Below are positions 1-64,000 of a DNA stretch of 64,000 nucleotides, piece by piece (position 1 is the first letter of the stretch; each line of letters starts with the position of its first letter). The DNA is taken from NCBI RefSeq assembly GCF_032116555.1, contig NZ_CP134949.1, forward strand, positions 1,488,001 through 1,552,000. The letters are read 5' to 3'. The DNA comes from Halobaculum sp. XH14 (GTDB taxonomy: Archaea; Halobacteriota; Halobacteria; Halobacteriales; Haloferacaceae). The translations under genes and the position numbers were made by a program. Under the pieces are notes generated by a model. The model was not told the DNA's origin and searched no databases. It worked only from the letters and a program-made list of their open reading frames with translations.

Positions 1-164
1 CCGAGCGTCGCGGAGGTGACCGCGAGTTCGACGGGGCCGAGGCTGATGACGTCGAACGCGTCGAGCCAGACCGGGATGAAGATGGGGATGGAGAGCTCGT
101 AGGTGTGGACCATCCCGTGGGCCAGCATGACGAGCGCGACGATCGAGCGATCGTTTCGATTCAC
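1..164 (-). CDS. MFS transporter, N-terminal fragment
   Basis: The gene enters the window on the minus strand and only its first 54 codons are present. It begins with a GTG codon at 164-162 (V-N-R-N-D-R-S-I) and runs into hydrophobic sequence with the motif LAHGMVHTYELS followed by a second hydrophobic stretch. This pattern is typical of the first two membrane helices of a haloarchaeal major facilitator carrier. The substrate cannot be judged from the fragment. The frame stays open upstream of the GTG, so an earlier start (for example GTG at 212-210) is possible, but that part looks non-coding. Confidence 0.6.
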   Translation of the reverse strand, partial: MNRNDRSIVALVMLAHGMVHTYELSIPIFIPVWLDAFDVISLGPVELAVTSATL

Positions 165-328
165 TAGTTCGGCGTGCGGGACTGGCGCACCTGTAAGCGT
201 CGGTTGCGGCACATTGGGGTTCGAAGGTTTAGGTCCGAGCGACTCGATCCCGAGAGGTTTGCCTACCGAATCGTTCGTTATATTACGAAACCCCGAGACG
301 ATGGTGTATCTGTCCGCAGTCACGGAGT

Positions 329-1081
329 ATGTCCGAAAAAATAACCGTAAGGCGGCAAACTCGAGGGACTGATCCACTCGCGGTCTCGATAGTTATTCCG
401 ACGTACAATGAGTCCGAGACCATCGGCTCCGTCGTCAAGGGGGCTATCGCTGCTCTCTCGGGGTATTCGTTCGAGGTCCTTGTTGTCGATGACAGTAGCC
501 CCGACCAGACGGCACAGACAGTCAGACGTGAGTTCGAGAACGACTTTCGTATCACCGTTGTCGAACGCAGTAGTAAGCAGGGCCGTGCGAGCGCGGTGGT
601 AGAGGGGATCGAGCGCTCCGAAGCCGACATCGTTGCTGTACTCGACGGTGACGGCCAGCACCCGCCGGACGTTCTCCCCGAGCTATTCACGAATGTTAAT
701 TCTGGCACATGTTCCGTCGCAGTTGCATCACGGTACCGGGCCGGTTCGGCAGTTCAGTGTTCACTCCCCCGGGAGGCGATCAGTCGGGCCAGTACTCGAC
801 TGGCGAAGATGAGTTGCGAGCAACTCAGGCCGCTTTCGGATCCACTCAGCGGACTGTTCGTTGCCGATAAATCCTGTCTGTTCGACATAGAGATTTCCGG
901 ATACGGACTGAAAATCCTCCCGGAAGTACTCGCACAGGTGGGTAGCGATGCGGTAATCGAGGTCCCCTACCGCTTCGATAGGCGAGCCGCCGGCCGAAGC
1001 ACCGTGTCACTCCGGACCGGCGTCGCGTTTCTCCATCACATACTCCGGGTCGGCCGCGGAAATTTCGGGACAGTAGAGTGA
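329..1081 (+). CDS. GT2 family glycosyltransferase (DPM1-like)
   Basis: A 250-residue family 2 glycosyltransferase with a GT-A fold, likely transferring a sugar from a nucleotide sugar to a polyprenyl phosphate. The N-terminal VSIVIPTYNE (19-28), DDSSPD (54-59) and the metal-binding DGDGQHPPD (106-114) are the classic dolichol-phosphate mannose synthase motifs. There is no clear C-terminal membrane domain, and the length fits the short soluble DPM1 type. The gene is less GC-rich than its neighbours and its stop codon directly abuts the stop codon of the convergent membrane protein gene, so the two may form a small acquired unit. The donor sugar and acceptor are unknown. Confidence 0.8.
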   Translation: MSEKITVRRQTRGTDPLAVSIVIPTYNESETIGSVVKGAIAALSGYSFEVLVVDDSSPDQTAQTVRREFENDFRITVVERSSKQGRASAVVEGIERSEADIVAVLDGDGQHPPDVLPELFTNVNSGTCSVAVASRYRAGSAVQCSLPREAISRASTRLAKMSCEQLRPLSDPLSGLFVADKSCLFDIEISGYGLKILPEVLAQVGSDAVIEVPYRFDRRAAGRSTVSLRTGVAFLHHILRVGRGNFGTVE

Positions 1082-1603
1082 TTATTCCGGGACCGTAATC
1101 TCCTCGTACCATTCGGAGTGTTTGCCCTGGTGATACGAGACGTAGAGAAAGACGGTAGAACCCAGGATGAGGAGGATCATCCCGCCCCCGCCGAACCACC
1201 ACCAGACGGTGTCGGATACGGACGTCGAAAGCAGCCAGGAGAACGCACCTCCAGCGGTAAATACGCTGGCGACTAACATTCCTTTGGCGTTTTTCGTCAT
1301 ATCCTTCCCCTTCTCGAACACTTCTGAGTCGTTCCGGCTCACGCCACAGGAGAACACCGTGTTCGCTACACTGAAGGTGTGAAACGAGATGGACGTACTC
1401 AGGGTCGCAAGCGTAAATGCGCCGACGACGGAGACGCTCTTGCTGTCGATCAGGAACAGCGCGGACAACGCAACCGAGGCGACAATCTGTATGCTCCCCA
1501 CCGCTACCCATGCCTCCCTTCCACGAAACGTCTCGAGCCGTGAGTAGAAGGCATCGAGTGCGTTTCCCGCACCATCTGACCTGTTAGAGCCTGAATCAGT
1601 CAC
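1082..1603 (-). CDS. four-helix membrane protein of unknown function
   Basis: A 173-residue protein with four predicted membrane helices, roughly at residues 31-53, 55-86, 104-125 and 131-156, and a charged N-terminal region. I do not recognise a family. A cytoplasmic or extracellular loop between helices 2 and 3 carries N-D-S-E-V-F-E-K-G-K-D. The gene is convergent with the glycosyltransferase, with zero bases between the two stop codons (TGA at 1079-1081 and TAA on the minus strand from 1084 to 1082). Base composition is lower in GC than the bulk of the window, as for the glycosyltransferase. It may work with that enzyme in cell-surface glycan assembly, but this is only a guess from position. 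Confidence 0.6.
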   Translation of the reverse strand: MTDSGSNRSDGAGNALDAFYSRLETFRGREAWVAVGSIQIVASVALSALFLIDSKSVSVVGAFTLATLSTSISFHTFSVANTVFSCGVSRNDSEVFEKGKDMTKNAKGMLVASVFTAGGAFSWLLSTSVSDTVWWWFGGGGMILLILGSTVFLYVSYHQGKHSEWYEEITVPE

Positions 1604-1731
1604 GATGAGTACACCTATCGTTTCGGTCCCGAATGCGTAGCTTCATAATTTTTCCTCCCGAAACCGGGGGACTCAGTCGGCGCTTCCGAGGAACGAAACA
1701 CCTAATCCGAGCCCGTCTGTACGCAGTTGCA

Positions 1732-2052
1732 ATGAGCGCGCAGGACTGGCCACACGACCCGGACGGCGAGCAGGGTAGCGAGGGTCGACGCAAGTACGGC
1801 CACGCGGTGCTGGTGAAGAACGTCGACGAGGAGGAGGACTTCCCGCTTCGGGCCGGCGACTACGCCGAGGAGTACGGTGACTACCCGGTTCGGCTCGACG
1901 CCGACACCGTCGTCTCCGTCGAGGACATCTTCGCCGGCATCGACGACGACGAGGTGTACGACGACATCGTCGCGTTCCACAAGGCGGTCGGGGCCGCCAT
2001 GCGCGAACAGGGCTACTGGACCTACGAGGGCGCCGACGCCTTCCTGGAGTAG
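1732..2052 (+). CDS. DUF5785-type haloarchaeal protein
   Basis: A small acidic soluble protein of 106 residues starting MSAQDWPHDPDG. The pattern of an N-terminal WPHDPDGE-x-GSEG, then KYGHA and KNVDEEEDFPL, recalls the haloarchaea-only family I know as DUF5785; its function is unknown. The frame is open upstream to 1633, but the upstream residues (MRSFIIFPPETGG) are unlike a haloarchaeal protein and the sequence there is AT-richer, so ATG at 1732 is chosen. It is followed by a convergent uridine kinase gene. Confidence 0.75.
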   Translation: MSAQDWPHDPDGEQGSEGRRKYGHAVLVKNVDEEEDFPLRAGDYAEEYGDYPVRLDADTVVSVEDIFAGIDDDEVYDDIVAFHKAVGAAMREQGYWTYEGADAFLE

Positions 2053-2140
2053 CACTCGACGGCAGGGTCCCGGGGACTCTCCTCCCGTTCGGATCGGTCC
2101 GTGGTCGCGCCCGGCGGATCGACCACGCCGTCCCGGATGC

Positions 2141-2827
2141 TCACTCGACGTCGAGCTGTCCGCCGGTGACGCGTTTTTCGAGCGCGCCACGTTCCCAGGT
2201 GCGCGTCGCGTCGCCGGCGATCTCGTTTTCGATCCGCTCCTCCAGGAGGTTGATCGCCATCGAGTTCGCCCCCTCGGGGATGATGAGGTCGGCGTGTTTC
2301 TTCGTCGGCTCGATGAACTGCTCGTGCATCGGCTTCACCGTCGAGAGGTACTGGTCGATGACGCCCTCGAGGTCGCGGCCCCGGTCCACGACGTCGCGCT
2401 CGATGCGCCGGAGGATGCGCACGTCGGCGTCCGTTTCGACGTAGAGCCGGAGGTCGAGCATGTCGTTGATCCGCTCGTCGTACAGCGCCAGGATCCCCTC
2501 CAGGATGATGACGTCCGTGGGCTCGACCGGGACCGACTCGTCCTTCCGGTTGTGTACCTCGAAGTCGTACTGTGGCATCTCGACCCGCTGGCCGGAGAGC
2601 AGCGTCTCGAGGTGGTCGCGGAGCAACGCCCACTCGAACGCGTCCGGGTGGTCGTAGTTGATCTCCTCGCGCTCGTCGAGGTCGAGGTGCGAGAGGTCCT
2701 CGTAGTAGTTGTCGAGCGGGATTCGCGTCACCGAGTCCACCACGTTCTCGGTAATGAGCCGTGAGACGGTCGTCTTGCCGGCACCGGTACCCCCGGCGAT
2801 GCCGACGACGAACGAGGGGTAGGTCAT
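2141..2827 (-). CDS. udk: uridine kinase
   Basis: A 228-residue P-loop kinase that phosphorylates uridine and cytidine to UMP and CMP using a nucleoside triphosphate, part of pyrimidine salvage in the cytoplasm. The Walker A motif GGTGAGKTT lies at residues 12-20. Downstream are the conserved PLDNYYEDL segment, the YDHPDAFEW segment typical of uridine kinases, and ILEGILALYDERI. The start at 2827 (MTYPSFVVGIAGG) places the P-loop at the usual distance from the N-terminus; an open extension to 2938 looks non-coding. Length matches the family. It is transcribed away from the binding-protein gene at 3215. Confidence 0.92.
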   Translation of the reverse strand: MTYPSFVVGIAGGTGAGKTTVSRLITENVVDSVTRIPLDNYYEDLSHLDLDEREEINYDHPDAFEWALLRDHLETLLSGQRVEMPQYDFEVHNRKDESVPVEPTDVIILEGILALYDERINDMLDLRLYVETDADVRILRRIERDVVDRGRDLEGVIDQYLSTVKPMHEQFIEPTKKHADLIIPEGANSMAINLLEERIENEIAGDATRTWERGALEKRVTGGQLDVE

Positions 2828-3214
2828 CGTCCGATACCGCGGCGCCCGACGGTTTGAACGCATCGTTCGTACTTCGGAGAACGTGCGTATTTTCGGAACT
2901 CGTTCGTTCCCGAGGACCCGTCCGGCCCGCGCCCTCACGACGACGGTGGGTCGTGGCTCGGGTGCAGTCGGACCGTCGGCGTGGGGGACCTCCGAGTGGC
3001 CACGGCCAGGGGGCCCCGGGTGCTGACTGGAGGCCCGTCGCTGACCGACTCACTCGTGACCGGGTTTCGAGCGTTCGATCCCGCTTACTGTTGGAAGAAT
3101 ACCACCACTGTTCGGGCAACCGTCGGAGAACGCACCATACCCCCTGCAAATCGGTAGATGGCTAGTACCATCACATCGGACAACTTTATAACCGGTTGGG
3201 GCATGTTCGACTAT
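2828..3214. other. intergenic region between udk and binding-protein gene
   Basis: A 387-base divergent gap. The only feature I can support is the TATA element at 3185-3190 close to its right end. No convincing small gene is visible; the open frames across it have atypical arginine- and serine-rich products. Confidence 0.5.
3185..3190 (+). promoter_or_regulatory. TATA element giving a leaderless binding-protein mRNA
   Basis: The sequence TTTATA in the context CAACTTTATAACC sits about 27 bases before ATG 3215. Archaeal TATA boxes are normally centred 26-27 bases before the transcription start, so the mRNA would begin at or beside this ATG. This argues for 3215 over the ATG codons at 3158 and 3203. 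Confidence 0.6.
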
Positions 3215-4546
3215 ATGGTACGTGATATCGACCGTCGTGACGTGCTGAAGAGCGTCGGAGGCGCTGGCGTCGTCGGCCTCGCCGGCTGTATTACCCAGGA
3301 CGGAAACGGCGGGGACGCGACCCCGACCGAAGGGGACGCCGGCGACGGTGACACGGACGGCGACGCCGAAACCGACACGCCGGAGGACTCGGGCGGCGAG
3401 TCCCGCACCATCAACCACGGCGTGCTGATGCCGGTCACGGGCGACCTCGCGTCGCTCGGCGGCCCGATCCGTGACGGCGCGATCCTCCCGGCGGCGGTGC
3501 TGGAGGACGCGGACATTCCGGTCACGATCGAGCTTCAGGAGGAGGACACCCAGACAGACCCGCAGGCTGGCGTTCAGGCGGCGAGTTCGTTCGCCAGCGC
3601 GGGGACGCCATCCGTCACCGGCGCGGCGTCCTCGGCGGTGAGCCTCCAGGTGTACCAGCAGACGTTCATCCCGAACGGCATCGTCGGCTGTTCGCCGGCC
3701 TCGACGTCCCCGGCGATCACCGACCTCGACGACGACGACCTGATCTACCGGACCTGCCCCTCGGACGCGCTCCAGGGTGAGGTCATGGCACAGGTCGCGA
3801 CCGAGGAGCTCGGCGACTCCTCGGCGTCGGTGCTGTTCCTGAACAACGACTACGGCCAGGCGCTGAAGGACTCGTTCGTCAGCGCGTACGAGAGCGGCGA
3901 CGGTTCGGTTCAGTCCGAGGTCGCCTTCGAACCCGAGCAGTCCTCGTACTCGTCGCCGCTCTCGGAGGTCATGAGCGGCGACCCGTCGCTGCTGGTCGTC
4001 ATCGGCTACCCGGCGTCCGGGATCCAGATCTTCCGTGACTTCTACGCCGACTACGGTACCGAGACCAACATCATGGTCACGGACGGCCTCCGCGACTCGA
4101 CGCTCCCCGACGAGGTCGGCAACGACATGGCGAACGTCTACGGGACGGCCCCGCTCGCGCAGGGCCCCGGCCAGGAGGCGTTCGTCGAGCAGTACGAGAG
4201 CGAGTACGACCGTGCGCCGGGCGTGTTCAACGCCCAGGCGTACGACGCGACCGCCGTCTGCCTGCTCGCCAACGCGGCGGCCGGCGAGAACGACGGCAAC
4301 GCGATCAAGGAGCAGCTGAGGGCCGTGGCGAACCCGAACGACGGGACGGAGATCACCGCCGCGAACCTCGCGGAGGGGATCCGGCTGGCCGCCGAGGGCG
4401 AAGCCGTCTACTACACCGGCGCGTCCTCGAGCGTCGACTTCGACGAGAACGGCGACATGACCGCCGTGACCTACGAGTACTTCCAGTACAACACGGACGT
4501 CGAGAACAACATCGAGACGGTCAGCACGATCGACTTCCAGGCGTAA
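3215..4546 (+). CDS. ABC transporter substrate-binding lipoprotein (LivK type)
   Basis: A 443-residue secreted binding protein of the branched-chain amino acid/urea type (periplasmic-binding family 6). A twin-arginine signal (RRDVLK at residues 7-12) and a lipobox LAGC ending at Cys25 predict Tat export and lipid anchoring outside the membrane. An acidic Gly/Asp/Thr linker follows. The mature domain starts near GVLMPVTGDLASLG and includes LFLNNDYGQAL, a usual ligand-pocket region. No permease or ATPase genes lie beside it, which is unusual for this class; partners must be elsewhere. Start 3215 is chosen because of the TATA box 27 bases upstream and the signal-peptide layout. The ligand cannot be named. 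Confidence 0.85.
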   Translation: MVRDIDRRDVLKSVGGAGVVGLAGCITQDGNGGDATPTEGDAGDGDTDGDAETDTPEDSGGESRTINHGVLMPVTGDLASLGGPIRDGAILPAAVLEDADIPVTIELQEEDTQTDPQAGVQAASSFASAGTPSVTGAASSAVSLQVYQQTFIPNGIVGCSPASTSPAITDLDDDDLIYRTCPSDALQGEVMAQVATEELGDSSASVLFLNNDYGQALKDSFVSAYESGDGSVQSEVAFEPEQSSYSSPLSEVMSGDPSLLVVIGYPASGIQIFRDFYADYGTETNIMVTDGLRDSTLPDEVGNDMANVYGTAPLAQGPGQEAFVEQYESEYDRAPGVFNAQAYDATAVCLLANAAAGENDGNAIKEQLRAVANPNDGTEITAANLAEGIRLAAEGEAVYYTGASSSVDFDENGDMTAVTYEYFQYNTDVENNIETVSTIDFQA

Positions 4547-4773
4547 CTCCACCCGCGATCCGAATTTTTCGCCGACCGCCGACACGGGCTCTCACCGTCG
4601 AGCGGCGCGTACGCGCGCCGACCACCCGCGCTCGGCCGTGCCTCGCTCCGTCGATGCGATCTGTGGTCCCCTGGTTCCGTTGCTGGCCTCGTGTCCGTCG
4701 TTCACGGGCTCGTACCGGCAATCGCGCTCGCTACCCTGGGGTTTACGCCCCGGTACTCGTACCCACCCACGAG

Positions 4774-5922
4774 ATGCACGTACTCAGAAACGGGACGGTC
4801 GTGGACGCCGACGGCGTCCGCGAGGCCGACGTCGCCATCGAGGACGGCGACATCGTCGCCGTGGGCGACGTGGGCGACGGCGACGAGGAGACGGACGTGT
4901 CGGGGCAGTTCGTCGCCCCGGGACTCATCGACTGTCACGTCCACCTGATGATGGACGGCCGGCCGGACGTCGCCTCCGCGATCACCGAGAGCGACTTCGA
5001 TCACGCGTACGTGGCCGCCGAGAACCTCCGGGCCGCGGTCGAAGCAGGGGTGACCACGGTCCGCGACCTGGGCGGGACGGGAACCCTCGCGCTCGACGCC
5101 GGCAACGCGGTCGCGGACGGTCGCCTCGTCGGCCCCCGCGTGCTCGCGTGCGGGCAGAACGTGACGATGACCGGCGGTCACGGCCACTGGTTCGGACGCG
5201 AGGCCGACGGTCCGGCGGAGGTCAGACGCGCCGCCCGCGAGCAACTCAAGCGCGGCGCGGACGTGATCAAGTGCATGGCCACCGGCGGCGTCCTCACCGA
5301 GGGAGCCCAGACGGGCGCGCCCGAACTGACCTTCGAGGAGATCGAGGCGGCAGTCGAAGCCGCATCGGCGAAGGGGGTCCCCACCGCCGCGCACGCCCAC
5401 GGGAAGGAGGGCCTGTTGAACGCCGTCGAGGCGGGCATCACGAGCATCGAGCACGGCACGTTCATGGACCGGGAGGCCGCGGCGGCGATGGCCGAGGCGG
5501 ACACCTGGTGGGTCCCGACGGCGTGTGCGGTGTTCAACATCGTCGAGAACCCGGACGCCGGCATCCCCGACTCCGCGATGGCCAAGGCCGAGGCGGCCGT
5601 CGACTCGTTCGTCACCTCGTTCGACCACACCGCCGCCGAGGGCGTCAGGGTCGCCATGGGGACCGACGCCGGGACCCCGTTCAACTACTTCGGTGACATC
5701 CCCCAGGAGATGAGCTACATGGTCGAGTACGGGATGACGCCCGGGGAAGCGCTCGAGGCGGCGACCGTGAACGCCGCCGAACTCTGCGGGCTCGACGACG
5801 TCGGGAGGGTCACGGAGCAGTTCCGCGCGGACCTCGTCGTGCTGGCGGAGAACCCCGCCGAGGACGCCGACGCCTGGGTCGACCCGGCCCACGTGTTCGC
5901 CGACGGCGAGAAGGTCGTCTGA
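4774..5922 (+). CDS. metal-dependent amidohydrolase (imidazolonepropionase/prolidase-like)
   Basis: A 382-residue amidohydrolase-superfamily enzyme with a TIM-barrel binuclear metal site. Visible metal ligands are H55 and H57 in DCHVH, K166 in IKCMATGG (the lysine expected to be carboxylated), H207 in AAHAHG, H227 in SIEHG and D298 in MGTDAGTP. This set and the KCMATGG motif match the subgroup containing metal-dependent Xaa-Pro dipeptidases and imidazolonepropionase-like enzymes. The substrate is probably a dipeptide or cyclic amide, but cannot be set from sequence. The start at 4774 (MHVLRNGTVVDADG) is the family N-terminus; the 40 upstream codons look non-coding. A hairpin follows the stop codon by six bases. 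Confidence 0.85.
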   Translation: MHVLRNGTVVDADGVREADVAIEDGDIVAVGDVGDGDEETDVSGQFVAPGLIDCHVHLMMDGRPDVASAITESDFDHAYVAAENLRAAVEAGVTTVRDLGGTGTLALDAGNAVADGRLVGPRVLACGQNVTMTGGHGHWFGREADGPAEVRRAAREQLKRGADVIKCMATGGVLTEGAQTGAPELTFEEIEAAVEAASAKGVPTAAHAHGKEGLLNAVEAGITSIEHGTFMDREAAAAMAEADTWWVPTACAVFNIVENPDAGIPDSAMAKAEAAVDSFVTSFDHTAAEGVRVAMGTDAGTPFNYFGDIPQEMSYMVEYGMTPGEALEAATVNAAELCGLDDVGRVTEQFRADLVVLAENPAEDADAWVDPAHVFADGEKVV

Positions 5923-5928
5923 GTGAAC

Positions 5929-5950
5929 CGGGGTTCAGGATCGAACCCCG
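5929..5950 (+). other. 8-bp hairpin just after the amidohydrolase gene
   Basis: Arms CGGGGTTC (5929-5936) and GAACCCCG (5943-5950) are perfectly complementary around a 6-base loop. It lies six bases after the amidohydrolase stop codon, where a 3'-end processing or termination hairpin could act, although no U-tract follows. Read on the minus strand the arms are embedded in a tRNA-like stretch. Confidence 0.45.
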
Positions 5951-6069
5951 TGAGTCGCGGAGTCCATCGGCCGTGCGCGCGCCAATCCGCCACACGGCGG
6001 GGTCGAAGCGACACCGTTTTAATCCGGTCCGCGCTACCTGTGAGTGCACACCGACGCGGTGTGACGGAC

Positions 6070-6144
6070 GCTCTGGTGGTGTAGTCCGGCCAATCATATC
6101 ACCCTCTCACGGTGATGACCGGGGTTCGAATCCCCGCCGGAGCA
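6070..6144 (+). tRNA. tRNA-Glu (CTC)
   Basis: The acceptor arm GCTCTGG (6070-6076) pairs with CCGGAGC (6137-6143), followed by discriminator A6144. The anticodon stem TCACC/GGTGA closes the loop CTCTCAC, giving anticodon CTC for GAG codons. The T arm is CGGGG-TTCGAAT-CCCCG (6120-6136). CCA is not encoded and no intron is seen. A T-rich stretch (TTTCTC) follows immediately. Confidence 0.95.
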
Positions 6145-6183
6145 TTTCTCCTTCGACGGTGCCTCCCGCAGCGGCGGGCGGGC

Positions 6184-6459
6184 TCACGACCGGATCTTCT
6201 CGACGATCTCCTCGGCTCGCTCCCGGGCTTCGTCGTCGTCCTGCACCCCGTCGGTCGGGACCAGCACGGCCTGGACGACCCAGTCGTCGCCCTCCTCCGG
6301 GTGGCCGGTCCGGACCTCGCTGCCTTCCACGACCGACCCGGCCGGCTCCTCGGCCCAGTCCGGCGTTCGGATCGCGTCGAACTCGTCCGGGTCCCGGAAG
6401 CGGACGTGGTAGTAGTCGTCGGTTCGCTCGATCGCTCGGGCGGACGGTGACTCCGACAT
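6184..6459 (-). CDS. small acidic haloarchaeal protein, unknown
   Basis: A 91-residue soluble acidic protein beginning MSESPSARAIERTDD and ending EEIVEKIRS. It contains YYHVRFRDPDEFDAIRTPDWA and DDWVVQAVLVP, which read as a compact beta-rich fold with a C-terminal helix. I recognise the style of a conserved haloarchaeal hypothetical but no function. ATG at 6459 is preferred over 6486 because the residues upstream (MRVRAPGGT) are atypical. It lies between tRNA-Glu and the Cys-rich protein gene. Confidence 0.6.
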   Translation of the reverse strand: MSESPSARAIERTDDYYHVRFRDPDEFDAIRTPDWAEEPAGSVVEGSEVRTGHPEEGDDWVVQAVLVPTDGVQDDDEARERAEEIVEKIRS

Positions 6460-6546
6460 GGTTCCCCCTGGGGCCCGGACGCGCAAGAGGGACGGGCCGA
6501 CATACGCAAGCGCCGCGCGAAAAATGTGGCCGCGACGGGTCGGCGG

Positions 6547-7317
6547 TCAGTACTGCTGGGCTCCCTGCGTTCCCTGGGCCGCCTGCGGGCCAGTGGCTTC
6601 CTGACGCTCCATCGACTCCAGCATCGACCACGTCGAGTCGACGGCGCGCCGCAGGACGCTCGCGCACTCCCGACAGTGGTCCTGCTGGTGTCGAGCGCAC
6701 TCGTTCGCACACTCCTGAGCGACGAGCGCGAACGTCTCGGCCAGTTCGGGACCGAACGGGGAATCCCGGGCCATGAATCGGACGTTCTGCCCCGCGAGAT
6801 CGGCGACGTCGCGGCAGAGCCGAACGCAGGTCGCCATCTCCGGCCCCTCGTCGAGACAGCGGTCGGCACACCACTCGCAGACGTTGCCGGCCTGGACGAA
6901 GTCGTGGAGCGCGAGTCGCATCTCGCCCGTGAGCGACGCCTCGAACTCCTCCGAGACCGCCCTCCCGGGTTCCAGTCCGGCCGATGATCCAGGCTGTCGC
7001 CCCGAGAACTGTGTCTGCTGTGTTTCCCCTTGCTGGCTGGGGAACTGCGTCGGCTGCCTTCCACCTTGCTGGGCGGGCGACCCCGTCGACTGGGCTCCCC
7101 CTTGCTGGGCGGAGGGCCCTTTCTGCTGTGCGTTCGGCTGTTGACCCGAGAACTGGGCCGGCTGTGTGCCCGGCTGCTGGCCCGAGAACTGACCCTGCGC
7201 TCTCGTCGGCTGCTGGTCCGTCCGACCGCCCCGTTGTTCGCGGGGGCCGGCATAACCGGTCGCTCGTCGTCCCCTTTCGCCGGATCCCGCCCGTGGCTGG
7301 ATCTCTGGCTGGGACAT
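6547..7317 (-). CDS. Cys-rich four-helix copper-storage-like protein (DUF326) with Gln-rich N-terminus
   Basis: The C-terminal half (about residues 120-235) is a DUF326-type four-helix bundle with nine cysteines at 147, 150, 154, 164, 168, 203, 207, 215 and 218, spaced CxxCxxxC, CxxxC, CxxxC and CxxC. This matches the cytosolic copper storage proteins (Csp), whose thiols line the bundle core and bind Cu(I). The first 115 residues are a disordered Gln/Gly/Pro-rich tract with repeats of the type QFSGQQP and AQQGG, not part of the usual domain. There is no signal peptide. The PRC-barrel gene lies one base upstream on the same strand, so the two are probably cotranscribed. Metal binding is inferred from family knowledge. 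Confidence 0.75.
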   Translation of the reverse strand: MSQPEIQPRAGSGERGRRATGYAGPREQRGGRTDQQPTRAQGQFSGQQPGTQPAQFSGQQPNAQQKGPSAQQGGAQSTGSPAQQGGRQPTQFPSQQGETQQTQFSGRQPGSSAGLEPGRAVSEEFEASLTGEMRLALHDFVQAGNVCEWCADRCLDEGPEMATCVRLCRDVADLAGQNVRFMARDSPFGPELAETFALVAQECANECARHQQDHCRECASVLRRAVDSTWSMLESMERQEATGPQAAQGTQGAQQY

Positions 7318-7318
7318 G

Positions 7319-7564
7319 TTACAGGTCCCGCTTGAGCCGCACTTCGTCGCCGGTGATCGCGTCGATCTTCGATTCGTCGAGCGGATAGTCGTCGTCGTCC
7401 CGGTCGCTCCACCCGAGCTTCGACATGATCCGCTCTGCCATTCCCGGGTCCGGATCGACGTATCCGGTGCCGCCCCTGACGTCCGAAATCATGCCGATCC
7501 TGTCGCCGTTGGCGTTTACCACGCGCTTCCCCTGATCGTCGTCCGAAAGTGTTCGTTGTGCCAT
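7319..7564 (-). CDS. small PRC-barrel domain protein
   Basis: An 81-residue protein starting MAQRTLSDDDQGKRVVNANG. The segment GKRVVNANGDRIGMISDVRGGTGYVDPDPG has the beta-strand pattern of PRC-barrel domains, which bind partners in RNA processing and photosynthesis proteins and are abundant as tiny proteins in haloarchaea. The middle part GMAERIMSKLGW is helical. The stop codon is one base before the start of the Cys-rich protein gene, so the two genes form an operon. ATG at 7564 is chosen; the upstream open frame to 7843 looks non-coding. Confidence 0.7.
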   Translation of the reverse strand: MAQRTLSDDDQGKRVVNANGDRIGMISDVRGGTGYVDPDPGMAERIMSKLGWSDRDDDDYPLDESKIDAITGDEVRLKRDL

Positions 7565-8025
7565 AGTGAGTGTCCTGTCGGTTTCGACGTCCGTGCAGTC
7601 GCAGTGATCGTCTCCCAGTCCGTCGGTTCGAACGGTCGGTCCGATGCTCGCCCGGGGGGAGCCGCCCCGCATCCGGGCGACGTTGGCCCGTCGCCGCTGA
7701 GAGACTTTGTTATAGTTTTCGTAGTCCGGCGACGCCCTGCCGCCGATCCGTCGACGAATCAGTACGAGAGAACTACCCGACACGTCGGTCCCCCGGTCCG
7801 GATCGGCCGGCCGACTCGGAACCACGCCCCACGCTCCCTCCACCGTTCATCGACGGCCGCTCTCGGCGGCTCTCGGTGGCGACAAGCCGAGGTTACCGGC
7901 GGAGTCGGCAGCGGGAGGCTCTCCAGGGTCGACTTACGACGATGGACGGCCACGGTACTGTCTCGTTCCTGAACGGACCCGGGGCGCCGCGAGTACAAAT
8001 TCAGTGGACTTCCGTTCGAATCGGC

Positions 8026-8039
8026 TTGTCCTAGGACAA
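8026..8039. promoter_or_regulatory. perfect 14-base palindrome, candidate operator
   Basis: TTGTCCTAGGACAA is a perfect palindrome about 95 bases before the winged-helix regulator start at 8135. Such a site suits a dimeric repressor, perhaps the product of the gene itself. This is inference from symmetry and position only. Confidence 0.4.
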
Positions 8040-8075
8040 CCAGGATTTTGTGGGGGTCGCCGTACCGTTCGAATT

Positions 8076-8094
8076 CCCCCGCTGTCGTCGGGGG
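8076..8094 (+). other. GC-rich hairpin upstream of regulator gene
   Basis: The arms CCCCCG (8076-8081) and CGGGGG (8089-8094) flank a 7-base loop. It is 40 bases before ATG 8135 and could be a DNA operator or, if transcribed, a leader structure. Confidence 0.3.
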
Positions 8095-8134
8095 GACGAA
8101 AAAGTACTTGCACTCGGCTCCCCGACACTGGGCC

Positions 8135-8947
8135 ATGAGTGAACAGGGGATGGACGGGAGCCTCGCCGGCGTCCTGCAGAACAAGCGGGACGCGACGCGC
8201 TATCAGATCCTCGTTCAGATCGCCGAGCGCCAGCCGGCAGTCAGCCAGCAGGAGGTCGCGGACGCGATCGGCATCACCTCACAGGCCGTGAGCGACTACC
8301 TCCAGGGGCTCGTCGAGGACGGCTACGTCCACAAGCACGGTCGCGGCCGCTACGAGGTGACCAAGGAGGGCGTCGACTGGCTCATCACCAGAACCGACGA
8401 ACTCCGCGAGTTCACGGGCCACGTCTCCGAGGACGTCATCGGGCAGGTCGAGATCGACACCGCGCTCGCCACGACCGACGTCGCCGAGGGCGACCCGGTC
8501 GCCATCTCGATGCACGAGGGCGTCCTCCGGGCGGCGGCCGGCGGCGGCGGGACGGTCACGGCCGTCGCCGTCACCGACGCCCGGGCGGGCGAGGACGTGG
8601 GCGTCACCAACTTCGAGGGGGTCCTCGAGTACGATCTGGGGACCGTGACCGTGTTCCCGGTCCCGCTCGTTCAGGACGGCGGGAGCGGCACGGTCGACGC
8701 CGAGGCGGTCGCCGCGGCCGCCGCCGACCACGACCTCGTCGGCGTCGCCGGCACCGAGGCGCTGGCGTTGGCTCGCGCGGCGGACGTGGCTCCCGACATC
8801 CGGTTCGGAACGGCGCTCGGGGTGCAGGAGGCCGCGATGAAGGGACTGGACGTGCTGTTGCTGGCGGCCACGAGCGAGGTGGCCGCACACACCAACAAGC
8901 TCGTCGCCGAGAACATCGGCTACGAGGTCCTCGACGCGACCGACTGA
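8135..8947 (+). CDS. winged-helix (MarR-like) transcriptional regulator with C-terminal sensor domain
   Basis: A 270-residue DNA-binding protein. Residues about 15-80 form a winged helix; the recognition region VSQQEVADAIGITSQAVSDYL (37-56) and wing HKHGRGRYEVTKEG are clear. The C-terminal 190 residues (from about 95) are a Gly/Ala/Val-rich alpha-beta domain with AVTDARAGEDVGVTNFEG, probably binding a ligand; it is typical of a conserved haloarchaeal regulator family whose effector I cannot name. ATG 8135 is chosen because the family starts close to the helix-turn-helix. Upstream lie a palindrome and a hairpin that may be its own operator. It is convergent with the histidine kinase gene. Confidence 0.75.
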   Translation: MSEQGMDGSLAGVLQNKRDATRYQILVQIAERQPAVSQQEVADAIGITSQAVSDYLQGLVEDGYVHKHGRGRYEVTKEGVDWLITRTDELREFTGHVSEDVIGQVEIDTALATTDVAEGDPVAISMHEGVLRAAAGGGGTVTAVAVTDARAGEDVGVTNFEGVLEYDLGTVTVFPVPLVQDGGSGTVDAEAVAAAAADHDLVGVAGTEALALARAADVAPDIRFGTALGVQEAAMKGLDVLLLAATSEVAAHTNKLVAENIGYEVLDATD

Positions 8948-8970
8948 GGGGCCGGCGCGTTCGGCGGACG

Positions 8971-11364
8971 TCACCGGCTGCCGGGCGTCGCCGGCTGCCG
9001 GGCGTCCTCGGCGTCGTGAAGCGTCATCAGGAGTTCGGTCCCGCCGTCGGCGGGGGTACGGATGTCGAGCGTTCCCCGCGAGGCCGTCACGACCCACTTG
9101 ATGAGCCAGAGTCCGAGCCCGCTGCTGTGGGTGAGCGCCGTTTCGGTGCGGCGTTCGAGGGCGGCCCGGTCCTGCTCGGGGATGCCCGGACCGTCGTCGC
9201 GGACCGACAACAGCACGTCCCCGCGTTCGGCCTCGACGTCGGTCTCGACCGCGATTTCGACGCGGACGGGCGCGTCGCCGCCGTGGCGAGCCGCGTTCTC
9301 CAGGGCTTCCTGGACGGCCGCGCCGAGAACCGGGACCGCCGTGACCCGACACGCCTCCGGAACGGACAGCTCGACCTCGACGGGGAACCTGCGTTCCACG
9401 GCCTGTGCGCGCCTGCGGACGATCGACACGAGGTCGAGCGGGGTCCTGGCGGCCTCCTCGTCGCTGCCGAGTAACCCCTCCAGCGTGCCCGCCTTCTCGC
9501 TGTGGCCGATGAGCTTCGCCGCGGCCGTCTGGATGCGCTGGAGGCCGTCCAGCTTCTCCCCGTCGTCGATCGTCCGCGCCAGGTTCTCCGCGTTGCCGTA
9601 GATGACCTGCACGTCGTTGCGGAGGTTGTGTCTGAGGAACCGGTTCATCACCTCGAGCTGTGCCCTGCGCCGGTTGCCCGTCACGTCGGTGAGGAACCCC
9701 TCGAGCGTCGCGGAGTCGTCCGCCTTCTCCGCGAACAGGCCCGTCGCCCGCTCGCGGACCCAGCGCTCGCCCGAGTCGGCCGTCAGGAGCCGGTAACTCG
9801 CCTCGTAGGAGGTCCCCTCCGCGAGCGCGGACTCGCGTTTCGAGACGATGGCGGCCCGGTCGTCCGGGTGGACCAGTTCGCCGAACCCGATGCCGTCGGT
9901 GCTCGTGAGCGCGGCGGCGTCGTGACCGGTCAGCTCGGCCGCGTAGTCGTTGACGAACGCCAGCCGGTCCACGTCGTCGGTCGACGTGCGGAACACCATC
10001 CCCGGCAGGCTCGCGACGAGCGAGGAGAACTGGGTCTTCTGGCGCTCCAGTGCCCGCTCGGACCGGGTCCGCTCGATGCAGGTCGCGACGTGGGAGGTGA
10101 GCAGCTCGGCGAGCTCGACGTCGCGCTCAGAGAACGCGTCAACCTCCTGGGAGAACGCCTGGAACACGCCGATGGTCCCGATCGGCACCGTGATCCCGGA
10201 CACGATGTCCTCGCGCAGCGGCTCGGCGTCCTCGGCCGTCACGATGTCGTCCATGAGCTCGCTCTCGCCCGTCCGGAGCACCCTGCCGGCGATGCCTTCG
10301 CCCGTCCCGAGCGCGGTCTCCGGGATGTCGAGCGCGGCCGACGTCGTGGCGACGACGAACTGGTCGTCCTCGGCCCGAACGAACGTACACTGGTCGAAGT
10401 TGAGGATGTCCTCGGCGGCATCGACCGCCAGGTCGAAGATCTCCGACTCCCGCTCGGCCGAGACCATCTCGTCTGCGACGTCGTGGAGTCTGGCGATCTT
10501 CCTGCGGTTGCTCCGCAGGGCCTCGACGCTTCGGATGCGTTCGAGCGCGTCGGCCGCGTGGCCGGCCAGTAGCTCGGCCAGTTCCAGGTCCCGCTCGGAG
10601 AACGCTCCGACGTCGGTCGCGCTCGCCTGAAACACGCCGGCGTTCCCGATCGGGACGCTGACGACCGACCGGTAGCGTCCCCGCGCCGGGTCGCCGTCCT
10701 CGACGGTTCGAACGTCGTCGACGCGGAGGCTCCGTCCCGACTGGAACGTCTCGCCGGCGAGCCCGTGGTCCTGCGGGACCGAATCGTGGAAGTCGCCGGC
10801 GACCCCGGAGGTGCTCGCTTTCGTGACCAGTTCGTTCCCCTCCGCGACCGCGACGGTGCTCGTGTCGAAATCGAGAATGTCGGTCGCCGCACCGACGGTC
10901 AGCTCGTGGACGGCCGACTCCTCCGAGCAGGCCTCGAACTGTGTGGCGACGTCGTGGAGCCGTTCGACGGGGCGAACCGCCCAGTCCTGCCGGGTCCGTG
11001 CCGGCGTGTCACGCACGTGGAGGACCACGACGTCGTCCTCGGACTCGGTCGCTCGCGCGGCGACCTCGGTCGTCACCTCGTTCCCGGCGCCGGTCTCGAA
11101 CACCCAGTGGAAACTGCCGCCGGTCTCGACGCTCCGTGTGATCGTCTCCCACAGGCGGTCCGCGTCGTACATCGTCGGACTCCGCGGGCAGACGAGCGAC
11201 AGCGGGCCGCCCCTGAGTTCCGTCGGTGCGAGCGCGAACAGGGACGCGGCGACGTCGTCCACGTCGAGCACCGTCCCGTCGGCCACGACGAGCACGCCGT
11301 CCTCGAACGGGCTGTCCGCCCGGGAGGAGGCGGTCACGTCGGTGGACTGTTGCTCGTCGGTCAT
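8971..11364 (-). CDS. sensor histidine kinase with two GAF and PAS domains
   Basis: A 797-residue cytosolic histidine kinase without membrane segments. Order: an N-terminal PAS-like domain (about 20-115), two GAF domains that are clear internal duplicates (both contain VFQA and AFSERDLELAELL-like segments), a PAS domain (about 450-560), then the kinase core. The phospho-acceptor H box is FLRHNLRND, the form usual in haloarchaea; the N box is VQEALENAARHG, with DDGPGIP and SSGLGLWLIKWV following. It should autophosphorylate in response to a small molecule, redox or light cue and pass phosphate to an unlinked response regulator. A 17-base tandem duplication forms the last codons. Open sequence upstream to 11982 is not part of the gene. 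Confidence 0.88.
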   Translation of the reverse strand: MTDEQQSTDVTASSRADSPFEDGVLVVADGTVLDVDDVAASLFALAPTELRGGPLSLVCPRSPTMYDADRLWETITRSVETGGSFHWVFETGAGNEVTTEVAARATESEDDVVVLHVRDTPARTRQDWAVRPVERLHDVATQFEACSEESAVHELTVGAATDILDFDTSTVAVAEGNELVTKASTSGVAGDFHDSVPQDHGLAGETFQSGRSLRVDDVRTVEDGDPARGRYRSVVSVPIGNAGVFQASATDVGAFSERDLELAELLAGHAADALERIRSVEALRSNRRKIARLHDVADEMVSAERESEIFDLAVDAAEDILNFDQCTFVRAEDDQFVVATTSAALDIPETALGTGEGIAGRVLRTGESELMDDIVTAEDAEPLREDIVSGITVPIGTIGVFQAFSQEVDAFSERDVELAELLTSHVATCIERTRSERALERQKTQFSSLVASLPGMVFRTSTDDVDRLAFVNDYAAELTGHDAAALTSTDGIGFGELVHPDDRAAIVSKRESALAEGTSYEASYRLLTADSGERWVRERATGLFAEKADDSATLEGFLTDVTGNRRRAQLEVMNRFLRHNLRNDVQVIYGNAENLARTIDDGEKLDGLQRIQTAAAKLIGHSEKAGTLEGLLGSDEEAARTPLDLVSIVRRRAQAVERRFPVEVELSVPEACRVTAVPVLGAAVQEALENAARHGGDAPVRVEIAVETDVEAERGDVLLSVRDDGPGIPEQDRAALERRTETALTHSSGLGLWLIKWVVTASRGTLDIRTPADGGTELLMTLHDAEDARQPATPGSR
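8973..9006. repeat. 17-base tandem duplication at the histidine kinase 3' end
   Basis: Two adjacent 17-base copies (8973-8989 and 8990-9006) of the unit GCCGGCTGCCGGGCGTC differ at one base. As 17 is not a multiple of three, the duplication shifts the reading frame and supplies the present stop codon of the kinase gene. Confidence 0.8.
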
Positions 11365-11426
11365 CGGTTCTGGACCGGCCCCACGCCGAGGCCGGTTCCT
11401 ATCTATGGGGAGGAAGCGAGTGGAAT

Positions 11427-11434
11427 TTATATAA
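11427..11434 (-). promoter_or_regulatory. TATA element of the histidine kinase gene
   Basis: TTTATATA in the context GGAATTTATATAAGC is the only strong AT-rich element between the kinase start (11364) and the lipoprotein stop (11541). On the minus strand it would give a leader of roughly 35-40 bases. Confidence 0.5.
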
Positions 11435-11540
11435 GCTTCGCCCCGGCCGGAAGACGAGGGCCGGCACCGCGACCTCGTCGCACCCGACCACGACGTACCG
11501 CGGTTCGGGGGTCCCATCTGGATCGACTCCCGTCGGGAGT

Positions 11541-12851
11541 TCACCGATCCAGCGCGTCGGCGACACGCTCGGTTGCGCTCTCGAGCGCGCCGGCTTTCGC
11601 CATCGCCGTCACGTAGTGACCGACGGGCCTCGAGAGCGCGTCCGCCCGGATCTCCGTCCCGCCACGGTCGACCAGGCGGTCGCCGTACTCGACGTAACTG
11701 GCAATTTCGGGGACGAGCGCGGCCGTGAGCGCCGGCTCGGCCGGGGCCGTTCTGGCACGCTCGATGGCGTCGACGGCGGCACCGCGGCGCTCCCGCACGT
11801 CGTCCGCATCCGCGACCCCGAACCGGGTTCCGTCCTCGACGCTGGACCGGACCGCGTCGAACCCGGCGAGCGCGGCGAGGCCGGAACCCGCCGCGAGGAC
11901 CGTCCCTGCCGGCCGGAGCGTCACGTCCGCGTCCTCCCGGACGCCGCCGAGGGACGCCCGCTTGAGTTCGCTGAGCGCCCACGTCGCGGGGGTGTCATCC
12001 ACGTCGCGTTCGACGTACGAGGCCGCGTCCCGATCCTCGGCGAGGGAACGCTGTTCGGCCCCCGCCCGGAGCTCGGCGGTCGACGACTCCGCCGCGGTTT
12101 CCAGCCCACTCGTCAGGTCTCGCGGTTCAGCGAGCGACTCGACGAACGCGTCGTAGAGCACTCGAGCGTGTTCGAGCAGCCCGCGGACCCCCTCCAGTCG
12201 TGCCGCGAGACGACCGACTCCCTGGACGCCGTCGTCGTCGCCAGGGCGGGCGATCGGCCGTTCGAGCCGCGCGGTCGCCCCGCGGCGGAACCCCTCCAGC
12301 GCGGCGTGGACGGCGACCGCCCGGCCGGGGTCCTCACCGACGTAGCTGACGTGGTCGTGGAGGTCGGCCAGCGCCCGCTCCAGCTCGTTGGACGCCGTTT
12401 CGAGGTCTCCACGCGTCACGTCACCCTCGATCGCTCGCCAGGTCGCCGAGGCCCGCATCGCGGAAACGCGGGCCGACCGCGCCGCGGCGAGCCCCTCCCT
12501 GGTCGATGCCGGGTCGTTCGCCCGGCTCAGCTCCGCTTCCGCGTTCTCGACCTCGAACGAGATGTCCTCCCTGATCACGCCGTTGGGAACCTCAGCCGGA
12601 CCGAGCGGCGTCGGGAGCTCGTCGAGGAGGTTCCGGGCACGGCTCCGACTCTCGCCGATCGCACCGTCGTCGATTTCGACCGGGAACGTCTCCGGGACCG
12701 CGGGCTCGCGGTCGGCCACGACGGCTCGCACGTCGGTGCCGTTCAGCGTCGTCGGGCCCGAACCCGGGACCCGGAGGTCGCCACAGCCGGCGAGGAGGAC
12801 CCCGCCGGCGAGCGCGAGCGCCCCCCGCCGCGTCGGGTTCCCGTCGCTCAT
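11541..12851 (-). CDS. haloarchaeal lipoprotein, helical, unknown function
   Basis: A 436-residue exported protein. The N-terminus MSDGNPTRRGALALAGGVLLAGC has an RR signal and lipobox LAGC, so Tat export and lipid anchoring are expected. The mature part is Ala/Arg/Glu-rich and mostly helical, without motifs that I recognise. Its ATG overlaps the stop of the upstream lipoprotein gene by four bases (ATGA at 12851-12848), showing translational coupling. The pair lies behind the histidine kinase, which may be a sensor partner or simply a neighbour. Conserved hypothetical. Confidence 0.75.
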   Translation of the reverse strand: MSDGNPTRRGALALAGGVLLAGCGDLRVPGSGPTTLNGTDVRAVVADREPAVPETFPVEIDDGAIGESRSRARNLLDELPTPLGPAEVPNGVIREDISFEVENAEAELSRANDPASTREGLAAARSARVSAMRASATWRAIEGDVTRGDLETASNELERALADLHDHVSYVGEDPGRAVAVHAALEGFRRGATARLERPIARPGDDDGVQGVGRLAARLEGVRGLLEHARVLYDAFVESLAEPRDLTSGLETAAESSTAELRAGAEQRSLAEDRDAASYVERDVDDTPATWALSELKRASLGGVREDADVTLRPAGTVLAAGSGLAALAGFDAVRSSVEDGTRFGVADADDVRERRGAAVDAIERARTAPAEPALTAALVPEIASYVEYGDRLVDRGGTEIRADALSRPVGHYVTAMAKAGALESATERVADALDR

Positions 12852-13498
12852 TCCTCCTCCCCCGTCGTCGCCGAGGAACCGTCGCCAGCGGTGGGCTCCC
12901 GGATCCACGGCGGGAGGCGACAGCCGCCCGAACTCATCCCGGAGCCGTAGCTGCTGATCCGCTCGGGGTCGATCGCGGCCGGGATCCGAACGAACGTCGC
13001 CACGCTCGCGCGGACGTCGGCCCCGCAGGAGACATCCGCGTCGCGGAGGGTCCGGCCGTACCGCGTCTCGATCTCCGCGTCGGACCACCCGACGTAGCAG
13101 AGTTCGAGCCGATAGCACTCGCCGACCGACGAGAGGTCGACGTACACCGTCTCGGTCTCGAACTCCGTGGCCGCGATGAACTCCCTGACCGGTGCCGAGT
13201 CGACGCTCTCGGCGAAGCGCAGCCGATCGGCCGAGGCCTCGTCCACGATGAACCGGTCGGAGAGGTACCGTCTCGGGGTTCCGTTCGTCCCGGACTCCCC
13301 GTCGTCTACCCACACGATGCTCGCGTCGGTCGTCGCCCGCAGCGTCCGGTGTGGCGGGTCGGTCGCCACGTTCTCCAGGTCGCGCTCGCGCCCCGCGGTC
13401 GCGGTGGATTCTCCCGCCTCGAAGTCGCTACAGCCCGCTGCACCCGCGAGGAGAGCCGTCGCTCCGCGGAGGGCGGCCCGTCTGGTGATGGGGACCAT
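12848..13498 (-). CDS. haloarchaeal lipoprotein, unknown function
   Basis: A 216-residue exported protein, first gene of a coupled pair. MVPITRRAALRGATALLAGAAGC contains the twin arginines and a lipobox AAGC. The mature domain is rich in beta-strand and has four cysteines (in VGECYRLELCYVGW, DVSCGADV and SGGCRLPPW) that could form disulphides outside the cell. I do not recognise the family. ATG at 13498 is chosen over 13528 because it puts the RR motif in the usual position. Confidence 0.7.
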   Translation of the reverse strand: MVPITRRAALRGATALLAGAAGCSDFEAGESTATAGRERDLENVATDPPHRTLRATTDASIVWVDDGESGTNGTPRRYLSDRFIVDEASADRLRFAESVDSAPVREFIAATEFETETVYVDLSSVGECYRLELCYVGWSDAEIETRYGRTLRDADVSCGADVRASVATFVRIPAAIDPERISSYGSGMSSGGCRLPPWIREPTAGDGSSATTGEEE

Positions 13499-13643
13499 CG
13501 CTTCGATGACTCTGGCTCGGCCGGGCACAAATAACGGGTGGATGGCTCCCCGTGGTCGGTCGAGGCCGATCCGGAACGGGCGAGAACCCTCGCCAGCCGC
13601 GCTTGGCCCATCACTTATCGGCGCTCCGCCCGACTGGCCACGT

Positions 13644-14432
13644 ATGCCCTCGGTGACACTCGTCGACCGCGGTCGCGTCCGCGCGGACGCCGGCTACGTG
13701 CTCGACGGCCACACGATGGCGAGCGCCGGCGAGCCGAACCCCGACCACGAGCGCATCGACTTCGTCGTCTGGTGCGCGGTCGTGGAGGCGGGCGACCGGA
13801 CGTTCCTCTGGGACACCGGCCCGCCGCCGAACGCCGCCGACTACTGGCCGGACCCGCTATACGGCGCGTTCGAGGCCTACGACGCGACCGAGCGCTCGCT
13901 GGCCGTCGACCTCGAACGCGCCGGCTACGCGATCGACGACGTCGACGCCGTCGTGGCGAGCCACCTCCACCTCGATCACGCGGGCGAACTGGCGGCGTTC
14001 GCGGGCACCGGGACGCCGGTGTTCGTCCACGAGTCGGAACTGAAGTACGCGTTCTACTCCGCCAAGACCGACGAGGGCTCCATCGCCTACCTGTCGTCGG
14101 ACTTCGACGGCGACCTGAACTGGTCTCCCGTCCACCGGCATCGACGCACCCTCACCGAGGGGTTCGAACTCCTCCACCTCCCCGGACACACGCCCGGCGT
14201 GCTCGGTGCCCGCATCGAGACGGCAGAGGGGACGCTGCTGGTCGCTGGCGACCAGGCGTACGTCGAGGCGAACTACGCCGAGGGCGTCCCGCTCGGGCCG
14301 GGGCTGTTGTGGAGCGGACCCGAGTGGCGCGAGAGCCGCCGGACGCTGCTCGAACTCGAGACCCGACACGACGCAGACGTGCTGTTCGGGCACGACCTCG
14401 ACCGGTTCGAGTCGCTGGCGACACGGTACTGA
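13644..14432 (+). CDS. MBL-fold hydrolase, N-acyl homoserine lactonase-like
   Basis: A 262-residue metallo-beta-lactamase-fold hydrolase. The metal motif HLHLDHAG (H107, H109, D111, H112) is intact, followed by LHLPGHTPG and VAGDQAY, which supply the remaining histidine and bridging aspartate, and FGHD near the C-terminus. The overall layout (long N-terminal segment with FLWDTGPPP, C-terminal FGHD) is that of AiiA-type lactonases. Lactone or ester hydrolysis is likely; whether the natural substrate is a signalling lactone is unknown. ATG 13644 is chosen because the family begins just before the first beta strand. Confidence 0.82.
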   Translation: MPSVTLVDRGRVRADAGYVLDGHTMASAGEPNPDHERIDFVVWCAVVEAGDRTFLWDTGPPPNAADYWPDPLYGAFEAYDATERSLAVDLERAGYAIDDVDAVVASHLHLDHAGELAAFAGTGTPVFVHESELKYAFYSAKTDEGSIAYLSSDFDGDLNWSPVHRHRRTLTEGFELLHLPGHTPGVLGARIETAEGTLLVAGDQAYVEANYAEGVPLGPGLLWSGPEWRESRRTLLELETRHDADVLFGHDLDRFESLATRY

Positions 14433-14477
14433 ACCGGCGGACGGCCGGAAGCCGGTCGGAGCACGTGGGGGGCCGGG

Positions 14478-15146
14478 TCAGCCGAACGACCGGAGGTCCG
14501 CCACCGCGGCCATCACGTTCCGTTCGGCCTTCCGGAGGTGTTCGGCGGCGGTCCCCGCCGAACAGCCCAGTTCGTCGGCGACGGCTTCGGCCGTCGCCTC
14601 GCTCGGGACCGCGTAGTAGCCCAGGTCGACGGCGACCTCGACGGCCTCCCGCTGTCGGCTCGTCAGGCCGGGGTCGAACGTGGCCTGCCTGTCGTCGTAC
14701 TCCCCGATGCGGTCCACGGTGACGTCAACGCCGTCCGGCGGGTCGTCGACCGCGGACTGGAGCGACGCGGGGTCGCCAAGCACCGTCAGGTTCGCCTCGC
14801 CGCCGCCGACGAACTCGATCGGCGGGACGACGATGACGCCCGTGCGGGAGAAGCGCTCGAACAGGCCGGCCTCGAATGCGGTCCCCTCCTGTTCGATGTA
14901 CGCGTAGAACGAGGACTCCCCCAGGGGCGTGAGCTCGAAATCAACGATCGTTTCGGCGGCCGCCAGGGCCGACGCGTAGGCGTCCGCGTCGCCCTCGGCA
15001 TAAAAGAGGAGCGTGTCCCAGCCGTCGCTGGCGGTGTTGCCGTGCAAGAGCAGGTCGCGCTCGACGTCGTCGCTCCGGTCGATGAACTCGTGGACCGGGT
15101 GGATGACGTCCTCGCGAAATCGGAGGGTCAACCGGACGTACTTCAT
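14478..15146 (-). CDS. HTH-10 (Bat-type) transcriptional regulator
   Basis: A 222-residue regulator of the bacterio-opsin-activator family. The C-terminal HTH-10 domain (about 166-218) starts with LTSRQREAVEVAVDLGYYAVPSEAT and continues AVADELGCSAGTAAEHLRKAE. The N-terminal 150 residues form the sensor-like Bat domain found in this family. The target is unknown. It is divergent from nuoCD, and the 89-base gap holds a shared TATA region (15175-15183), so it may control nuoCD. ATG 15146 (MKYVRLTLRFRED) is the usual family start. Confidence 0.85.
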   Translation of the reverse strand: MKYVRLTLRFREDVIHPVHEFIDRSDDVERDLLLHGNTASDGWDTLLFYAEGDADAYASALAAAETIVDFELTPLGESSFYAYIEQEGTAFEAGLFERFSRTGVIVVPPIEFVGGGEANLTVLGDPASLQSAVDDPPDGVDVTVDRIGEYDDRQATFDPGLTSRQREAVEVAVDLGYYAVPSEATAEAVADELGCSAGTAAEHLRKAERNVMAAVADLRSFG

Positions 15147-15174
15147 CGGTCGCTCGGAACGTGTCTCGGCGGCG

Positions 15175-15183
15175 CTTATAAAT
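15175..15183. promoter_or_regulatory. shared TATA region between Bat-type regulator and nuoCD
   Basis: The sequence TTATAAATGG in the context GCGCTTATAAATGGCC is near-palindromic and lies in the 89-base divergent gap. It is at leaderless distance from the regulator start at 15146 on the minus strand and about 55 bases from the nuoCD start. Confidence 0.45.
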
Positions 15184-15235
15184 GGCCTCATCGACGCGGC
15201 GAAACGGACTGGTCGCCCACGGCGAACGTACACCC

Positions 15236-16921
15236 ATGAGCACGCAGTCGACGCGGCACGACGAGCGTTCGACCGACGGGGCGCTCGCGGAACAGACGCC
15301 GGACGAACTCGCGGCCCTGCTGGGCGAGCACGTCATCGGGCGGGAGGAGCATCTGAACGCGCCGGGCTACGTCGTGCGGCCCGACGAGGTGCAGGACGTG
15401 CTCTCGGCGCTCCGCACGGAGGCCGGTTTCGACCACCTCTCGTGTGTGACCGCCCAGGAGTACGAGGACCGGTTCGAGTCGATCTATCACCTGAAGAAGT
15501 ACGACGACCCGACCCAGGAGGTCAGCGTCGTCGTCCCGACCGACCGTGAACGCCCCGTCTCTCAATCCGGCGAGGCGGTGTTCCGCACCGCGGACTGGCA
15601 CGAGCGGGAGGCGTACGACCTCGTCGGCATCGAGTACGACGACCACCCCGACCTCCGCCGCATCCTGCTCCCCGAAACCTGGCAGGGACATCCCCTGTCC
15701 GCCGACTACGACCAGAACCGACCGCAGGTCGTCACCCACGCCGAGAACGTGAACCCGCTCCGGGAGGACACGCCCGGCGAGGGCTCCGCCGACGCGGACA
15801 CGATGTTGATCAACATCGGCCCCCACCACCCCGCGACCCACGGCGTGCTTCACCTGGAGACGACGCTCGACGGCGAACAGGTCGTGGACGTCGACCCCGA
15901 CATCGGCTACATCCACCGCTGTGAGGAGCAGATGTGCCAGAACGGCACCTACCGCCACCAGATCATGCCCTACCCCGACCGCTGGGACTGGGGCGGGGCG
16001 GGCCTGCTGAACGAGTGGGCGTACGCGCGGGTCGCCGAGGATCTCGCCGACATCGAGGTGCCCGAGTACGCGCAGGTGATCCGGACGATGGCGGCTGAGC
16101 TCTCGCGGATCCTCTCGCACATGCTCGCGGTCGGCGCGTACGCGCTGGACGTCATCGGCGACTTCACGGCGACGTTCATGTACGCCATCCGCGACCGCGA
16201 ACGGGTCCAGGACGTTCTGGAGGACCTGACCGGCCAGCGGCTCATGTTCAACTACTTCCGGCTCGGCGGCGTCGCCTGGGACCTCCCCGAGCCCCGCGAG
16301 GAGTTCATCGAGAAGGTCCGCTCGCTGGTGAACGACCTGCCCCGGAAGCTCGCCGAGTACCACGACCTGCTGTCGGCCAACGAGATCATCCAGCTTCGAA
16401 CCGTGGACACCGGCGTGCTGCCGGCCGAGGTCGCGAAGAGCTACGGTTGCACCGGTCCTGTCGCTCGCGGTTCGGGCGTCGACTACGACCTCCGGCGGGA
16501 CGACCCGTACGGCTACTACGACGAACTCGACTGGGACGTCGTCACCGAGGACGGCTGTGACAACTACGCCAGACTGCTCGTTCGCATGCGCGAACTCGAG
16601 GAGTCCGCGAAGATCATCGAACAGTGCGTCGACCTCCTCGAGGACTGGCCCGACGACGAGCGGACGGTCCAGGCGAACGTTCCCCGGACGCTGAAGCCGG
16701 CGGACGACACCGAGGTGTACCGCGCGGTCGAGGGCGCGAAGGGCGAACTCGGCATCTACATCAGATCGGACGGCACGGACGAGCCGGCCCGATTCAAGAT
16801 CCGCGGTCCCTCGTTCTCGAACCTCCAGGCGCTCCCGGAGATGGCCGAGGGCGAGTACGTGCCCGACATGATCGCCTCGCTCGGGAGTCTCGACACGATC
16901 ATGGGGGAAGTGGACCGCTGA
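15236..16921 (+). CDS. nuoCD: NADH dehydrogenase-like complex subunit CD
   Basis: A 561-residue fusion of complex I subunits C (about 35-160, with REAYDLVGIEYDDHPDLRRIL) and D (from about 188, LINIGPHHPATHGVLHLE). The D part keeps the quinone-site HPATHG and the closing IMGEVDR. In haloarchaea this fused subunit normally sits in a long nuo operon (A, B, CD, H, I, J, K, L, M, N), passing electrons to menaquinone. Here it stands alone between a Bat-type regulator and biotin transport genes. It is therefore either a second paralogue or a relocated subunit. The 22 bases covering its last codons and stop are repeated just downstream. Confidence 0.9.
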   Translation: MSTQSTRHDERSTDGALAEQTPDELAALLGEHVIGREEHLNAPGYVVRPDEVQDVLSALRTEAGFDHLSCVTAQEYEDRFESIYHLKKYDDPTQEVSVVVPTDRERPVSQSGEAVFRTADWHEREAYDLVGIEYDDHPDLRRILLPETWQGHPLSADYDQNRPQVVTHAENVNPLREDTPGEGSADADTMLINIGPHHPATHGVLHLETTLDGEQVVDVDPDIGYIHRCEEQMCQNGTYRHQIMPYPDRWDWGGAGLLNEWAYARVAEDLADIEVPEYAQVIRTMAAELSRILSHMLAVGAYALDVIGDFTATFMYAIRDRERVQDVLEDLTGQRLMFNYFRLGGVAWDLPEPREEFIEKVRSLVNDLPRKLAEYHDLLSANEIIQLRTVDTGVLPAEVAKSYGCTGPVARGSGVDYDLRRDDPYGYYDELDWDVVTEDGCDNYARLLVRMRELEESAKIIEQCVDLLEDWPDDERTVQANVPRTLKPADDTEVYRAVEGAKGELGIYIRSDGTDEPARFKIRGPSFSNLQALPEMAEGEYVPDMIASLGSLDTIMGEVDR

Positions 16922-16953
16922 GGCCGACTGCCATGGGGGAGGTGGACCGCCGA
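16900..16953. repeat. direct repeat of the nuoCD 3' end
   Basis: The last 22 bases of nuoCD (16900-16921) recur at 16932-16953 with two mismatches, after an offset of 32 bases. The second copy has CGA in place of the stop codon TGA. It looks like a local duplication of the gene end. Confidence 0.7.
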
Positions 16954-17056
16954 GGACGATTACCGCCGTCGCGGCGGGTGAGGACCGTCGTTGCGGGGCG
17001 ACTGCCAACTCACGGACACGGTCCGGCGTCCGCCATCGGCTCCGACGTCGGAACTT

Positions 17057-17086
17057 CGTAAACCATTACTTGTGCGTCGGTTTACG
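17057..17086. promoter_or_regulatory. BirA-type biotin operator before bioY
   Basis: The inverted repeat CGTAAACC (17057-17064) and GGTTTACG (17079-17086), separated by 14 bases, is 8 bases before the bioY start codon. Published BirA sites have half-sites of the form TTGTnAACC and GGTTnACAA with a spacer of about 14-16. The match in arms, spacing and gene context supports biotin-repressed control by a BirA with a DNA-binding domain. Confidence 0.75.
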
Positions 17087-17094
17087 GACGCTCG

Positions 17095-17676
17095 ATGAGC
17101 ACTGACACTCGGCAGGTCGATCTCGTCGGCGACGCGGTCGTCGGCAACCTCGCCCGCGCGGCGCTGTTCGCCGCGCTCACGGGCGTCTTCGCGTACGTCT
17201 CGTTCCAGCTTCCGGTGACGTCGGTGCCGTTCACGCTGCAGGTGCTCGGCGTCTTCCTCGCGGGCGCGTTCCTCGGGCCCGTCTGGGGCGGGGCGTCGAT
17301 GCTGCTGTACCTGCTGGCGGGCGTCGTGGGCGCGCCGGTGTTCGCCTACGGCGCCGCGGGCGTCGGCGTCCTGTTCGGCCAGTGGGGCGGCTACCTCTGG
17401 TCGTACCCGTTCGCGGCGGCGGTCGTCGGCCTCGCCACCCACGGCGCGGGCGACCTTCGCGACCCCGGTGACGTCGGCCTCGCGCGACTCGTCGGTGGCA
17501 TGGTCGCCGCGACGCTCGTCGTCTACGCGTTCGGCACGGTCGGCTACGCCGTCGTCGGGAACGTCGGCCTCGTGGCCGCGCTGCTGGCCGCGGCGGTCCC
17601 GTTCGTGCCCGCCGAACTCCTGAAGATGGCTGCGGCCGTCGCGCTCGTGCGCAGCGACGACGTCGTGGCGCGGTAG
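17095..17676 (+). CDS. bioY: biotin ECF transporter S component BioY
   Basis: A 193-residue membrane protein with about six helices that binds biotin as the specificity (S) unit of an energy-coupling factor transporter. The BioY hallmarks are present: FQLPVTSVPFTLQVLGVFLAG near residues 38-60, then GGASMLLYLLAGVVGAPVFA and FGQWGGYLWSYPFAA. It is the first gene of a three-gene operon with the ATPase nine bases downstream and the T component overlapping that. A BirA-type operator precedes it. Start ATG 17095 follows the operator closely, consistent with a very short leader. Confidence 0.95.
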   Translation: MSTDTRQVDLVGDAVVGNLARAALFAALTGVFAYVSFQLPVTSVPFTLQVLGVFLAGAFLGPVWGGASMLLYLLAGVVGAPVFAYGAAGVGVLFGQWGGYLWSYPFAAAVVGLATHGAGDLRDPGDVGLARLVGGMVAATLVVYAFGTVGYAVVGNVGLVAALLAAAVPFVPAELLKMAAAVALVRSDDVVAR

Positions 17677-17685
17677 GTCCGCCGG

Positions 17686-18387
17686 ATGATCTCGGTCCGC
17701 GGGCTGGCTCACCGGTACGACGACGCGGTGGCCCTGGAGGAGGTCTCGCTGTCGATTCCTGACGGGGAGTTCCTCGTCCTCGCCGGGGCGAACGGCTCGG
17801 GGAAGACGACGCTCGTGCGCCACTTCAACGGCCTGCTGACGCCCGACGAGGGCGAGGTCGTCGTCGACGGCACGCCCGTCGCGGACGACGTCGTCGCCGC
17901 CCGGGCGGCGGTCGGGATGGTGTTCCAGGACCCCCGCGACTCGTTCGTCGCGGCGACGGTCGGCGCCGACGTCGCGTTCGGACCCGAGAACCTCGGTCTC
18001 CCGCGCGAGGAGATCGACGCCCGCGTCGCCGACGCGCTCGACGCGGTGGGGATGGCCGGCCGGCGGGACGAGCGGATCGACCGGCTCTCGGGCGGCGAGC
18101 GCGAGCGGGTGGCCGTCGCTGGCGCGCTGGCGATGGAGCCGAACCACCTCGTGCTCGACGAGCCGTTCACGGGCCTCGACGAACCGGCGAGGCGATCGCT
18201 CCGCCGGCACCTCGCGGAACTCCACGCGGCCGGCACCAGCGTCGTCGTCGTCACCCACGACCTCCGGGACGTGTTCGAGCGTGCGGACCGGGTCGTCGTC
18301 CTCGCGGACGGTCGCGTGGCGCTGGACGGATCGCCCGCGGAGACGCGGGAGGAACTCCACTCGCTCGGCGTCCGGCCCCCGGACTGA
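17686..18387 (+). CDS. bioM: biotin ECF transporter ATPase BioM
   Basis: A 233-residue ABC ATPase that drives biotin uptake with BioN and BioY. Walker A is GANGSGKTT (34-42), the Q-loop is FQDPRDS, the signature is LSGGERERVAVAGAL and Walker B is HLVLDEPFTGLD, followed by the switch histidine in VVVVTHD. The FQDPRDSFVAATVGADVAFGPEN segment is typical of ECF-type (CbiO-like) ATPases. Its ATG lies nine bases after bioY and its stop codon overlaps the bioN start by one base, so the genes are cotranscribed. Confidence 0.93.
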   Translation: MISVRGLAHRYDDAVALEEVSLSIPDGEFLVLAGANGSGKTTLVRHFNGLLTPDEGEVVVDGTPVADDVVAARAAVGMVFQDPRDSFVAATVGADVAFGPENLGLPREEIDARVADALDAVGMAGRRDERIDRLSGGERERVAVAGALAMEPNHLVLDEPFTGLDEPARRSLRRHLAELHAAGTSVVVVTHDLRDVFERADRVVVLADGRVALDGSPAETREELHSLGVRPPD

Positions 18388-19112
18388 TGCTCGCGTACGC
18401 TCCCGGTGACACCCTCCTCCACCGGCTCGACCCCCGGACGAAGCTCGCCGTCCAGGTCGCGTTCGTCGCCGCGGCGTTCGCCCACACGACCCCCACGGGA
18501 TTGCTGGCGCTCACGCTCGTCGCGCTCGGCGTCCTCGCGCTCGCGGGCCTCGGTCCCGGGCGAGCCCTCCGGGAGTTCCGCGTCGTCGCGCCGTTCCTCC
18601 TCGCCGCGCCGCTGCTCGAAGCGGCGCGGCTCGGGTCGCCCTGGTTCGTCGCGGCCGACGCGGTCGCCCCCGCGATGGCGAGCTATCGGACGCTCCTGCT
18701 GCTCGCGCTCGCGCTGGCGTACGTCCGAACCACGCCCGTCCGCGAGTCCGAGGCGGCAGTCGCCCGGGTGCTTCCGGGGCGTGTCGGCAGACTGGCCGCG
18801 CTGGGCGTCGGACTGGTGTTCCGGTTCCTGCCGCTGCTGCAGGCGGACGTGGCCCGTGCACGTGCGGCCAGTCGGGCGCGCCTGGGCACCGAACGGCCGC
18901 TGCGGGACCGGATCCGACTCGTCGCGACGGCGGGGCTCGGGCGGGCGCTCGGCCGCGCGGACCGGCTCGCGGTCGCGCTCCGTGCGCGCTGTCTCTCCTG
19001 GGAACCGACGCCGCCGGCGCTCGCGGCCGGGCGGGCCGACCTGGTCGGCGGCGCGGTCTCGCTGGTACTCCTCGTCTGGGCGCTCGCACCCGTTTTCGGG
19101 GCGGTGCCGTAG
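18387..19112 (+). CDS. bioN: biotin ECF transporter T component BioN
   Basis: A 241-residue membrane protein of the CbiQ/EcfT family that couples BioM to BioY. The N-terminal YAPGDTLLHRLDPRTKLAVQV is the family signature, and the coupling-helix region holds RARAASRARLG and ALRARCLSWE (the A-R-A/R-A-R motifs). Four or five membrane helices surround them. The start codon shares one base with the bioM stop. It closes the bioYMN operon. Confidence 0.93.
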   Translation: MLAYAPGDTLLHRLDPRTKLAVQVAFVAAAFAHTTPTGLLALTLVALGVLALAGLGPGRALREFRVVAPFLLAAPLLEAARLGSPWFVAADAVAPAMASYRTLLLLALALAYVRTTPVRESEAAVARVLPGRVGRLAALGVGLVFRFLPLLQADVARARAASRARLGTERPLRDRIRLVATAGLGRALGRADRLAVALRARCLSWEPTPPALAAGRADLVGGAVSLVLLVWALAPVFGAVP

Positions 19113-19236
19113 GTCCGCGGGCGTCCGTGCGGGTCGGGTGATGCGTTCGGAAGGCCCGGCGGGTCGCTCCCGTCGGTCAGATGGCGACCGGATGACGACG
19201 GCCTTTTGAGGGTGCCAGTTGGACTCTCCCCCAACA

Positions 19237-19431
19237 ATGGCCGAGAGAGGGGCGGAGGACTGGCTGATTCGCTATCTGGTCGTGCTCGTCGTGGGCGGCG
19301 TGGCGCTCCTGGCGCTGCTGTACGGCATCGCCCTGGAGTGGTCACCGGTCGCAGTCGTCGCGTCGCTGGTCGTGCTGGCGATCACGTCGGTCGTGGTCGC
19401 GCGCGACCTCAGAAACTGGCGGACGGCCTGA
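19237..19431 (+). CDS. small two-helix membrane protein
   Basis: A 64-residue protein (MAERGAEDWLIRYL) with two adjacent hydrophobic helices (about 11-31 and 33-52) and a short basic C-terminus (RDLRNWRTA), so both ends probably face the cytoplasm. Small proteins of this form are common conserved hypotheticals in haloarchaea. ATG 19237 is favoured over the upstream 19219 codon. It follows the biotin operon by 124 bases and is convergent with the aldo/keto reductase gene. No function is known. Confidence 0.55.
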   Translation: MAERGAEDWLIRYLVVLVVGGVALLALLYGIALEWSPVAVVASLVVLAITSVVVARDLRNWRTA

Positions 19432-19472
19432 GCGGGACCGTCGCTCGGGTCGCTTCCCCGGCCGCTGGGGGC

Positions 19473-20333
19473 TCAGTCGCTCGCGCTTCGCAGGCGGTCC
19501 AGTTCGTCGTCCGCGAGCGAGAGCTCGGCCGCGCCGACGTTCTCCTCGAGGTGGTCGACGCTGGAGGTTCCCGGAATCGGGAGCGTCACGTCCGAGCGGG
19601 CGAGCAGCCACGCGAGCGCGACCTGCCGCTCGGTCGCGTCGTGGGCGGCTGCCACCTCGGCGAGCGGCTCGGCCGCCTCACCCAGGTCACCGGCCGCGAG
19701 CGGGAAGTAGGGGATGAAGCCGACGTCGTGTTCCTCGCAGGCCCGCAGGACGTCCTCGTGTTCGCGGTCCGCCACGTTGTACGAGTTCTGCACCGTCGCC
19801 ACCTCGACGTGCTCGCGGGCCTCGTCGAGCTGCTCGACCGAGACGTTCGAGAGGCCGACGTGGCGCACGTGTCCCTCGTCCTTCAGCTCCGCGAACGCCG
19901 TGACGCTGTCAGCGAACGGCGTGTCGGGGTCCGGACGGTGGAACTGGTAGAGGTCGATGGTGTCGACGCCGAGCCGGTCCTTGCTGACGAGCACCTGGTT
20001 CCGGACGTACTCGGGGTCGCCGTGGGGTTTCCACTCGTGGGTGTCGTCCCGCAGGAGCCCGGCTTTCGTCGCCACGACCGCGTCCTCGGGCGCGCCAGCC
20101 TCCCGGAGGATGCGCTCGGAGACGCCGGGGCCGTAGGAGTCGGCGGTGTCGAGAAAGTCCACGCCGAGTTCCATCGCCCGCTCCACCACTGCGCGGGCGA
20201 CCGCTTCGTCCTCGGGGCGGCCGATGATGCCCTCCCCGCAGAGCCGCATCGCGCCGAAGCCGAGCCGGTTCACGGTCGTCTCACCGTCGATGTCGAACGT
20301 CCCCGCGGCCGCCGCGTCGGGTGTCTCGCTCAT
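19473..20333 (-). CDS. aldo/keto reductase
   Basis: A 286-residue NADPH-dependent oxidoreductase with the (beta/alpha)8 barrel of the AKR superfamily. Visible catalytic residues are the aspartate and tyrosine in DTADSYGPG, the lysine in VATKAG and the histidine in YQFHRPD. The C-terminal cofactor-binding region contains PIPGTSSVDHLEENVGA. The length and the GFGAMRLCG start segment match bacterial and haloarchaeal AKR13-like enzymes. The carbonyl substrate is unknown. ATG 20333 is chosen over 20342 by similarity of the MSETP start to haloarchaeal proteins. Confidence 0.88.
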   Translation of the reverse strand: MSETPDAAAAGTFDIDGETTVNRLGFGAMRLCGEGIIGRPEDEAVARAVVERAMELGVDFLDTADSYGPGVSERILREAGAPEDAVVATKAGLLRDDTHEWKPHGDPEYVRNQVLVSKDRLGVDTIDLYQFHRPDPDTPFADSVTAFAELKDEGHVRHVGLSNVSVEQLDEAREHVEVATVQNSYNVADREHEDVLRACEEHDVGFIPYFPLAAGDLGEAAEPLAEVAAAHDATERQVALAWLLARSDVTLPIPGTSSVDHLEENVGAAELSLADDELDRLRSASD

Positions 20334-20516
20334 GCGTCCCACCGGTTGGGTGCCAGCGGCAAAGTCCGTTCGGCCCCAGCGAACCGGGCTGGGTCACCGT
20401 CCCGCCCCGCTCAGCGTCGGACGTCGAGTTCCGCCCGACGTCGGACGCCGTGCTGGCCGCTCACGGGCGGGTGAAAATCTGGAAAGTGAGTGCGTCGCTC
20501 GGGGCGACGGGGTTCT

Positions 20517-20711
20517 TTACAGGCGCTCGAGGTTCGTGGCGCGCGGGCCCTTGGGGGCCTGCTCGATGTCGAACTCGACTTCCTGTCCTTCTTCGAGGTC
20601 GTCGCCGCCGATGTCTTCCATGTGGAAGAACACGTCGTCGTCAGCGTCCTCAGTCGAAATGAAACCGTAACCGCCCGTGTCGTTGAAGAAATCAACCTTG
20701 CCTTTCGCCAT
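20517..20711 (-). CDS. cspA: cold shock domain protein (copy 1)
   Basis: A 64-residue single cold-shock domain, a five-stranded OB fold binding single-stranded RNA/DNA. RNP1 is GGYGFIS and RNP2 is DVFFHM; the surface is very acidic, as usual in haloarchaea. The sequence is nearly identical to the copies at 37468-37662 and 62963-63157. ATG 20711 (MAKGKVDFFND) is the family start; a weak TATA-like GGTTATG lies about 30 bases upstream, suggesting a leaderless mRNA. Confidence 0.95.
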   Translation of the reverse strand: MAKGKVDFFNDTGGYGFISTEDADDDVFFHMEDIGGDDLEEGQEVEFDIEQAPKGPRATNLERL

Positions 20712-21033
20712 TGCGTGAGAGCATACTGTCGAACGGGGCATAACCTTTCCGAGAGTCGAGTTACCACGGCACTGCCGAGGGAAGCTGGTCGATTTCGCGC
20801 GGTTCCACCGGTAACCGGCAGCCCTCGCGTCCGATGCGGTTCGACCGGTGATCGGCTCGCTGGGGGGCCACGGATCAGTTCGGCGGCGGCGTTCCGGGCC
20901 GTCGGACCGTCACGACGACCAGTCCGTCCGCGCCCTCCGCGCGAACTGGCGTGATTCGAATCGAAACCCCTTTGACTGACTGGCCAGTCAGTTTCGGTAG
21001 AGCCGGTCGTTCGACCGGACCCCCGCTATCACG
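20712..21033. other. divergent intergenic region with TetR operator
   Basis: This 322-base gap holds the promoter of cspA on its left and, near its right end, an 18-base palindrome at 20975-20992. I see no gene in it; open frames crossing it give unnatural products. Confidence 0.5.
20975..20992. promoter_or_regulatory. 18-base palindromic TetR operator
   Basis: ACTGACTGGCCAGTCAGT is a perfect palindrome 42 bases before the TetR gene start. TetR dimers bind such sites, and the position over the likely promoter suggests autorepression of the tetR-MATE operon. Confidence 0.7.
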
Positions 21034-21762
21034 ATGACGAGGACCCACGATACCGAGACGGCCATCATGGAGGCGACCCACTGCGCGCTCTGCGAGCACG
21101 GGTACGCGGACCTCACGATGCAGGCTATCGCCGACGAGACGGACAAGAGCAAGGCGGCCCTCCACTACCACTTCGAGGGGAAGGACGACCTCCTGCTGTG
21201 CTTTCTGGAGTACCTCCGGGACGACTTCGCGGAGCGGACCGCCGACCCGGCCGGCGACACCCCCGTCGAGCGCCTCGTCGCGCTCGTGCGGACGGTGCTG
21301 GGCACCGAGGGCGACGAGCCGAACCAGCAGTTCAACACCGCCTACATGGAGATCAAGGCCCAGGCGCCGTTCCGGGAGGGGTACCGCGAGGTGCTCCGCG
21401 AGATCGACGACCGCCTCCGGGTGCAGGTCCGGGACCTCGTCGCCGACGGCATCGAGGCCGGACAGTTCCGGAGCGACGCCGACCCGGACGAGGTCGCCGC
21501 GGTCGTGGTCACGTACATCCACGGGACGTGGACCCGATCGGCGGCGGTCGGCGAGGACGTCCCGGCGATGCGTGAGCGCCTCGTCATCTACGTCACTGAC
21601 CTGCTGGTCGAGGACGTCGCGCTCCCGTTCGAGAGCGACGCGGATGCGGACGCGATCGGCGACGAAGGTGGGACCGGCGATGAGGCCGCGAACGCCGAGA
21701 GTGCGAACGCCGACGGCGACGGGAACCCACCCGCCGACTCAGACACGGAGGCCCGGTCGTGA
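21034..21762 (+). CDS. TetR/AcrR family transcriptional regulator
   Basis: A 242-residue repressor. The N-terminal helix-turn-helix (about 8-55) contains YADLTMQAIADETDKSKAALHYHFEGKDDLL, the TetR signature. The C-terminal ligand-binding domain is helical, and the last 40 residues are an acidic Asn/Ala/Asp-rich tail that may be disordered. The GTG start of the MATE gene overlaps its stop by four bases (21759-21762), so the pair is translationally coupled. A drug or metabolite exported by the MATE carrier is the probable inducer. An 18-base palindrome upstream is the likely operator. Confidence 0.9.
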   Translation: MTRTHDTETAIMEATHCALCEHGYADLTMQAIADETDKSKAALHYHFEGKDDLLLCFLEYLRDDFAERTADPAGDTPVERLVALVRTVLGTEGDEPNQQFNTAYMEIKAQAPFREGYREVLREIDDRLRVQVRDLVADGIEAGQFRSDADPDEVAAVVVTYIHGTWTRSAAVGEDVPAMRERLVIYVTDLLVEDVALPFESDADADAIGDEGGTGDEAANAESANADGDGNPPADSDTEARS

Positions 21763-23285
21763 ACGTGGGCGACAGGCTCTCGTCGCTGTTCAAGAGCCGC
21801 GACGAGTTCGACCTCACGTCGGGTGAGATCGGCAAGCCGCTGTTTTATCTCTCGCTCCCCATCGTCGTCACGAACCTGCTCCAGACCGCCTACAACCTCG
21901 CGGACACGTTCTGGCTCGGCCAGTACAGCACCGAGGCGCTGGCAGCAATCTCGTTCGCGTTCCCGATGGTGTTCCTGCTCATCTCGCTGGGCATGGGCAT
22001 CTCGGTCGCGGGAAGCATCCTCGTCGCCCAGCACACCGGCGCGGGCGAGGAAGGTCAGGCGAAGTACGCGGCCTCACAGACGGTCACCTTCGCGGCCCTC
22101 GCGTCGCTCGTCCTCGGCGGCGTCGGCTACGTGTTCGTCGGCGACTTCCTCGGCCTGCTGGGTGCCTCACCGGAGGTCCTCCCGCTCGCCACCGACTACA
22201 TGGAAGTCATCGCGCAGGGGCTCGTCTTCATGTTCGGCTTCTTCGTGTTCGTCGCGCTCATGCGGGGGTACGGCGACACGATCACGCCGATGCTGGTGAT
22301 GCTTGGGACGGTCGTGCTGAACATCGTCATCGACCCGTTCCTCATCTTCGGCTTCGAGTCGAACCCGCTGTTCGGGATGCTCGGCGCGCGCGGACTGGAA
22401 GCCAGCCTGCTCGCGGCGACCGGTTACACCGGCTCCGGCATCGCCGGGGCCGCGTACGCGACCGTGTTCTCGCGGGCGCTCGCGTTCGCCGTGGGGCTCG
22501 CCATCATGCTCCGTGGGACCCGCGGCGTCGAGATCACCCTCCGAGACATGGTGCCGGACCTCTCGTACGCCCGCCGGATCGTCAGACTCGGCGTCCCGGC
22601 GTCCATCGAGGGCACCGGCCGCTCGCTGTCGGTGAACCTGATGCTCGTCATCGTCGCGCTGTTCCCGACGACGGTCGTCGCCGGCTACGGGATCGGCGTC
22701 CGCGTGTTCTCGGTCATCTTCCTCCCCGCCATCGCGGTCGCCCGCGGGGTCGAGACGATGACGGGCCAGAACATCGGTGCCGGCAAGCCCGACCGCGCCG
22801 CCGCGGCGGCACGGCTCGCCGCGAAGGTGATGCTCGGCGTGCTGCTGGCCGTCGGGGTGGTCACCTGGCTCGCCGCCGCGCCGATCGCGGCGGTGTTCAC
22901 CGACGATCCGACCGTCGTCGCCGTCACGAAGGACTTCCTCCGCTGGGTCGCCCCGAGCTTCGGGTTCATCGGCGTGATGCGGGCCTACACGGGGAGCTTC
23001 CGCGGCGCGGGCAAGACGCTCACCGCGGCGGCCATCTCCGTCCTCATGCTGGGATTCATCCGGCTGCCGATCGCCTACTTCGCGGTTCGCCCGCCCGCGT
23101 TCCTGCCGTACGCGCCGTTCGACGAGTCCGGCATCTGGCTCTCGTTTGCCGTCTCGAACGCGATCGGCGCGCTCATGGCCTACGCCTGGTACCAGCGGGG
23201 CACCTGGCGCGGCGGCGACCTGACCGAGAAGGGCGGTCGGGTCCCCGACGAGAGCGACGCGGGCACGCCCGCAGTCGACGACTGA
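21759..23285 (+). CDS. MATE family efflux transporter
   Basis: A 508-residue integral membrane exporter with twelve helices in two homologous halves. The first half opens with LSLPIVVTNLLQTAYNLADTFWLGQ, a MATE hallmark, and the second half with RLGVPASIEGTGRSLSVNLM. It probably expels cationic organic compounds in exchange for Na+ or H+. It starts at GTG 21759 overlapping the tetR stop, so expression should rise when the repressor releases its operator. Confidence 0.92.
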   Translation: MNVGDRLSSLFKSRDEFDLTSGEIGKPLFYLSLPIVVTNLLQTAYNLADTFWLGQYSTEALAAISFAFPMVFLLISLGMGISVAGSILVAQHTGAGEEGQAKYAASQTVTFAALASLVLGGVGYVFVGDFLGLLGASPEVLPLATDYMEVIAQGLVFMFGFFVFVALMRGYGDTITPMLVMLGTVVLNIVIDPFLIFGFESNPLFGMLGARGLEASLLAATGYTGSGIAGAAYATVFSRALAFAVGLAIMLRGTRGVEITLRDMVPDLSYARRIVRLGVPASIEGTGRSLSVNLMLVIVALFPTTVVAGYGIGVRVFSVIFLPAIAVARGVETMTGQNIGAGKPDRAAAAARLAAKVMLGVLLAVGVVTWLAAAPIAAVFTDDPTVVAVTKDFLRWVAPSFGFIGVMRAYTGSFRGAGKTLTAAAISVLMLGFIRLPIAYFAVRPPAFLPYAPFDESGIWLSFAVSNAIGALMAYAWYQRGTWRGGDLTEKGGRVPDESDAGTPAVDD

Positions 23286-23348
23286 GCCGGAAGAGCGGAG
23301 CGGGCGGCCCGCGGAGCCTTTTTGGGAGCAGTCCGCCTCGACGTACGT

Positions 23349-23642
23349 ATGAGCGGAAACGCCGACGCTGCCGCCGACGAACGACGCCTGTGGCTCGTCG
23401 AGCGAACGTACGGCGACGACGAACTGAACCTCATCATCCTGGTGTACGCGACGCCGGACGGGAGCCGGTACGTCAGGAAGGAGCGCGCCCTCACGAGCTT
23501 CGCGGACGAGCGTCCGACTCGCGCGTCGATCACCGTCCCGCGCCACGACCTCGGCGACGTGACCGACGAGTCGGAGCGGCAGCGCTACGCCGAGGAGGCC
23601 TCCCGGATGGCGGCCGCCCACGACCCGGACGACCACATCTGA
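23349..23642 (+). CDS. small haloarchaeal protein, unknown
   Basis: A 97-residue soluble protein (MSGNADAAADERRLWLVERTYGDDELNLI). The sequence alternates beta strands (LNLIILVYATPDGSRYV) with a charged helical C-terminus rich in Glu and Arg (SERQRYAEEASRMAAAH). I recognise it only as a type of conserved haloarchaeal hypothetical. ATG 23349 is taken because the upstream codons (MGAVRLDVR) overlap the probable promoter. Confidence 0.6.
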   Translation: MSGNADAAADERRLWLVERTYGDDELNLIILVYATPDGSRYVRKERALTSFADERPTRASITVPRHDLGDVTDESERQRYAEEASRMAAAHDPDDHI

Positions 23643-23735
23643 GTCGCGTCGCTCGCTCCGTGTGACGACCGGACGAGCAGGGTACCGGCTCCCGGTTTCG
23701 GAGCGGCTTTACCGGCACGCCGACAACGACCGTCG

Positions 23736-24083
23736 ATGACCGGTCACTCGACTCCCGGCGGGGATGACGGGCGGTGGTCCGACGAAGACCGGGCCGAGGA
23801 CGCGGGTACCGACACGTTCGGCGTCGGCATCCACGTCGCCGCCGAGGAGCTCCGGTTCGTCGTCCACGTCCCGTCCGACATCGACTCGGGCTGGGCCGAC
23901 CCCGAGGCGTTCCAGCGTCGCATCGAGACGGTCACGTGGGAGACGCTGGACAGGGAGGCGACGCTCGCAACCGTGTCCTCGTCGGCCTCGACCGGCGAGA
24001 CGGTGACGCTTGGCACCGTGACGATGCGACCCGGCGGCGACGTGGTCTCGCACACGCTCTCGGTTCCCGACCTGGACGACTGA
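23736..24083 (+). CDS. small haloarchaeal protein, unknown
   Basis: A 115-residue acidic soluble protein. The first 25 residues are Gly/Asp-rich and probably disordered; the rest (GVGIHVAAEELRFVVHVPSDIDSGW onward) is beta-rich. No family recognised. A TATA-like CTTTACC lies about 28 bases before ATG 23736, consistent with a leaderless mRNA. The gene is convergent with the TbsP-like gene. Confidence 0.55.
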   Translation: MTGHSTPGGDDGRWSDEDRAEDAGTDTFGVGIHVAAEELRFVVHVPSDIDSGWADPEAFQRRIETVTWETLDREATLATVSSSASTGETVTLGTVTMRPGGDVVSHTLSVPDLDD

Positions 24084-24128
24084 CGACCACGACGTGTCGA
24101 AAAACTGCGGAGAACGTGGCGACCGGGG

Positions 24129-24953
24129 TCAGTCCTCGAGCGACTCGACGGCCTCGCCGATGGCGGCGACGCGTTCGGGATCGTACGCCGTGAGGTCGTA
24201 GCGGTTGGCCGCCACCGTGTCCCCCCAGAGGCCCAGCGCGCCGAGTTCGACCAGCGCGCCCAGCGCCGCACCGAGCGTGCGCGGGGACGTTTCCGGGTCC
24301 CGGAGCGACGCGTGGACCTGCTTCGCCTGGGGGTAGCACATCTCCACGCTGTCCAGCCCGGTCCGCGCCTCGCGCCAGTGGCTCCGGAGGTAGCCGAAGT
24401 TCGTCGGGTCGGTCCTTCGGAGGTGTTCGAGCCCCGCCCTCGCCGCCGATTGCAGCACCGTCTCGTCGGCCGGGGTGAAGTGGCGGGAGACGACTGTCGC
24501 CGCCTCACAGTCCGCCGGGAGGCCGACGTGGAGGTCCGCGCCGGCCTCGGCGGCCACCGACGAGAGCGATGAGAGGGCCGCGTCGGGGTCGCCCGCGTCC
24601 TCGACGATGAACGTGGGATCGTCGACCACGACCGAGCCGCCGGCCGCCTCGTCGAACGCCTCGTCGACGACCGACGTCGGGTCGCTCACCGGGCGTTCCA
24701 GCACGGAGACGAACACGCCGCCGCCGACCGCGCGCCCGCCGGCCGCCGCGGCCGCCCCGCGGACCGTGTCGTCGACGCTCACGTAGTGGCACCTGCTGGG
24801 ACCCGTGGCACCGAACGATCGGTGCCAGTCGTCGATAGTCGTCGACGAGAGCAGCGCGAGGTGGGTGCCGCCGGCGGCGGCCGCCGCCGCGCGCAGGCCC
24901 TGAGCGTCCCCGTGGAGACGGGTAGTGGGGGCAGGGCGCTCACTTGAAGCCAT
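24129..24953 (-). CDS. TbsP-like (DUF5821-type) haloarchaeal regulator
   Basis: A 274-residue protein divergent from the TBP gene. The N-terminal half is an alpha-beta domain (THLALLSSTTIDDWHRSFG; VSVDDTVRG); the C-terminal third has a winged-helix-like pattern with LGALVELGALGLWGDTVAANRYDLTAYDPER. From memory this resembles the haloarchaeal family DUF5821, which includes TbsP, a regulator of gluconeogenic genes known to be encoded next to a TBP gene. The match is by recall, so the name is tentative. An AT-rich TTAAAATT about 31 bases upstream (24981-24988) suits a leaderless transcript. Confidence 0.55.
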   Translation of the reverse strand: MASSERPAPTTRLHGDAQGLRAAAAAAGGTHLALLSSTTIDDWHRSFGATGPSRCHYVSVDDTVRGAAAAAGGRAVGGGVFVSVLERPVSDPTSVVDEAFDEAAGGSVVVDDPTFIVEDAGDPDAALSSLSSVAAEAGADLHVGLPADCEAATVVSRHFTPADETVLQSAARAGLEHLRRTDPTNFGYLRSHWREARTGLDSVEMCYPQAKQVHASLRDPETSPRTLGAALGALVELGALGLWGDTVAANRYDLTAYDPERVAAIGEAVESLED

Positions 24954-25123
24954 TCAGAATTCGATAGCCGTTCTATTCGCTTAAAATTATGGGTCTCACT
25001 CGATTCGGAGTTGTTCGGCGAACCGCACCGTTCACCCGAGGGCGTCGCAGTAATGGGTCGTTGCCCGGCCGTAACTGTAGCCTTTCGGAGACGCCGTCCC
25101 CGAACGCTGGAGAGACACACGGC

Positions 25124-25146
25124 TTTATAAACCATCGGTTTATAAA
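25124..25146. promoter_or_regulatory. palindromic twin TATA boxes of the TBP gene
   Basis: The arms TTTATAAACC (25124-25133) and GGTTTATAAA (25137-25146) form a perfect inverted repeat around ATC. Each arm contains a TATA box. The right-hand box is about 26 bases before ATG 25169, fitting a leaderless start there; the left-hand box could be a decoy or a second TBP-binding site. Confidence 0.7.
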
Positions 25147-25168
25147 TAGGGACGAGGAACGACGACGC

Positions 25169-25729
25169 ATGACGGACCCGGCAGACTCAATCGAAATTCA
25201 GAACGTGGTCGCATCGACGGGTATCGGGCAGGAACTCGACCTCGAAGCGCTGGCCGAAGACCTCCCCGGGGCCGACTTCAATCCCGACAACTTCCCCGGT
25301 CTCGTGTACCGGACCCAGGAACCGAAAGCAGCCGCGCTCATCTTCCGGTCGGGGAAGATCGTCTGCACCGGTGCAAAGAGCATCGCCGACGTGCACGACG
25401 CGCTCGGCATCATCTTCGAGAAGCTCCGCGATCTCTCCATCCCGGTCGAGGACGACCCGGACATCACCGTCCAGAACATCGTCTCCTCGGCCGATCTGGG
25501 CCACCAGCTCAACCTCAACGCCCTCGCCATCGGGCTCGGCCTGGAGGACGTCGAGTACGAACCCGAACAGTTCCCCGGCCTCGTCTACCGCATGGACGAA
25601 CCGGACGTGGTCATCCTCCTGTTCGGCTCGGGCAAGATCGTCATCACCGGCGGCAAGCGGACCGACGACGCCGAGGGGGCCGTCGAGGAGATCGTCGAGC
25701 GCATCGAGGCGCTCGGCCTGCTCGGCTGA
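25169..25729 (+). CDS. tbp: TATA-box-binding protein
   Basis: A 186-residue TBP with the two pseudo-symmetric direct repeats, about 8-88 (IQNVVASTGIG ... FPGLVYRTQEP ... SGKIVCTGAKS) and 98-180 (VQNIVSSADLG ... FPGLVYRMDEP ... SGKIVITGGKR). It binds TATA boxes and recruits TFB and RNA polymerase. The protein is acidic as expected for a halophile. Haloarchaea often have several TBP genes; which this is cannot be told. ATG 25169 is supported by TATA spacing. The palindromic promoter suggests the gene could be sensitive to TBP level. Confidence 0.97.
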   Translation: MTDPADSIEIQNVVASTGIGQELDLEALAEDLPGADFNPDNFPGLVYRTQEPKAAALIFRSGKIVCTGAKSIADVHDALGIIFEKLRDLSIPVEDDPDITVQNIVSSADLGHQLNLNALAIGLGLEDVEYEPEQFPGLVYRMDEPDVVILLFGSGKIVITGGKRTDDAEGAVEEIVERIEALGLLG

Positions 25730-25754
25730 ACGGCGGCCGAACCGGGGGAAAACA

Positions 25755-25760
25755 TTTATA
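25755..25760 (+). promoter_or_regulatory. TATA element for the zinc-finger protein gene
   Basis: TTTATA in the context AACATTTATACG lies 24-29 bases before the GTG at 25784, so transcription should start at the GTG. This decides the GTG as start codon. Confidence 0.6.
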
Positions 25761-25783
25761 CGAATATTTGCAAGTGTCAGGTA

Positions 25784-26410
25784 GTGGCATCCCGACACGG
25801 GGGCTCCGGCGCCGGCCGGGCGGCGGACCCCAAATCGGCCGACGTGTCGCTTCCGACCGCCCCGCGCGGGCCCGGCGGCTCGCGCCCGGACCTCGGCGGA
25901 CGTGACGTTTCCGCGCCCCCTTCACGCGACCCCACGACGTACGCGCAGACTGACCACTTCCGCCAGCGACTGTGCCAGCAGGGCCGGTACGTCACGCTTC
26001 CCACCGTCGGCGAGGCGATCAGGCGGGGACAGCTCCGGTGGAACACCAGCGACGGCTGGCGGTTCGCGCTCGTCGAGGACGGCGTCAGGTACGTCATCGT
26101 CGTCGGCGACACCGAGACGCCCTCGCCGGTGCTCGTCACCGGCTGGACCGAGATCGCCGACTGGGACGCCGTCGTCGACTCGGACCGCTGGAGCGAACTG
26201 GACGCCCACACCATCCGGCTCCGCGCGGACCTCTCCTCGCACAAGGAGCGACAGATTCCGGGCCGCATCAGGCCCCGCGTCGTGAGCCGGGCGTTCGAGA
26301 TCGGCGGCCACCGCGTCGCCACCGCCGCCGGCGAGGGCTTCGTCGAGTGTGCCGACTGCGGCGGCCGCTTCCGCTCGAAGCGCGCGCTCCGTGAGCGGCA
26401 CTGCCAGTGA
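25784..26410 (+). CDS. haloarchaeal protein with C-terminal C2HC zinc finger
   Basis: A 208-residue protein starting at GTG 25784. The first 50 residues are Gly/Pro/Arg-rich and likely disordered. Residues about 55-160 form a beta-rich domain (TLPTVGEAIRRGQLRW; YVIVVGDTETPSPVLVTGW). The C-terminus CADCGGRFRSKRALRERHC has CxxC and HC with hydrophobic spacing like a C2H2 zinc finger, so DNA, RNA or protein binding is possible. I recognise no function. It follows tbp by 54 bases but has its own TATA box. Confidence 0.6.
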   Translation: MASRHGGSGAGRAADPKSADVSLPTAPRGPGGSRPDLGGRDVSAPPSRDPTTYAQTDHFRQRLCQQGRYVTLPTVGEAIRRGQLRWNTSDGWRFALVEDGVRYVIVVGDTETPSPVLVTGWTEIADWDAVVDSDRWSELDAHTIRLRADLSSHKERQIPGRIRPRVVSRAFEIGGHRVATAAGEGFVECADCGGRFRSKRALRERHCQ

Positions 26411-26502
26411 TCCGACCGGGCCGGTGAACCCGCCGGCCGACCCGCCGTCCAACTCGCCGCGGGAACGCGACCCCTTTACCCCGCGGCGTCCTACGGCCGG
26501 CA

Positions 26503-28419
26503 ATGACGGACGAGGGCGGCGGCCGGTCGGGGACGGAGACCGACCCCGACGGGGCCGCTGACACGGGGGACCAGGGTGCCGGCGAGCCCGACCCGCTCGC
26601 CGACGATTCGGACCCGGACGGGGTCACGATGGACGAGTTCTACGACGTCGTCGAAGCCGAGGAGCGACCGGTGCTCACGGCCTCGCAGGTCGCCCGCAGG
26701 GCGGGGCTGAGCCAGGCCGGGGCCCGCGACGCGCTCGACGACCTCTCCGACGGCGGTGACCTCGAGCGCGTCGACGTGGAGACGGATCCGGTCGTCTACT
26801 ACCCGAGCACCTGGGGCGAACTGGCCGAACGCGAGCGGGTCGTGCTGTTTCCCGAGCGTCGGGAGGTCGTCGTGGATCGGCCGACACAGTACACCCGCGC
26901 ACGGCTCTCGCAGTTCGCCCACCTCGTCGACTCGACCGGAACCGAACCCGGCACTCGCGGCTACCTCTACGAGATCCGCCAGGAGGACGTCTGGGCGGCG
27001 CCGTTCGAGGACTGCTCCGAACTGCTCGCGCGGATGCGGTCGGTGTTCCCGCGTCGCTCGCCGCACCTGGAGGGCTGGGTCGAGGACCAGTGGAACCGGG
27101 CCAACCAGTTCACGCTCGAAACGCACGAGGAGGGCTACGTCGTCCTCTCGGCCGAGCGCGAGGAGCTGATGGGCAACGTCGCCCGGCAGAAGCTCGACGA
27201 GTCGCACCTCCAGGCCGACATGTCGGACACCGAATCCTGGGTCAACACCGAGGAACTCGGCGCGATCAAGCGCATCCTCTACGAGGCCGGCTACCCGGTC
27301 CGGGACGAGCGCGACCTGGAGTCGGGCGACCCGCTCGACGTCTCGCTCGACGTGGACGTTCGGGCGTACCAGGCGGACTGGCGTGACCGCTTCCTGGAGA
27401 AGCGTGCCGGCGTCTTCGTCGGCCCGCCCGGGAGCGGGAAGACCGTCGCGGCCATCTCGGTCCTCGCGGCGGTCGGGGGCGAGACGCTGATCCTCGTGCC
27501 GTCCCGGGAACTCGCCGGCCAGTGGACGGCGGAACTGCGCCGACACACCGACCTCCCCGAGGACCGGATCGGCGAGTACCACGGCGGGACGAAGCAGGTT
27601 CGGCCCGTCACGATAGCGACCTACCAGACCGCGGGGATGGATCGGCACCGCTCGCTGTTCGACTCGCGCGAGTGGGGCCTGGTCGTCTACGACGAGGTCC
27701 AGCACATCCCCTCGGACGTGTTCCGCCGGACGGCGGACCTCCAGACGAAACACCGGCTCGGCCTGTCGGCGACGCCGGTCAGGGAGGACGACCGCGAGGA
27801 GGAGATCTTCACGCTCATCGGGCCGCCGATCGGGACCGACTGGGGCGCGCTGTTCGACGCGGGCTACGTGCAGGAGCCGGAAGTCGAGATCAGATACGTT
27901 CCCTGGCGACACGACGACGCGCGAAACGAGTGGGCGAGCGCGGACCGCCGGGAGAAACACCGCGTCGCCGCGCGAAACCCGGCGAAGGTCGAGGAGATCC
28001 GACGGTTGCGGGACAAACACGACGACGCCAAGGCGCTGATCTTCGCGGACTACCTGGCCCAGGGTGAACGGATCGCGGAGGCGCTCGGAGTCCCGTTCGT
28101 CTCCGGGGAGACGCGCCACGCGGAGCGTCGACGGCTGTTCGAGGAGTTCCGGCAGGGCGAGCGGCGGACGCTCGTCGTCTCCCGAATCGCCGACGAGGGG
28201 ATCGACCTGCCGAACGCGGAACTCGCGGTCGTCGCCTCGGGACTGGGCGGCAGTCGTCGGCAGGGGGCACAGCGCGCCGGCCGGACGATGCGACCCGCGG
28301 GCTCGGCGCTGGTGTACGTGCTCGCGACGCGGGGGACGAGTGAGGAGGACTTCGCCCAGCGGCGGATGAACCACCTCGCGGAGAAGGGCATCAGGGTGCG
28401 CGAACGGACGGTCGAGTAG
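26503..28419 (+). CDS. XPB/Rad25-type DNA helicase with N-terminal HTH
   Basis: A 638-residue superfamily 2 helicase. The first 45 residues are an acidic disordered tail, followed by a winged-helix module (about 55-105, LTASQVARRAGLSQAGARDAL). The core has Walker A GPPGSGKT (307-314), a DEVQ box in place of DEAH, SATPVRED covering motif III and the XPB RED region, and C-terminal motifs QRAGRTMRPAG. XPB enzymes open DNA in repair and transcription. The N-terminal HTH fusion is known in haloarchaeal members. ATP-driven unwinding of damaged DNA is inferred. Confidence 0.85.
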   Translation: MTDEGGGRSGTETDPDGAADTGDQGAGEPDPLADDSDPDGVTMDEFYDVVEAEERPVLTASQVARRAGLSQAGARDALDDLSDGGDLERVDVETDPVVYYPSTWGELAERERVVLFPERREVVVDRPTQYTRARLSQFAHLVDSTGTEPGTRGYLYEIRQEDVWAAPFEDCSELLARMRSVFPRRSPHLEGWVEDQWNRANQFTLETHEEGYVVLSAEREELMGNVARQKLDESHLQADMSDTESWVNTEELGAIKRILYEAGYPVRDERDLESGDPLDVSLDVDVRAYQADWRDRFLEKRAGVFVGPPGSGKTVAAISVLAAVGGETLILVPSRELAGQWTAELRRHTDLPEDRIGEYHGGTKQVRPVTIATYQTAGMDRHRSLFDSREWGLVVYDEVQHIPSDVFRRTADLQTKHRLGLSATPVREDDREEEIFTLIGPPIGTDWGALFDAGYVQEPEVEIRYVPWRHDDARNEWASADRREKHRVAARNPAKVEEIRRLRDKHDDAKALIFADYLAQGERIAEALGVPFVSGETRHAERRRLFEEFRQGERRTLVVSRIADEGIDLPNAELAVVASGLGGSRRQGAQRAGRTMRPAGSALVYVLATRGTSEEDFAQRRMNHLAEKGIRVRERTVE

Positions 28420-28467
28420 ACGCCTTCCGGAGCGACCTCGACCTCGATCCCGTTCGCGTGACCGGCC

Positions 28468-29235
28468 TCACTCCTCGAACTCTGGTTCGGCCCACTTCCC
28501 GTCGGCCTCGACAGAGGCGAGCGCGTGTTCGATCTCCGCCCCGGAGAACTCGACGTCGTACAGTTCCATGTTCCGCCGCTGCCACTCCGCACTGAGTCCG
28601 GTTTCGCCCTCCGGACCAACCCGAGCACCGTGGGTCTTGAAGAACCGAGCGCCGCGGCCGAGCCGGGATCCCTCGCCGGTGTGTTCGTCGAACGCGACGT
28701 CGTACTCGCCGCCGGGTTCGAACTCGCCGACCGGGAAGTCGTCCTCCGGCTCCTCGCCCCGCTCGCGGGCCGCCGCACGCTCCTCGGCCGCGTTCCGGAA
28801 GTACTCGTCGGCGTTCGGGCCCTCACGGGTCGAGGTCGCGCGGGCACAGGCGAGCGCGGCGTGGATCGCACAGAGCCGCCCGCGCCACTCGCCGGGCTCC
28901 CAGCGCTCGGTCGCCAGTTCCTCGTAGCGCTCGACGAGCAGCGCGACGTCCTCGCCCGCGCGGAGGTCCTCCACGACGTAGAGGGTCAGCCGGTCCCAGA
29001 GGTTCCACGCGAACCCGGAGCGGGCGAGTTCCCAGGCCGCCCACGCAGCGACCTCCTCGTCGGAGCGCCGGACGGCCTTCTGGAGCAGGCTGGACACCGC
29101 GTAGCGGCTGTAGCCGCCGTCCGTCTCGCCGGCGTCCTTGGGCTCGCCGAAGTCGTTCGTGTCGTCCGCGTCGGGGTCGCGCTCGGAGAGGTCGCCGTCG
29201 GCCCCGAAGGTGGCCTGTCTGCCCTCGTCGTCCAT
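28468..29235 (-). CDS. stand-alone MgsA/WRNIP1 C-terminal-like domain protein
   Basis: A 255-residue protein without a P-loop. After an acidic, disordered 40-residue N-terminus, residues about 45-225 begin SSLLQKAVRRSDEEVAAW and include WNLWDRLTLYVVEDL and CAIHAALACARATS. This matches the helical C-terminal oligomerisation domain of MgsA/RarA/WRNIP1 AAA proteins, which act at stalled replication forks, but the ATPase domain is missing. It may work as an adaptor. It is convergent with the XPB-type helicase gene. Confidence 0.6.
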   Translation of the reverse strand: MDDEGRQATFGADGDLSERDPDADDTNDFGEPKDAGETDGGYSRYAVSSLLQKAVRRSDEEVAAWAAWELARSGFAWNLWDRLTLYVVEDLRAGEDVALLVERYEELATERWEPGEWRGRLCAIHAALACARATSTREGPNADEYFRNAAEERAAARERGEEPEDDFPVGEFEPGGEYDVAFDEHTGEGSRLGRGARFFKTHGARVGPEGETGLSAEWQRRNMELYDVEFSGAEIEHALASVEADGKWAEPEFEE

Positions 29236-29350
29236 GTCGGTCGAATGTGGAGCGTGCGCGATAAACCCCCCGACGGAGGCGTGGTTCGACGTGGCGAACG
29301 GCCGATGAATGAGAATCCTTAAGTTCGCAACCGGGCGAGTAGCAGACGGA

Positions 29351-29424
29351 CCGCCCTTAGCTCAGCCTGGTAGAGCAGCCGACTGTAGATCGGCTTGTCC
29401 CCCGTTCAATTCGGGGAGGGCGGA
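29351..29424 (+). tRNA. tRNA-Tyr (GTA)
   Basis: The acceptor stem CCGCCCT (29351-29357) pairs with AGGGCGG (29417-29423), with discriminator A29424. The anticodon stem GCCGA/TCGGC closes loop CTGTAGA with anticodon GTA. The T arm CCCCG-TTCAATT-CGGGG is complete. No CCA and no intron are seen. A CCTTAAG element lies about 35 bases upstream as a possible promoter. Confidence 0.95.
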
Positions 29425-29651
29425 CTTTCTCGCGAGTCGATACACCGCGGAACGGAGTCACGCAGTCGGACGGTTCACACCCGCAGTGTTTGGGCGAACG
29501 GGTAACCTGACTCGTGGTAGCGCCGTCGCTCGTCAGCGAGCGGCCGAGCGTATCGAGGGAGCGAGGACCGTTCGATCGAAGCGGAGGCCCGTTCTCAGTC
29601 GAGCCGGACGGCCTCGTGCGGGATGGTTTCCCTGAGCCTCCGGAAGGGTTC

Positions 29652-30251
29652 TCAACGGAACGTGTCGCCCCAGTCGCCGCCGTGGACGTGTTCCTCGACG
29701 TCCTTCCGCCGGCGAGTGTCTCCAGATCCCTCGATTCGCTCGTCCGCAGGATGGCCGACGGTGATCGCGCCGATGGGGTCGTACGCCTCGGGCACGCTGA
29801 AGGCGTCCCGGAGCGCCGGCCAGTCCTCGTCGGGGATGCCGAAGAACAGCGCTCCGAGTCCCTCGGCGACTGCGGCGTGGAGGACGTTCAACGCGGCCAT
29901 CCCGGTGTCGATGTACCAGTACGGCACCGGCCAGCGCGACTCCTCGCGGTCGGTCCACCCCTTGTCTGGCTCGGCGTACCGGTCGAGATAGTCGTCCTTG
30001 CAGGCGAACGGTACCACCACCAGCGGCGCCCTGCGGACGCGCTCGGGCTGGACGTTGTGCTCGTTGGTCGACCAGAACCGCTCGCGGTCCTCCGGCGACT
30101 CGAGCACGAGGAAACCGAACCCCTGGCTGAACCCGGCCGATGGCCCCTGTAGCCCGGCGGTGACGATCCGCTCTGTTGCACCCTCGTCGATCGGATCCTC
30201 GCGGAAGTTCCGGACCATCCGACGGCGATGGATGACCTCGTCGTACTCCAT
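29652..30251 (-). CDS. nitroreductase family protein
   Basis: A 199-residue FMN-dependent oxidoreductase. The N-terminal RRMVRNFREDPIDE is the FMN-phosphate-binding start of the nitroreductase fold; PSAGFSQGFGFLVLE and LGALFFGIPDED are further conserved flavin-site segments. Members reduce nitro, quinone or enamine groups, and some are specialised in cofactor synthesis; the substrate here is unknown. It is probably a homodimer. ATG 30251 is chosen because the 43 codons upstream do not look coding. Confidence 0.88.
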   Translation of the reverse strand: MEYDEVIHRRRMVRNFREDPIDEGATERIVTAGLQGPSAGFSQGFGFLVLESPEDRERFWSTNEHNVQPERVRRAPLVVVPFACKDDYLDRYAEPDKGWTDREESRWPVPYWYIDTGMAALNVLHAAVAEGLGALFFGIPDEDWPALRDAFSVPEAYDPIGAITVGHPADERIEGSGDTRRRKDVEEHVHGGDWGDTFR

Positions 30252-30543
30252 ACGCCGCGGTACGAACGTGCCCACTAAAGTCCTGCAGGCGACGTCGGCT
30301 GGTGGGTTGTCGCCGCTCCCGAGGGCAGTTTCCGATTCGTCGTGGTTCCGCTCCGGGGAAATCGTGGCCCGGTCGAGCAACGCGTTCGGACGCGTCCTCG
30401 ACTGCTACGCGGAATCGAACCGGTCAGTTCTCCACCACCACGCGGAAGCAATCTGACGGCTAGAGGTCTCACGGCGGTTACCCGGCACGGTGCCGCTCGA
30501 GCGTCCCGATGCCGCCAGTACACGGGCTCACACCGATCACAAC

Positions 30544-31719
30544 TCAGAGGGGGTCCAGTTCGTCCTCCTCGTCGGTGATCAGCTCCTGGATCTCCGCCGC
30601 GCGCTCCTCGGCCTGCTCGGAGACGTTCTCCCGGGCGTCGACCGCCTTCTCCTGCAGGGCGTCGATCCGCGGCGCGTCCGTCACGTTCGAGAGGAGGACG
30701 ACCGCCGACACCGTGTCCGCGTACGGCCGCGGGCTGTCGCCGGCGAGCACCTCGATGCTGCCGGTCCGCTGTTCGAGCCAGCGGCGGGCGCTCTCAATGC
30801 CCTTCCGCGAGAACTCCTCCGGCGGGCCGGAGACGACGATGAGCGACCGCTCGGCCGACTCCACGTCAGCCGGGAGGGTCAGCCTGGACTGGATGGCTTG
30901 TCGGACCAGCCCGCTGAGCTTCTTGGCCGGGTCCGTTGGCTCGTCGGCACCGTTCGTCCGGAGTCGGGCGAGCAGGCCGCGGGAGTCCTTCGTCGACGGC
31001 TCGACGTCGGTCTCGGCGTACGCGATCGTGCTGACCCCGCCGGTCCCCAGCGTCCGCCTGATGTCGCTCGCGTCCATCGCGTTCTCCGAGACCGTCTCGC
31101 CGTCGACCTCGCCGGCGGAGAGCAACGCTTCGATCCGCGTTGCGATCTCCCTGTTGGTCCGGTCGTATCCGGCACCCACGGAGTCCTGGTGGCCGCGCCA
31201 CGAGTCGTTGTCGAAGACGAGCAAGTTGTCCGTCGACTCGGCGAACGAGCGGAACGAGCGGGCCGCGTTGTACGACGCCCGGCCGCCCTCCTCCTCGCTC
31301 GGCAGGATGCCGAGCCCGTACACTGGCTCGTCGTACGTCTCCCGGAGCGCCGCGCTCAGGACCGGCGCGCCGCCGCTGCCCGTTCCCCCGCCCAGCCCCG
31401 CGACCACGAGGAACGCGTCGATGTCGTAGACTGGCACTTCGTCGAGTGCGCGTTCGATCTCGTGGAGGTCACGTCGCGTGACCTCGGCGCCCAGGTCCGG
31501 GTCGCTTCCGACGCCGTGGCCCTTGACCCGCTCGTCGGTCTGCCCGATCAGGAGCTGTTTCCCCTCGGGGATCCGGTCCAGCTTCGCAAGATCAGTTCGT
31601 GCCGAGTTGACAGCGAGGACGGCGCTACAGAGCGTGCGCTCCCGGTCGAGCTGGTAGGTGAACACGGCATCGGCGACCTTGCCGCCGGCGTTCCCGACCC
31701 CGATGAGCGCGATCTTCAT
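30544..31719 (-). CDS. cetZ: CetZ family tubulin-like protein
   Basis: A 391-residue member of the tubulin/FtsZ superfamily. It starts MKIALIGVGNAGGKV, with the phosphate-binding loop GLGGGTGSGGAP near residue 108 and the synergy region further on. The MKIALIGVG-NAGGK start and the long FDNDSWRGH segment mark it as CetZ, the archaeal tubulin-like group that controls cell shape and motility, rather than division FtsZ. GTP-dependent polymers under the membrane are expected. The C-terminus ends in a Glu/Asp-rich helix (about 355-391) that may bind partners. Confidence 0.9.
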   Translation of the reverse strand: MKIALIGVGNAGGKVADAVFTYQLDRERTLCSAVLAVNSARTDLAKLDRIPEGKQLLIGQTDERVKGHGVGSDPDLGAEVTRRDLHEIERALDEVPVYDIDAFLVVAGLGGGTGSGGAPVLSAALRETYDEPVYGLGILPSEEEGGRASYNAARSFRSFAESTDNLLVFDNDSWRGHQDSVGAGYDRTNREIATRIEALLSAGEVDGETVSENAMDASDIRRTLGTGGVSTIAYAETDVEPSTKDSRGLLARLRTNGADEPTDPAKKLSGLVRQAIQSRLTLPADVESAERSLIVVSGPPEEFSRKGIESARRWLEQRTGSIEVLAGDSPRPYADTVSAVVLLSNVTDAPRIDALQEKAVDARENVSEQAEERAAEIQELITDEEDELDPL

Positions 31720-31881
31720 GCGTGCGGAAGCGTCTCTCCGTGAGCCGGTTAGTTATGAAGATGATTATCGAGGGTCGCCTCGCTAGGTTCTGCTTACTCC
31801 ACGGTCACTCGCCGGCCTTCGGTCGGTGCTCTCGGCCGCTCGCGGTCCAGTTTTATGCCCCTCGCATCCGAACGTCGTCCC

Positions 31882-32466
31882 ATGGCTCACGTAGCTGTGG
31901 TCGGTGGCGGTGCCGCCGGACTGTCGGCCGCGATGTTCGCCGCGAAGAACGGGCTCGACGCGACCGTCTTCGACACGGACGCGAGCTGGCTGCACAAGGC
32001 ACACCTGTTCAACTACCCGGGAATCGACTCGCTCGACGGCGACGCGTACCTCGACGTGGCGCGGGAGCAAGCGAAGCGGTTCGGCGCGGAGATCAACCAG
32101 GGCGAGGAAGTCACCGCGGTCACGGACGAGGGCGACCTCGCCGTCACCACCGAGGACGGCGAGTACGACGCCGACTACGTCGTGCTGGCGACCGGCGCGA
32201 ACCGCGACCTCGCGGAGGAACTCGGCTGTGAACTGACCGACGAGGGTGCGGTCGACGTGGACGTGACGATGGAGACCAGCGTCGACGGCGTGTACGCGAC
32301 CGGCGCGATGGTCCGGACGGAGGAGTGGCAGGCCGTCATCTCGGCCGGCGACGGCGCGGCCGCGGCGCTCAACGTCCTTTCCCGCGAGCGCGGCGAACAC
32401 TTCCACGACTTCGACACGCCCGCAGACGCCGACGAGGCGCTGGGAACCCTGATCGACGACGAATAG
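31882..32466 (+). CDS. minimal FAD-dependent (thioredoxin-reductase-like) protein
   Basis: A 194-residue protein that contains only the FAD-binding domain of a thioredoxin reductase. The N-terminal VVGGGAAGLSAAMFAAKNG binds the FAD ADP moiety, and GVYATGAMVRTEEWQAVISAGDGAAAA resembles the C-terminal FAD-contact segment. The NADPH domain and the redox CxxC are absent (there is a single cysteine), so it cannot be a classical thioredoxin reductase. Such shortened proteins occur widely in haloarchaea. A TTTTATG element about 28 bases upstream supports the ATG at 31882. Confidence 0.75.
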   Translation: MAHVAVVGGGAAGLSAAMFAAKNGLDATVFDTDASWLHKAHLFNYPGIDSLDGDAYLDVAREQAKRFGAEINQGEEVTAVTDEGDLAVTTEDGEYDADYVVLATGANRDLAEELGCELTDEGAVDVDVTMETSVDGVYATGAMVRTEEWQAVISAGDGAAAALNVLSRERGEHFHDFDTPADADEALGTLIDDE

Positions 32467-32485
32467 CGCGGGCGGACTCACCCCA

Positions 32486-32566
32486 CATCGTCTCATCTCA
32501 CCTCGTCTCATCTCACCTCTTCCCATCTCACCACATCTCGTCTCATGCCGCACCATCTCGTCTCCT
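32486..32566. repeat. degenerate pyrimidine-rich tandem repeat
   Basis: Imperfect 15-base units of the form TCTCATCTCACCTCG recur four to five times between 32486 and 32566, downstream of the FAD-protein gene. The tract is pyrimidine-rich on the plus strand, and the units drift in sequence rightward. Confidence 0.65.
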
Positions 32567-32725
32567 TCCGGCGAAGGTTGAAAGCCGATGAGGGGACCAG
32601 CCCGTCCGTGACCTGACCGACCGACGGCGGGGGGTCAGCGATCGCGCGGCCGCCCCCTCGCCGAACCGACCGTGCCGTCTGTCCGCAAACACAAGCGATA
32701 ACGGCGTTGCCCGGAAGCGGGGAGT

Positions 32726-33643
32726 GTGTCGTCGTTCGTCGTCGTCGAGAACCGCGTGCCACCGTTCGCAGCGCTCGCGGTCGCCGTCGTCGCGATCTCG
32801 ACGAGCGCCATCCTCGTGGAGTGGAGCCGAGCGCCGAGCCTCGTGAAGGCGCTCTACCGCGTCGTCTTCACCGTCGCGGCCCTCATGCCGGTCGCGCTCG
32901 CTCGGCCGAGCGACCGCGCCGGGTTCCGACAGCTTCGCCGTCGGGACACGCTACTTGCCGTGCTCGCGGGAGTCGCGCTCGCGATCCACTTCGCGTCGTG
33001 GTTCGAGAGCCTCCGCTGGACGTCCGTCGCCGCCAGCGTCACGCTCGTCCAGGCCCAGCCGCTGTTCGTCGCACTCGGCGCGTGGGCGCTGCTCGACGAG
33101 CGGGTCACGCCCAGGATGGTCGCCGGCATCGGCGTCGCGCTCGTCGGAATGGCCGTGATGAGCGGCGGCGACGTCGTGCTCGGGACGGCCTCGCTCGCCG
33201 GCGAGCGGCCGCTGTTCGGCAACGCGCTCGCCGTCCTCGGCGCCGTCACCGCCGCGAGCTACGTGCTCGCGGGGCGGTCGCTCCGCCAGCGACTCCCGCT
33301 CCTGCCGTACGTCCTCGTCGTGTACGCGAGCTGTGCCGTCGCGCTGTTCGCGGCGACCCTCGCCAGCGGCCACCCGCTATTCGACTACCCGGTGCGGGAA
33401 TGGCTGCTGTTCCTCGGGATGGCTGCGGGGCCGGGCATCTTCGGCCACACCGTCATCAACTGGGCGCTCGCACACGTCGAGTCGAGCGTCGTCTCCGTCT
33501 CGCTGCTCGGCGAACCCGTCGGGAGCACGCTGCTGGCGGTGGTCCTACTCTCAGAGTATCCGACGCCGGTGACGCTGGTGGGCGGAGCCATCGTCCTCGG
33601 CGGCGTGTACGTCACCGCCGCGGCACGGGCGAGGGGAACCTGA
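32726..33643 (+). CDS. DMT/EamA family transporter
   Basis: A 305-residue membrane protein with ten predicted helices in two EamA halves. The first half has PSLVKALYRVVFTVAALMPVAL, and the second half includes GPGIFGHTVINWALAHVESS and LLGEPVGSTLLAVVLLSEYPTP, a clear EamA signature. It may export a metabolite or amino acid. The start codon is GTG 32726. The substrate cannot be named. Confidence 0.88.
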   Translation: MSSFVVVENRVPPFAALAVAVVAISTSAILVEWSRAPSLVKALYRVVFTVAALMPVALARPSDRAGFRQLRRRDTLLAVLAGVALAIHFASWFESLRWTSVAASVTLVQAQPLFVALGAWALLDERVTPRMVAGIGVALVGMAVMSGGDVVLGTASLAGERPLFGNALAVLGAVTAASYVLAGRSLRQRLPLLPYVLVVYASCAVALFAATLASGHPLFDYPVREWLLFLGMAAGPGIFGHTVINWALAHVESSVVSVSLLGEPVGSTLLAVVLLSEYPTPVTLVGGAIVLGGVYVTAAARARGT

Positions 33644-33671
33644 CCGGACGTCACGCGGACCGGTTCCGTTC

Positions 33672-34154
33672 TCACTCCTCCAGTAGCGCCCTCGTCCGCC
33701 GGTGACGGTCGCGGAACATCGGCTCGAAGCCGACCTGAGCGAACGGTCCGAGTACCCTCCCGACCGCTCCGCCGGGGAGCCGATACTGCACCTCGTCCTG
33801 GACGAGGGTTCCGCCGTCCTCGGCGCGAAACCGGTGGGTGTGTCGCCACCTCGGAAACGGCCCCTCCTCCATCGTGTCCACGAAGTAGCCCTGGTCGTCG
33901 CCCCTGGCCCGCTCCCGAATCAGCGCGGTCCACGGCTGTCGGGGGCCGACGCCGAACGGCCTGACGCTCATCTCCAGTCGGGTCCCGGGCTCGAGCACCT
34001 CCGGGTCGAGTTCGCCGTCCGGACCGACGACGCGCTCGATGCGGAGGTTCATGAACGCGGGCGTCACCGATTCGAGGCCGGATTGCCGCGAGTGGAACGA
34101 CCACACCTCCTCGAACGGCGCGTCGACGTGGGTCCGACGGCGATAGGTGCTCAC
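33672..34154 (-). CDS. SRPBCC (polyketide cyclase/dehydrase-like) protein
   Basis: A 160-residue START-like domain starting at GTG 34154 (STYRRRTHVDAPFEEVWSFH). This opening, with the helix-grip strand followed by VWSFHSR, is typical of SRPBCC proteins that bind hydrophobic ligands. The later segments (GTLVQDEVQYRLPGG; RRTRALLEE) agree. The ligand is unknown. The gene is convergent with the DMT transporter gene. Confidence 0.8.
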   Translation of the reverse strand: MSTYRRRTHVDAPFEEVWSFHSRQSGLESVTPAFMNLRIERVVGPDGELDPEVLEPGTRLEMSVRPFGVGPRQPWTALIRERARGDDQGYFVDTMEEGPFPRWRHTHRFRAEDGGTLVQDEVQYRLPGGAVGRVLGPFAQVGFEPMFRDRHRRTRALLEE

Positions 34155-34295
34155 GGTCGGATCGTCGGCCCGCCGGTAGAAACAACCTCCGGCGGTGACC
34201 CCGTCGGCCGGAACGACCGTCCGTGACGACGCTGCCGGACCGCGAACGACGACGGTATCGGTGGCTTTTACGACTCGTCCCACCGAGAGTCGAGT

Positions 34296-35708
34296 ATGAG
34301 CGAGGACGGAGACTTCCGCATCGAACGGGACAGCCTCGGCGAGATGGAGGTGCCGGCGGACGCGTACTGGGGCGCACAGACCCAGCGCGCGGTCGAGAAC
34401 TTCCCGATCTCGGGCATCGGGTTCGGCCGCCGGTTCGTCCGCGCGCTCGGCGTCGTCAAGAAGTCGGCCGCGCAGGCGAACCGCGACCTCGGACACGTCG
34501 AGGAGGACGTGGCGGCGGCGATCACCGACGCGGCGGACGAGGTCATCGCCGGCGACCACGACGACCAGTTCCCCGTCGACGTGTTCCAGACCGGCTCGGG
34601 CACCTCCTCGAACATGAACGCCAACGAGGTCATCGCGAACCGGGCCGCGGAACTCATGGGCGAGGGGATCGGCGACCGCGTCGTCCACCCGAACGACCAC
34701 GTCAACTTCGGCCAGTCGAGCAACGACGTGATTCCGACGGCCATGCACGTCGCGTCGCTCGAGGCGGTCGAGAAGGACCTCATGCCGGCCCTGGAGGAAC
34801 TCCACGCGGCGCTGGAGGAGAAGGAGGCCGAGTTCGACGGCGTCGTCAAGACCGGGCGGACGCACCTGCAGGACGCGACGCCCGTCCGGCTGGGCCAGGA
34901 GTTCGGCGGCTACCGCGCCCAGATCCAGAAGGGCATCAAGCGCGTCGCCGACGTCCGGTACCACCTGCGGGAACTCGCGCTCGGCGGGACCGCCGTCGGC
35001 ACGGGGCTCAACACCGACCCCGAGTTTCCCGAACTCGCGGCCGAGTACGTCTCCGAGGAGACGAACACGCAGTTCCGCGAGGCGGACAACCACTTCGAGG
35101 CCCAGGCCGCCCACGACGCGATGTCGGAGGCGCACGGCGCGCTCCGCACGGTCGCCGGCAGCATGAACAAGATCGCAAACGACCTCCGACTGCTCGCTTC
35201 GGGCCCCCGGAACGGCCTCGGCGAGATCGAACAGCCGGAGAACCAGCCGGGCAGCAGCATCATGCCGGGGAAGATTAACCCCGTCGTCGCGGAGGCGGTC
35301 AACCAGGTCCACAAGCAGGTCGTCGGCAACGACGCCGCCGTCTCGGCCGGGGCCGCCGAGGGACAGATCGACCTGAACCTCTACAAGCCGGTGCTCGCTC
35401 ACAACTTCCTCCAGTCGGCGGAACTGCTCGCCAACAGCGCGTCGGTGTTCGGCGAACGCTTCGTCGCCAAACTCGAGGCCAACGAGGAGTACTGCGCCGA
35501 GCGCGTCGAGCAGTCGATGGCGCTGGCGACGGCACTCAACCCCGCGATCGGCTACGACAGGGCCAGCGAGGTCGCCAAGACCGCGCTCAAGGAGGACAAG
35601 ACCGTCCGGGAGGTCGTTCTGGAGAAGGGGTACCTGACCGAGGAGGAGGCCGACGAAGTGCTCGATCCGGAGGCGATGACCCACACCGGGATTCTGGGCG
35701 AGGACTGA
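34296..35708 (+). CDS. fumC: class II fumarate hydratase
   Basis: A 470-residue fumarase of the TCA cycle, interconverting fumarate and malate as a homotetramer. The start segment EMEVPADAYWGAQTQRAVENFPISG, then TGSGTSSNMNANEV and the signature GSSIMPGKINPV (with the active-site loop) identify it. Aspartase is close in sequence, but the full pattern and length fit FumC. A citrate synthase gene follows. The last codons are part of a 37-base tandem repeat that continues past the stop. Confidence 0.93.
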   Translation: MSEDGDFRIERDSLGEMEVPADAYWGAQTQRAVENFPISGIGFGRRFVRALGVVKKSAAQANRDLGHVEEDVAAAITDAADEVIAGDHDDQFPVDVFQTGSGTSSNMNANEVIANRAAELMGEGIGDRVVHPNDHVNFGQSSNDVIPTAMHVASLEAVEKDLMPALEELHAALEEKEAEFDGVVKTGRTHLQDATPVRLGQEFGGYRAQIQKGIKRVADVRYHLRELALGGTAVGTGLNTDPEFPELAAEYVSEETNTQFREADNHFEAQAAHDAMSEAHGALRTVAGSMNKIANDLRLLASGPRNGLGEIEQPENQPGSSIMPGKINPVVAEAVNQVHKQVVGNDAAVSAGAAEGQIDLNLYKPVLAHNFLQSAELLANSASVFGERFVAKLEANEEYCAERVEQSMALATALNPAIGYDRASEVAKTALKEDKTVREVVLEKGYLTEEEADEVLDPEAMTHTGILGED

Positions 35709-35823
35709 ACGGAACTGGGAGTCCGTGAAGGTCGGAGAGGACTGAACGGAACTGGGAATCCGTGAAGGTCGGCGAGGACTGAACGGAACCGGGAATCCGC
35801 GGACGCCGGCGAGGATTGAACGA
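35700..35823. repeat. 37-base tandem repeat spanning the fumC stop codon
   Basis: Three full 37-base units begin at 35700, 35737 and 35774, each opening with GAGGACTGAACGGAAC, and a partial fourth begins at 35811. The first unit includes the last two codons (Glu-Asp) and stop of fumC. Units 1 and 2 differ at three positions or fewer; unit 3 is more diverged. Confidence 0.9.
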
Positions 35824-35883
35824 ACGGTCACCGTGGAGCCGACACCTATCAGTTTTTCTTGGCGGCGTGACAACGACCCACGC

Positions 35884-37023
35884 GTGACCGACGAGATCGC
35901 ACGCGGGCTGGAGGGCGTCACCGTCGCCGAGACGCGCTTGAGCAGCATCGACGGCGACGAGGGCGAACTGATCATCGGGGGGTTCCCGCTCGCGGAACTG
36001 GCCGGCAACGCGACGTTCGAGGAGACGGTGTTCCTGCTCCGGGAGGACCGACTCCCCGACGAGGGGGAACTGGCGTCGTTCCGGGCCGACCTCGCGTCGC
36101 GTCGGGGCATCGAACCGGAGACGCGGGAGACGCTTCGCGCCGCCGCCCAACGGGAACTGCCCGCGATGGATGCGCTGAGGATGGGCGTCGCGGCCGCGAA
36201 CCTCGGCGACGACGCCGGCGAGTCGGGCGACCCGGAGACCGACTCGCTCACCGCGATCGCGGTGCTGCCGACGATCGTCGCGACGTACTGGCGATGCCGA
36301 CAGGGCGCGGAGCCGGTGGAGCCGCGGACCGACCTCGGCCACGCCGCGAACTACCTCTACATGCTGGAGGGCGAGGTGCCGGACGACGCAGCGGTTCGGG
36401 GGCTGGAGACGTACCTCAACGGCGTCGTCGATCACGGACTGAACGCCTCGACGTTCACCGCGCGCTGTATCGTCTCCACCGAGTCCGACGTGTTCTCGGC
36501 GGTCACGGGCGCGGTCGGCGCGCTGAAGGGGCCGCTCCACGGCGGCGCGCCCGGGCCGGTGCTGGACATGCTGCTCGACATCCACGAGTCGGGCGACCCG
36601 GCGGCGGCCGTCCACGAGCGGCTCGATGCCGGCGAGCGACTGATGGGGTTCGGACATCGAGTGTACTCGGTCCGCGACCCGCGCGCGGCGGTCCTCTCCG
36701 AGGCCGCCGAATCGTTCTACGCGGACGCCGGGAACGCCGACTTCTTCGAGTCCGCCCGGGAGGCCGAACGCGTCGGCGCCGAGGCGCTCGCGGAGCACCG
36801 GCCCGACCTGAACCTGGAGACCAACGTGGAGTTCTACACGGCCGTCCTGCTCCACGGCATCGGGATCCCGCGGGAGCTGTTCACGGCGACGTTCGGCGTG
36901 GCCCGGGTCGGCGGCTGGACCTCCCACTGTCTCGAACAGCTTTCGGACAACAAGATCGTTCGACCCCGCGCGCGGTACGTCGGCGACGAGGGGCGCGAGT
37001 GGACGGCCGTTGGTGAACGGTAG
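35884..37023 (+). CDS. citrate synthase, CitA-like
   Basis: A 379-residue citrate synthase-fold enzyme that condenses oxaloacetate (or propionyl/methylcitrate analogues) with acetyl-CoA. Conserved parts are GPLHGGAP (first active-site His), LMGFGHRVYSVRDPRA (second His) and NVEFYTA, where the usual catalytic Asp is Glu. That glutamate and LEQ-x-x-DNKIVRP near the end recall the minor Bacillus CitA type. It follows fumC on the same strand. GTG 35884 (TDEIARGLEGVTVAET) is taken as start; upstream codons to 35833 overlap a probable promoter. Confidence 0.85.
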   Translation: MTDEIARGLEGVTVAETRLSSIDGDEGELIIGGFPLAELAGNATFEETVFLLREDRLPDEGELASFRADLASRRGIEPETRETLRAAAQRELPAMDALRMGVAAANLGDDAGESGDPETDSLTAIAVLPTIVATYWRCRQGAEPVEPRTDLGHAANYLYMLEGEVPDDAAVRGLETYLNGVVDHGLNASTFTARCIVSTESDVFSAVTGAVGALKGPLHGGAPGPVLDMLLDIHESGDPAAAVHERLDAGERLMGFGHRVYSVRDPRAAVLSEAAESFYADAGNADFFESAREAERVGAEALAEHRPDLNLETNVEFYTAVLLHGIGIPRELFTATFGVARVGGWTSHCLEQLSDNKIVRPRARYVGDEGREWTAVGER

Positions 37024-37131
37024 CGTGGTCGGCCCCCAGTTTGCGGATCACCGACGAAACGGGGAAATAACCCCACGCTTCGGGAGCGCGGCATCGGTAC
37101 GTTCAACATCCATCCCCCCGAGGGTTCGGAT

Positions 37132-37299
37132 ATGCAGCAACTCATCTCCCGGAGTACCGGCCGGGATCTCCTCCGGTGTCGCCGGTGTGGCACGGAGTTT
37201 CCGGAGGGACGCGCGACGACGGACGGCTGGCACTACGCCTGCCCCACGGACGGCTGTGACGCGACCGGGATCGGCGACGGGCTGAAGCGACTCGACTGA
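37132..37299 (+). CDS. small zinc-ribbon protein
   Basis: A 55-residue protein (MQQLISRSTGRDLLRC) with CRRCG at residues 16-20 and C-PTDG-C at 37-42, a four-cysteine zinc ribbon. Haloarchaeal genomes contain many such micro-zinc-finger proteins and some affect swarming or biofilm formation. There is no close neighbour to indicate a role. Its 3' end (…GLKRLD and stop) is echoed in the following 170 bases. Confidence 0.7.
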   Translation: MQQLISRSTGRDLLRCRRCGTEFPEGRATTDGWHYACPTDGCDATGIGDGLKRLD

Positions 37300-37461
37300 T
37301 CCGTCTCGGCTCGAAGCGACCTGACTGTCCCTTCTCTCTCCCGACATCTCCCTCAAAGCAGTCTGTTCACTGTCCGGTGATCCAGCGTCGCCGCCGCTCA
37401 CGAGTGTAGGTTCGAAGAATCGGACCGTCCTCAGGTGTCGCCGCGTGGCGACGGGCTGAAG
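37273..37461. repeat. echoes of the zinc-ribbon gene 3' end
   Basis: GGCGACGGGCTGAAG occurs at 37273-37287 inside the gene and again at 37447-37461 outside it. A second partial copy of the last codons, TCGAAGCGACCTGACTG, is at about 37312-37328. These are short direct repeats of the gene end. Confidence 0.45.
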
Positions 37462-37467
37462 TCGGCG

Positions 37468-37662
37468 TTAGTTGCGGACGACGTTCGTCGCGCGGGGGCC
37501 CTTCGGGGCCTGTTCGATGTCGAACTCGATCTCGGTACCCTCCGTCAGATCCTCGCCGCCGACATCCTCCATGTGGAAGAACACGTCGTCGTCAGCATCC
37601 TCGGTGGAAATGAAACCGTAGCCGCCTGTGTCGTTGAAGAAATCAACTTTTCCGTTCGCCAT
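37468..37662 (-). CDS. cspA: cold shock domain protein (copy 2)
   Basis: A 64-residue cold-shock domain with the same RNP1 (GGYGFIS) and RNP2 (DVFFHM) as the copy at 20517-20711. It differs mainly in the C-terminal third (GGEDLTEGTEIEFDIEQ, TNVVRN). A GCTTTACC element about 30 bases upstream suggests a leaderless mRNA. It lies back to back with gatE. Confidence 0.95.
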   Translation of the reverse strand: MANGKVDFFNDTGGYGFISTEDADDDVFFHMEDVGGEDLTEGTEIEFDIEQAPKGPRATNVVRN

Positions 37663-37825
37663 TGCAAATGAACGTGGGGACGACACGGGTAAAGCCCTTG
37701 CGAGGGTCGTGGTACCACGACCGCCGGGCCATCGATCCGTCCCCGAACCGAATCCTTCGGACCGTTTCGACCCACAGCGACCGTGACTCACACCCTTTTT
37801 GCCCCGGGCCGCCCCACGTCCGACA

Positions 37826-39694
37826 ATGACCGACCGCGACTACGACGACCTGGGGCTCGTCGCCGGGCTGGAGATCCACCAGCAGCTCGACACGGAGACG
37901 AAGCTCTTCTGCGGGTCGCCGACGACGCTGCGCGAACCCGAGGACGCCGAACGGACCATCACCCGCTTCCTCCACCCGACGAAGTCCGAACTCGGCGAGA
38001 TCGACGAGGCCGCCCTCGAGGAGTCGCAGGTCGAACGCGAGTTCGAGTATCTCGCGTACGACACGACCTGTCTCGTGGAGGAGGACGACGAGCCGCCCTC
38101 CCGGGTCGACGACGAGGCGCTCTCGGTCGCGATGCAGATCGCCGCCCTGCTCGACGTGACCGTCGTCGACCAGGTCCACGTCATGCGGAAGATCGTCATT
38201 GACGGCTCGAACACCTCCGGCTTCCAGCGGTCGATGCTGCTGGGCGAGGAAGGCGAGATCGAGACGCCCGACGGCCCGGTCGGCATCGAGGACCTGATGC
38301 TCGAGGAGGAGTCCGCAAAGCGCGTCGAGGAGACCGAGGAGGGCGTCCGCTACTCGCTGGACCGGCTCGGCATCCCGCTCGTCGAGATCGGCACGAAACC
38401 GGACATCTCCTCTCCGAAACAGGCGCGCGACGCCGCGGAGCGAATCGGCATGCTGCTCCGCTCGACGGGCACCGTGAAGCGCGGGCTCGGCACCATCCGG
38501 CAGGACGTGAACGTCTCCATCGAGGACGGCGCGCGGGTCGAGATCAAGGGCGTCCAGGCGCTCGACCAGATCGACGAGATCGTCGCGCTGGAGGCCGACC
38601 GGCAGGCTGAACTCGTCGGGATCGCCGCGGAACTCGACGAGCGCGACGCCGCGGTGGGTGAGCCGGCCGAGGTGACGGACGTGTTCGCCGACACCGACTC
38701 GGGCGTCATCGCCGGCGCGCTGGACTCCGGTGGGGAGGTCCACGCGGTCCGCCTCGCCGGATTCGACGGACTGGTCGGGTGCGAACTCCAGCCCGACCGC
38801 AGGCTCGGCACCGAACTGTCCGATCACGCGAAGCGCCACGGCGCGGGCGGCATCTTCCACACCGACGAACTGCCGGCCTACGGCGTGACGGAGGCAGAGG
38901 TCGACGCGCTCAGCGATGCGGTGGACGCCGCCCCCGAGGACGCCGTCGCGCTCGTCGCCGACGACCCGGACGTCGCGGCGCTCGCCATCGAGGCCGCGGC
39001 CGAACGTGCGGAGACGGCCACCGAGGGCGTCCCCGAGGAGACGCGCGGCGCGAACGACGACGGGACGACCCGGTACATGCGCCCGCTGCCCGGCGCGGCC
39101 CGTCTCTACCCCGAGACCGACGTCCCGCCGGTCGAACTCGACCCGACCGACGTGGAGCCGCCGGAACTGCTCACCGAGAAGGCCGAGCGCTACGCGGACG
39201 AGCACGGCCTCGACGCAGGGCTGGCCGAGCAGGTCGCGTACGGCCGACGGATGCCGCTGTTCGAGGAGGCGGTCGCGGCCGGCGTCGACCCGACGTTCGC
39301 GGCCACGACGTTCGAATCGACCGTGACCGAGCTCCGGCGCGAGGACGTGCCCGTCGAGCGCCTGACCGACGACCACCTGCTCGCGGTGCTGCTCCTCGTC
39401 GAGGACGGCGACCTGGCGAAGGAGGGCGTGAACGAGGTGCTGGCGACGCTCGTTCGGAACCCCGAGCTCTCGGCCGGGGAGGCGGTCGAGGAGGCGGGAC
39501 TCTCGGGCGTGGACGAGGACGACGTGCGCGAGGCGGTGGCCGAGGTCGTCGACCGCAACGCCGACCAGATCGAGCAAGAAGGGATGGGCGCGTTCTCGGG
39601 GCTGATGGGCGAGGCGATGGGTGCGCTCCGCGGGAAGGCGGACGGGGAGATCGTGAGCGACGTGCTACGCGAGGAGATCCGGAAGCGGGCCTGA
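37826..39694 (+). CDS. gatE: glutamyl-tRNA(Gln) amidotransferase subunit E
   Basis: A 622-residue archaeal GatE, which with GatD converts Glu-tRNA(Gln) to Gln-tRNA(Gln). The GatB-type core begins YDDLGLVAGLEIHQQLDTETKLFC; RRQDVNVSIEDG-like (TIRQDVNVSIEDGARVEIKG) follows, and an inserted AspRS-like domain covers about 260-420. The C-terminal YqeY-like tail (GMGAFSGLMGEAMGALRGKADGE) is present. gatD is not in this window. ATG 37826 is chosen over 37799 by the MTDRDYDDLGL family start. A UDG-like gene follows six bases after the stop. Confidence 0.95.
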   Translation: MTDRDYDDLGLVAGLEIHQQLDTETKLFCGSPTTLREPEDAERTITRFLHPTKSELGEIDEAALEESQVEREFEYLAYDTTCLVEEDDEPPSRVDDEALSVAMQIAALLDVTVVDQVHVMRKIVIDGSNTSGFQRSMLLGEEGEIETPDGPVGIEDLMLEEESAKRVEETEEGVRYSLDRLGIPLVEIGTKPDISSPKQARDAAERIGMLLRSTGTVKRGLGTIRQDVNVSIEDGARVEIKGVQALDQIDEIVALEADRQAELVGIAAELDERDAAVGEPAEVTDVFADTDSGVIAGALDSGGEVHAVRLAGFDGLVGCELQPDRRLGTELSDHAKRHGAGGIFHTDELPAYGVTEAEVDALSDAVDAAPEDAVALVADDPDVAALAIEAAAERAETATEGVPEETRGANDDGTTRYMRPLPGAARLYPETDVPPVELDPTDVEPPELLTEKAERYADEHGLDAGLAEQVAYGRRMPLFEEAVAAGVDPTFAATTFESTVTELRREDVPVERLTDDHLLAVLLLVEDGDLAKEGVNEVLATLVRNPELSAGEAVEEAGLSGVDEDDVREAVAEVVDRNADQIEQEGMGAFSGLMGEAMGALRGKADGEIVSDVLREEIRKRA

Positions 39695-39699
39695 TTCCG

Positions 39700-40332
39700 A
39701 TGCCCGTCCAGGAGGACCTCGCGAACCCGTTCGGGATGGACGAGGAGTGCCGGAACTGTCCCGAGCTGGCGAGCTGTCGGAAGCAAGTCGTCCACGGCTA
39801 CGGCGACGCCGGGGGGGAGGTCATCTTCGTCGGCGAGTCGCCGACCGCGGCGGCGGAGGCGAACGGCGTCCCGTTCACCGGCGACGACGCGGGTCGTCGC
39901 ATTCAGCGGATCCTCGGCGAACTCGGCCTCTCCAGGTCCGAGCCGAACGCCGCGGAACCCGAACTGCAAAACGTCTATCTCACCTACCTCGCCCGCTGTC
40001 GGCACCCCGACCGCCGGGCGACCGACGAGGAGGTCGCCAACTGCGAGCCGTACCGCAACGCCGAACTCCGGATGATCAACCCGGAACTCATCGTCCCCGT
40101 CGGCCAGCGCGCGCTGGAGGAACTGGCCATCGAGTACACCACCCGCGCGCCGGAGAGCTTCGACGCCGACGAGGAGCACGCGACGACGGTTCGCGGACGT
40201 GGCTTCGAACTCCTCCCGATGAAGGACCTTGCTGACCTGACCGACGCCGACGCGGACGCGTTCGTCGAGCACGTCCGTGAGAACGTCTTCTCGCGCGACT
40301 ACCGACAGACGAAGGGGCGGCGGAGCCGGTAG
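39700..40332 (+). CDS. uracil-DNA glycosylase-like Fe-S protein
   Basis: A 210-residue protein of the family-4/5 uracil-DNA glycosylase superfamily. The four iron-sulphur cysteines are C17, C20 and a later pair with the diagnostic C-x14-C spacing (CRHPDRRATDEEVANC). The first active-site motif is GESPTAAAEANGVPFTGDDAG rather than GEAPG, and the usual late HPS motif is not seen (LLPMKDLADL is at that place). Uracil excision is thus uncertain. It starts six bases after gatE and is probably cotranscribed. Confidence 0.75.
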   Translation: MPVQEDLANPFGMDEECRNCPELASCRKQVVHGYGDAGGEVIFVGESPTAAAEANGVPFTGDDAGRRIQRILGELGLSRSEPNAAEPELQNVYLTYLARCRHPDRRATDEEVANCEPYRNAELRMINPELIVPVGQRALEELAIEYTTRAPESFDADEEHATTVRGRGFELLPMKDLADLTDADADAFVEHVRENVFSRDYRQTKGRRSR

Positions 40333-40364
40333 TCTCCCGTGTTCCCCTCGTCGCGCTCATGCGG

Positions 40365-40565
40365 TCACCAGTAGGTCGTCCGCCAGCGCCGGGGTGCAGT
40401 GTGTCGCCCCCAGGCGACGGCGAGCGCGACGACTGCGACCAGCATCGCGAGCGTGATCGCGACGCCGCCCAGTGAGAGCCCGGTCAGGGAAAGCGAGACG
40501 AGCGATCCGAGCGCCAACAGCGCGACGAGCAGCGTTCCGAGCACGCCGAACCGTGTCACGTCCAT
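40365..40565 (-). CDS. small two-helix membrane protein
   Basis: A 66-residue protein (MDVTRFGVLGTLLVALLALG) with two hydrophobic helices, about 8-28 and 33-52, and a basic C-terminus RHTAPRRWRTTYW. It is a common haloarchaeal form of unknown role. It is divergent from the DUF2064-like gene with a 60-base gap. Confidence 0.55.
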   Translation of the reverse strand: MDVTRFGVLGTLLVALLALGSLVSLSLTGLSLGGVAITLAMLVAVVALAVAWGRHTAPRRWRTTYW

Positions 40566-40625
40566 ACCGTGGCTGTCGAGCGCGAGAGTATAAGGTTGAA
40601 GGACGCGCCCCGCCGAGGTGCGGGC

Positions 40626-41375
40626 ATGACCGTCGTCGTCGTCCTGGCCGACCCGCCGCGCCCCGGACTCGTGCTCCCCGACCTCCCCGACACGTCCCCG
40701 CTCTCGGCCGGGGCGGCGACCGACCTGTACCGGGCGCTGTTGAAGGACACCGTCCGCGCGGTGGAGCGCTCGGGAGCGAGTCTGCTCGTGAACTACCGGC
40801 CGGACGACCTCCTGCCGGACGGGTTCGTGACCGACACAGCAAGCGAGGCCGCGTTGCGCTCGCTCGCGGCGAGCGCCCTGGAGGACGTGACCGACGCGCG
40901 GTTCGAGGAGCAGGTCGGCTCCGACGTCTCGGCGCGGGCCGGCAACACGATCTCGCACCTGCTCGGCGAGGAGGGCGCCCAGTCCGTGGCGGTCGTGCGC
41001 GGCACGGCGCCGCTGCTCACGCGGTCGCTGCTCGACTCCTCGGCGATGAAGCTCCGGACGAACGAGACGGTGCTCGGCCCGTCGACCCGCGGCCGAACGT
41101 ACTTCGCGGGCTACACCGAGCCGGCGGACTTCGCGGCCGCCTTCGGCGACGCGGAACTGGAGACGCTGACGGACCGCGCACGGGACGCGGGCCACGACGT
41201 CGAGTACCTCCCGATGCAGGTCGCCGTCGAGACGGGTGCGGACCTCCGGGACCTGCTGCCGGTCCTCTGGTCGCGAATCTCGGCGGAGCGCATCGTCCCC
41301 GAGCACACGGCCTCGTTCGTCCACGAGCACGGGCTTCGGGTCCGCGACGGCGAACTCGTCATCGACAATCCTTAA
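40626..41375 (+). CDS. DUF2064-like nucleotidyltransferase-fold protein
   Basis: A 249-residue protein that resembles GT-A-fold nucleotidyl/glycosyl transferases of the DUF2064 kind. Strand MTVVVVLADPPRPGLVLP, the helix region LYRALLKDTVRAVERSGASLLVNYRP and the later VVRGTAPLLTRSLLDSS match that layout. A strong metal DxD motif is not visible. The substrate is unknown. tRNA-Ser follows 27 bases after the stop. Confidence 0.55.
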   Translation: MTVVVVLADPPRPGLVLPDLPDTSPLSAGAATDLYRALLKDTVRAVERSGASLLVNYRPDDLLPDGFVTDTASEAALRSLAASALEDVTDARFEEQVGSDVSARAGNTISHLLGEEGAQSVAVVRGTAPLLTRSLLDSSAMKLRTNETVLGPSTRGRTYFAGYTEPADFAAAFGDAELETLTDRARDAGHDVEYLPMQVAVETGADLRDLLPVLWSRISAERIVPEHTASFVHEHGLRVRDGELVIDNP

Positions 41376-41401
41376 GTCGGCTATCGAGAAGACCCACTCG
41401 T

Positions 41402-41485
41402 GGTGGGATGGCAGAGTGGCCCATTGCGCCTGCCTTGAAAGCAGGTAGCCTCACGGCTTCCTGGGTTCGAATCCCAGTCCCACCG
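41402..41485 (+). tRNA. tRNA-Ser (TGA)
   Basis: A class II tRNA. The acceptor stem GGTGGGA (41402-41408) pairs with TCCCACC (41478-41484), with discriminator G41485. The anticodon stem CCTGC/GCAGG closes loop CTTGAAA with anticodon TGA for UCA codons. The long variable arm includes AGCCTCACGGCT. The T arm is CTGGG-TTCGAAT-CCCAG. A T-rich ATTTTAC follows shortly after. Confidence 0.95.
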
Positions 41486-41837
41486 CGACATTTTACGCTG
41501 CGTTCGCCGCGGCGAGCCGCGGCTCTCTCGGTAAACTGTCGATTAAAAGCACTCCTCACTCCCGTCGCTCGCTCCGCTCGCTCGCTCTCGGAGGGGCGCG
41601 TGGTGCGACCGCACCGTTGCTGCCGTGGCGCGCGGCCGCTCGCGCGAGGGACGAGCACCGCAGCGAACGAGCGGAGTGTGCGAGCACGAGGAGCGCAGCG
41701 GCCGCACCGAGTCGACAGCCGCGGGGGCTTTCGAGCAGTTGCCGTCGATGGATGCTGACACACATCCAGCCGACCCAGAGCATCGGACCCATCCCGCAAC
41801 GCCCAAACGCCCACCCCATCAACCACTGACCAAGAAG
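41486..41837. other. intergenic region after tRNA-Ser with inverted repeats
   Basis: This 352-base gap precedes rqcH. It contains CGCTCGCTCCGCTCGCTCG near 41565-41585 and partly complementary GAACGAGCGGAGTGTGCGAG near 41664-41684. The open frame across it has no resemblance to a protein. The rqcH promoter must lie in its right part, but no strong TATA is visible. Confidence 0.4.
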
Positions 41838-43967
41838 ATGGAGCCGAAACGCGAGATGACGTCGGTCGACCTCACCGCCCTGGTCGGGGAACTCGGGCGC
41901 TACGAGGGCGCGAAGGTCGACAAGGTCTACCTCTACGGCGACGACCTCGTGCGGTTCAAGCTGCGCGACTTCGACCGCGGGCGCGTCGAACTCCTCGTCG
42001 AGACGGGCGAGGTGAAGCGCTGCCACGTCGCGGACCCCGCCCACGTTCCCGACGCGCCCGGCCGACCGCCGGAGTTCGCAAAGACCCTCCGGGCCCGCAT
42101 CGGCGGCGGCGAGTTCGCCGGCGTCGAGCAGTACGAGTTCGACCGCATCCTCACCTTCGAGTTCGAGCGCCCGGACGAGGACACGTTCGTCGCCGCCGAA
42201 CTGTTCGGGCAGGGGAACGTCGCCGTGCTCGATGAAACCAGGGAAGTCCAGCGGAGCCTGGAGACCGTCCGGCTGAAGTCCCGGACCATCGCGCCGGGGA
42301 GCCAGTACGAGTACCCGCAGTCGCGGCTCCACCCGCTGAACGTCGACTTCGAGCCGTTCAGGGCACGGATGGACGAATCCGACACCGACATCGTCCGGAC
42401 GCTGGCGACCCAGCTCAACTTCGGCGGCCTCTACGCCGAGGAGGTCTGCACCCGCGCGGGCGTCGAGAAGGGCACGCCGATCGACGAGGCGACCGAGGAG
42501 CAGTACCGGGCCGTCCACGACGCCATCGTCCGCTTCCGCGAACGGCTCGATTCGGGCGATCTCGACCCTCGCGTCTATCTGGATGACGGGGAGGTGGTCG
42601 ACGTGACGCCGCTCCCGCTGGAGGAGCACGAGGGACTGGAGAGCGAGGCGTACGACGACTTCAACGCCGCGCTCGACGCGTACTTCCACCGCCTCGACCT
42701 CACGGAGGACGAGGGGATCGACGACTCGCCCGACTTCGAGGCCGAGATCGAGAAGAAGCGGCGAATCATCGACCAGCAGGAGGGCGCCATAGCGGAGTTC
42801 GAGGAGCAGGCCGAGGCCGAGCGCGAGCGCGCCGAACTCGTCTACGCCCACTACGACCTCGTGGACGACGTGCTCTCGACGGTGCAGGCGGCCCGGGAGG
42901 AGGGTCGTCCCTGGGAGGAGATCGAGGCGACGTTCGCCGAGGGGGCCGACCGCGGCATCCCCGAGGCCGAGGCCGTCGAGGACGTGAACGGCGCCGAGGG
43001 GACGGTCCGCCTCTCGCTCGGGGAGGCGTCGGTCACGCTGGACGCGCTCACGGGGCCGGAGAAGAACGCGGACCGGCTCTATCAGGAGGCAAAGCGCATC
43101 GAGGGGAAGAAGGAGGGCGCGGAGGCGGCGATCGAGAACACCCGCGAGGAGCTCGCGGAGGTACGAGCGCGCAAGGAGGCCTGGGAGGCGGCGGACGAGG
43201 AGCAGGGTGCGCCGGGGGACGGTGCCGAGTCGGACGCGGATGGCGAGGCGGACGACGACGGGGAGGAGCCGGACGTCGACTGGCTCTCCCGGCCCTCGGT
43301 CCCGATCCGCCAGCAGGACCACTGGTACGACCGGTTCAGGTGGCTCCAGACGAGCGACGGCTTCCTGGTCATCGGCGGCCGGAACGCCGACCAGAACGAG
43401 GAACTCGTGAAGAAGTACATGGACGCCGACGACCTGTTCCTCCACGCGCAGGCCCACGGCGGGCCGGTCACGGTCATCAAGGCGACGGACCCGTCCGAAC
43501 CCGCACGGGACGTCACCATCCCCGAGCAGTCGCGCGAGGAGGCCGCCCAGTTCGCCGTCTCGTACTCCTCGGTGTGGAAGGACGGCCGCGGGGCGGGCGA
43601 CGCCTACCTCGTGACGCCCGAGCAGGTGTCCAAGACGCCCGAGTCGGGCGAGTACGTCGAGAAGGGCGGGTTCGTCATCCGCGGCGACCGGGAGTACTAC
43701 CGCGACGTCCCCGCCTCGGTGTCGGTCGGCGTGCAGGCCGAGCCGGAGACGCGCGTCGTCGGCGGGCCCACCTCGGCCATCGAGGACCGCGCGGAGACGA
43801 CCATCAAACTCCGGCCGGGCAAGTTCGCGCAAAACGACGCGGCCGTGAAGTGCTATCGGGAGTTCAAGCGACGCTTCGCCGACGACTCGTTCGTCCGGAA
43901 GATCGCCTCCGCCGACCGGATTCAGGAGTTCCTCCCGCCGGGCGGGAGCGACCTGCTGGGGGTCTGA
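41838..43967 (+). CDS. rqcH: ribosome quality control protein RqcH (NEMF/Rqc2 homologue)
   Basis: A 709-residue NFACT protein that binds split 50S subunits carrying stalled peptidyl-tRNA and adds C-terminal alanine tails. The NFACT-N domain begins MTSVDLTALVGELGRYEGAKVDKVYLY; a helix-hairpin-helix and a long coiled coil (about 300-455, charged Glu/Arg) follow; the NFACT-R domain has DRFRWLQTSDGFLVIGGRNADQNE and KYMDADDLFLHAQAHGGPV. ATG 41838 or the ATG at 41856 are both possible. It is followed after one base by a DUF4013-like gene and further by pelA, placing two rescue factors together. Confidence 0.93.
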   Translation: MEPKREMTSVDLTALVGELGRYEGAKVDKVYLYGDDLVRFKLRDFDRGRVELLVETGEVKRCHVADPAHVPDAPGRPPEFAKTLRARIGGGEFAGVEQYEFDRILTFEFERPDEDTFVAAELFGQGNVAVLDETREVQRSLETVRLKSRTIAPGSQYEYPQSRLHPLNVDFEPFRARMDESDTDIVRTLATQLNFGGLYAEEVCTRAGVEKGTPIDEATEEQYRAVHDAIVRFRERLDSGDLDPRVYLDDGEVVDVTPLPLEEHEGLESEAYDDFNAALDAYFHRLDLTEDEGIDDSPDFEAEIEKKRRIIDQQEGAIAEFEEQAEAERERAELVYAHYDLVDDVLSTVQAAREEGRPWEEIEATFAEGADRGIPEAEAVEDVNGAEGTVRLSLGEASVTLDALTGPEKNADRLYQEAKRIEGKKEGAEAAIENTREELAEVRARKEAWEAADEEQGAPGDGAESDADGEADDDGEEPDVDWLSRPSVPIRQQDHWYDRFRWLQTSDGFLVIGGRNADQNEELVKKYMDADDLFLHAQAHGGPVTVIKATDPSEPARDVTIPEQSREEAAQFAVSYSSVWKDGRGAGDAYLVTPEQVSKTPESGEYVEKGGFVIRGDREYYRDVPASVSVGVQAEPETRVVGGPTSAIEDRAETTIKLRPGKFAQNDAAVKCYREFKRRFADDSFVRKIASADRIQEFLPPGGSDLLGV

Positions 43968-43968
43968 G

Positions 43969-44721
43969 ATGCTACAGGAGGCGCTGGCGTTCCCGTTCCG
44001 TGGCGACCGCGGCGACGCGCTCGAGACGCTCGCGATCGGCGGCGGGCTCCACCTGCTCGCCGCGTTCGTTCCCCTCCTCCCGCTCGTCCCGGTGGTCGGC
44101 TACCTCGTCGGGCTGTTGCGAGCGGATGGCGGTGGCGTCGGTGGAAACCGGGCCGATGGCGGCGGCGACGACGCTGCCGATCCGAGCGGAGGTGTCAGCG
44201 ACGACGGTGAGGCCGTCGCCGAGGGTGGCCCCCACGGCCACGGTGTCGAGCTCCCGCTGTTCAGGGGGCCGAGGCGACTGCTCCGGGACGGGCTGTTCGG
44301 GTCGCTCGTCTGTCTCGCCTACCTCGTTCCGCCGGTCGCGTTCCTCCTGCTGACGGTCGGCCGCGCCGCGATCGAGGGGGTTCCCGCCGACGTCCCGTCA
44401 CGCCTGTTCGTCGTCGCCAGCACGCTCTCGCTGCTGCTCGCCGCCACGTTCGCGTACGTGCTGCCGGCGGCGCTCGTGGGGCTCGCACGCTCGGGGCTAC
44501 GGGCCGCCTTCGACCCGCGGGGGCTGTGGGGAACGGTGACCGACGGCCGGTACTTCTACGCGTGGAGCGTGGGGGCTGTGACGATCGGGTCGGCCGTCGC
44601 GCTGGCCCAGCCGCTCAACCGGATCGCCCTGGGATTCTTCGTCCTGTTCTACGCCGAGGTCGTCGCGGCGCGGGCGATCGCCGACGGCGTGCGGGGAAAC
44701 GGTTTTACATCGGCTCGGTGA
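43969..44721 (+). CDS. DUF4013-like membrane protein
   Basis: A 250-residue protein with five or six membrane helices. The start MLQEALAFPFRGDRGDALETLAIGG is like the MLEESLRYPLESDDSIATLLIG start of the next gene, showing they are distant paralogues. A Gly/Asp-rich cytosolic loop (about 50-90) is inserted in this copy. It is one base after rqcH and ten bases before the next DUF4013 gene, so it is surely in their operon. The function of DUF4013 is unknown. Confidence 0.7.
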   Translation: MLQEALAFPFRGDRGDALETLAIGGGLHLLAAFVPLLPLVPVVGYLVGLLRADGGGVGGNRADGGGDDAADPSGGVSDDGEAVAEGGPHGHGVELPLFRGPRRLLRDGLFGSLVCLAYLVPPVAFLLLTVGRAAIEGVPADVPSRLFVVASTLSLLLAATFAYVLPAALVGLARSGLRAAFDPRGLWGTVTDGRYFYAWSVGAVTIGSAVALAQPLNRIALGFFVLFYAEVVAARAIADGVRGNGFTSAR

Positions 44722-44731
44722 CCCATCACGC

Positions 44732-45448
44732 ATGCTGGAAGAATCACTGCGCTACCCGCTGGAGAGCGACGACAGCATCGCCACGCTGCTCATCGGCGCG
44801 CTGCTCACCGTTCTGAGTATCCTCATCATCCCGGCGTTCATCGTCCAGGGCTATCTCGTCCGCGTCCTGCGCTCGTCGGTCGCCGGCGAGACGGAAGCGC
44901 CGTCGTTCACCGACTGGGGTGACCTGTTCGTCGACGGCCTCAAACTGTTCCTCATCAACCTCGTGTTCGGCATCATCGTCGCCATCCCGTTCGTCATCGT
45001 GACCGTGGTGTTCCTCGGCGGCGCGTTCGCGGCCGGCGACGCCGGAGGCGGATCCGGTGCCGCGGCGCTGGGCCTGCTGAGTCTGCTGCTGTTCGCGGTC
45101 GTCGGCCTGCTGGCGCTCGTGCTCGCGTACTTCCTCCCGGCGATGTTCGCGAACTTCGCCGTGGAAGGTCGCCTCGGCGCGGCGTTCGACCTCTCGACCG
45201 TGCGCGCGGTCGCGTTCACCTCGGAGTACTTCGTGGCCGTCCTGCTGGGCGTCGTGGCCGGTGCCGTTCTCAACTCGGTCGGCGGGACGCTCGCGTTCAT
45301 CCTCGTCGGCCTGCCGATCCTGTTCTACGGGCAGGTCGTCACCTACTACCTGTTCGGCCGGGGCTACGCCGAGGGACGGACCGCCTCCGGGCTCTCGCCC
45401 GCGCCCGGGTCGACGGCGACGACGACCGACCGCTCCGGCGGCGTCTGA
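44732..45448 (+). CDS. DUF4013 membrane protein
   Basis: A 238-residue membrane protein with five or six helices. DUF4013 hallmarks are the start LRYPLESDDSIATLLIGALLTVL, the PAFIVQGYLVRVLRSS segment after the first helix and the glycine-rich LPAMFANFAVEGRLGAAFD. It has a disordered Thr/Ser tail. It lies between the RqcH-linked paralogue and pelA. It may bring rescue factors or nascent membrane proteins together at the membrane, but this is speculation from position. Confidence 0.8.
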   Translation: MLEESLRYPLESDDSIATLLIGALLTVLSILIIPAFIVQGYLVRVLRSSVAGETEAPSFTDWGDLFVDGLKLFLINLVFGIIVAIPFVIVTVVFLGGAFAAGDAGGGSGAAALGLLSLLLFAVVGLLALVLAYFLPAMFANFAVEGRLGAAFDLSTVRAVAFTSEYFVAVLLGVVAGAVLNSVGGTLAFILVGLPILFYGQVVTYYLFGRGYAEGRTASGLSPAPGSTATTTDRSGGV

Positions 45449-45483
45449 GAAGGCCTTAGTAGCCGGGTCGCCCATCCCCCTCC

Positions 45484-46551
45484 ATGCGAATCGAAGGCCG
45501 CGGTCGCGGCGCGGAGGGCCGCGAGCGGCTCACGGTCGTCCCGGAGACGACCGACGACCTCTGGCACCTCTCGCACGTCCTGGAGCCCGGCGACCGCGTG
45601 GAGGCCGACACGACACGGCGCGTCCAGCGGGACGACGAGAACCTCCGTGACACCGGCGGCGAGCGCGAGCACATGCACGTCACCATCGAGGTCGAGGACG
45701 TCGAGTTCGCGCGCTTCGCCAACCGGCTCCGGGTCGGCGGCGTCATCGTCGGCTGCTCTCGCGAGGACCAGCTGGGCCACCACCACACGATCAACGTCGA
45801 GGAGCGCTCGGAACTCACCGTCGAGAAGCAGTTCAAGCCCGACCAGATCGAACGCATCGAGGAGGCCGAGGAGGCGACCGACGCGCCCGACGTCGCCATC
45901 GCCACCGTCGAGGAGGGGGCCGCGTACATCCACACCGTCCAGCAGTACGGTACGGAGGAGTACGCCAGCTTCACGAAACCGACCGGGAAGGGCGAGTACG
46001 CCCGCCCCCGCGAGGAGCTGTTCGGCGAACTCGGCGACGCGCTCGCACACGTCGACTCGGACGCGATCATCCTCGCCGGCCCAGGGTTCACGAAGAACGA
46101 CGCGCGGGACCACGTCACGGAGCAACACCGCGAACTCGCCGACCGCATCACCGTCGTCGACACGTCGGCCGCGGGGGACCGCGGGGTCCACGAAGTGTTG
46201 AAGCGCGGGGCGGTCGCGGACGTCCAGCGCGAGACCCGAATCGCCCGCGAGGCGGAGCTCATCGACCGGCTGACCGAACACATTGCGGAGGGCGCGAAGG
46301 CGACCTACGGCGTCGCTGAGACGATGGAGGCCGCCGAGTTCGGCGCGGTCGAGACGCTGCTCGTCCTCGACGAGCGGCTCCGGCAGGAACGACAGGGCGA
46401 GGGCGACTGGGACGTCGACGCGAACGAACTCATCGAGTCCGTCGAACGGAAGGGCGGCGACGTGGTCGTCTTCTCGGCTGAGTTCGCGCCGGGCCAGCAG
46501 CTCCGGAACCTCGGCGGCGTCGCCGCGCTGCTCCGATATCGGCTGCAGTGA
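45484..46551 (+). CDS. pelA: mRNA surveillance/ribosome rescue protein Pelota
   Basis: A 355-residue Pelota (Dom34), an eRF1 relative that enters the empty A site of stalled ribosomes and, with ABCE1, splits them. Domain 1 (about 1-130, Sm-like) begins with [22 protein letters not shown]; domain 2 has [20 protein letters not shown], and domain 3 has [11 protein letters not shown]. No GGQ motif is present, as expected for Pelota. It lies 35 bases after a DUF4013 gene; that gap holds TTAGTAG, which might be a weak internal promoter. Confidence 0.95.
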
Positions 46552-46799
46552 ACGGCGACGGGTCCGCCAGACGCCCGCACCTGACGGCAAGCGTTTGACC
46601 CAGACGGCTCGACCCTGACGGTCGACGCTGAAGGGGTCTCCCGAACGCTCGACGCCGGACGTCCGGAACCGCCCGTGCCGCTCGGAGACCGTTTCGACCG
46701 ACGTGGCGCCCGGCGTGTCGGTGACCCCGGCCGGGTCGAAATCGTGACATTTGGTACCAGTAGGCAAGAGATAAGCCCCGGCTTCTCCTATCGGGAACC

Positions 46800-47531
46800 A
46801 TGGAGGTGATCGAACGCCCGACGTTCGAGTCGGAGGCGAGGAAACGCATGTACGAGTACGTCGAGCGGCACGGGACGGCCGAGCGCAACTTCCTCTTCGA
46901 GGTGGTGTCGGTGCCGAGCGAGGAGTTCCGGACCGAACTGGAGCTGTTGAAATCCAGAGGCTACCTCGAGGAGGACGGGGGGACCCTCAGCGTCGCCCTC
47001 GACGCCGGCTCCGTCGGGGAGTACGCGACCGGGGGCGTCGCGTTCACGATCAGGCCGGCCCGGCAGGACGACTTCGAGGGGCTCGTGAACGTGATCCGGG
47101 ACGTGACCGCCGAGGAGACGTACGTCGTCGCCGAGAGCATCGCCGAACAGCTGCTGTACGAGGACACCGTCACGCGCCACAACACCGTCGAGTCGCGGCT
47201 GTTCTTCGTGGCGACCGTCGAGGGGTCGGTCGTCGGCTGGACCCACCTCGACCTGCCGCAGGTCCGTCGCGTCCGGGAGACCGCACAGCTGACGGTCGGC
47301 GTCGAGACGACCTCCCGCGGGTACGGAATCGGGAGCAAGCTCCTCCAGCGTGGGCTCGACTGGGCGGAGGCGAACGGCTACCGCAAGGTGTACAACAGCA
47401 TCCCGGTGACCAACGAGAACGCCCTCTCGTTTCTCACCGACCGCGGCTGGAACACGGAAGCGATCAGACAGGAGCACTACACCATCGACGGCGAGTACGT
47501 CGACGAGGTGATGATGGCCTATGCGTTCTGA
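46800..47531 (+). CDS. GNAT acetyltransferase with N-terminal winged-helix-like domain
   Basis: A 243-residue protein. Residues about 8-70 look like a small winged helix (EARKRMYEYVERHGTAERN; LLKSRGYLEEDGGTLSV). The GNAT domain (about 78-243) starts FTIRPARQDDFEGLVNVIRDV and has the acetyl-CoA loop SRGYGIGSKLLQRGLDWAEANGYRKVYNSIPVTNENALSFLTDRGW. The acceptor is unknown. Similar fused proteins occur in many haloarchaea. The upstream AT-rich stretch near 46745-46775 probably contains the promoter. Confidence 0.82.
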   Translation: MEVIERPTFESEARKRMYEYVERHGTAERNFLFEVVSVPSEEFRTELELLKSRGYLEEDGGTLSVALDAGSVGEYATGGVAFTIRPARQDDFEGLVNVIRDVTAEETYVVAESIAEQLLYEDTVTRHNTVESRLFFVATVEGSVVGWTHLDLPQVRRVRETAQLTVGVETTSRGYGIGSKLLQRGLDWAEANGYRKVYNSIPVTNENALSFLTDRGWNTEAIRQEHYTIDGEYVDEVMMAYAF

Positions 47532-47621
47532 TCGGGACGCTCCCGACCGGGGTCCGAGGGCCCGGGTCCTCCACGATTAGTCACCGACTACTATTGTCGG
47601 CGCACGGGCGTTCTCCCGTTG

Positions 47622-49154
47622 ATGTCGAACACATGGGTGAGGGACGCCGCTCCCACGGCGGCGCTCCCGGACCCCGTCGAATCCCCGGCCGTCACGTACG
47701 ACCCGTCGCTCGAACGGCTCCGGGAACTGGCAGCGGACGACGAAACGACCACGGAGTTCGGCTGTCCGGCCTACGTCAGCGAGCACCGCTCGCGCAACGC
47801 CGAGCGGACGAAAAACGCCGTCGACGACGAGTTCACGGCCGTCGACGACGCGCTGTTCGAGGACGCCGCCACCGCCGCCGGCGAGCGGGGGATGCTCTGT
47901 CTCGACCGCAGGATGGGCCGGCGTCCCGAACTCTCGTTCGTCTGTCGCTACTACGTCCCTCGCGAGCACGCACGCATCGCGCTCGCGTGGGCGACGCTGT
48001 TCGAACCGGTCGAGTCGGCCTCGAGGCTCGCGGAGCCACCGGAGCCGGACTTCGTGACCGTCCAGCTTCCGGACCGGAGCGAGACCGCCATCAGGGTCCT
48101 TCCCGACGAGGGGTTCACCGTCGTCCTCGGGACCGACTACACCGGCGAGGCCAAGAAGTCGTTCCTGCGGCTGTTCATGTACCACGCGAAGCAGGCGGGC
48201 GGGCTCGGGCTCCACGCCGGCAGCAAACGGGTCGTCGCGCGCGACGCCGACGGCGATCTGAACGAGGTGGGACAGCTGTTCCTCGGTCTCTCCGCGACGG
48301 GGAAGTCCACGCTGACCGCCCACGGCTTCGGGTTCGAACCGCCGGAGGGAGCGCGGATGTGTCAGGACGACGTCTGCGCGCTCCTCCCCGACGGCACCGT
48401 CGCGGGCAGCGAGGGTGGGGGACTGTACGTCAAGACCATCGGGCTGGACGCCGACGAGCAGCCGGCGCTGTACGGCGCGGTCACCCACGAGTCGGCCGTC
48501 CTGGAGAACGTCGCGATCGAGGAGGACGGGACGGTCGAGTTCGACGACGACGCGCTCACCAGGAACGGCCGCGCGGCCATCCGCCGGGACGAACTCTCCT
48601 CGGCCGCCGACGAGATCGACCTCGACGGGGTCGATCAGGTCTTCTTCATCACGCGAAACCCGGCCATGCCGCCGGTGGCGAAGCTCGACGCCGACGAGGC
48701 CGCGGCCGCGTTCATGCTCGGCGAGTCCGTCGAGACCAGCGCGGGCGACCCGGAGAACGCCGGCGAGTCCATCCGCGTCGTCGGCACCAACCCGTTCATC
48801 GTCGGCCCGGAGGGCGAGGAGGGGAACCGGTTCCGGGAACTCGTCGCGGCGCTCGACGTCGACTGTTTCGTCCTCAACACCGGCTCGGTCGGCGAGGACG
48901 GACGCGACGTCGGCGTCGACGACACGGTGACCGTCCTGCGCGAACTCGCCAGGGGACGCGTCGAGTGGCGCGAGGACGGGGCCACGGGGCTGACCGTCCC
49001 GCGGTCGGTGCCCGGGATGAACGTCGACGAGTTCGCGGTCGAGGAGAACGTCGAGGGGTACGAGCGGACGCTCCGGGACCTCCGCGCGGAGCGGCGGGCG
49101 TACCTCTCCGGGTTCGACGCGCTCGAGGACCGGGTCGTGGAGGCCGTCTACTGA
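47622..49154 (+). CDS. pckA: phosphoenolpyruvate carboxykinase (ATP)
   Basis: A 510-residue ATP-dependent PEPCK that forms phosphoenolpyruvate from oxaloacetate at the start of gluconeogenesis. The P-loop is GLSATGKST (222-230). DYTGEAKKSFLRLFMYHAKQ precedes it and QDDVCALLPDGTV with GGGLYVKTIGLDADEQPALYGAV follows; the latter is the family's metal/substrate region. The sequence is divergent from bacterial PckA but motif order and length agree. ATG 47622 is chosen. Confidence 0.88.
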   Translation: MSNTWVRDAAPTAALPDPVESPAVTYDPSLERLRELAADDETTTEFGCPAYVSEHRSRNAERTKNAVDDEFTAVDDALFEDAATAAGERGMLCLDRRMGRRPELSFVCRYYVPREHARIALAWATLFEPVESASRLAEPPEPDFVTVQLPDRSETAIRVLPDEGFTVVLGTDYTGEAKKSFLRLFMYHAKQAGGLGLHAGSKRVVARDADGDLNEVGQLFLGLSATGKSTLTAHGFGFEPPEGARMCQDDVCALLPDGTVAGSEGGGLYVKTIGLDADEQPALYGAVTHESAVLENVAIEEDGTVEFDDDALTRNGRAAIRRDELSSAADEIDLDGVDQVFFITRNPAMPPVAKLDADEAAAAFMLGESVETSAGDPENAGESIRVVGTNPFIVGPEGEEGNRFRELVAALDVDCFVLNTGSVGEDGRDVGVDDTVTVLRELARGRVEWREDGATGLTVPRSVPGMNVDEFAVEENVEGYERTLRDLRAERRAYLSGFDALEDRVVEAVY

Positions 49155-49292
49155 CGGGCCCCGCCCGGGTTCCCAACTCAGACGGGAGACGATCCGACTC
49201 GGCCGATCCGGCCGACCCGGCCGAACTCCTCCGTCCCGGCCGGCGTTCGCCGGGGGCACCAACGCTAAGGGCCGCCTGTGACACGAGCACCC

Positions 49293-50600
49293 ATGGCAGG
49301 ATTCGACCGCCGTCACCTCATGTGGGCGGCGCTGGCGTTCGGTTTCCTCTTCGTGAACTTCTTCCGGAACTCGACGGCCGTCCTCGCGGGCGAGCTCGCG
49401 GCGGACTTCTCGACGACGGCCGCCGAGCTGGGCCTGCTCCACTCGTCGTTCTACTACATCTACGCCGCCGCACAGCTCCCGGCGGGACTGGTCGCCGACC
49501 GCTACGGCCCCCGCAGGGTCGTCGCCGGCGGACTGGTCGGGATGGCCGTCGGGGTGACGGTGTTCGCAGCGAGCGGGTCGCTCGCGGTCGGCTTTCTCGG
49601 CCGCGCGCTCGCCGGCTTCGGCGGCAGCGTCATCTACGTCGCGGTGTTGCGCTTCTGTGCGAACTGGTTCGCGCCCGAGGAGTTCGCCACGATGACGGGC
49701 TTTACCATCGCCGCCGCCGGGCTGGGCGGCATCCTCGCGACCACGCCCCTCGCAATCGTCGCGGGCGCCGCGGGCTGGCGCGTCGTGCTCCTCGCCAGCG
49801 CGGGGACGATGCTTGTCGCGGCGGTCCTCGTCGCGGTCGTCGTGCAGGACCGCCCGACGGAGGCCGACGCGGCAGCCCACGAGGGCGTCGAGGGCGAACC
49901 GGACGGCGGGGAGGACGCCGCCGCGCTCCGGGACGTCCTCGCCGGCGCGCGGCGCGTGCTCGCCGACCTCGACACCTGGCTCATGGGGACGATGCTGTTC
50001 CTGGTCATCGGGCTCAACTTCACCGTCGTCGGGCTCTGGGGGGTCCCGTACATCGTGAACCTCTACGACGTGTCGGTCGCCACGGCCGCGCTGACGGTGC
50101 TGGCGGCCAACGTCGGCTTCGCGCTCGGCTCGCCGACGTTCGGCGCGCTCTCGGATCGGCTCGGCCGGCGGACCGAGGTGATCCTCGCCTCCTGTCTCCT
50201 GTTCTGTGGCTCGTACGCGGTCGTCTTCCTCACGGTGACGCCGCCGCTCGTCGTCGTCGCCGCCGCGTTCTTCACGGCGATGTTCGTCACGGGCGGGGCG
50301 TCCGTCGCGTACACGGTCGCCAAGGAGCGGCACGTCGACGACAGCGGCGCGGCGACGGGGACCGTGAACGGCCTCGCGTACGCCGGCGCGGCGGTGTTTC
50401 CGGCGGTGATGGGCGTCGTCCTCGACGCCTACTGGACCGGGGAGGTCATCGACGGGGCGCGGGCCTACACCGAGGCCGGCTACCGGGTCGCGTTCGGCCT
50501 CGTCACGCTCGGCGGCGTCGTCGCCGTCGCCTGCGCGCTCGCGCTCCACGTCCGCGAACGGCGGCGGGCCGACGAGCCCACGCCCGCGACGGCGGACTGA
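49293..50600 (+). CDS. MFS transporter
   Basis: A 435-residue carrier of the major facilitator superfamily with twelve helices. The first loop has DFSTTAAELGLLHSSFYYIYAAAQLPAGLVADRYGPRRV, the MFS loop 2-3 signature. The second half repeats it as LSDRLGRRTEVIL. Members with this start transport sugar acids, nitrate or oxalate; the substrate here is unknown. ATG 49293 is preferred to GTG 49278 because the N-terminus MAGFDRRHLMW is close to membrane helix 1. Confidence 0.88.
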   Translation: MAGFDRRHLMWAALAFGFLFVNFFRNSTAVLAGELAADFSTTAAELGLLHSSFYYIYAAAQLPAGLVADRYGPRRVVAGGLVGMAVGVTVFAASGSLAVGFLGRALAGFGGSVIYVAVLRFCANWFAPEEFATMTGFTIAAAGLGGILATTPLAIVAGAAGWRVVLLASAGTMLVAAVLVAVVVQDRPTEADAAAHEGVEGEPDGGEDAAALRDVLAGARRVLADLDTWLMGTMLFLVIGLNFTVVGLWGVPYIVNLYDVSVATAALTVLAANVGFALGSPTFGALSDRLGRRTEVILASCLLFCGSYAVVFLTVTPPLVVVAAAFFTAMFVTGGASVAYTVAKERHVDDSGAATGTVNGLAYAGAAVFPAVMGVVLDAYWTGEVIDGARAYTEAGYRVAFGLVTLGGVVAVACALALHVRERRRADEPTPATAD

Positions 50601-50658
50601 CCCCGGCTGACCGCCCGCCGCGGTGGACCGTCCGCATCGGGAGCGTCGCCGGTTCGGC

Positions 50659-51657
50659 TCACTCGCCGGTGAGCGCCTGGCTCGCGCGCGAGACGTCGAT
50701 CGGCGTCCCGAGCCCCTCCTCGCTTGCCTTCTCGTACAGCAGGTGTGCGGCCGCGGCGGTCTCGATGCCGGTGCCGCCCGAGTCGAAGATAGTGATCTCC
50801 TCCTCGTCGGTCCGGCCCGGCTCGACGCCCGCGACGACCTCGCCGAGCTCGGCGTGGACGTGATCCTCGTCGACGACGCCCGCCTCCAGCGCGGAGAGGA
50901 ACGAGCCGGCGTCCGTCGTCGCCCTGGCGCGGAGGTCGGGGACGTACGTGGCTCGCTCGATCGCGGCGTGGTCGAGTTCGCGCTTCGCCGGGTCGTACTG
51001 GCCCATCGCCGTGACGTGGGTGCCGGGTTCGAGCTGGTCGCCGTCGAACACCGGTTCGGCCGCGCTGGTCGCGGTCACGACGATGTCGGCGTCCTCGATC
51101 GCGGCCGCCGAGGAGGCGACGGCCGCCACGGACGCGTCCACTGACGCGTTCAGTTCGCCCGCGAACGTCTCGCGGTGCTCCTTCGTGGGCGAGTACACCC
51201 AGACGGTCTCGAGGTCACGGACCGTCGCCGTGGCCTTCAACTGGCCGCGCGCCTGTGCGCCGCTCCCGATGAGTGCGAGCGACGAGGCGTTCTCGCGCGC
51301 CAGCGCGTCGACGCCGACCGCGCCCGCCGCGCCGGTCTTGAACGGGTTCATCGACGCGCCGTCCAGCAGCGCGAGCGGCTCGCCGGATTCGGCGTCGAAC
51401 AGCGGCGTCATGAACCAGGCGTCCCGCTCGCCGAACCCGGCCGAGTACATGTACCCGCCCATCGCGCCCGTCTCCGGCAGGATGGCCGCGTACGCGGTGA
51501 ACATGCCGGGCGGGTCGTCGTTGACCAGCTTCGTCCGGGGTTCGGCCGGCGCGCCCTCGCCGATCTGCCGATAGGCGTCGCGGACGGCGTCGACGTACTC
51601 TGCGGGCGTCGCGAGGTCGGCGACCTCGTCGCTCGACAGGAACAGCGCCTGGGTCAT
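50659..51657 (-). CDS. ornithine cyclodeaminase/mu-crystallin family protein
   Basis: A 332-residue NAD(P)-binding enzyme. Conserved parts are the N-terminal PRTKLVNDD lysine region, GYMYSAGF, the dinucleotide motif SLALIGSGAQARGQ and the later GSFLSALEAGVV. Family members include ornithine cyclodeaminase, archaeal alanine dehydrogenase and imine reductases; the last two are common in archaea. The substrate is undecided. It is convergent with the MFS gene. Confidence 0.85.
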   Translation of the reverse strand: MTQALFLSSDEVADLATPAEYVDAVRDAYRQIGEGAPAEPRTKLVNDDPPGMFTAYAAILPETGAMGGYMYSAGFGERDAWFMTPLFDAESGEPLALLDGASMNPFKTGAAGAVGVDALARENASSLALIGSGAQARGQLKATATVRDLETVWVYSPTKEHRETFAGELNASVDASVAAVASSAAAIEDADIVVTATSAAEPVFDGDQLEPGTHVTAMGQYDPAKRELDHAAIERATYVPDLRARATTDAGSFLSALEAGVVDEDHVHAELGEVVAGVEPGRTDEEEITIFDSGGTGIETAAAAHLLYEKASEEGLGTPIDVSRASQALTGE

Positions 51658-51696
51658 GAACCGCGGTTCGACGGCCGGGGTGATAAGAACTGTCGC

Positions 51697-51930
51697 CTAG
51701 TCGGCGTTCGGCGGCGACGCCGTCGCCGTCTCGGTCCGGACCGCCCCCTCGGCGGGGGTCGCGGTCGTCGGCCCGCGGACGAACATCGCGTGCGCGATCA
51801 GCAGCGCGGAGACACCACCACCGACGGGAACGGCCGCCTGAACGGACAACCCGCCCATCGCGAGAACTGCGGTGACTCCGAGCAGTGCGGCGGGAATGAG
51901 GCCGAGAACGTAGTCGTGGTATCCGGTCAT
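51697..51930 (-). CDS. small two-helix membrane protein
   Basis: A 77-residue protein starting MTGYHDYVLGLIPAALLGV with two helices (about 7-27 and 33-52) and a Thr/Ala-rich acidic tail. I recognise it as a conserved haloarchaeal type of unknown role. The ACTATATGA element at 51957-51965 on the minus strand is about 30 bases upstream, suggesting a leaderless mRNA. Confidence 0.6.
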   Translation of the reverse strand: MTGYHDYVLGLIPAALLGVTAVLAMGGLSVQAAVPVGGGVSALLIAHAMFVRGPTTATPAEGAVRTETATASPPNAD

Positions 51931-52267
51931 GATGTACTACACACTATGGTCACCGGTCATATAGTTGTTTTGCATACGTACCCTATACTTCTCGGGTCGA
52001 GAATGAGGATAGCACTCATAACTTATGGAGAACGCAAGCTTCCAGATCGGATAACTCCCCCTTCCCGTCCGGTGGCATCCGCTTGGTAACTGTTGACAAT
52101 GGGCCGGTAGGTGCCGGTTTCGCGGCGGGAGGGGCCCGTCGAAGCTCGCCGCGACCCCCTCGGCAAACGTCCCGACGCGGGCCCCGAGCGTGGTCGGCGC
52201 CTGCGGGACCCGGCTGAGCGCCACGCCGGCCAAGGGGTCTTTTGTCGTCACCGTCCCTGCAGCCGTC
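51931..52267. other. AT-rich divergent intergenic region
   Basis: This 337-base gap separates the small membrane protein from the permease. The left 120 bases are strikingly AT-rich for this genome, holding ATATAG, a CCTATACTT element and an AACTTATG element. No gene is convincing. The AT-rich part is likely promoter DNA for the small protein on the minus strand and could serve the permease too. Confidence 0.45.
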
Positions 52268-53761
52268 ATGAACCGCGAAGCCGGCGTCGGGGCGTTCCTG
52301 GTCGCCGGCGTCGGGCTCGCGGGAGCCCTCGGCGGGGGGCTCCTGTTCGTCCCGGAGCGGGTCGGTCCGGTCGTGGGGCCGCCGACCCCGCTCACGTTCC
52401 TCGTCGCCGGCGGCGCCATCGCCTGCGTCAGCGCCGCGTTCGCCGTGCTCGCGTCGGGACCGTTCGGGGCGGGGACGGGCCTGGTTTATCGGGCGGTGTC
52501 GCGGACGTGGGGCTCGCGGACGGTCGGCGTCGCCGCCGCGTGGCCGTCGGTCGCGGCCTACGTCGCGCTGCTCGCGCTGGTGGCGAACTGGCTCGGCCAC
52601 CTCGGGGTGCTCCCGGCCGGGACGCGAACGCTCGGGACCGGGTTCGGCGGGACCGACGCCGGTTCGGCGGTCGAGCTGCTCGTCGGCCCGCTCCCGTCGC
52701 TCCCGCCCGGACCGCTCGCCGCCCTGGCCTGCCTGCTCGCGCTCGGGGTCCACCTGCTGGGTGCCCGCCGTGCGATGCTGGCCGTGGCGGTCCCGGTCTG
52801 GGCGCTGCTCGGCGGCGCGACCCTCGCGCTCGCGCTCGCGTTCGTGCCGGGCGTCGGCGAGTTCGTCCCGGCGAACTACGACCCGCTGTTCCCCACGAGC
52901 GACCTGCGGGCTCGGGCGCTCCCCCGGTTCATCGAGGGGGTCGGGATCGCGCTGTTCGCGTTCGTCGGCGTCGACGCCGCCGCCAGCGTCGGGGACGGGG
53001 GGACCGACGAGCGACCCGTCGGCATCCTGCTGGCGACGGCGACGCTGACGTTCCTGACGGCGCTCGCGACGTTCGTCTCGCTCGGCGTCGTCAACTGGAT
53101 CCGACTCACGCAGGCGGGCGTGCCGACGGCGGACGCCGTCGCGGCGTACCTCCCGCTCGACCCGGGACCGGTGACGGCCCTCGTGGGCCTGGTGTTCGCG
53201 TGGACCGCGCTCGTCGCGCTCGGGTTCCCGGCCTCGCGAACGCTGGCCGGCTTCGCGGAGCTCGTCGGGCCCGATCCCCCCGTCGATCCTGTCACCGCCG
53301 GGCTCGTCCTCGCCTACGGTGGCGCGGCGGCGATCTGCCTGTTCGGCGTCCTCGCGCCGGCGGTGTATCTCGCGGTTCCCGGGCTCGCGGTCGCGTATCT
53401 CGCCGTCGTCGTCACCGCGGCGGCGCTCTCGCACCGCAGTCCGGACCGGTGGGCGGAGTGCTCGATACGCCCCGGTCCTCGCCTGCGTGCCGCACTGGCG
53501 GTCGGTGGCGGCCTCGCGGCGCTCTCGATCCTCGCCGTCCCGGCGATCAGGGACCCGGCGACGGTGCTCTCCTGGACGCTCCACCGGGTCGAACTCGTCG
53601 TGCTCGGCTTCGATCTGGTCCGGGATCCGCTGGCGAGCGCCGTGCCGGCGCTGCTGGCCTGGGAACTGCTCGGCGTCGGCGTCCTCTTCGTGTTGCGTGA
53701 CTATCGGGACGCAAACGGCATCACCCTCCCGCCGCTGTCGGGCTCCGGCCGCGAACCGTAA
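52268..53761 (+). CDS. APC family amino acid permease
   Basis: A 497-residue membrane protein with about twelve helices, of the amino acid-polyamine-organocation superfamily. The N-terminal glycine-rich helix GVGLAGALGGGLLFVPE and the helix-6-like IEGVGIALFAFVGVDAAASVGDGG are the substrate-binding landmarks. Amino acid uptake by ion or proton coupling is likely; the substrate is unknown. ATG 52268 (MNREAGVGAFLVAG) is chosen because the frame upstream to 52190 looks non-coding. Confidence 0.82.
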   Translation: MNREAGVGAFLVAGVGLAGALGGGLLFVPERVGPVVGPPTPLTFLVAGGAIACVSAAFAVLASGPFGAGTGLVYRAVSRTWGSRTVGVAAAWPSVAAYVALLALVANWLGHLGVLPAGTRTLGTGFGGTDAGSAVELLVGPLPSLPPGPLAALACLLALGVHLLGARRAMLAVAVPVWALLGGATLALALAFVPGVGEFVPANYDPLFPTSDLRARALPRFIEGVGIALFAFVGVDAAASVGDGGTDERPVGILLATATLTFLTALATFVSLGVVNWIRLTQAGVPTADAVAAYLPLDPGPVTALVGLVFAWTALVALGFPASRTLAGFAELVGPDPPVDPVTAGLVLAYGGAAAICLFGVLAPAVYLAVPGLAVAYLAVVVTAAALSHRSPDRWAECSIRPGPRLRAALAVGGGLAALSILAVPAIRDPATVLSWTLHRVELVVLGFDLVRDPLASAVPALLAWELLGVGVLFVLRDYRDANGITLPPLSGSGREP

Positions 53762-53794
53762 CCGCCTCACCCCTGCGGCCGCTCCGGTCCGACG

Positions 53795-54709
53795 ATGGAA
53801 ACCGGCGCGATTCCCCTCGCCGACCTCGCCGGCCCGTTCGACCTGCAGTCGACCGTCGAGAGCGGCCAGTCCTACCTCTGGCGGCGCAGGGACGGCGGCA
53901 CGTACGAGTCGCTGTCGGTCCACGGCGGCGACCACTGGTACGAGACCGTCGTCCCGCCGATGGACGACGTGAACGACGAGCGGGCGGCCGTTCGGGTCCG
54001 CCTGGCGGACGGCCGGCTGGAGTGGGAGTCGACCACGGACGCCGTGCCGATCCTCACGCACCTCCTCAGGCTCGACGACGACCTCGACGCGGTCCGCGAG
54101 GCCACGCCGACCCTGCCGCTGCTGGAGCGTGCGTTCGACGCCTACGAGGGGATGCGACTCGTCCGCGACCCGCCGTTCGCCTGCCTGATCTCGTTCATCT
54201 GTTCGGCCCAGATGCGCGTCTCGCGCATCCACGGGATGCAGTTGCGGCTCGCGGAAACGTACGGCGACGGGATGGAACTCGACGGCGATGTCGTCCACGC
54301 GTTCCCGACGCCCGCTCAGCTCGCCGCGCGGACCGAGGCCGACCTCCGCGACCTCGCGCTGGGCTACCGCGCGCCGTACGTCCAGCGCACGGCCGAGATG
54401 GTCGCCGACGGCGAGGCCGACCCCGCCGACGCCGTGGGGCTCCCGTACGAGGAGGCGCGCGACTCGCTGACCCGCTTCGTCGGCGTCGGCGACAAGGTGG
54501 CCGACTGCGTGCTGCTGTTCTCGCTCGGCTTCCTCGAGGCGGTCCCGCTCGACACCTGGATCAGGACCGCCATCGCGGACCACTTCCCGGACTGTGATCG
54601 CGGGAACTACGCGGCCACCTCGCGTGCCATTCGCGAGCGACTCGGCGGCGAGTACGCGGGCTACGCGCAGACGTATCTGTTCTACTACCTCCGCGCCGGC
54701 GGGGACTGA
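53795..54709 (+). CDS. 8-oxoguanine DNA glycosylase (Ogg1-type)
   Basis: A 304-residue base-excision-repair enzyme of the HhH-GPD superfamily. The N-terminal domain starts FDLQSTVESGQSYLWRRRDGG, typical of Ogg1. The helix-hairpin-helix with catalytic residues is GVGDKVADCVLLFSLGFLEAVPLDTW: the lysine of GDKVADC forms the Schiff base and the aspartate of PLDTW activates it, matching human Ogg1 layout (VGTKVADC, PVDVH). It would remove 8-oxoG and cut at the abasic site. It follows the permease by 33 bases, perhaps only by chance. Confidence 0.88.
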   Translation: METGAIPLADLAGPFDLQSTVESGQSYLWRRRDGGTYESLSVHGGDHWYETVVPPMDDVNDERAAVRVRLADGRLEWESTTDAVPILTHLLRLDDDLDAVREATPTLPLLERAFDAYEGMRLVRDPPFACLISFICSAQMRVSRIHGMQLRLAETYGDGMELDGDVVHAFPTPAQLAARTEADLRDLALGYRAPYVQRTAEMVADGEADPADAVGLPYEEARDSLTRFVGVGDKVADCVLLFSLGFLEAVPLDTWIRTAIADHFPDCDRGNYAATSRAIRERLGGEYAGYAQTYLFYYLRAGGD

Positions 54710-54774
54710 CCCGAAGCCGGCGGTGCGTGACCGTCGGATCGACCTCACCGACGACCCGTCCGGCCTTCGACGGC

Positions 54775-56124
54775 TTATCGGTCCGCGACGCCCGCGGCGG
54801 TCAACACCCTGTCGGCGACCTCGTCGGCCGACTCCGCGAGGATCCGCGCGATCGGCTCCTTCCCGTGTGCGCCGTCGTCGACGACGACGTCCGGCGCGAG
54901 CGCCCCGTCGGACACGACCGTTTCCGCGACCCAGTCCATCGTCCCGTCCGTCGAGTCGGGTTCCTCGCGCCTGTCGAGAGTGGTGACCTCGTACTTATCG
55001 CGCAGTCGGTCGACGACGGCCGGGTCCGGACGGACGTTCGCGGCCGCCCGGACCGCCGGGTCCTCGGCGCGCAGGCCACAGAGCAGCCGTGCGAGGTGGT
55101 CCGAGGCCCCGCGGCGGACGTCCCCGCCGGCTCGGATGCCGTCGCGGGTGCGTCGCAGTCGCCCGTCGACCGCGACGATCTCGTCGGGCGTGCTCGCACA
55201 CCGTGGCGCGAGCGCGACGTTCATCCCGACCTCCGGGACGACAGCGCCGACCGCGTCGCCGGCCGCCGTGAGCCTGCCGACCGCGTCCCGCAGTCGCTCG
55301 CAGGCGTCCGGGGTCGCGGCTTCGGTCAGCGTCGCCCCCAGGTGGTTCACGGGTCCGGGGCCGTCGCCGTACGGGAGCGATCGGGCGAGGGCGGCAGCGA
55401 CGAACGCCTTCCCCTCCGCGACGGCCTCGGCGAGGGATGCGCCGCCGGCCAGTTCGGCCGCGACGGCCGCCGAGAGCGTACAGCCGGTTCCGTGCGTGCC
55501 GTCGGTGTCGACGCGGTCGCCCGCGAACCGCTCGGTGCCGTCCGGTCCCGCGAAGGAGTCGACCGGATCGCCGTCGAGATGGCCGCCGGTCACGAACGCC
55601 GCGTCGGCCCCCAGTTCACGGAGGTCCCGCGCCGCGTCAACCGCGTCGTCGACGTCGGCGATGGCCCGGCCCGTGAGCAGTTCCGCCTCGGCGACGTTCG
55701 GCGTGACGAGCGTCGCGCGGGGCAGGAGGCGGTCCCGAAGCGCGACCAGTCCGTCGTCATCGAGGAGCGTCGCGCCCGAGGCGGCGACCGCGACCGGGTC
55801 GACGACGAGCGAGAGTTCGGCCGGGATCGATTCGGCGACGGCTCGCACCGTCGCCGCGTCCCCGAGCATCCCGGTCTTTGCCGCCGCGACCGGGAGATCC
55901 GCCGTGACCGCGCGGACCTGTGCGGCGACGGTCTCGGGGGGAACCGGGTGGACCGACTCGACGCCGGTCGTGTTCTGGGCCGTCACCGCGGTGACCGCGG
56001 TGGTGGCGAACGCGCCGCACGCGTTCATGGCCGCGAGGTCGGCGGCGACGCCAGCGCCGCCGCTGCTGTCGGTCCCCGCGACCGTCAGTGCCACGGGCCG
56101 ATAGGCGGTGACGGGCGCTGGCAC
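54775..56124 (-). CDS. thiDN: bifunctional HMP(-P) kinase / thiamine-phosphate synthase ThiDN
   Basis: A 449-residue fusion enzyme of thiamine synthesis. The ThiD part (about 8-260) begins VALTVAGTDSSGGAGVAADLAAM and has DTDGTHGTGCTLSAAVAAEL with the catalytic cysteine region; it phosphorylates hydroxymethylpyrimidine twice. The ThiN part (about 275-449) joins pyrimidine and thiazole units in place of ThiE and contains VGMNVALAPRCASTPDEIVAVDGR and PDVVVDDGAHGKEP. It starts at GTG 56124, three bases after thi4, so the two are an operon. Confidence 0.92.
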   Translation of the reverse strand: MPAPVTAYRPVALTVAGTDSSGGAGVAADLAAMNACGAFATTAVTAVTAQNTTGVESVHPVPPETVAAQVRAVTADLPVAAAKTGMLGDAATVRAVAESIPAELSLVVDPVAVAASGATLLDDDGLVALRDRLLPRATLVTPNVAEAELLTGRAIADVDDAVDAARDLRELGADAAFVTGGHLDGDPVDSFAGPDGTERFAGDRVDTDGTHGTGCTLSAAVAAELAGGASLAEAVAEGKAFVAAALARSLPYGDGPGPVNHLGATLTEAATPDACERLRDAVGRLTAAGDAVGAVVPEVGMNVALAPRCASTPDEIVAVDGRLRRTRDGIRAGGDVRRGASDHLARLLCGLRAEDPAVRAAANVRPDPAVVDRLRDKYEVTTLDRREEPDSTDGTMDWVAETVVSDGALAPDVVVDDGAHGKEPIARILAESADEVADRVLTAAGVADR

Positions 56125-56127
56125 GGG

Positions 56128-57057
56128 TCAGTCGTCCGCCGGCGCGGGCGGACGGGTGCCGAGTTCGACCGGCGGTGCGTCCACGTCCAGTTCCGCCAGC
56201 GCGAGTTCAGCCGCTCGCTTGCCCGAGACGAGCATCGCGCCGAACGTCGGCCCCATCCGGGTGAGCCCGTGGGTCGTCGCCGTCGCCAGCCCCGCCGCGA
56301 TGAGGCCCTCGTGAACGAATCCCGTCTCTTCGACGACCTTGTCCTCGCTGTCGGCGATCCACATCGAGTCGTGGCCCGGGGAGTCGTGGCCAGGCGCGCC
56401 GTACTCGCCCTCGGCAGTGGTGTCCATGCCCGCGTCGTGTTCGCTCGCGTGTTCGACGCCCGGCGCGTCGACGACCCCGCGTTCGTGGAGCTTCGAGACG
56501 ACGACGGCCTCGTGCCCGGTGGCGTCGATGACGAGGTCGGCCTCCACGGCGATGGGGTCCACGCAGGTCAGTTCCCTGGGCAGCGAGTGGACCGGCGTCC
56601 AGTTCATCACGACGCCCGCGACGCGGTGGTTCTCCCGGATCACCACGTCGGTGAACTCGGTCATGTTCTGGACGCGCGCCCCGGCGTCACAGGCCGCCTC
56701 GATGAGCGCCGAGGAGGCGTGTGGCGCGTCCGCGACGTAGAGCCCGTCCGCCTCGTCGGTCCCCCCGTAGGGAACGCCGAGCTCCTCGAGGATCAGTTCG
56801 GCCGGCTCGCGGACGGTCAGCTTGTTCATCAGGAACCCGCCAAGCCAGAACCCGCCCCCGAGGTAGTTGTTCTTCTCGACGACGGTGACGTCGACGTCCC
56901 GCTCGGCGAGCTCCTTTGCGGCCGTCAGCCCGGAGGGACCGCCGCCGACCACGATGACCTCCGCCTCGGTGCTGTCCATGAACTCCTCGTGCCAGCTGTC
57001 GGCGATGGCTCGGGTCACGCTCGCCTCGTCCGCGTCGCCGAAACTGTCGAACTCCAT
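56128..57057 (-). CDS. thi4: thiamine thiazole synthase Thi4
   Basis: A 309-residue FAD/NAD-type enzyme that makes the thiazole moiety of thiamine from NAD and glycine. The dinucleotide motif [15 protein letters not shown] is at residues 36-50, with [16 protein letters not shown] after it. Cys165 in RELTCVDP lies at the same position as the cysteine reported essential in Haloferax volcanii Thi4, so this may be a self-sacrificing, sulphur-donating enzyme. [11 protein letters not shown] closes the FAD site. A TATA-like TTTATTA (57082-57088, minus strand) fits a leaderless start at ATG 57057. The thi4-thiDN operon probably responds to thiamine. Confidence 0.93.
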
Positions 57058-57081
57058 GAACACCTAGTAATACCACCAAAT

Positions 57082-57088
57082 AATAAAC
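57082..57088 (-). promoter_or_regulatory. TATA element of the thi4-thiDN operon
   Basis: On the minus strand the sequence ACGTTTATTATTTGG contains TTTATTA, centred about 28 bases before ATG 57057. I see no TPP riboswitch in the short leader, so control is more likely by a DNA-binding protein. Confidence 0.5.
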
Positions 57089-57163
57089 GTTGTCACCGGC
57101 CGACGTCGAGCGGCAGCCGCCGGCCGAAGCTTCATGCCGCCAGCATCGGTACGTTTGGGTGCA

Positions 57164-57730
57164 ATGGACTGCAGGGTCGTCGTCGAGGCCGCCGTCCCGG
57201 TGTACGACGTCGAGACGACCGACGAAGCGGTTCGCATCGCCATCGCCAAGACCGGCGAGATGCTGAACCCGGACCTCAACTACGTGGAGATCTCAACGGG
57301 GCAGCGACGGTCGCCCGGCGGGGAGGAGTTACCCCCCGCCTTCGTGGCGGCCGACGAGGCGCTCGTCGCCCTCGAACTCGCGCTGACCGTCTTCAACGTG
57401 GAGGGGACGAGACACGCGTCCCGCATCGCCCGAAAGGAGATCGGACAGCGGCTCGAAAACATCCCGCTGAAAGTGCTCGACGTGAGCGAGGTCGTGGAGA
57501 CGGACGAGGACGATTCGGGGAACGAGAGCCGCGGTGACGATTCGGGGGACGTGAACCGCGGTGACGGTTCGGAGGACGTGGCTCAGGGCGACGGTTCGGG
57601 GTCGAACTCGAACGGCGGTGCCTCGGCCGGCAGAGGGGAGAGCGACTCCGATACCGACGACGACGATTCGGCCGACGACCCGGACGACGATCTCCTCCCC
57701 GGGTTCGAGGAGATGGTCGAGGACGGCTGA
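57164..57730 (+). CDS. UPF0212 (DUF555) protein with acidic repeat tail
   Basis: A 188-residue protein. The first 112 residues (MDCRVVVEAAVPVYDVETTDEAVRIAIAKTG, GEMLNPDLNYVEI) are the archaeal UPF0212 family, function unknown. The following 75 residues are a Ser/Gly/Asp tail with a ninefold-residue period (for example DDSGNESRG, DDSGDVNRG, DGSEDVAQG), longer than usual. The final LLPGFEEMVEDG could be a docking end. It is divergent from thi4. Confidence 0.85.
   Translation: MDCRVVVEAAVPVYDVETTDEAVRIAIAKTGEMLNPDLNYVEISTGQRRSPGGEELPPAFVAADEALVALELALTVFNVEGTRHASRIARKEIGQRLENIPLKVLDVSEVVETDEDDSGNESRGDDSGDVNRGDGSEDVAQGDGSGSNSNGGASAGRGESDSDTDDDDSADDPDDDLLPGFEEMVEDG
57509..57600. repeat. 27-base tandem repeat in the UPF0212 gene tail
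   Basis: Three in-frame units of 27 bases (57509, 57536, 57563) and a partial fourth from 57590 encode nine-residue repeats. They start with GACGATTCGGGG or a variant. The unit length keeps the frame and lengthens the acidic tail. Confidence 0.8.
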
Positions 57731-57843
57731 GGCTCCGAGCGGTCACGGTTCGAACCGGTGTCGGGAGCAGTCGCCCCTGAGAAACGAACTACTAACGGCG
57801 TCGCCACTCGACGAGCGTGGTGAGTTGAGGAAGTGTAACTGGC

Positions 57844-58077
57844 TCAGTCGGCCGTCGGGGCGACCGGCTCGGACTCCGCTTCGACGACCGAAGAGGTGAT
57901 TCCTCCGGCCAGTTTGAACACTGCTGCTTTGTGGTCTGTCTTCGACTTGTGGATCGATGTCGGCTTCACGCCAAGTGTTTCGTACTCGGTGAGGTCGAGA
58001 TCCGCATCGCGTGCTTCACACTCGCTTCGTACCTCGGCGAGAAGGCCGTGCAGGTGAATGAGTTCCTGCTTCTTCAT
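57844..58077 (-). CDS. UPF0058 family protein
   Basis: A 77-residue protein. MKKQELIHLHGLLAEVRSECE is the signature of the UPF0058 archaeal family, predicted to be a small helical protein of unknown function. The last 17 residues are a low-complexity Val/Glu/Pro tail. A GCATTTAACC element about 30 bases upstream on the minus strand fits a leaderless transcript. Confidence 0.85.
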   Translation of the reverse strand: MKKQELIHLHGLLAEVRSECEARDADLDLTEYETLGVKPTSIHKSKTDHKAAVFKLAGGITSSVVEAESEPVAPTAD

Positions 58078-58312
58078 GGACGAACTTGGATTGCGACCGG
58101 AGGGTTAAATGCTTATCTTGAGGGTCGTTAGCACGGTTCCCGATAGATTAACGGTTCGCGGGTTGACTCGTGTGAGGGGCCGATTCCCGTGGCTTTCGTG
58201 CCGGACGCGTGGTAAGTGCCGCTTATCGGCTCGTTCCGACGGTTCCCCGCCGGTCGCTCCCACCCGTCGAGCCGCCGCGAACGTTTTCCCGCCCGCGCCC
58301 CTTCCTGGGGGC

Positions 58313-58720
58313 ATGGTCTACGACGACATGCTCGACCGCGCAGTCGAGGAGTCGCCGGATGCGGAGGGAACCGACTCCCGGTTCGACGTGCCGGAACCGG
58401 TCGTCCGCGTCGACGGGAGCGTCACGGTCGTCGACAACCTCGGCGAGATCGCGGACACGCTGGACAGGGACCCGGGCCACGTCCTCCAGTTCCTCCAGTC
58501 CGCGGTGGGCACCGCCGGGAGCGTCGACGACCGGGGCCGCGGGCGGCTGACCGGCGAGTTCAAACGGGGCCGGATCTCGACGGCACTCCGGGAGTACGCC
58601 GACACGTACGTCGTCTGTCCGGACTGCGGGCTCCCGGACACGGACCTCCTGACGGAGGGGGACGCGACCCGGTTGAAGTGTGCTGCCTGTGGTGCGGTCA
58701 CGACGGTCGAGGAGCGATAG
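58313..58720 (+). CDS. translation initiation factor aIF2-beta-like protein
   Basis: A 135-residue protein of the eIF2-beta/eIF5 family. Residues about 35-100 form the alpha-beta core (HVLQFLQSAVGTAGSVDDRGRGRLTGEFKRGRI). The C-terminal zinc ribbon has VCPDCGLPDTDL and KCAACGAVT. It would bind aIF2-gamma and help to deliver initiator tRNA. The length fits the short haloarchaeal form; a second homologue may exist elsewhere, so this could be the main subunit or a paralogue. Confidence 0.85.
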   Translation: MVYDDMLDRAVEESPDAEGTDSRFDVPEPVVRVDGSVTVVDNLGEIADTLDRDPGHVLQFLQSAVGTAGSVDDRGRGRLTGEFKRGRISTALREYADTYVVCPDCGLPDTDLLTEGDATRLKCAACGAVTTVEER

Positions 58721-58776
58721 TTCGTTCCTGGTCGCTCCCGAATCGCCTCGGAGAATCGGCGGGGAACGGCGACCGA

Positions 58777-58956
58777 TCAGTTGAACTGCTTCAACGCCTC
58801 GAGGTCGCGTTCGGTCCGCATGAACTCGGCGAGGCGTCGCGTCGCGTGACAGGAGGGACACGAGTAGTTCTCCCGGTGGGCGGGCAGTTCGGTCGGGTTC
58901 TCCTCCCAGTCCTTGGAACACTCCGGACAGATCAGTCGGATGAACGCCTCGACCAT
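58777..58956 (-). CDS. small zinc-ribbon protein
   Basis: A 59-residue protein, MVEAFIRLICPECSKDWEENP. The two CxxC pairs, CPEC and CPSC, 29 residues apart, form a zinc ribbon. The C-terminus is a charged helix (LAEFMRTERDLEALKQFN). This is a conserved haloarchaeal type of unknown role. It lies between aIF2-beta and TFB genes; ATG 58956 is selected over 58983. Confidence 0.75.
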   Translation of the reverse strand: MVEAFIRLICPECSKDWEENPTELPAHRENYSCPSCHATRRLAEFMRTERDLEALKQFN

Positions 58957-59032
58957 ACGCCGATCCGTCGGCGGGCCGGTCAATAAACCTTTTCGCGGCC
59001 GAAAAAACGGGAACTCCTCCGGGACTGTCGGG

Positions 59033-60022
59033 TTACGCCGTCCGGCCCTCGGCCGCCTCCAGGAGCTCCTTGTACCGGTTCCTGATGGTCACCTCGCTCA
59101 CGCCCGCGACCTCGCTGACCTCGCTCTGGGTCACCGACTCGTTCGTGAGCAGGGCGGCGGCGTACACCGCGGCGGCCGCGAGCCCCACGGGCGACTTCCC
59201 GCTCGTCACGCCGTCCTCCTGTGCGCCCTTGAGGAGTTCCCGCGCTCGCCATTCGCCCTCGTCCGAGAGGTCGAGCGCCGAGGCGAACCGCCCGACGTAC
59301 TGGGCCGGGTCGGCCGGCGCGACCTCCAGCCCGAGTTCGCGGACGACGTAGCGGTACGTCCGGGTCAGTTCCATCCGGTCGATCCGCGAGACCGACGTGA
59401 CCTCGTCGAGCGAGCGGGGGGTGCCGGCCTGGCGGGCGGCAGCGTAGAGGCTCGCGGTGGCGACGCCCTCGATCGACCGGCCGGGCAGGAGGTCGTCCGC
59501 GAGCGCGCGCCGGTAGATGACCGACGCCGTCTCGCGGACGTTCTCGGGCAGGCCGAGCGCGCTGGCCATCCGGTCGATCTCCCCCAGCGCCTGTTTGAGG
59601 TTCCGCTCCTTCGAATCCCGCGTCCGGAACCGCTCGTGCCAGGTGCGGAGCCGCTGCATCTGCTGGCGACGGCGCGAGGAGAGCGCCTTCCCGTAGGCGT
59701 CCTTGTCCTGCCAGCCGATGTTCGTCGAGAGCCCCTTGTCGTGCATCATGTTCGTCGTCGGCGCGCCCACGCGGGACTTGTTCGTCCGCTGTCCGTCGTC
59801 GAACGACCGCCACTCGGGACCGTGGTCGATGGCGTCCTCCTCGACCACCAGCCCACAGTCCCGGCACACCGTCTCGCCGTGTTCCTCGTCGGTCACGACC
59901 GTCCCGCCGCACTCGGGGCAGGCGGTTCGCTCCCGCGTTTCGGCCCCTCGCGTCTCGGCCTCTTGCGACTCGACGTTCGATTCGCGCTCGTAGTTGCTGA
60001 TGGTGGTTCTGGTTTCCGTCAT
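59033..60022 (-). CDS. tfb: transcription initiation factor IIB
   Basis: A 329-residue TFB that bridges TBP-bound promoter DNA and RNA polymerase. The zinc ribbon is CPECG (C35, C38) and CRDCG (C53, C56), followed by the B-reader/linker region with GAPTTNMMHDKGLSTNIGW and two cyclin-like repeats (from about 130 and 225). The end EVTIRNRYKELLEA is the BRE-contacting helix-turn-helix. The first 30 residues are an acidic extension. Haloarchaea carry several TFBs; this is one of them. Its promoter has a strong TATA box. Confidence 0.95.
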   Translation of the reverse strand: MTETRTTISNYERESNVESQEAETRGAETRERTACPECGGTVVTDEEHGETVCRDCGLVVEEDAIDHGPEWRSFDDGQRTNKSRVGAPTTNMMHDKGLSTNIGWQDKDAYGKALSSRRRQQMQRLRTWHERFRTRDSKERNLKQALGEIDRMASALGLPENVRETASVIYRRALADDLLPGRSIEGVATASLYAAARQAGTPRSLDEVTSVSRIDRMELTRTYRYVVRELGLEVAPADPAQYVGRFASALDLSDEGEWRARELLKGAQEDGVTSGKSPVGLAAAAVYAAALLTNESVTQSEVSEVAGVSEVTIRNRYKELLEAAEGRTA

Positions 60023-60100
60023 GGCGTCCCGGAGCGACCACGACCGGTGGAAGAAAGGGTTCCGACGGCAGTCGTCCTTACCTATAGTGAGGGACAGAAG

Positions 60101-60117
60101 TATATAAACATTTCGAA
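60101..60117 (-). promoter_or_regulatory. BRE/TATA promoter of the tfb gene
   Basis: Read on the minus strand, CGAAATGTTTATATA holds a purine-rich BRE directly before TTTATATA. This would give a leader of roughly 50 bases before ATG 60022, an unusually long 5' untranslated region for this window. Confidence 0.6.
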
Positions 60118-60285
60118 ATCGTGTACGGCAGTCACACGCACTATACCGTTCGATTTTCCTGATTCGACCCCGGATTGGTGGGGCGGTTCTCCCGCGAAGA
60201 GGACTATTTAACTGATTCGTCCGTCGTGGCAGCCGTCGGCCCGACACCCAGCGGACTTTTGGTCCGGGACGCCGGCCCATCTCGC

Positions 60286-61221
60286 ATGGACGACACTCGA
60301 ACGGTCTGCGTGCTGGGGGCCGGGACGATGGGTCGGGGCATCGCCCACGCCGCCGCGACGGCCGGCCATCGCGTCCGCCTCCGCGACGTCGACGACGACG
60401 TGCTCGCCGAGGCGAGCGAGGAGATCAGGTCGACGCTCTCCGGCGGCGTGGAGCGCGGGAAGCTGTCGGCAGGGGGGGCCGACGCCGCGTTCGACCGGAT
60501 CGAGACGACGACCGACCTCCAGTCGGCGGCGGCCGGGACCGACATCGCCATCGAGGCCGTGCCCGAGGACGTCGACCTCAAGCGGGACGTGCTCTCCGGG
60601 GCGGAGGCGCACCTCCCCGACGGGGCGCTCGTCGGCTCGAACACCTCCTCGCTCCCGCTGACCGGCATCGCGGCGGCCCTGGAGCGGCCGGACCGGGCCG
60701 TCGGGCTCCACTTTTTCAACCCGGTCCACGCGATGGGGCTCGTGGAGGTCGTGCTGGCCGAACAGACGACCGCCGCGACGCGCGAGCGGGCGGAATCGTT
60801 CGTCGAGGGGCTCGGCAAGACCGCGGTCACCGTCACGGACACGCCCGGCTTCGCGACCTCGCGGCTCGGCGCGATGCAGGGCGTCGAGGCGATCCGGATG
60901 CTCCAGGCAGGCGTCGCCGGTCCGCGCGACATCGACGCCGGGATGGAACTGGGGTATCGGCACCCGATGGGTCCGATCGAACTCACCGACGTCGTCGGCC
61001 TCGACGTCCGCCTCGACATCCTCGAGCACCTCCGAGAGGAACTCGGCGAGCGATTCGCGCCGCCGCCGCTGCTCCGCCGGAAAGTCCGTGCCGGAAAGCT
61101 CGGCCGCAAGACCGGCGAGGGGTTCTACGTCTGGGAGGACGGCGAGGTCGTCGGCGTCTCGGGCGGGCACGGAGCCGCGGGCGAACGGGATGTGGACGAC
61201 GCCGAGACGGGGGGACGATGA
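60286..61221 (+). CDS. 3-hydroxyacyl-CoA dehydrogenase
   Basis: A 311-residue NAD-dependent enzyme of fatty acid beta-oxidation that oxidises 3-hydroxyacyl-CoA to 3-ketoacyl-CoA. The NAD-binding motif VLGAGTMGRGIAHAAATAG begins at residue 8; AIEAVPEDVDLK, GLHFFNPVHAMGLVEVV (active-site His) and GYRHPMGPIELTDVVGLD follow. The last 35 residues are a disordered Gly/Asp tail. The enoyl-CoA hydratase gene overlaps the stop by four bases. Confidence 0.92.
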   Translation: MDDTRTVCVLGAGTMGRGIAHAAATAGHRVRLRDVDDDVLAEASEEIRSTLSGGVERGKLSAGGADAAFDRIETTTDLQSAAAGTDIAIEAVPEDVDLKRDVLSGAEAHLPDGALVGSNTSSLPLTGIAAALERPDRAVGLHFFNPVHAMGLVEVVLAEQTTAATRERAESFVEGLGKTAVTVTDTPGFATSRLGAMQGVEAIRMLQAGVAGPRDIDAGMELGYRHPMGPIELTDVVGLDVRLDILEHLREELGERFAPPPLLRRKVRAGKLGRKTGEGFYVWEDGEVVGVSGGHGAAGERDVDDAETGGR

Positions 61222-62036
61222 CGACGCCCGCCGAAGCTGCTGCCGAGGGGAACGAGTTCGTCGCCGCCGAGGTCGGCGGTCGCGGCGAGCACGTGGCGAC
61301 GGTCACCATCGACCGACCGGACGCGCGGAACGCGCTCAACGCGACCGTCCGGTCCGAACTGAAGTCCGTCTTCGCCGCGATCGCCGAGGACGATTCGGTC
61401 CGCGTCGTCGTGTTGACCGGGGGCGAGGACTCGGGCGCGTTCGTCGCGGGCGCGGATGTGACCGAGCTCCACGAGCGGAGCGCCGTCGAACAGCGCGAGG
61501 CGAGTTCGTTCCCGCGCGTCTACGAGGTCGTCGCCGAGTGCCCGAAGCCAGTCGTCGCCCGCGTGAACGGCCACGCGCTCGGCGGCGGCTGTGAACTCGC
61601 GCAGGCCTGTGACGTTCGCATCGCCGCCGAGGGCGCGAAGCTCGGGCAGCCGGAGATCGGCCTCGGACTCATCCCGGGCGGCGGCGGCACCCAGCGGCTC
61701 CCGCGGCTCGTCGGCGAGGGCCAGGCGCTGAAGCTGATCCTGTCGGGCGAACTCGTCGAGGCGACCGAGGCGGCCGAACTCGGCCTCGTCGAGGAAGCGG
61801 TCCCCGAAGGGGAACTCGACGGCCGCGTCGACGACCTCGCCGGGGCGATCGCCGAGAAGAGCCCGCTGGCCGTCCGACGCGCGAAGCAAGCGGTTCGGGG
61901 CGGAGCGGATCGATCGTTGCGACAGGGACTGGCTTACGAGCGCGAACTGTTCGTCGGCCTGTTCGACAGCCACGACAAGAACGAGGGCATCGGCGCGTTC
62001 CTCGAGGACCGGGAGCCCGACTGGCGTGGCGAGTGA
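61218..62036 (+). CDS. enoyl-CoA hydratase
   Basis: A 272-residue crotonase-fold enzyme that hydrates trans-2-enoyl-CoA to 3-hydroxyacyl-CoA. The oxyanion-hole segment FVAGADVTEL and VNGHALGGGCELAQACDVRIAAEGAKLGQPEIGLGLIPGGGGT carry the catalytic glutamates (in CELAQ and GQPEIGLG). Its ATG overlaps the dehydrogenase stop (ATGA, 61218-61221), so the two successive beta-oxidation steps are made together. Confidence 0.92.
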   Translation: MTTPAEAAAEGNEFVAAEVGGRGEHVATVTIDRPDARNALNATVRSELKSVFAAIAEDDSVRVVVLTGGEDSGAFVAGADVTELHERSAVEQREASSFPRVYEVVAECPKPVVARVNGHALGGGCELAQACDVRIAAEGAKLGQPEIGLGLIPGGGGTQRLPRLVGEGQALKLILSGELVEATEAAELGLVEEAVPEGELDGRVDDLAGAIAEKSPLAVRRAKQAVRGGADRSLRQGLAYERELFVGLFDSHDKNEGIGAFLEDREPDWRGE

Positions 62037-62231
62037 ACGGGGGGAGCCGAGCGACGGGGAGGCCCTCGTGACCGCCGGCCAGTGGATGGTGGTCAATCGA
62101 CGGGCTGCTGGTGATGACGGCCGTTCGGCCCGTTCAGGCTCGATCGGTCGGCTCCGCCACTGCTCCGGGTCGTGGGTCCTGTTCACGAGGCTGCCACACG
62201 ACTTATGCGGCGGCCGTCGGAACGCGGGTCC

Positions 62232-62879
62232 ATGCGTCGACGACAGCTACTCGGGGGGGCCGGCATCGCACTGACGACGGCGACGGCGGGCTGTCTCGGA
62301 TTCATCACGGGCGAGCAGTCGCTCTCGTTCGCCGCGGAACCGGCCGTGGCCGCGGAGAGCACGGTCGGCGAGACCGATTACGAGACGGAGGGGCCACAGG
62401 CACGGACGCAAACACGGGAGTTCACCGTGGCGGGCCAGACGCGCGAGGTCGAGGTGACCAACCGGATCACGACCTACCAGAAGACCGTCGACAACCCGCT
62501 CTTCGGCGAGGCGCGCCTCGCCGTGTTCGCGGCCATCTCCAGCCCGAAGGTGACGGTCGCGGGCCAGACGCTCAACCCGGTGGAAGACTACTCGAACGAG
62601 AAGCTGGTCTCGCTGCTCACGAGCCAGTACGAGGGGTTAGACGAGCCCACCCGCGTGGACGGCCGGACCGTCCGAACGCTCGGCAGCGACGTCGAGCTCG
62701 ACAAGTTCGAGGCGACCGCGACCGTCGACGGCCAGGAGGTCGACGTGTACATCCACGTCGGTCGAACCGAACACGAGGATGACTTCGTCATCCCGATGGG
62801 GATGTACCCCAAGCGGCGGGAGAGCGAGGAGCGGCCGACCGTCGTCTCGCTAACCGAGAGCCTGGAACACCCCGCCTGA
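62232..62879 (+). CDS. DUF6517-type lipoprotein
   Basis: A 215-residue exported protein. MRRRQLLGGAGIALTTATAGC has an RR signal and lipobox TAGC, for Tat export and lipid attachment. The mature domain is beta-rich and includes EVTNRITTYQKTVDNPLFGEARLAVFAAISSP, which I recall from haloarchaeal DUF6517. The function is unknown. A CGACTTATG element about 30 bases upstream (near 62199) suggests a leaderless mRNA. Confidence 0.75.
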   Translation: MRRRQLLGGAGIALTTATAGCLGFITGEQSLSFAAEPAVAAESTVGETDYETEGPQARTQTREFTVAGQTREVEVTNRITTYQKTVDNPLFGEARLAVFAAISSPKVTVAGQTLNPVEDYSNEKLVSLLTSQYEGLDEPTRVDGRTVRTLGSDVELDKFEATATVDGQEVDVYIHVGRTEHEDDFVIPMGMYPKRRESEERPTVVSLTESLEHPA

Positions 62880-62918
62880 TCCGGGTTCGGGTGAATTCGG
62901 ACCCGGTTGACCCATAGC

Positions 62919-62924
62919 TATATA
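62919..62924 (+). promoter_or_regulatory. TATA element of cspA copy 3
   Basis: TATATA in the context TAGCTATATACG is centred about 26 bases before 62947. Transcription would begin around 62945-62948, at or beside an ATG that opens a four-codon frame before cspA. Confidence 0.55.
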
Positions 62925-62944
62925 CGTCAGACGCTCCCTACCGT

Positions 62945-62956
62945 ATGGCGAGGTAA
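62945..62956 (+). other. possible leaderless mini-ORF (Met-Ala-Arg-stop)
   Basis: ATGGCGAGGTAA is in the leader of cspA copy 3, 6 bases before the cspA start codon. The TATA spacing puts the mRNA 5' end at or near its ATG. The motif may act as an upstream ORF; this is inference only. Confidence 0.35.
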
Positions 62957-62962
62957 GCGCGA

Positions 62963-63157
62963 ATGGCGAAAGGAACGGTCGCATTCTTCAACGACACGGG
63001 CGGTTACGGCTTCATCGAAAGCGAGGACGCGGACGAGGACGTCTTCTTCCACATGGAGGACGTCGGCGGTCCGGACCTCGAGGAAGGGCAGGAGGTGGAG
63101 TTCGACATCGAACAGGCCGACAAGGGTCCGCGAGCGACGAACCTCCAGCGGCTGTAG
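62963..63157 (+). CDS. cspA: cold shock domain protein (copy 3)
   Basis: A 64-residue cold-shock domain with RNP1 GGYGFIE (last residue Glu, unlike Ser in the other two copies) and RNP2 DVFFHM. It begins MAKGTVAFFND. The promoter has a strong TATA box and the leader carries a tiny upstream frame. The small variation and different leader suggest that the three copies are separately controlled. Confidence 0.95.
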   Translation: MAKGTVAFFNDTGGYGFIESEDADEDVFFHMEDVGGPDLEEGQEVEFDIEQADKGPRATNLQRL

Positions 63158-63249
63158 GAGAGTACGGGGACCCGACTCGCTCGGGTTCACTCGTCGCCGC
63201 GGGCGGTTCCGTTTTTACGGTGATCGGTCGGTGAGTGCCGACGGCGTCG

Positions 63250-63357
63250 CTACCGCGGGTGTTTCAGCGAGGCGCCACAGTCCGGGCAGGCGGCCCTGTA
63301 CGAGAGGACGCTGACCGAGCGGGAACATTCCGAACAGACGAACGCGCTGCCGACCAT
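63250..63357 (-). CDS. 35-residue zinc-ribbon micro-protein
   Basis: The frame MVGSAFVCSECSRSVSVLSYRAACPDCGASLKHPR ends with TAG at 63252-63250. It has two CxxC pairs (C8, C11 and C24, C27), the rubrerythrin-like zinc ribbon common in haloarchaeal micro-proteins. A TTAAATG element about 30 bases before ATG 63357 on the minus strand fits a leaderless start. The function is unknown. Confidence 0.65.
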   Translation of the reverse strand: MVGSAFVCSECSRSVSVLSYRAACPDCGASLKHPR

Positions 63358-63443
63358 CGTGCCGTCTGACGGACGTCATCCTGTTAAATGTTACCATGGA
63401 TAGACCACCGCGATTTTTACCGTCCCCCGCGGTCCATCCGAGT

Positions 63444-63905
63444 ATGCCATACAGCTACCGGCCACACCACTTCGAGGACTTCGAGGAGGGCCAGACGTTC
63501 GAGAGCGTCGGCCGCACCGTCACCGAGTCCGACTTCGTCATGCACTCGGCGTTCACCGGCGACTGGACCGAACTCCACACGAACGCCGACTACGCGGCCG
63601 ACTCGCAGTTCGGCGAGCGCGTCGCCCACGGTCCGATGACGTTCTCGCTGGCCACCGGGTTCGTCTACCGGTGCGGCTTCCTCGAACGCACGGTGATGGC
63701 GTTCCTCGGCATGAACTACATGGACATCCCCGCGCCCGTCTACGAGGGCGACTCCATCTCGCTCGACATGGAAGTCACCGAGACGAAGCCGTTCTCCTCG
63801 CGCGAGGACGCCGGCCTGGTCGTCATCGACACGGAGATGACCAACCAGGACGACGAGACGGTGTTCGCGGGCGACATGAAGTTCATGATCGAGCGCGAGT
63901 CGTAG
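63444..63905 (+). CDS. MaoC family dehydratase
   Basis: A 153-residue hot-dog-fold hydratase. The (R)-specific enoyl-CoA hydratase motif D-x4-H is visible in HTNADYAADSQFGERVAHGPM, with the Asp in NADYA and the His in VAHG. Such enzymes hydrate enoyl-CoA to (R)-3-hydroxyacyl-CoA, for example in polyhydroxyalkanoate supply or mesaconyl-type reactions. A TTTTTACC element is about 30 bases before ATG 63444. The exact substrate is unknown. Confidence 0.85.
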   Translation: MPYSYRPHHFEDFEEGQTFESVGRTVTESDFVMHSAFTGDWTELHTNADYAADSQFGERVAHGPMTFSLATGFVYRCGFLERTVMAFLGMNYMDIPAPVYEGDSISLDMEVTETKPFSSREDAGLVVIDTEMTNQDDETVFAGDMKFMIERES

Positions 63906-63938
63906 CGCCCCGCCGCCGGACGGGTCGTCCCGGTCCCG

Positions 63939-64000
63939 TCATCCGAGCATCTGTTCGAACAGCGCTCCCTGTCCCCGTCGGAGCCGCTCCAGGAACGCCG
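63939..64000 (-). CDS. C-terminal fragment of an unknown gene
   Basis: The last 20 codons of a minus-strand gene enter the window from the right and end in TGA at 63941-63939. They encode a short helix AFLERLRRGQGALFEQMLG. It is convergent with the MaoC gene. The fragment is too short to identify. Confidence 0.4.
   Translation of the reverse strand, partial: AFLERLRRGQGALFEQMLG

Follow-up and report, generated by a model that had tools for sequence, protein, structure and literature searches.

A probable BirA operator in front of the biotin importer genes bioYMN and its conservation across Halobacteria

Introduction

The locus described here raises the question whether the perfect inverted repeat in front of the biotin importer genes bioYMN of Halobaculum sp. 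XH14 is a chance palindrome or the target of a regulator and, in the latter case, of which one. Sequence comparison makes it very probable that the biotin sensor BirA docks at the repeat. We regard it as highly probable that the repeat represents an operator of a Group II BirA, with biotinyl-5'-AMP-BirA repressing bioYMN at high biotin.

Results

The bioYMN operon and the repeat upstream of bioY

The relevant features of the window, i.e., the whole stretch of 64,000 nucleotides that was analysed, are the following:

17057..17064, + strand: left half-site CGTAAACC of the proposed BirA operator, with a core identical to the published BirA consensus
17065..17078, + strand: operator spacer of 14 bases, with a putative TATA region in its A/T-richer start
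17065-17071, + strand: putative TATA region ATTACTT, -30 to -24 from the bioY ATG, proposed from comparison with relatives
17079..17086, + strand: right half-site GGTTTACG of the proposed BirA operator, from the sequence and the genome word search
17095..17676, + strand: bioY, biotin-binding subunit of the importer (PF02632, E 1.5e-35)
17686..18387, + strand: bioM, ATPase of the importer (PF00005, E 9.6e-31)
18387..19112, + strand: bioN, CbiQ-like transmembrane subunit (PF02361, E 6.6e-11)

BioY, an ATPase and a CbiQ-like subunit are thus encoded in one operon, which is the composition of a BioYMN ECF biotin importer. A gap of 9 bases separates bioY from bioM, and bioM and bioN overlap by 1 base. 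The best NCBIfam match of bioM is an ECF ATPase, with a score under the cut-off of that model. A 579-residue frame located just upstream of bioY (15182-16921) resembles, by eye, a fused NADH dehydrogenase C/D.

A preliminary description of this DNA had reported that an inverted repeat, perfect over 8 bases and with a spacer of 14, lies just before bioY, and that its half-sites correspond to the BirA consensus. Both statements hold. Positions 17057-17086 read CGTAAACC ATTACTTGTGCGTC GGTTTACG; the pairing stops at 8 bases without further extension, and 8 bases lie between the repeat and the ATG of bioY (17095). The published consensus is TTGTAAACC-[N14/15]-GGTTTACAA (PMC545781, in part). All 14 core positions of the half-sites GTAAACC and GGTTTAC (with N at the third place) match it, and the 14-base spacer fits N14/15. 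The window lacks the outer TT/AA that the bacterial consensus has (TTC-GTAAACC, GGTTTAC-GGA), and the bases that flank the half-sites across the class are mostly C and G (88% and 97%, 43 loci). The position upstream of genes for biotin transport or synthesis is likewise that of a BirA operator, with bioY in the window and bioB at 18 loci elsewhere.

A chance origin of the repeat would be in line with the frequency of such structures, because perfect 8-base repeats occur five times in the window (GC content 69%) when the spacer is set to 14 bases, and 81 times when it may range from 5 to 25 bases. Palindromy by itself was therefore rejected as evidence. The rarity of the operator word in window and genome speaks against chance. 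With up to 3 mismatches it has one match in the window, compared to an expectation of 0.08 from shuffled sequences, and at least one match was found in 7 of 100 shuffled windows. Moreover, 17057-17086 is the only exact match within the 3,678,577 bases of the genome. The search for further copies in the same genome, which the preliminary description had proposed, accordingly returned no second one: three other places deviate by exactly 3 mismatches, but the backwards control with up to 3 mismatches yields two, and second operator sites in Halobaculum sp. XH14 were rejected.

Conservation of the operator at bioY

Our comparison of 80 haloarchaeal bioY loci, the best 80 of 477, revealed a BirA-like palindrome near the bioY start with a score of at least 11 of 12.5 in 73 of them. 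Among 1600 control windows from the same 80 loci, seven of which scored 0, this score was reached once, and a score of at least 10 was reached 43 times. Conservation at precisely this place argues strongly against a chance palindrome, which we consider practically negligible as an explanation. The loci below 11 are L076 (10.5), L139 (10), L079, L101, L102, L103 (9.5 each) and L146 (9). By eye, a decayed site is present close to the usual place at L076, L079, L102 and L139, while neither the scan nor inspection by eye recognised a bioY operator at L101, L103 and L146.

At the genome level, BioY is present in 277 of the 292 genomes of the class. The exact pattern GTNAACC-N13-16-GGTTNAC occurs anywhere in the genome in 224 of the 292, and its backwards control in 64 (hand count); for 220 genomes with an exact match, this match lies somewhere in the genome and not necessarily at bioY. 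Two genomes (G078, G088) with neither BirA nor BioY also contain pattern matches, thereby providing a measure of chance matches. Where BioY is present but an exact match is missing (56 genomes), the region upstream of bioY scores at least 11 in 51 cases, 10-10.5 in three and below 10 in two (G123, G173). The locus and genome counts are not independent, because the two sets have members in common, as seen from the identical BirA coordinates of G062 and the L076 genome.

BirA of Halobaculum sp. XH14 and its distribution

The genome (G000) contains two PF03099 matches, one of which is a BirA of 322 residues (P0001). A BirA with an N-terminal helix-turn-helix (HTH) domain, the presence of which the preliminary description had put forward for checking, is thus encoded: in the genome profile search, a single open frame matched both HTH_11, with E 3.6e-11, and the biotin ligase domain, with E 6.9e-17. 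HTH_11 covers residues 18-59, the ligase domain 87-213 and the C-terminal domain 271-316. The architecture is that of a Group II BirA, with a winged HTH (PF08279, 18-59, 41.9 bits, cut-off 25) followed by ligase and C-terminal domains (PF03099, PF02237 and TIGR00121, all above their cut-offs). Residues 10-314 match bifunctional BirA models, and the protein aligns with solved ligase/repressor BirAs, e.g., with 8f8u and 1bia, where the alignments begin at residues 12 and 14. Its score against the repressor-domain model TIGR00122 (52.8 bits) is below the cut-off of 70. The start codon of birA overlaps the stop codon of a uspA-like gene, named by eye (L003, 1675-1679, minus strand), and the genome-wide word search found no exact operator word at the birA start.

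The repeat might alternatively be the conserved operator of another HTH regulator that controls biotin genes, given that HTH_11-type matches are numerous in the genome (27 places at E <=0.01). The best of these matches is BirA itself, however, the word corresponds to the BirA consensus, and genomes whose BirA lacks the HTH also lack the operator. We accordingly give this alternative a very slim probability.

The co-occurrence of BirA and BioY was investigated by searching BirA in all 292 genomes (72 + 220). It is present in 279, namely, in 59 of the 72 (a weak HTH-type match in G268 was left out) and in all 220 of the others. BirA and BioY are jointly present in 277 genomes and jointly absent in 13, e.g., G001, G007, G049, G068 and G139, which suggests the existence of haloarchaea that do without biotin. 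BirA thus accompanies each of the 277 BioYs, and only two of the 15 genomes without BioY (G107, G130) have kept it. The BirA match starts at or before residue 13 in 277 of the 279 genomes. The two deviating starts, at residues 62 and 64, belong to G123 and G173, both from genus g17, and the frame upstream of the match encodes no HTH in either of them. They are the only two of the 292 genomes with an HTH-less BirA, and the bioY operator is absent from both. Fisher's test on the counts 54/0/0/2 gives p = 6e-4 for two genomes that are relatives, and the joint absence of HTH and operator probably reflects one event, since both belong to the same genus. The genome of L146 likewise combines a BirA without HTH with a bioY without operator.

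Two loci do not follow this pattern. At L101 the HTH of BirA is intact and no bioY operator is recognisable; the same holds for L103, whose BirA, located at a contig end, is a fragment that includes the HTH. The BirA of L139 is truncated within the HTH by a contig end. The region upstream of bioY at L101 (Halorientalis marina, bioY locus 4001-4576) still contains the BRE/TATA-like sequence CCGAAGCGTTGAAC. The preliminary reading of the repeat as a BirA operator is supported by the HTH-bearing BirA, the consensus half-sites, the class-wide conservation at bioY and the bioB sites described below, and it gains further support from the missing site where BirA has lost its HTH.

In some genomes, the regulatory BirA is accompanied by an additional biotin ligase match that lacks the HTH region and starts at residues 76-93. 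They comprise members of genus g24 (G003, G012, G023, G034, G066, G093, G126, G234, G245) as well as G080, G228 and G302. Across the prokaryotic tree including archaea, BirA proteins that have the N-terminal domain are intermixed with those that lack it (PMC3199775, in part).

The recognition helix of BirA and the left half-site

The recognition helix was compared in 30 genomes and additionally in G138, G183 and the genome of L079. A Lys follows AVW or AIW in 28 of the 30, all of which have a left half-site ending in CC. G062 and G145 carry Asn and a left half-site GTAAAGT or GTAAAGC, and Asn is also found in G138, G183 and the genome of L079, with the left half-sites GTAAAGT, GTAAACT and GTAAAGT, respectively. 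The CC of the left half-site is damaged in five of five Asn genomes vs none of 28 Lys genomes, in a sample whose half-sites are biased to imperfect ones because 29 of the 30 genomes were chosen for lacking an exact match. As a weaker lead, the exchange of Lys to Asn thus appears to accompany the damage of the left CC. The pairing may reflect one event, given that the Asn genomes look closely related. Speaking against a simple contact rule, 18 of the 28 Lys genomes have an altered mirror place in the right half-site. The helix was read without the corresponding bioY site for G087, G108 and G222. The Asn-type helix SRAAVWN occurs at L177, L178, L258, L273, L274 and L275, i.e., in the BirA of genus g9 and its relatives, and the bioY sites available for this group have a damaged left half-site (GTAAAGT, GTAAAGC or GTAAACT).

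Promoter geometry at bioY and bioB

The position table is based on 43 non-redundant loci out of 70 bioY loci with a score of at least 11 and a spacer of 14 bases. It shows that the spacer is not neutral: a purine/A-rich stretch follows the left half-site, and positions 7-11 contain a T-T-n-A-W element (T 62%, T 86%, A 81%, A/T 97%). The distance between operator and ATG is 15 bases in 39 of the 70 loci and 14 in 12 more, and where it is 15, the most frequent value, the T-T-n-A-W element falls at -30 to -26. The promoters of haloarchaea are described as consisting of a BRE (CGAAA) and a TATA element (TTWT), and 72% of the protein-coding transcripts of Haloferax volcanii as leaderless (PMC4983044, in part). 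The position of the element together with the reported motifs therefore suggests that the bioY half-sites bracket BRE and TATA and that the bioY mRNA would start near-leaderless.

The window and the sequences most closely related to it deviate from this geometry: the few available sequences show an operator-ATG gap of 9-10 bases and no T-T-n-A-W element at its usual spacer position. Instead, an A/T-richer stretch lies 5-6 bases closer to the left half-site, with an about unchanged distance to the ATG. In this lineage, the TATA region seems to have stayed fixed relative to the ATG, and the operator seems to have slid 5-6 bases downstream.

In other genomes, the operator word is also found on the start of bioB, at 18 loci. 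The identity of bioB is documented by TIGR00433 (E <=2e-100) for L046, L062, L156 and L158, and by a cysteine motif in the downstream frame for the remaining loci. One example is G130, which harbors a bioB site and a BirA with HTH but no BioY. A T-rich, TATA-like stretch (e.g., CTTTAT) lies upstream of the operator at the bioB loci, and the right half-site reads on from the presumed GTG start (GTG GTT TAC) in 17 of the 18; the frame of L046 reads ATG GTT AAC. The bioB operator would hence cover the inferred transcription start, and its right half would specify the first residues of the protein. Among 20 second-site stretches, picked among the matches listed, nine belong to bioB, two to bioY and nine to neither, and eight further loci that were inspected comprise two bioB, two bioY and four neither, where "neither" denotes the lack of a biotin gene beside the site as judged by eye from the frames. 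The nine of 20 stretches without an adjacent biotin gene were rejected as members of the regulon. A perfect GTAAACC-N15-GGTTTAC is present at 1501-1529 of L059 (G256), far from bioY and without a recognised biotin gene adjacent to it.

These arrangements bear on a further alternative, namely, that the site binds BirA but activates transcription, or that it serves as a leader RNA element. Activation would be compatible with the sequence evidence. The bioB operator, by contrast, lies over the presumed start site and the start codon, a position that would suit a repressor. The bioY operator surrounds the TATA region and ends ahead of the inferred start, so that it would not be transcribed. We thus assign activation or a leader RNA element a slim probability.

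Repression by BirA at bioY would follow the analogy of E. coli and B. subtilis, whose BirA binds the operator as a dimer with biotin and ATP (PMC4016012, in part). When biotin is plentiful and the carrier proteins are already biotinylated, BirA would retain biotinyl-5'-AMP, dimerise and occupy both half-sites that flank BRE and TATA of bioY. The bound protein would exclude TBP/TFB or RNA polymerase, and the importer would be switched off; scarce biotin would leave the operator free and allow its production. Bracketing of BRE and TATA implies that BirA would compete with TBP/TFB at bioY, and the location on the start site that it would block the polymerase at bioB. We lean slightly towards the view that one repressor and one operator word are used in these two placements on near-leaderless archaeal promoters.

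Discussion

BirA operators are a kind of regulatory site that is already known, because the title of the 2002 study of Rodionov, Mironov and Gelfand already names the BirA signal of both Eubacteria and Archaea, and the haloarchaeal bioYMN site is a further case. The same study is said to describe a correlation between HTH presence and sites, with bioY as a member of the regulon. In the partial literature searched, none of the titles and abstract beginnings pointed to experiments on haloarchaeal BirA or on the regulation of bioY.

The BirAs of E. coli and B. subtilis share the bifunctional ligase/repressor architecture with the haloarchaeal protein, but they act on bacterial promoters, and the sequence and spacing of their operators vary between the two (PMC4016012, in part). 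They are known from biochemistry, whereas the haloarchaeal BirA is described here from its sequence. Corynebacterium glutamicum has the same three-gene biotin importer, which is induced by biotin limitation; in contrast to our locus, the available part of the source discusses the TetR-type regulator BioQ with another motif for such genomes, and no BirA operator (PMC3398298). The putative biotin transporter BioYMN of the haloarchaeon Natrialba magadii exhibits the identical gene order, and a regulatory site is not described in the available part of its report (PMC3403918).

The system links, throughout a whole class, a metabolite-sensing repressor of the bacterial type with the basal promoter of archaea, which is eukaryote-like, and the natural loss of the DNA-binding domain serves as a control. 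As a test system in tractable haloarchaea, it provides a single operator word, a single HTH and two placements on the promoter. Compared with the BirA biotin regulon of bacteria and archaea, the haloarchaeal version has the same consensus half-sites, spacer, HTH-bearing BirA and biotin-gene targets, but it differs in the archaeal BRE/TATA promoter, the class-wide distribution and the natural loss of the HTH.

What the first reader, a model, noticed from the sequence alone, without database searches (positions are those of the whole stretch)
41838..46551. RqcH and Pelota encoded together with two DUF4013 membrane proteins
Two separate stalled-ribosome factors, rqcH and pelA, flank two distantly related DUF4013 membrane proteins, all on one strand with gaps of 1, 10 and 35 bases. 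RqcH acts on split 50S subunits and Pelota splits stalled ribosomes, so linkage is meaningful. The conserved-looking position of the membrane proteins suggests that rescue could be tied to the membrane in haloarchaea, for example for stalled membrane-protein synthesis. The role of DUF4013 is unknown.
Basis: partly seen in the sequence, partly recalled or inferred. Interest (0 to 1): 0.6.

Follow-up and report, generated by a model that had tools for sequence, protein, structure and literature searches.

The report
Membrane genes between two ribosome-rescue genes
In many salt-loving archaea, genes for a membrane protein of unknown function lie between two neighbouring genes that rescue stalled ribosomes; the arrangement is real and old, but the promoter signals suggest the genes are mostly switched on separately, so a shared job is possible but not shown.

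Summary
Confirmed: rqcH (41838-43967), two DUF4013 membrane genes (43969-44721, 44732-45448) and pelA (45484-46551) lie on one strand with gaps of 1, 10 and 35 bp, and all pass curated family cut-offs. The arrangement is far beyond chance. In 97 haloarchaeal genomes (43 genera) DUF4013 lies between rqcH and pelA, or beside whichever one it stayed with after a split, in 50 genomes, 20 genera and 7 families, always on the same strand (75/75). In DUF4013-bearing methanogens of the same phylum rqcH and pelA are directly adjacent (51/55, gaps 5-126 bp) and DUF4013 lies elsewhere. DUF4013 was therefore inserted into an ancient rescue gene pair early in haloarchaea and duplicated there. The operon reading fails for pelA. 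It carries a conserved promoter-like box (AGnGCACTTACC, start -34) whether or not DUF4013 precedes it, and DUF4013-B also has a promoter-like box. Only DUF4013-A is tightly coupled to rqcH. Other neighbours (elp3, a metallo-beta-lactamase gene) are almost as well conserved, and half the genera lack DUF4013 there. DUF4013-B is a confident six-helix model with no solved structural relative. Best reading: an ancestral gene-order block, with functional coupling to ribosome rescue possible but unproven.

The parts
41402..41486 (+). tRNA-Ser(TGA), upstream neighbour, not part of the unit
   Evidence: ARAGORN and Rfam RF00005
41838..43967 (+). rqcH (archaeal RqcH/NEMF family, NFACT_N + NFACT-R)
   Evidence: NF041120 816 bits, PF05833, PF05670; one copy in each of 116 haloarchaeal genomes
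43969..44721 (+). DUF4013-A, 250-aa membrane protein with a disordered loop at about 56-92; starts 1 bp after the rqcH stop, no promoter-like box
   Evidence: PF13197 55.6 bits; AF2 pLDDT 84, same helix order as B; 0-2 bp gap kept in the genus and in Halobaculum
44693..44709 (+). promoter-like box of DUF4013-B (GGGGAAACGGTTTTACA; TTTTAC at -29 to -24), inside the 3' end of DUF4013-A
   Evidence: present in all three genomes of the genus, with GAAACCGTTAACC-type boxes in Halobaculum; weak class-wide support, p=0.037
44732..45448 (+). DUF4013-B, 238-aa six-helix membrane protein
   Evidence: PF13197 123.8 bits; AF2 pLDDT 91, pTM 0.86; all 15 loci found with its alignment in the GTDB genomes lie beside rqcH
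45449..45460 (+). pelA promoter-like box (GAAGGCCTTAGT, start -35), weak PWM match but in the conserved place and identical in all three genomes of the genus
45484..46551 (+). pelA (Pelota/Dom34)
   Evidence: TIGR00111 299 bits, eRF1_1/2/3 domains

Best explanation
This is an inherited haloarchaeal gene-order block. rqcH and pelA are an ancient neighbouring pair in the phylum. Early in haloarchaeal evolution a DUF4013 membrane-protein gene came to lie between them, then duplicated locally, moved with either partner when the pair was split, and was lost in other lineages. RqcH and Pelota carry out ribosome rescue in the cytosol as in other archaea (inferred from family). pelA, and probably DUF4013-B, are transcribed from their own boxes; DUF4013-A is read from the rqcH message, starting 1 bp after its stop (inferred from sequence). 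The DUF4013 proteins are six-helix membrane proteins, probably with conserved loops on the cytoplasmic face (inferred). They most likely do a general membrane task that is not a required step of rescue; in this genus DUF4013-A is made in step with RqcH.
For: Same-strand DUF4013 between or beside rqcH/pelA in 50 of 97 genomes, 20 of 43 genera, 7 families. In methanogens rqcH-pelA are adjacent in 51/55, median gap 29 bp, with the nearest listed DUF4013 at least 18 kb away. One DUF4013 clade (24 rows, support 96/80) is 23/24 locus-resident over six families and includes window copy A; copy B sits in an 8-row, all-locus clade (99/82). A PWM trained only on pelA genes not preceded by DUF4013 finds the box before pelA genes that are (6.2 versus -2.2 and -0.9 bits; per-genus p=1.6e-4; 13/15 genera at -32 to -35). 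AT peaks at -28 to -25 occur before rqcH and pelA, none before DUF4013 genes 10 bp or less after rqcH. elp3 and a metallo-beta-lactamase gene are conserved neighbours too (15 genera each). Off-locus DUF4013 genes sit in another conserved context beside a NUDIX-like gene.
Against: DUF4013 is the most conserved neighbour, while the other genes found in the interval are confined to a few genera, which suggests selection for the position. When the pair split, DUF4013 stayed with pelA or rqcH in several genera. The DUF4013-to-pelA gap is shorter than other-gene-to-pelA gaps (median 62 versus 190 bp). Promoter boxes are inferred from sequence, with no transcript data.
Confidence: 0.6

Rival explanations
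1. Membrane-linked rescue: DUF4013 is a membrane partner of RqcH/Pelota that handles ribosomes stalled while making membrane proteins, for example by docking the split 50S-nascent chain or taking over the stalled hydrophobic chain.
For: Conserved position and strand over 7 families; a largely locus-restricted clade; DUF4013 stays with either partner after independent splits; DUF4013-A is tightly coupled to rqcH in the window genus, Halobaculum and genus g17; arginines in DUF4013-B lie in or next to loops on one face of the model.
Against: rqcH and pelA are in all 116 genomes but 21 of these had no significant DUF4013 match; methanogens keep DUF4013 elsewhere; pelA has its own promoter box; no solved structural relative, so no insertase resemblance was found.
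Confidence: 0.2
2. Co-regulation only: DUF4013 and rqcH are expressed together as parts of one stress response (salt, cold, membrane damage) without physical interaction.
For: rqcH and DUF4013-A are 0-2 bp apart with no box between them in genera g1, g9 and g17.
Against: In most other genera the rqcH-to-DUF4013 gap is 37-366 bp, so co-transcription is not general.
Confidence: 0.15
3. Chance neighbours in this genome.
For: None found beyond the generality of small gaps in dense genomes.
Against: 20 of 43 genera against about 0.16 expected under random placement; 75/75 same strand; tree clustering of locus copies, 0 of 500 shuffles as low.
Confidence: 0.01

Closest known systems
rqcH-pelA gene pair of methanogens in the same phylum
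   Same: Same two rescue genes, same order and strand, one copy each
   Different: Directly adjacent, 5-126 bp apart, with no membrane gene between; haloarchaea hold 0-3 DUF4013 genes there and pelA has its own promoter-like box
DUF4013 (PF13197)
   Same: Both window membrane proteins are members by the curated cut-off
   Different: Elsewhere the family occurs in tandem arrays in methanogens and in other haloarchaeal contexts; no function or solved structure is known
Bacterial RqcH/RqcP quality control (B. subtilis; PMC8373112, PMC8012679)
   Same: RqcH homologue acting on split large subunits
   Different: Splitting in archaea is expected to use Pelota/ABCE1; the authors of PMC8373112 say that an RqcP analogue could exist undiscovered in archaea; DUF4013 is a membrane protein and does not resemble a small RNA-binding RqcP
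DUF7544 (PF24400) haloarchaeal membrane proteins
   Same: One of 27 DUF4013 members gives a weak Pfam match, E=0.004
   Different: Profile-profile comparison only 7% probability: relation not established

Membership tests
RqcH/NEMF (NF041120) | NFACT-N and NFACT-R domains, score over curated cut-off | tested here: met
   816 bits versus 400; PF05833 and PF05670 over cut-off
RqcH/NEMF (NF041120) | tRNA-Ala binding and C-terminal tailing activity | not testable with these tools
   needs biochemistry
Pelota/Dom34 (TIGR00111) | three-domain eRF1-like protein over curated cut-off | tested here: met
   299 bits versus 177.65; eRF1_1, eRF1_2, eRF1_3
Pelota/Dom34 (TIGR00111) | lacks the GGQ release motif of eRF1 | tested here: met
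   no GGQ in the translation P0004, by inspection
DUF4013 (PF13197) | score over gathering cut-off 26.9 bits | tested here: met
   A 55.6, B 123.8 bits
DUF4013 (PF13197) | six-helix membrane fold shared by A and B | tested here: met
   AF2 models with the same helix order, pLDDT 91 and 84
Single rqcH-DUF4013-pelA operon | all four genes on one transcript, no internal promoters | tested here: not met
   conserved promoter-like box before pelA independent of DUF4013, and a box before DUF4013-B; sequence evidence only
Obligate rescue-system component | DUF4013 co-occurs with rqcH/pelA | tested here: not met
   rqcH and pelA in 116/116 haloarchaeal genomes, DUF4013 in 95/116 and at the locus in 50/97
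Known membrane insertase or transporter folds | structural or profile similarity to a solved protein | tested here: not met
   no PDB fold match at E<=0.001, no confident sequence match

The most novel reading that the evidence does not exclude
DUF4013 is a haloarchaeal membrane partner of ribosome-associated quality control that works with RqcH/Pelota on stalled membrane-protein synthesis, with a fold not seen in any solved structure.
Probability: 0.15. Interest if true: 0.75.

Novelty: new variant of a known kind. Interest (0 to 1): 0.42.

Why it matters
Partners of archaeal RqcH are largely unknown. A membrane protein that has stayed beside rqcH/pelA across seven haloarchaeal families, including species of the tractable genus Haloferax, is a concrete candidate to test. 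The analysis also shows that a 35-bp gap in haloarchaea can hold a leaderless promoter, so short gaps should not be read as operons.

Tried and rejected
Chance neighbours: rejected by the survey. Operon read from short gaps: rejected for pelA by the train/test promoter analysis. DUF4013 as a GPDPase_memb or DUF7544 relative: no window-genome match to PF10110 and only 7% hhalign probability for DUF7544. Fold search against PDB and viral models: no match. Literature on DUF4013 or on an archaeal rqcH-pelA link: nothing useful in the held library. A broad DUF4013 alignment had no conserved stretch to search with; a narrower one worked. One Pfam scan failed on wrong coordinates and was repeated.

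Full report
Observation. Each passes its family's curated cut-off. The two membrane proteins are 28% identical and are 2 of only 3 DUF4013 matches in the genome. Both other genomes of the genus keep the same order, and dN/dS values of 0.19-0.43 show that the DUF4013 genes are under purifying selection.

Survey. In 116 haloarchaeal genomes (46 genera) every genome has one rqcH and one pelA, and 95 have a DUF4013 match. In 77 of 116 rqcH precedes pelA on the same strand within 10 kb. I fetched the loci of 97 genomes (43 genera) and scanned them in six frames with a DUF4013 profile. DUF4013 lies between the two genes, or within 1 kb 3' of rqcH or 5' of pelA where the pair is split, in 50 genomes, 20 genera and 7 families; all 75 such copies are on the same strand. 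A crude random-placement null expects about 0.16 genera; related genera are not independent, so the p-value should not be taken literally. A search for DUF4013-B relatives in the named GTDB genomes gave 15 loci (Haloferax, Halobaculum, Halogeometricum, Halalkalicoccus and one MAG), all beside rqcH and 14 with pelA as well.

Origin. In 55 genomes of the same phylum outside the haloarchaea that carry DUF4013, rqcH and pelA are directly adjacent in 51 (gaps 5-126 bp), and no listed DUF4013 gene is within 18 kb (neighbourhoods). The rescue pair is therefore older than the insertion. In the tree, one haloarchaeal clade of 24 rows is 23/24 locus-resident over six families and includes window copy A; copy B is in a clade of 8, all locus-resident. 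A third clade mixes locus and off-locus copies. The simplest history is early insertion, local duplication, and several moves and losses; support is moderate and some branches are long.

Transcription. The 50 bases before pelA carry a box at a fixed distance in nearly all genera, whatever precedes pelA. A weight matrix trained on 34 genera in which pelA is not preceded by DUF4013 (consensus AGnGCACTTACC, start mostly -34) was tested on pelA genes that are. Mean scores were 6.2 bits against -2.2 and -0.9 in control windows; per-genus p was 1.6e-4; 25 of 39 loci exceeded the 95th percentile of the controls, and 13 of 15 genera had the best match at -32 to -35. The window's own match is weak by score but lies in the right place and is identical in all three genomes of the genus. 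AT content peaks at -28 to -25 before rqcH and before pelA in both classes, and not before DUF4013 genes that start within 10 bp of rqcH. DUF4013-B of the window genus has GAAACNGTTTTAC at the corresponding place. This spacing is what is expected of leaderless haloarchaeal promoters (established knowledge; no transcript data were available). So pelA, and probably DUF4013-B, are started separately, and only DUF4013-A looks coupled to rqcH.

Controls that lower the claim. elp3 upstream of rqcH and a metallo-beta-lactamase gene downstream of pelA on the opposite strand are kept in 15 genera and 6 families each, with only 2-4 kb of flank read. A set of off-locus DUF4013 genes also has a conserved context (NUDIX-like gene, DUF4013, a conserved unknown gene). 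Conserved position alone therefore does not prove a shared function. Against that, DUF4013 is the best-conserved neighbour and other genes found in the interval are confined to few genera.

The protein. AlphaFold2 gives a confident model for B (pLDDT 91, pTM 0.86) with two short and four long helices, and the same helix order for A with a disordered loop. No solved structure matches. Arginines sit in or next to the 2-3 and 4-5 loops and the C-terminus, which suggests that these face the cytoplasm (inference). There is no literature on DUF4013 in the held library.

Verdict.

Noticed in passing
window 45449-45460; upstream of pelA in loci L004-L100: Conserved pelA promoter-like box AGnGCACTTACC about 34 bp before the start codon across haloarchaeal families; missing in genus g15, where rqcH and pelA overlap by 1 bp.
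   Followed up: yes
L152, L162, L164, L165, L166: Off-locus DUF4013 genes from different tree clades occupy one conserved place between a NUDIX-like gene and a conserved unknown gene, with a small conserved gene on the opposite strand.
   Followed up: partly
L108:1670-3388 and 15 genera: An Elp3-type (radical SAM + GNAT) gene lies upstream of rqcH on the same strand in 15 genera: a possible wider translation neighbourhood.
   Followed up: partly
L030:1263-1991 and 15 genera: A metallo-beta-lactamase-fold gene lies downstream of pelA on the opposite strand in 15 genera.
   Followed up: partly
L077 (G043:C23), start of pelA: pelA is truncated next to CTGTCTCTTATACACATC followed by Ns, which looks like a sequencing-adapter remnant, so this pelA is probably broken by assembly.
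   Followed up: no
methanogen loci L167-L175 and the listings: In methanogens DUF4013 often occurs as tandem arrays of 2-5 copies away from rqcH/pelA.
   Followed up: no
family f4 loci L055-L073: In this family the rqcH-pelA interval is filled with unrelated, often opposite-strand genes, including a four-helix protein of about 200 aa in 11 interval loci of 5 genera.
   Followed up: no
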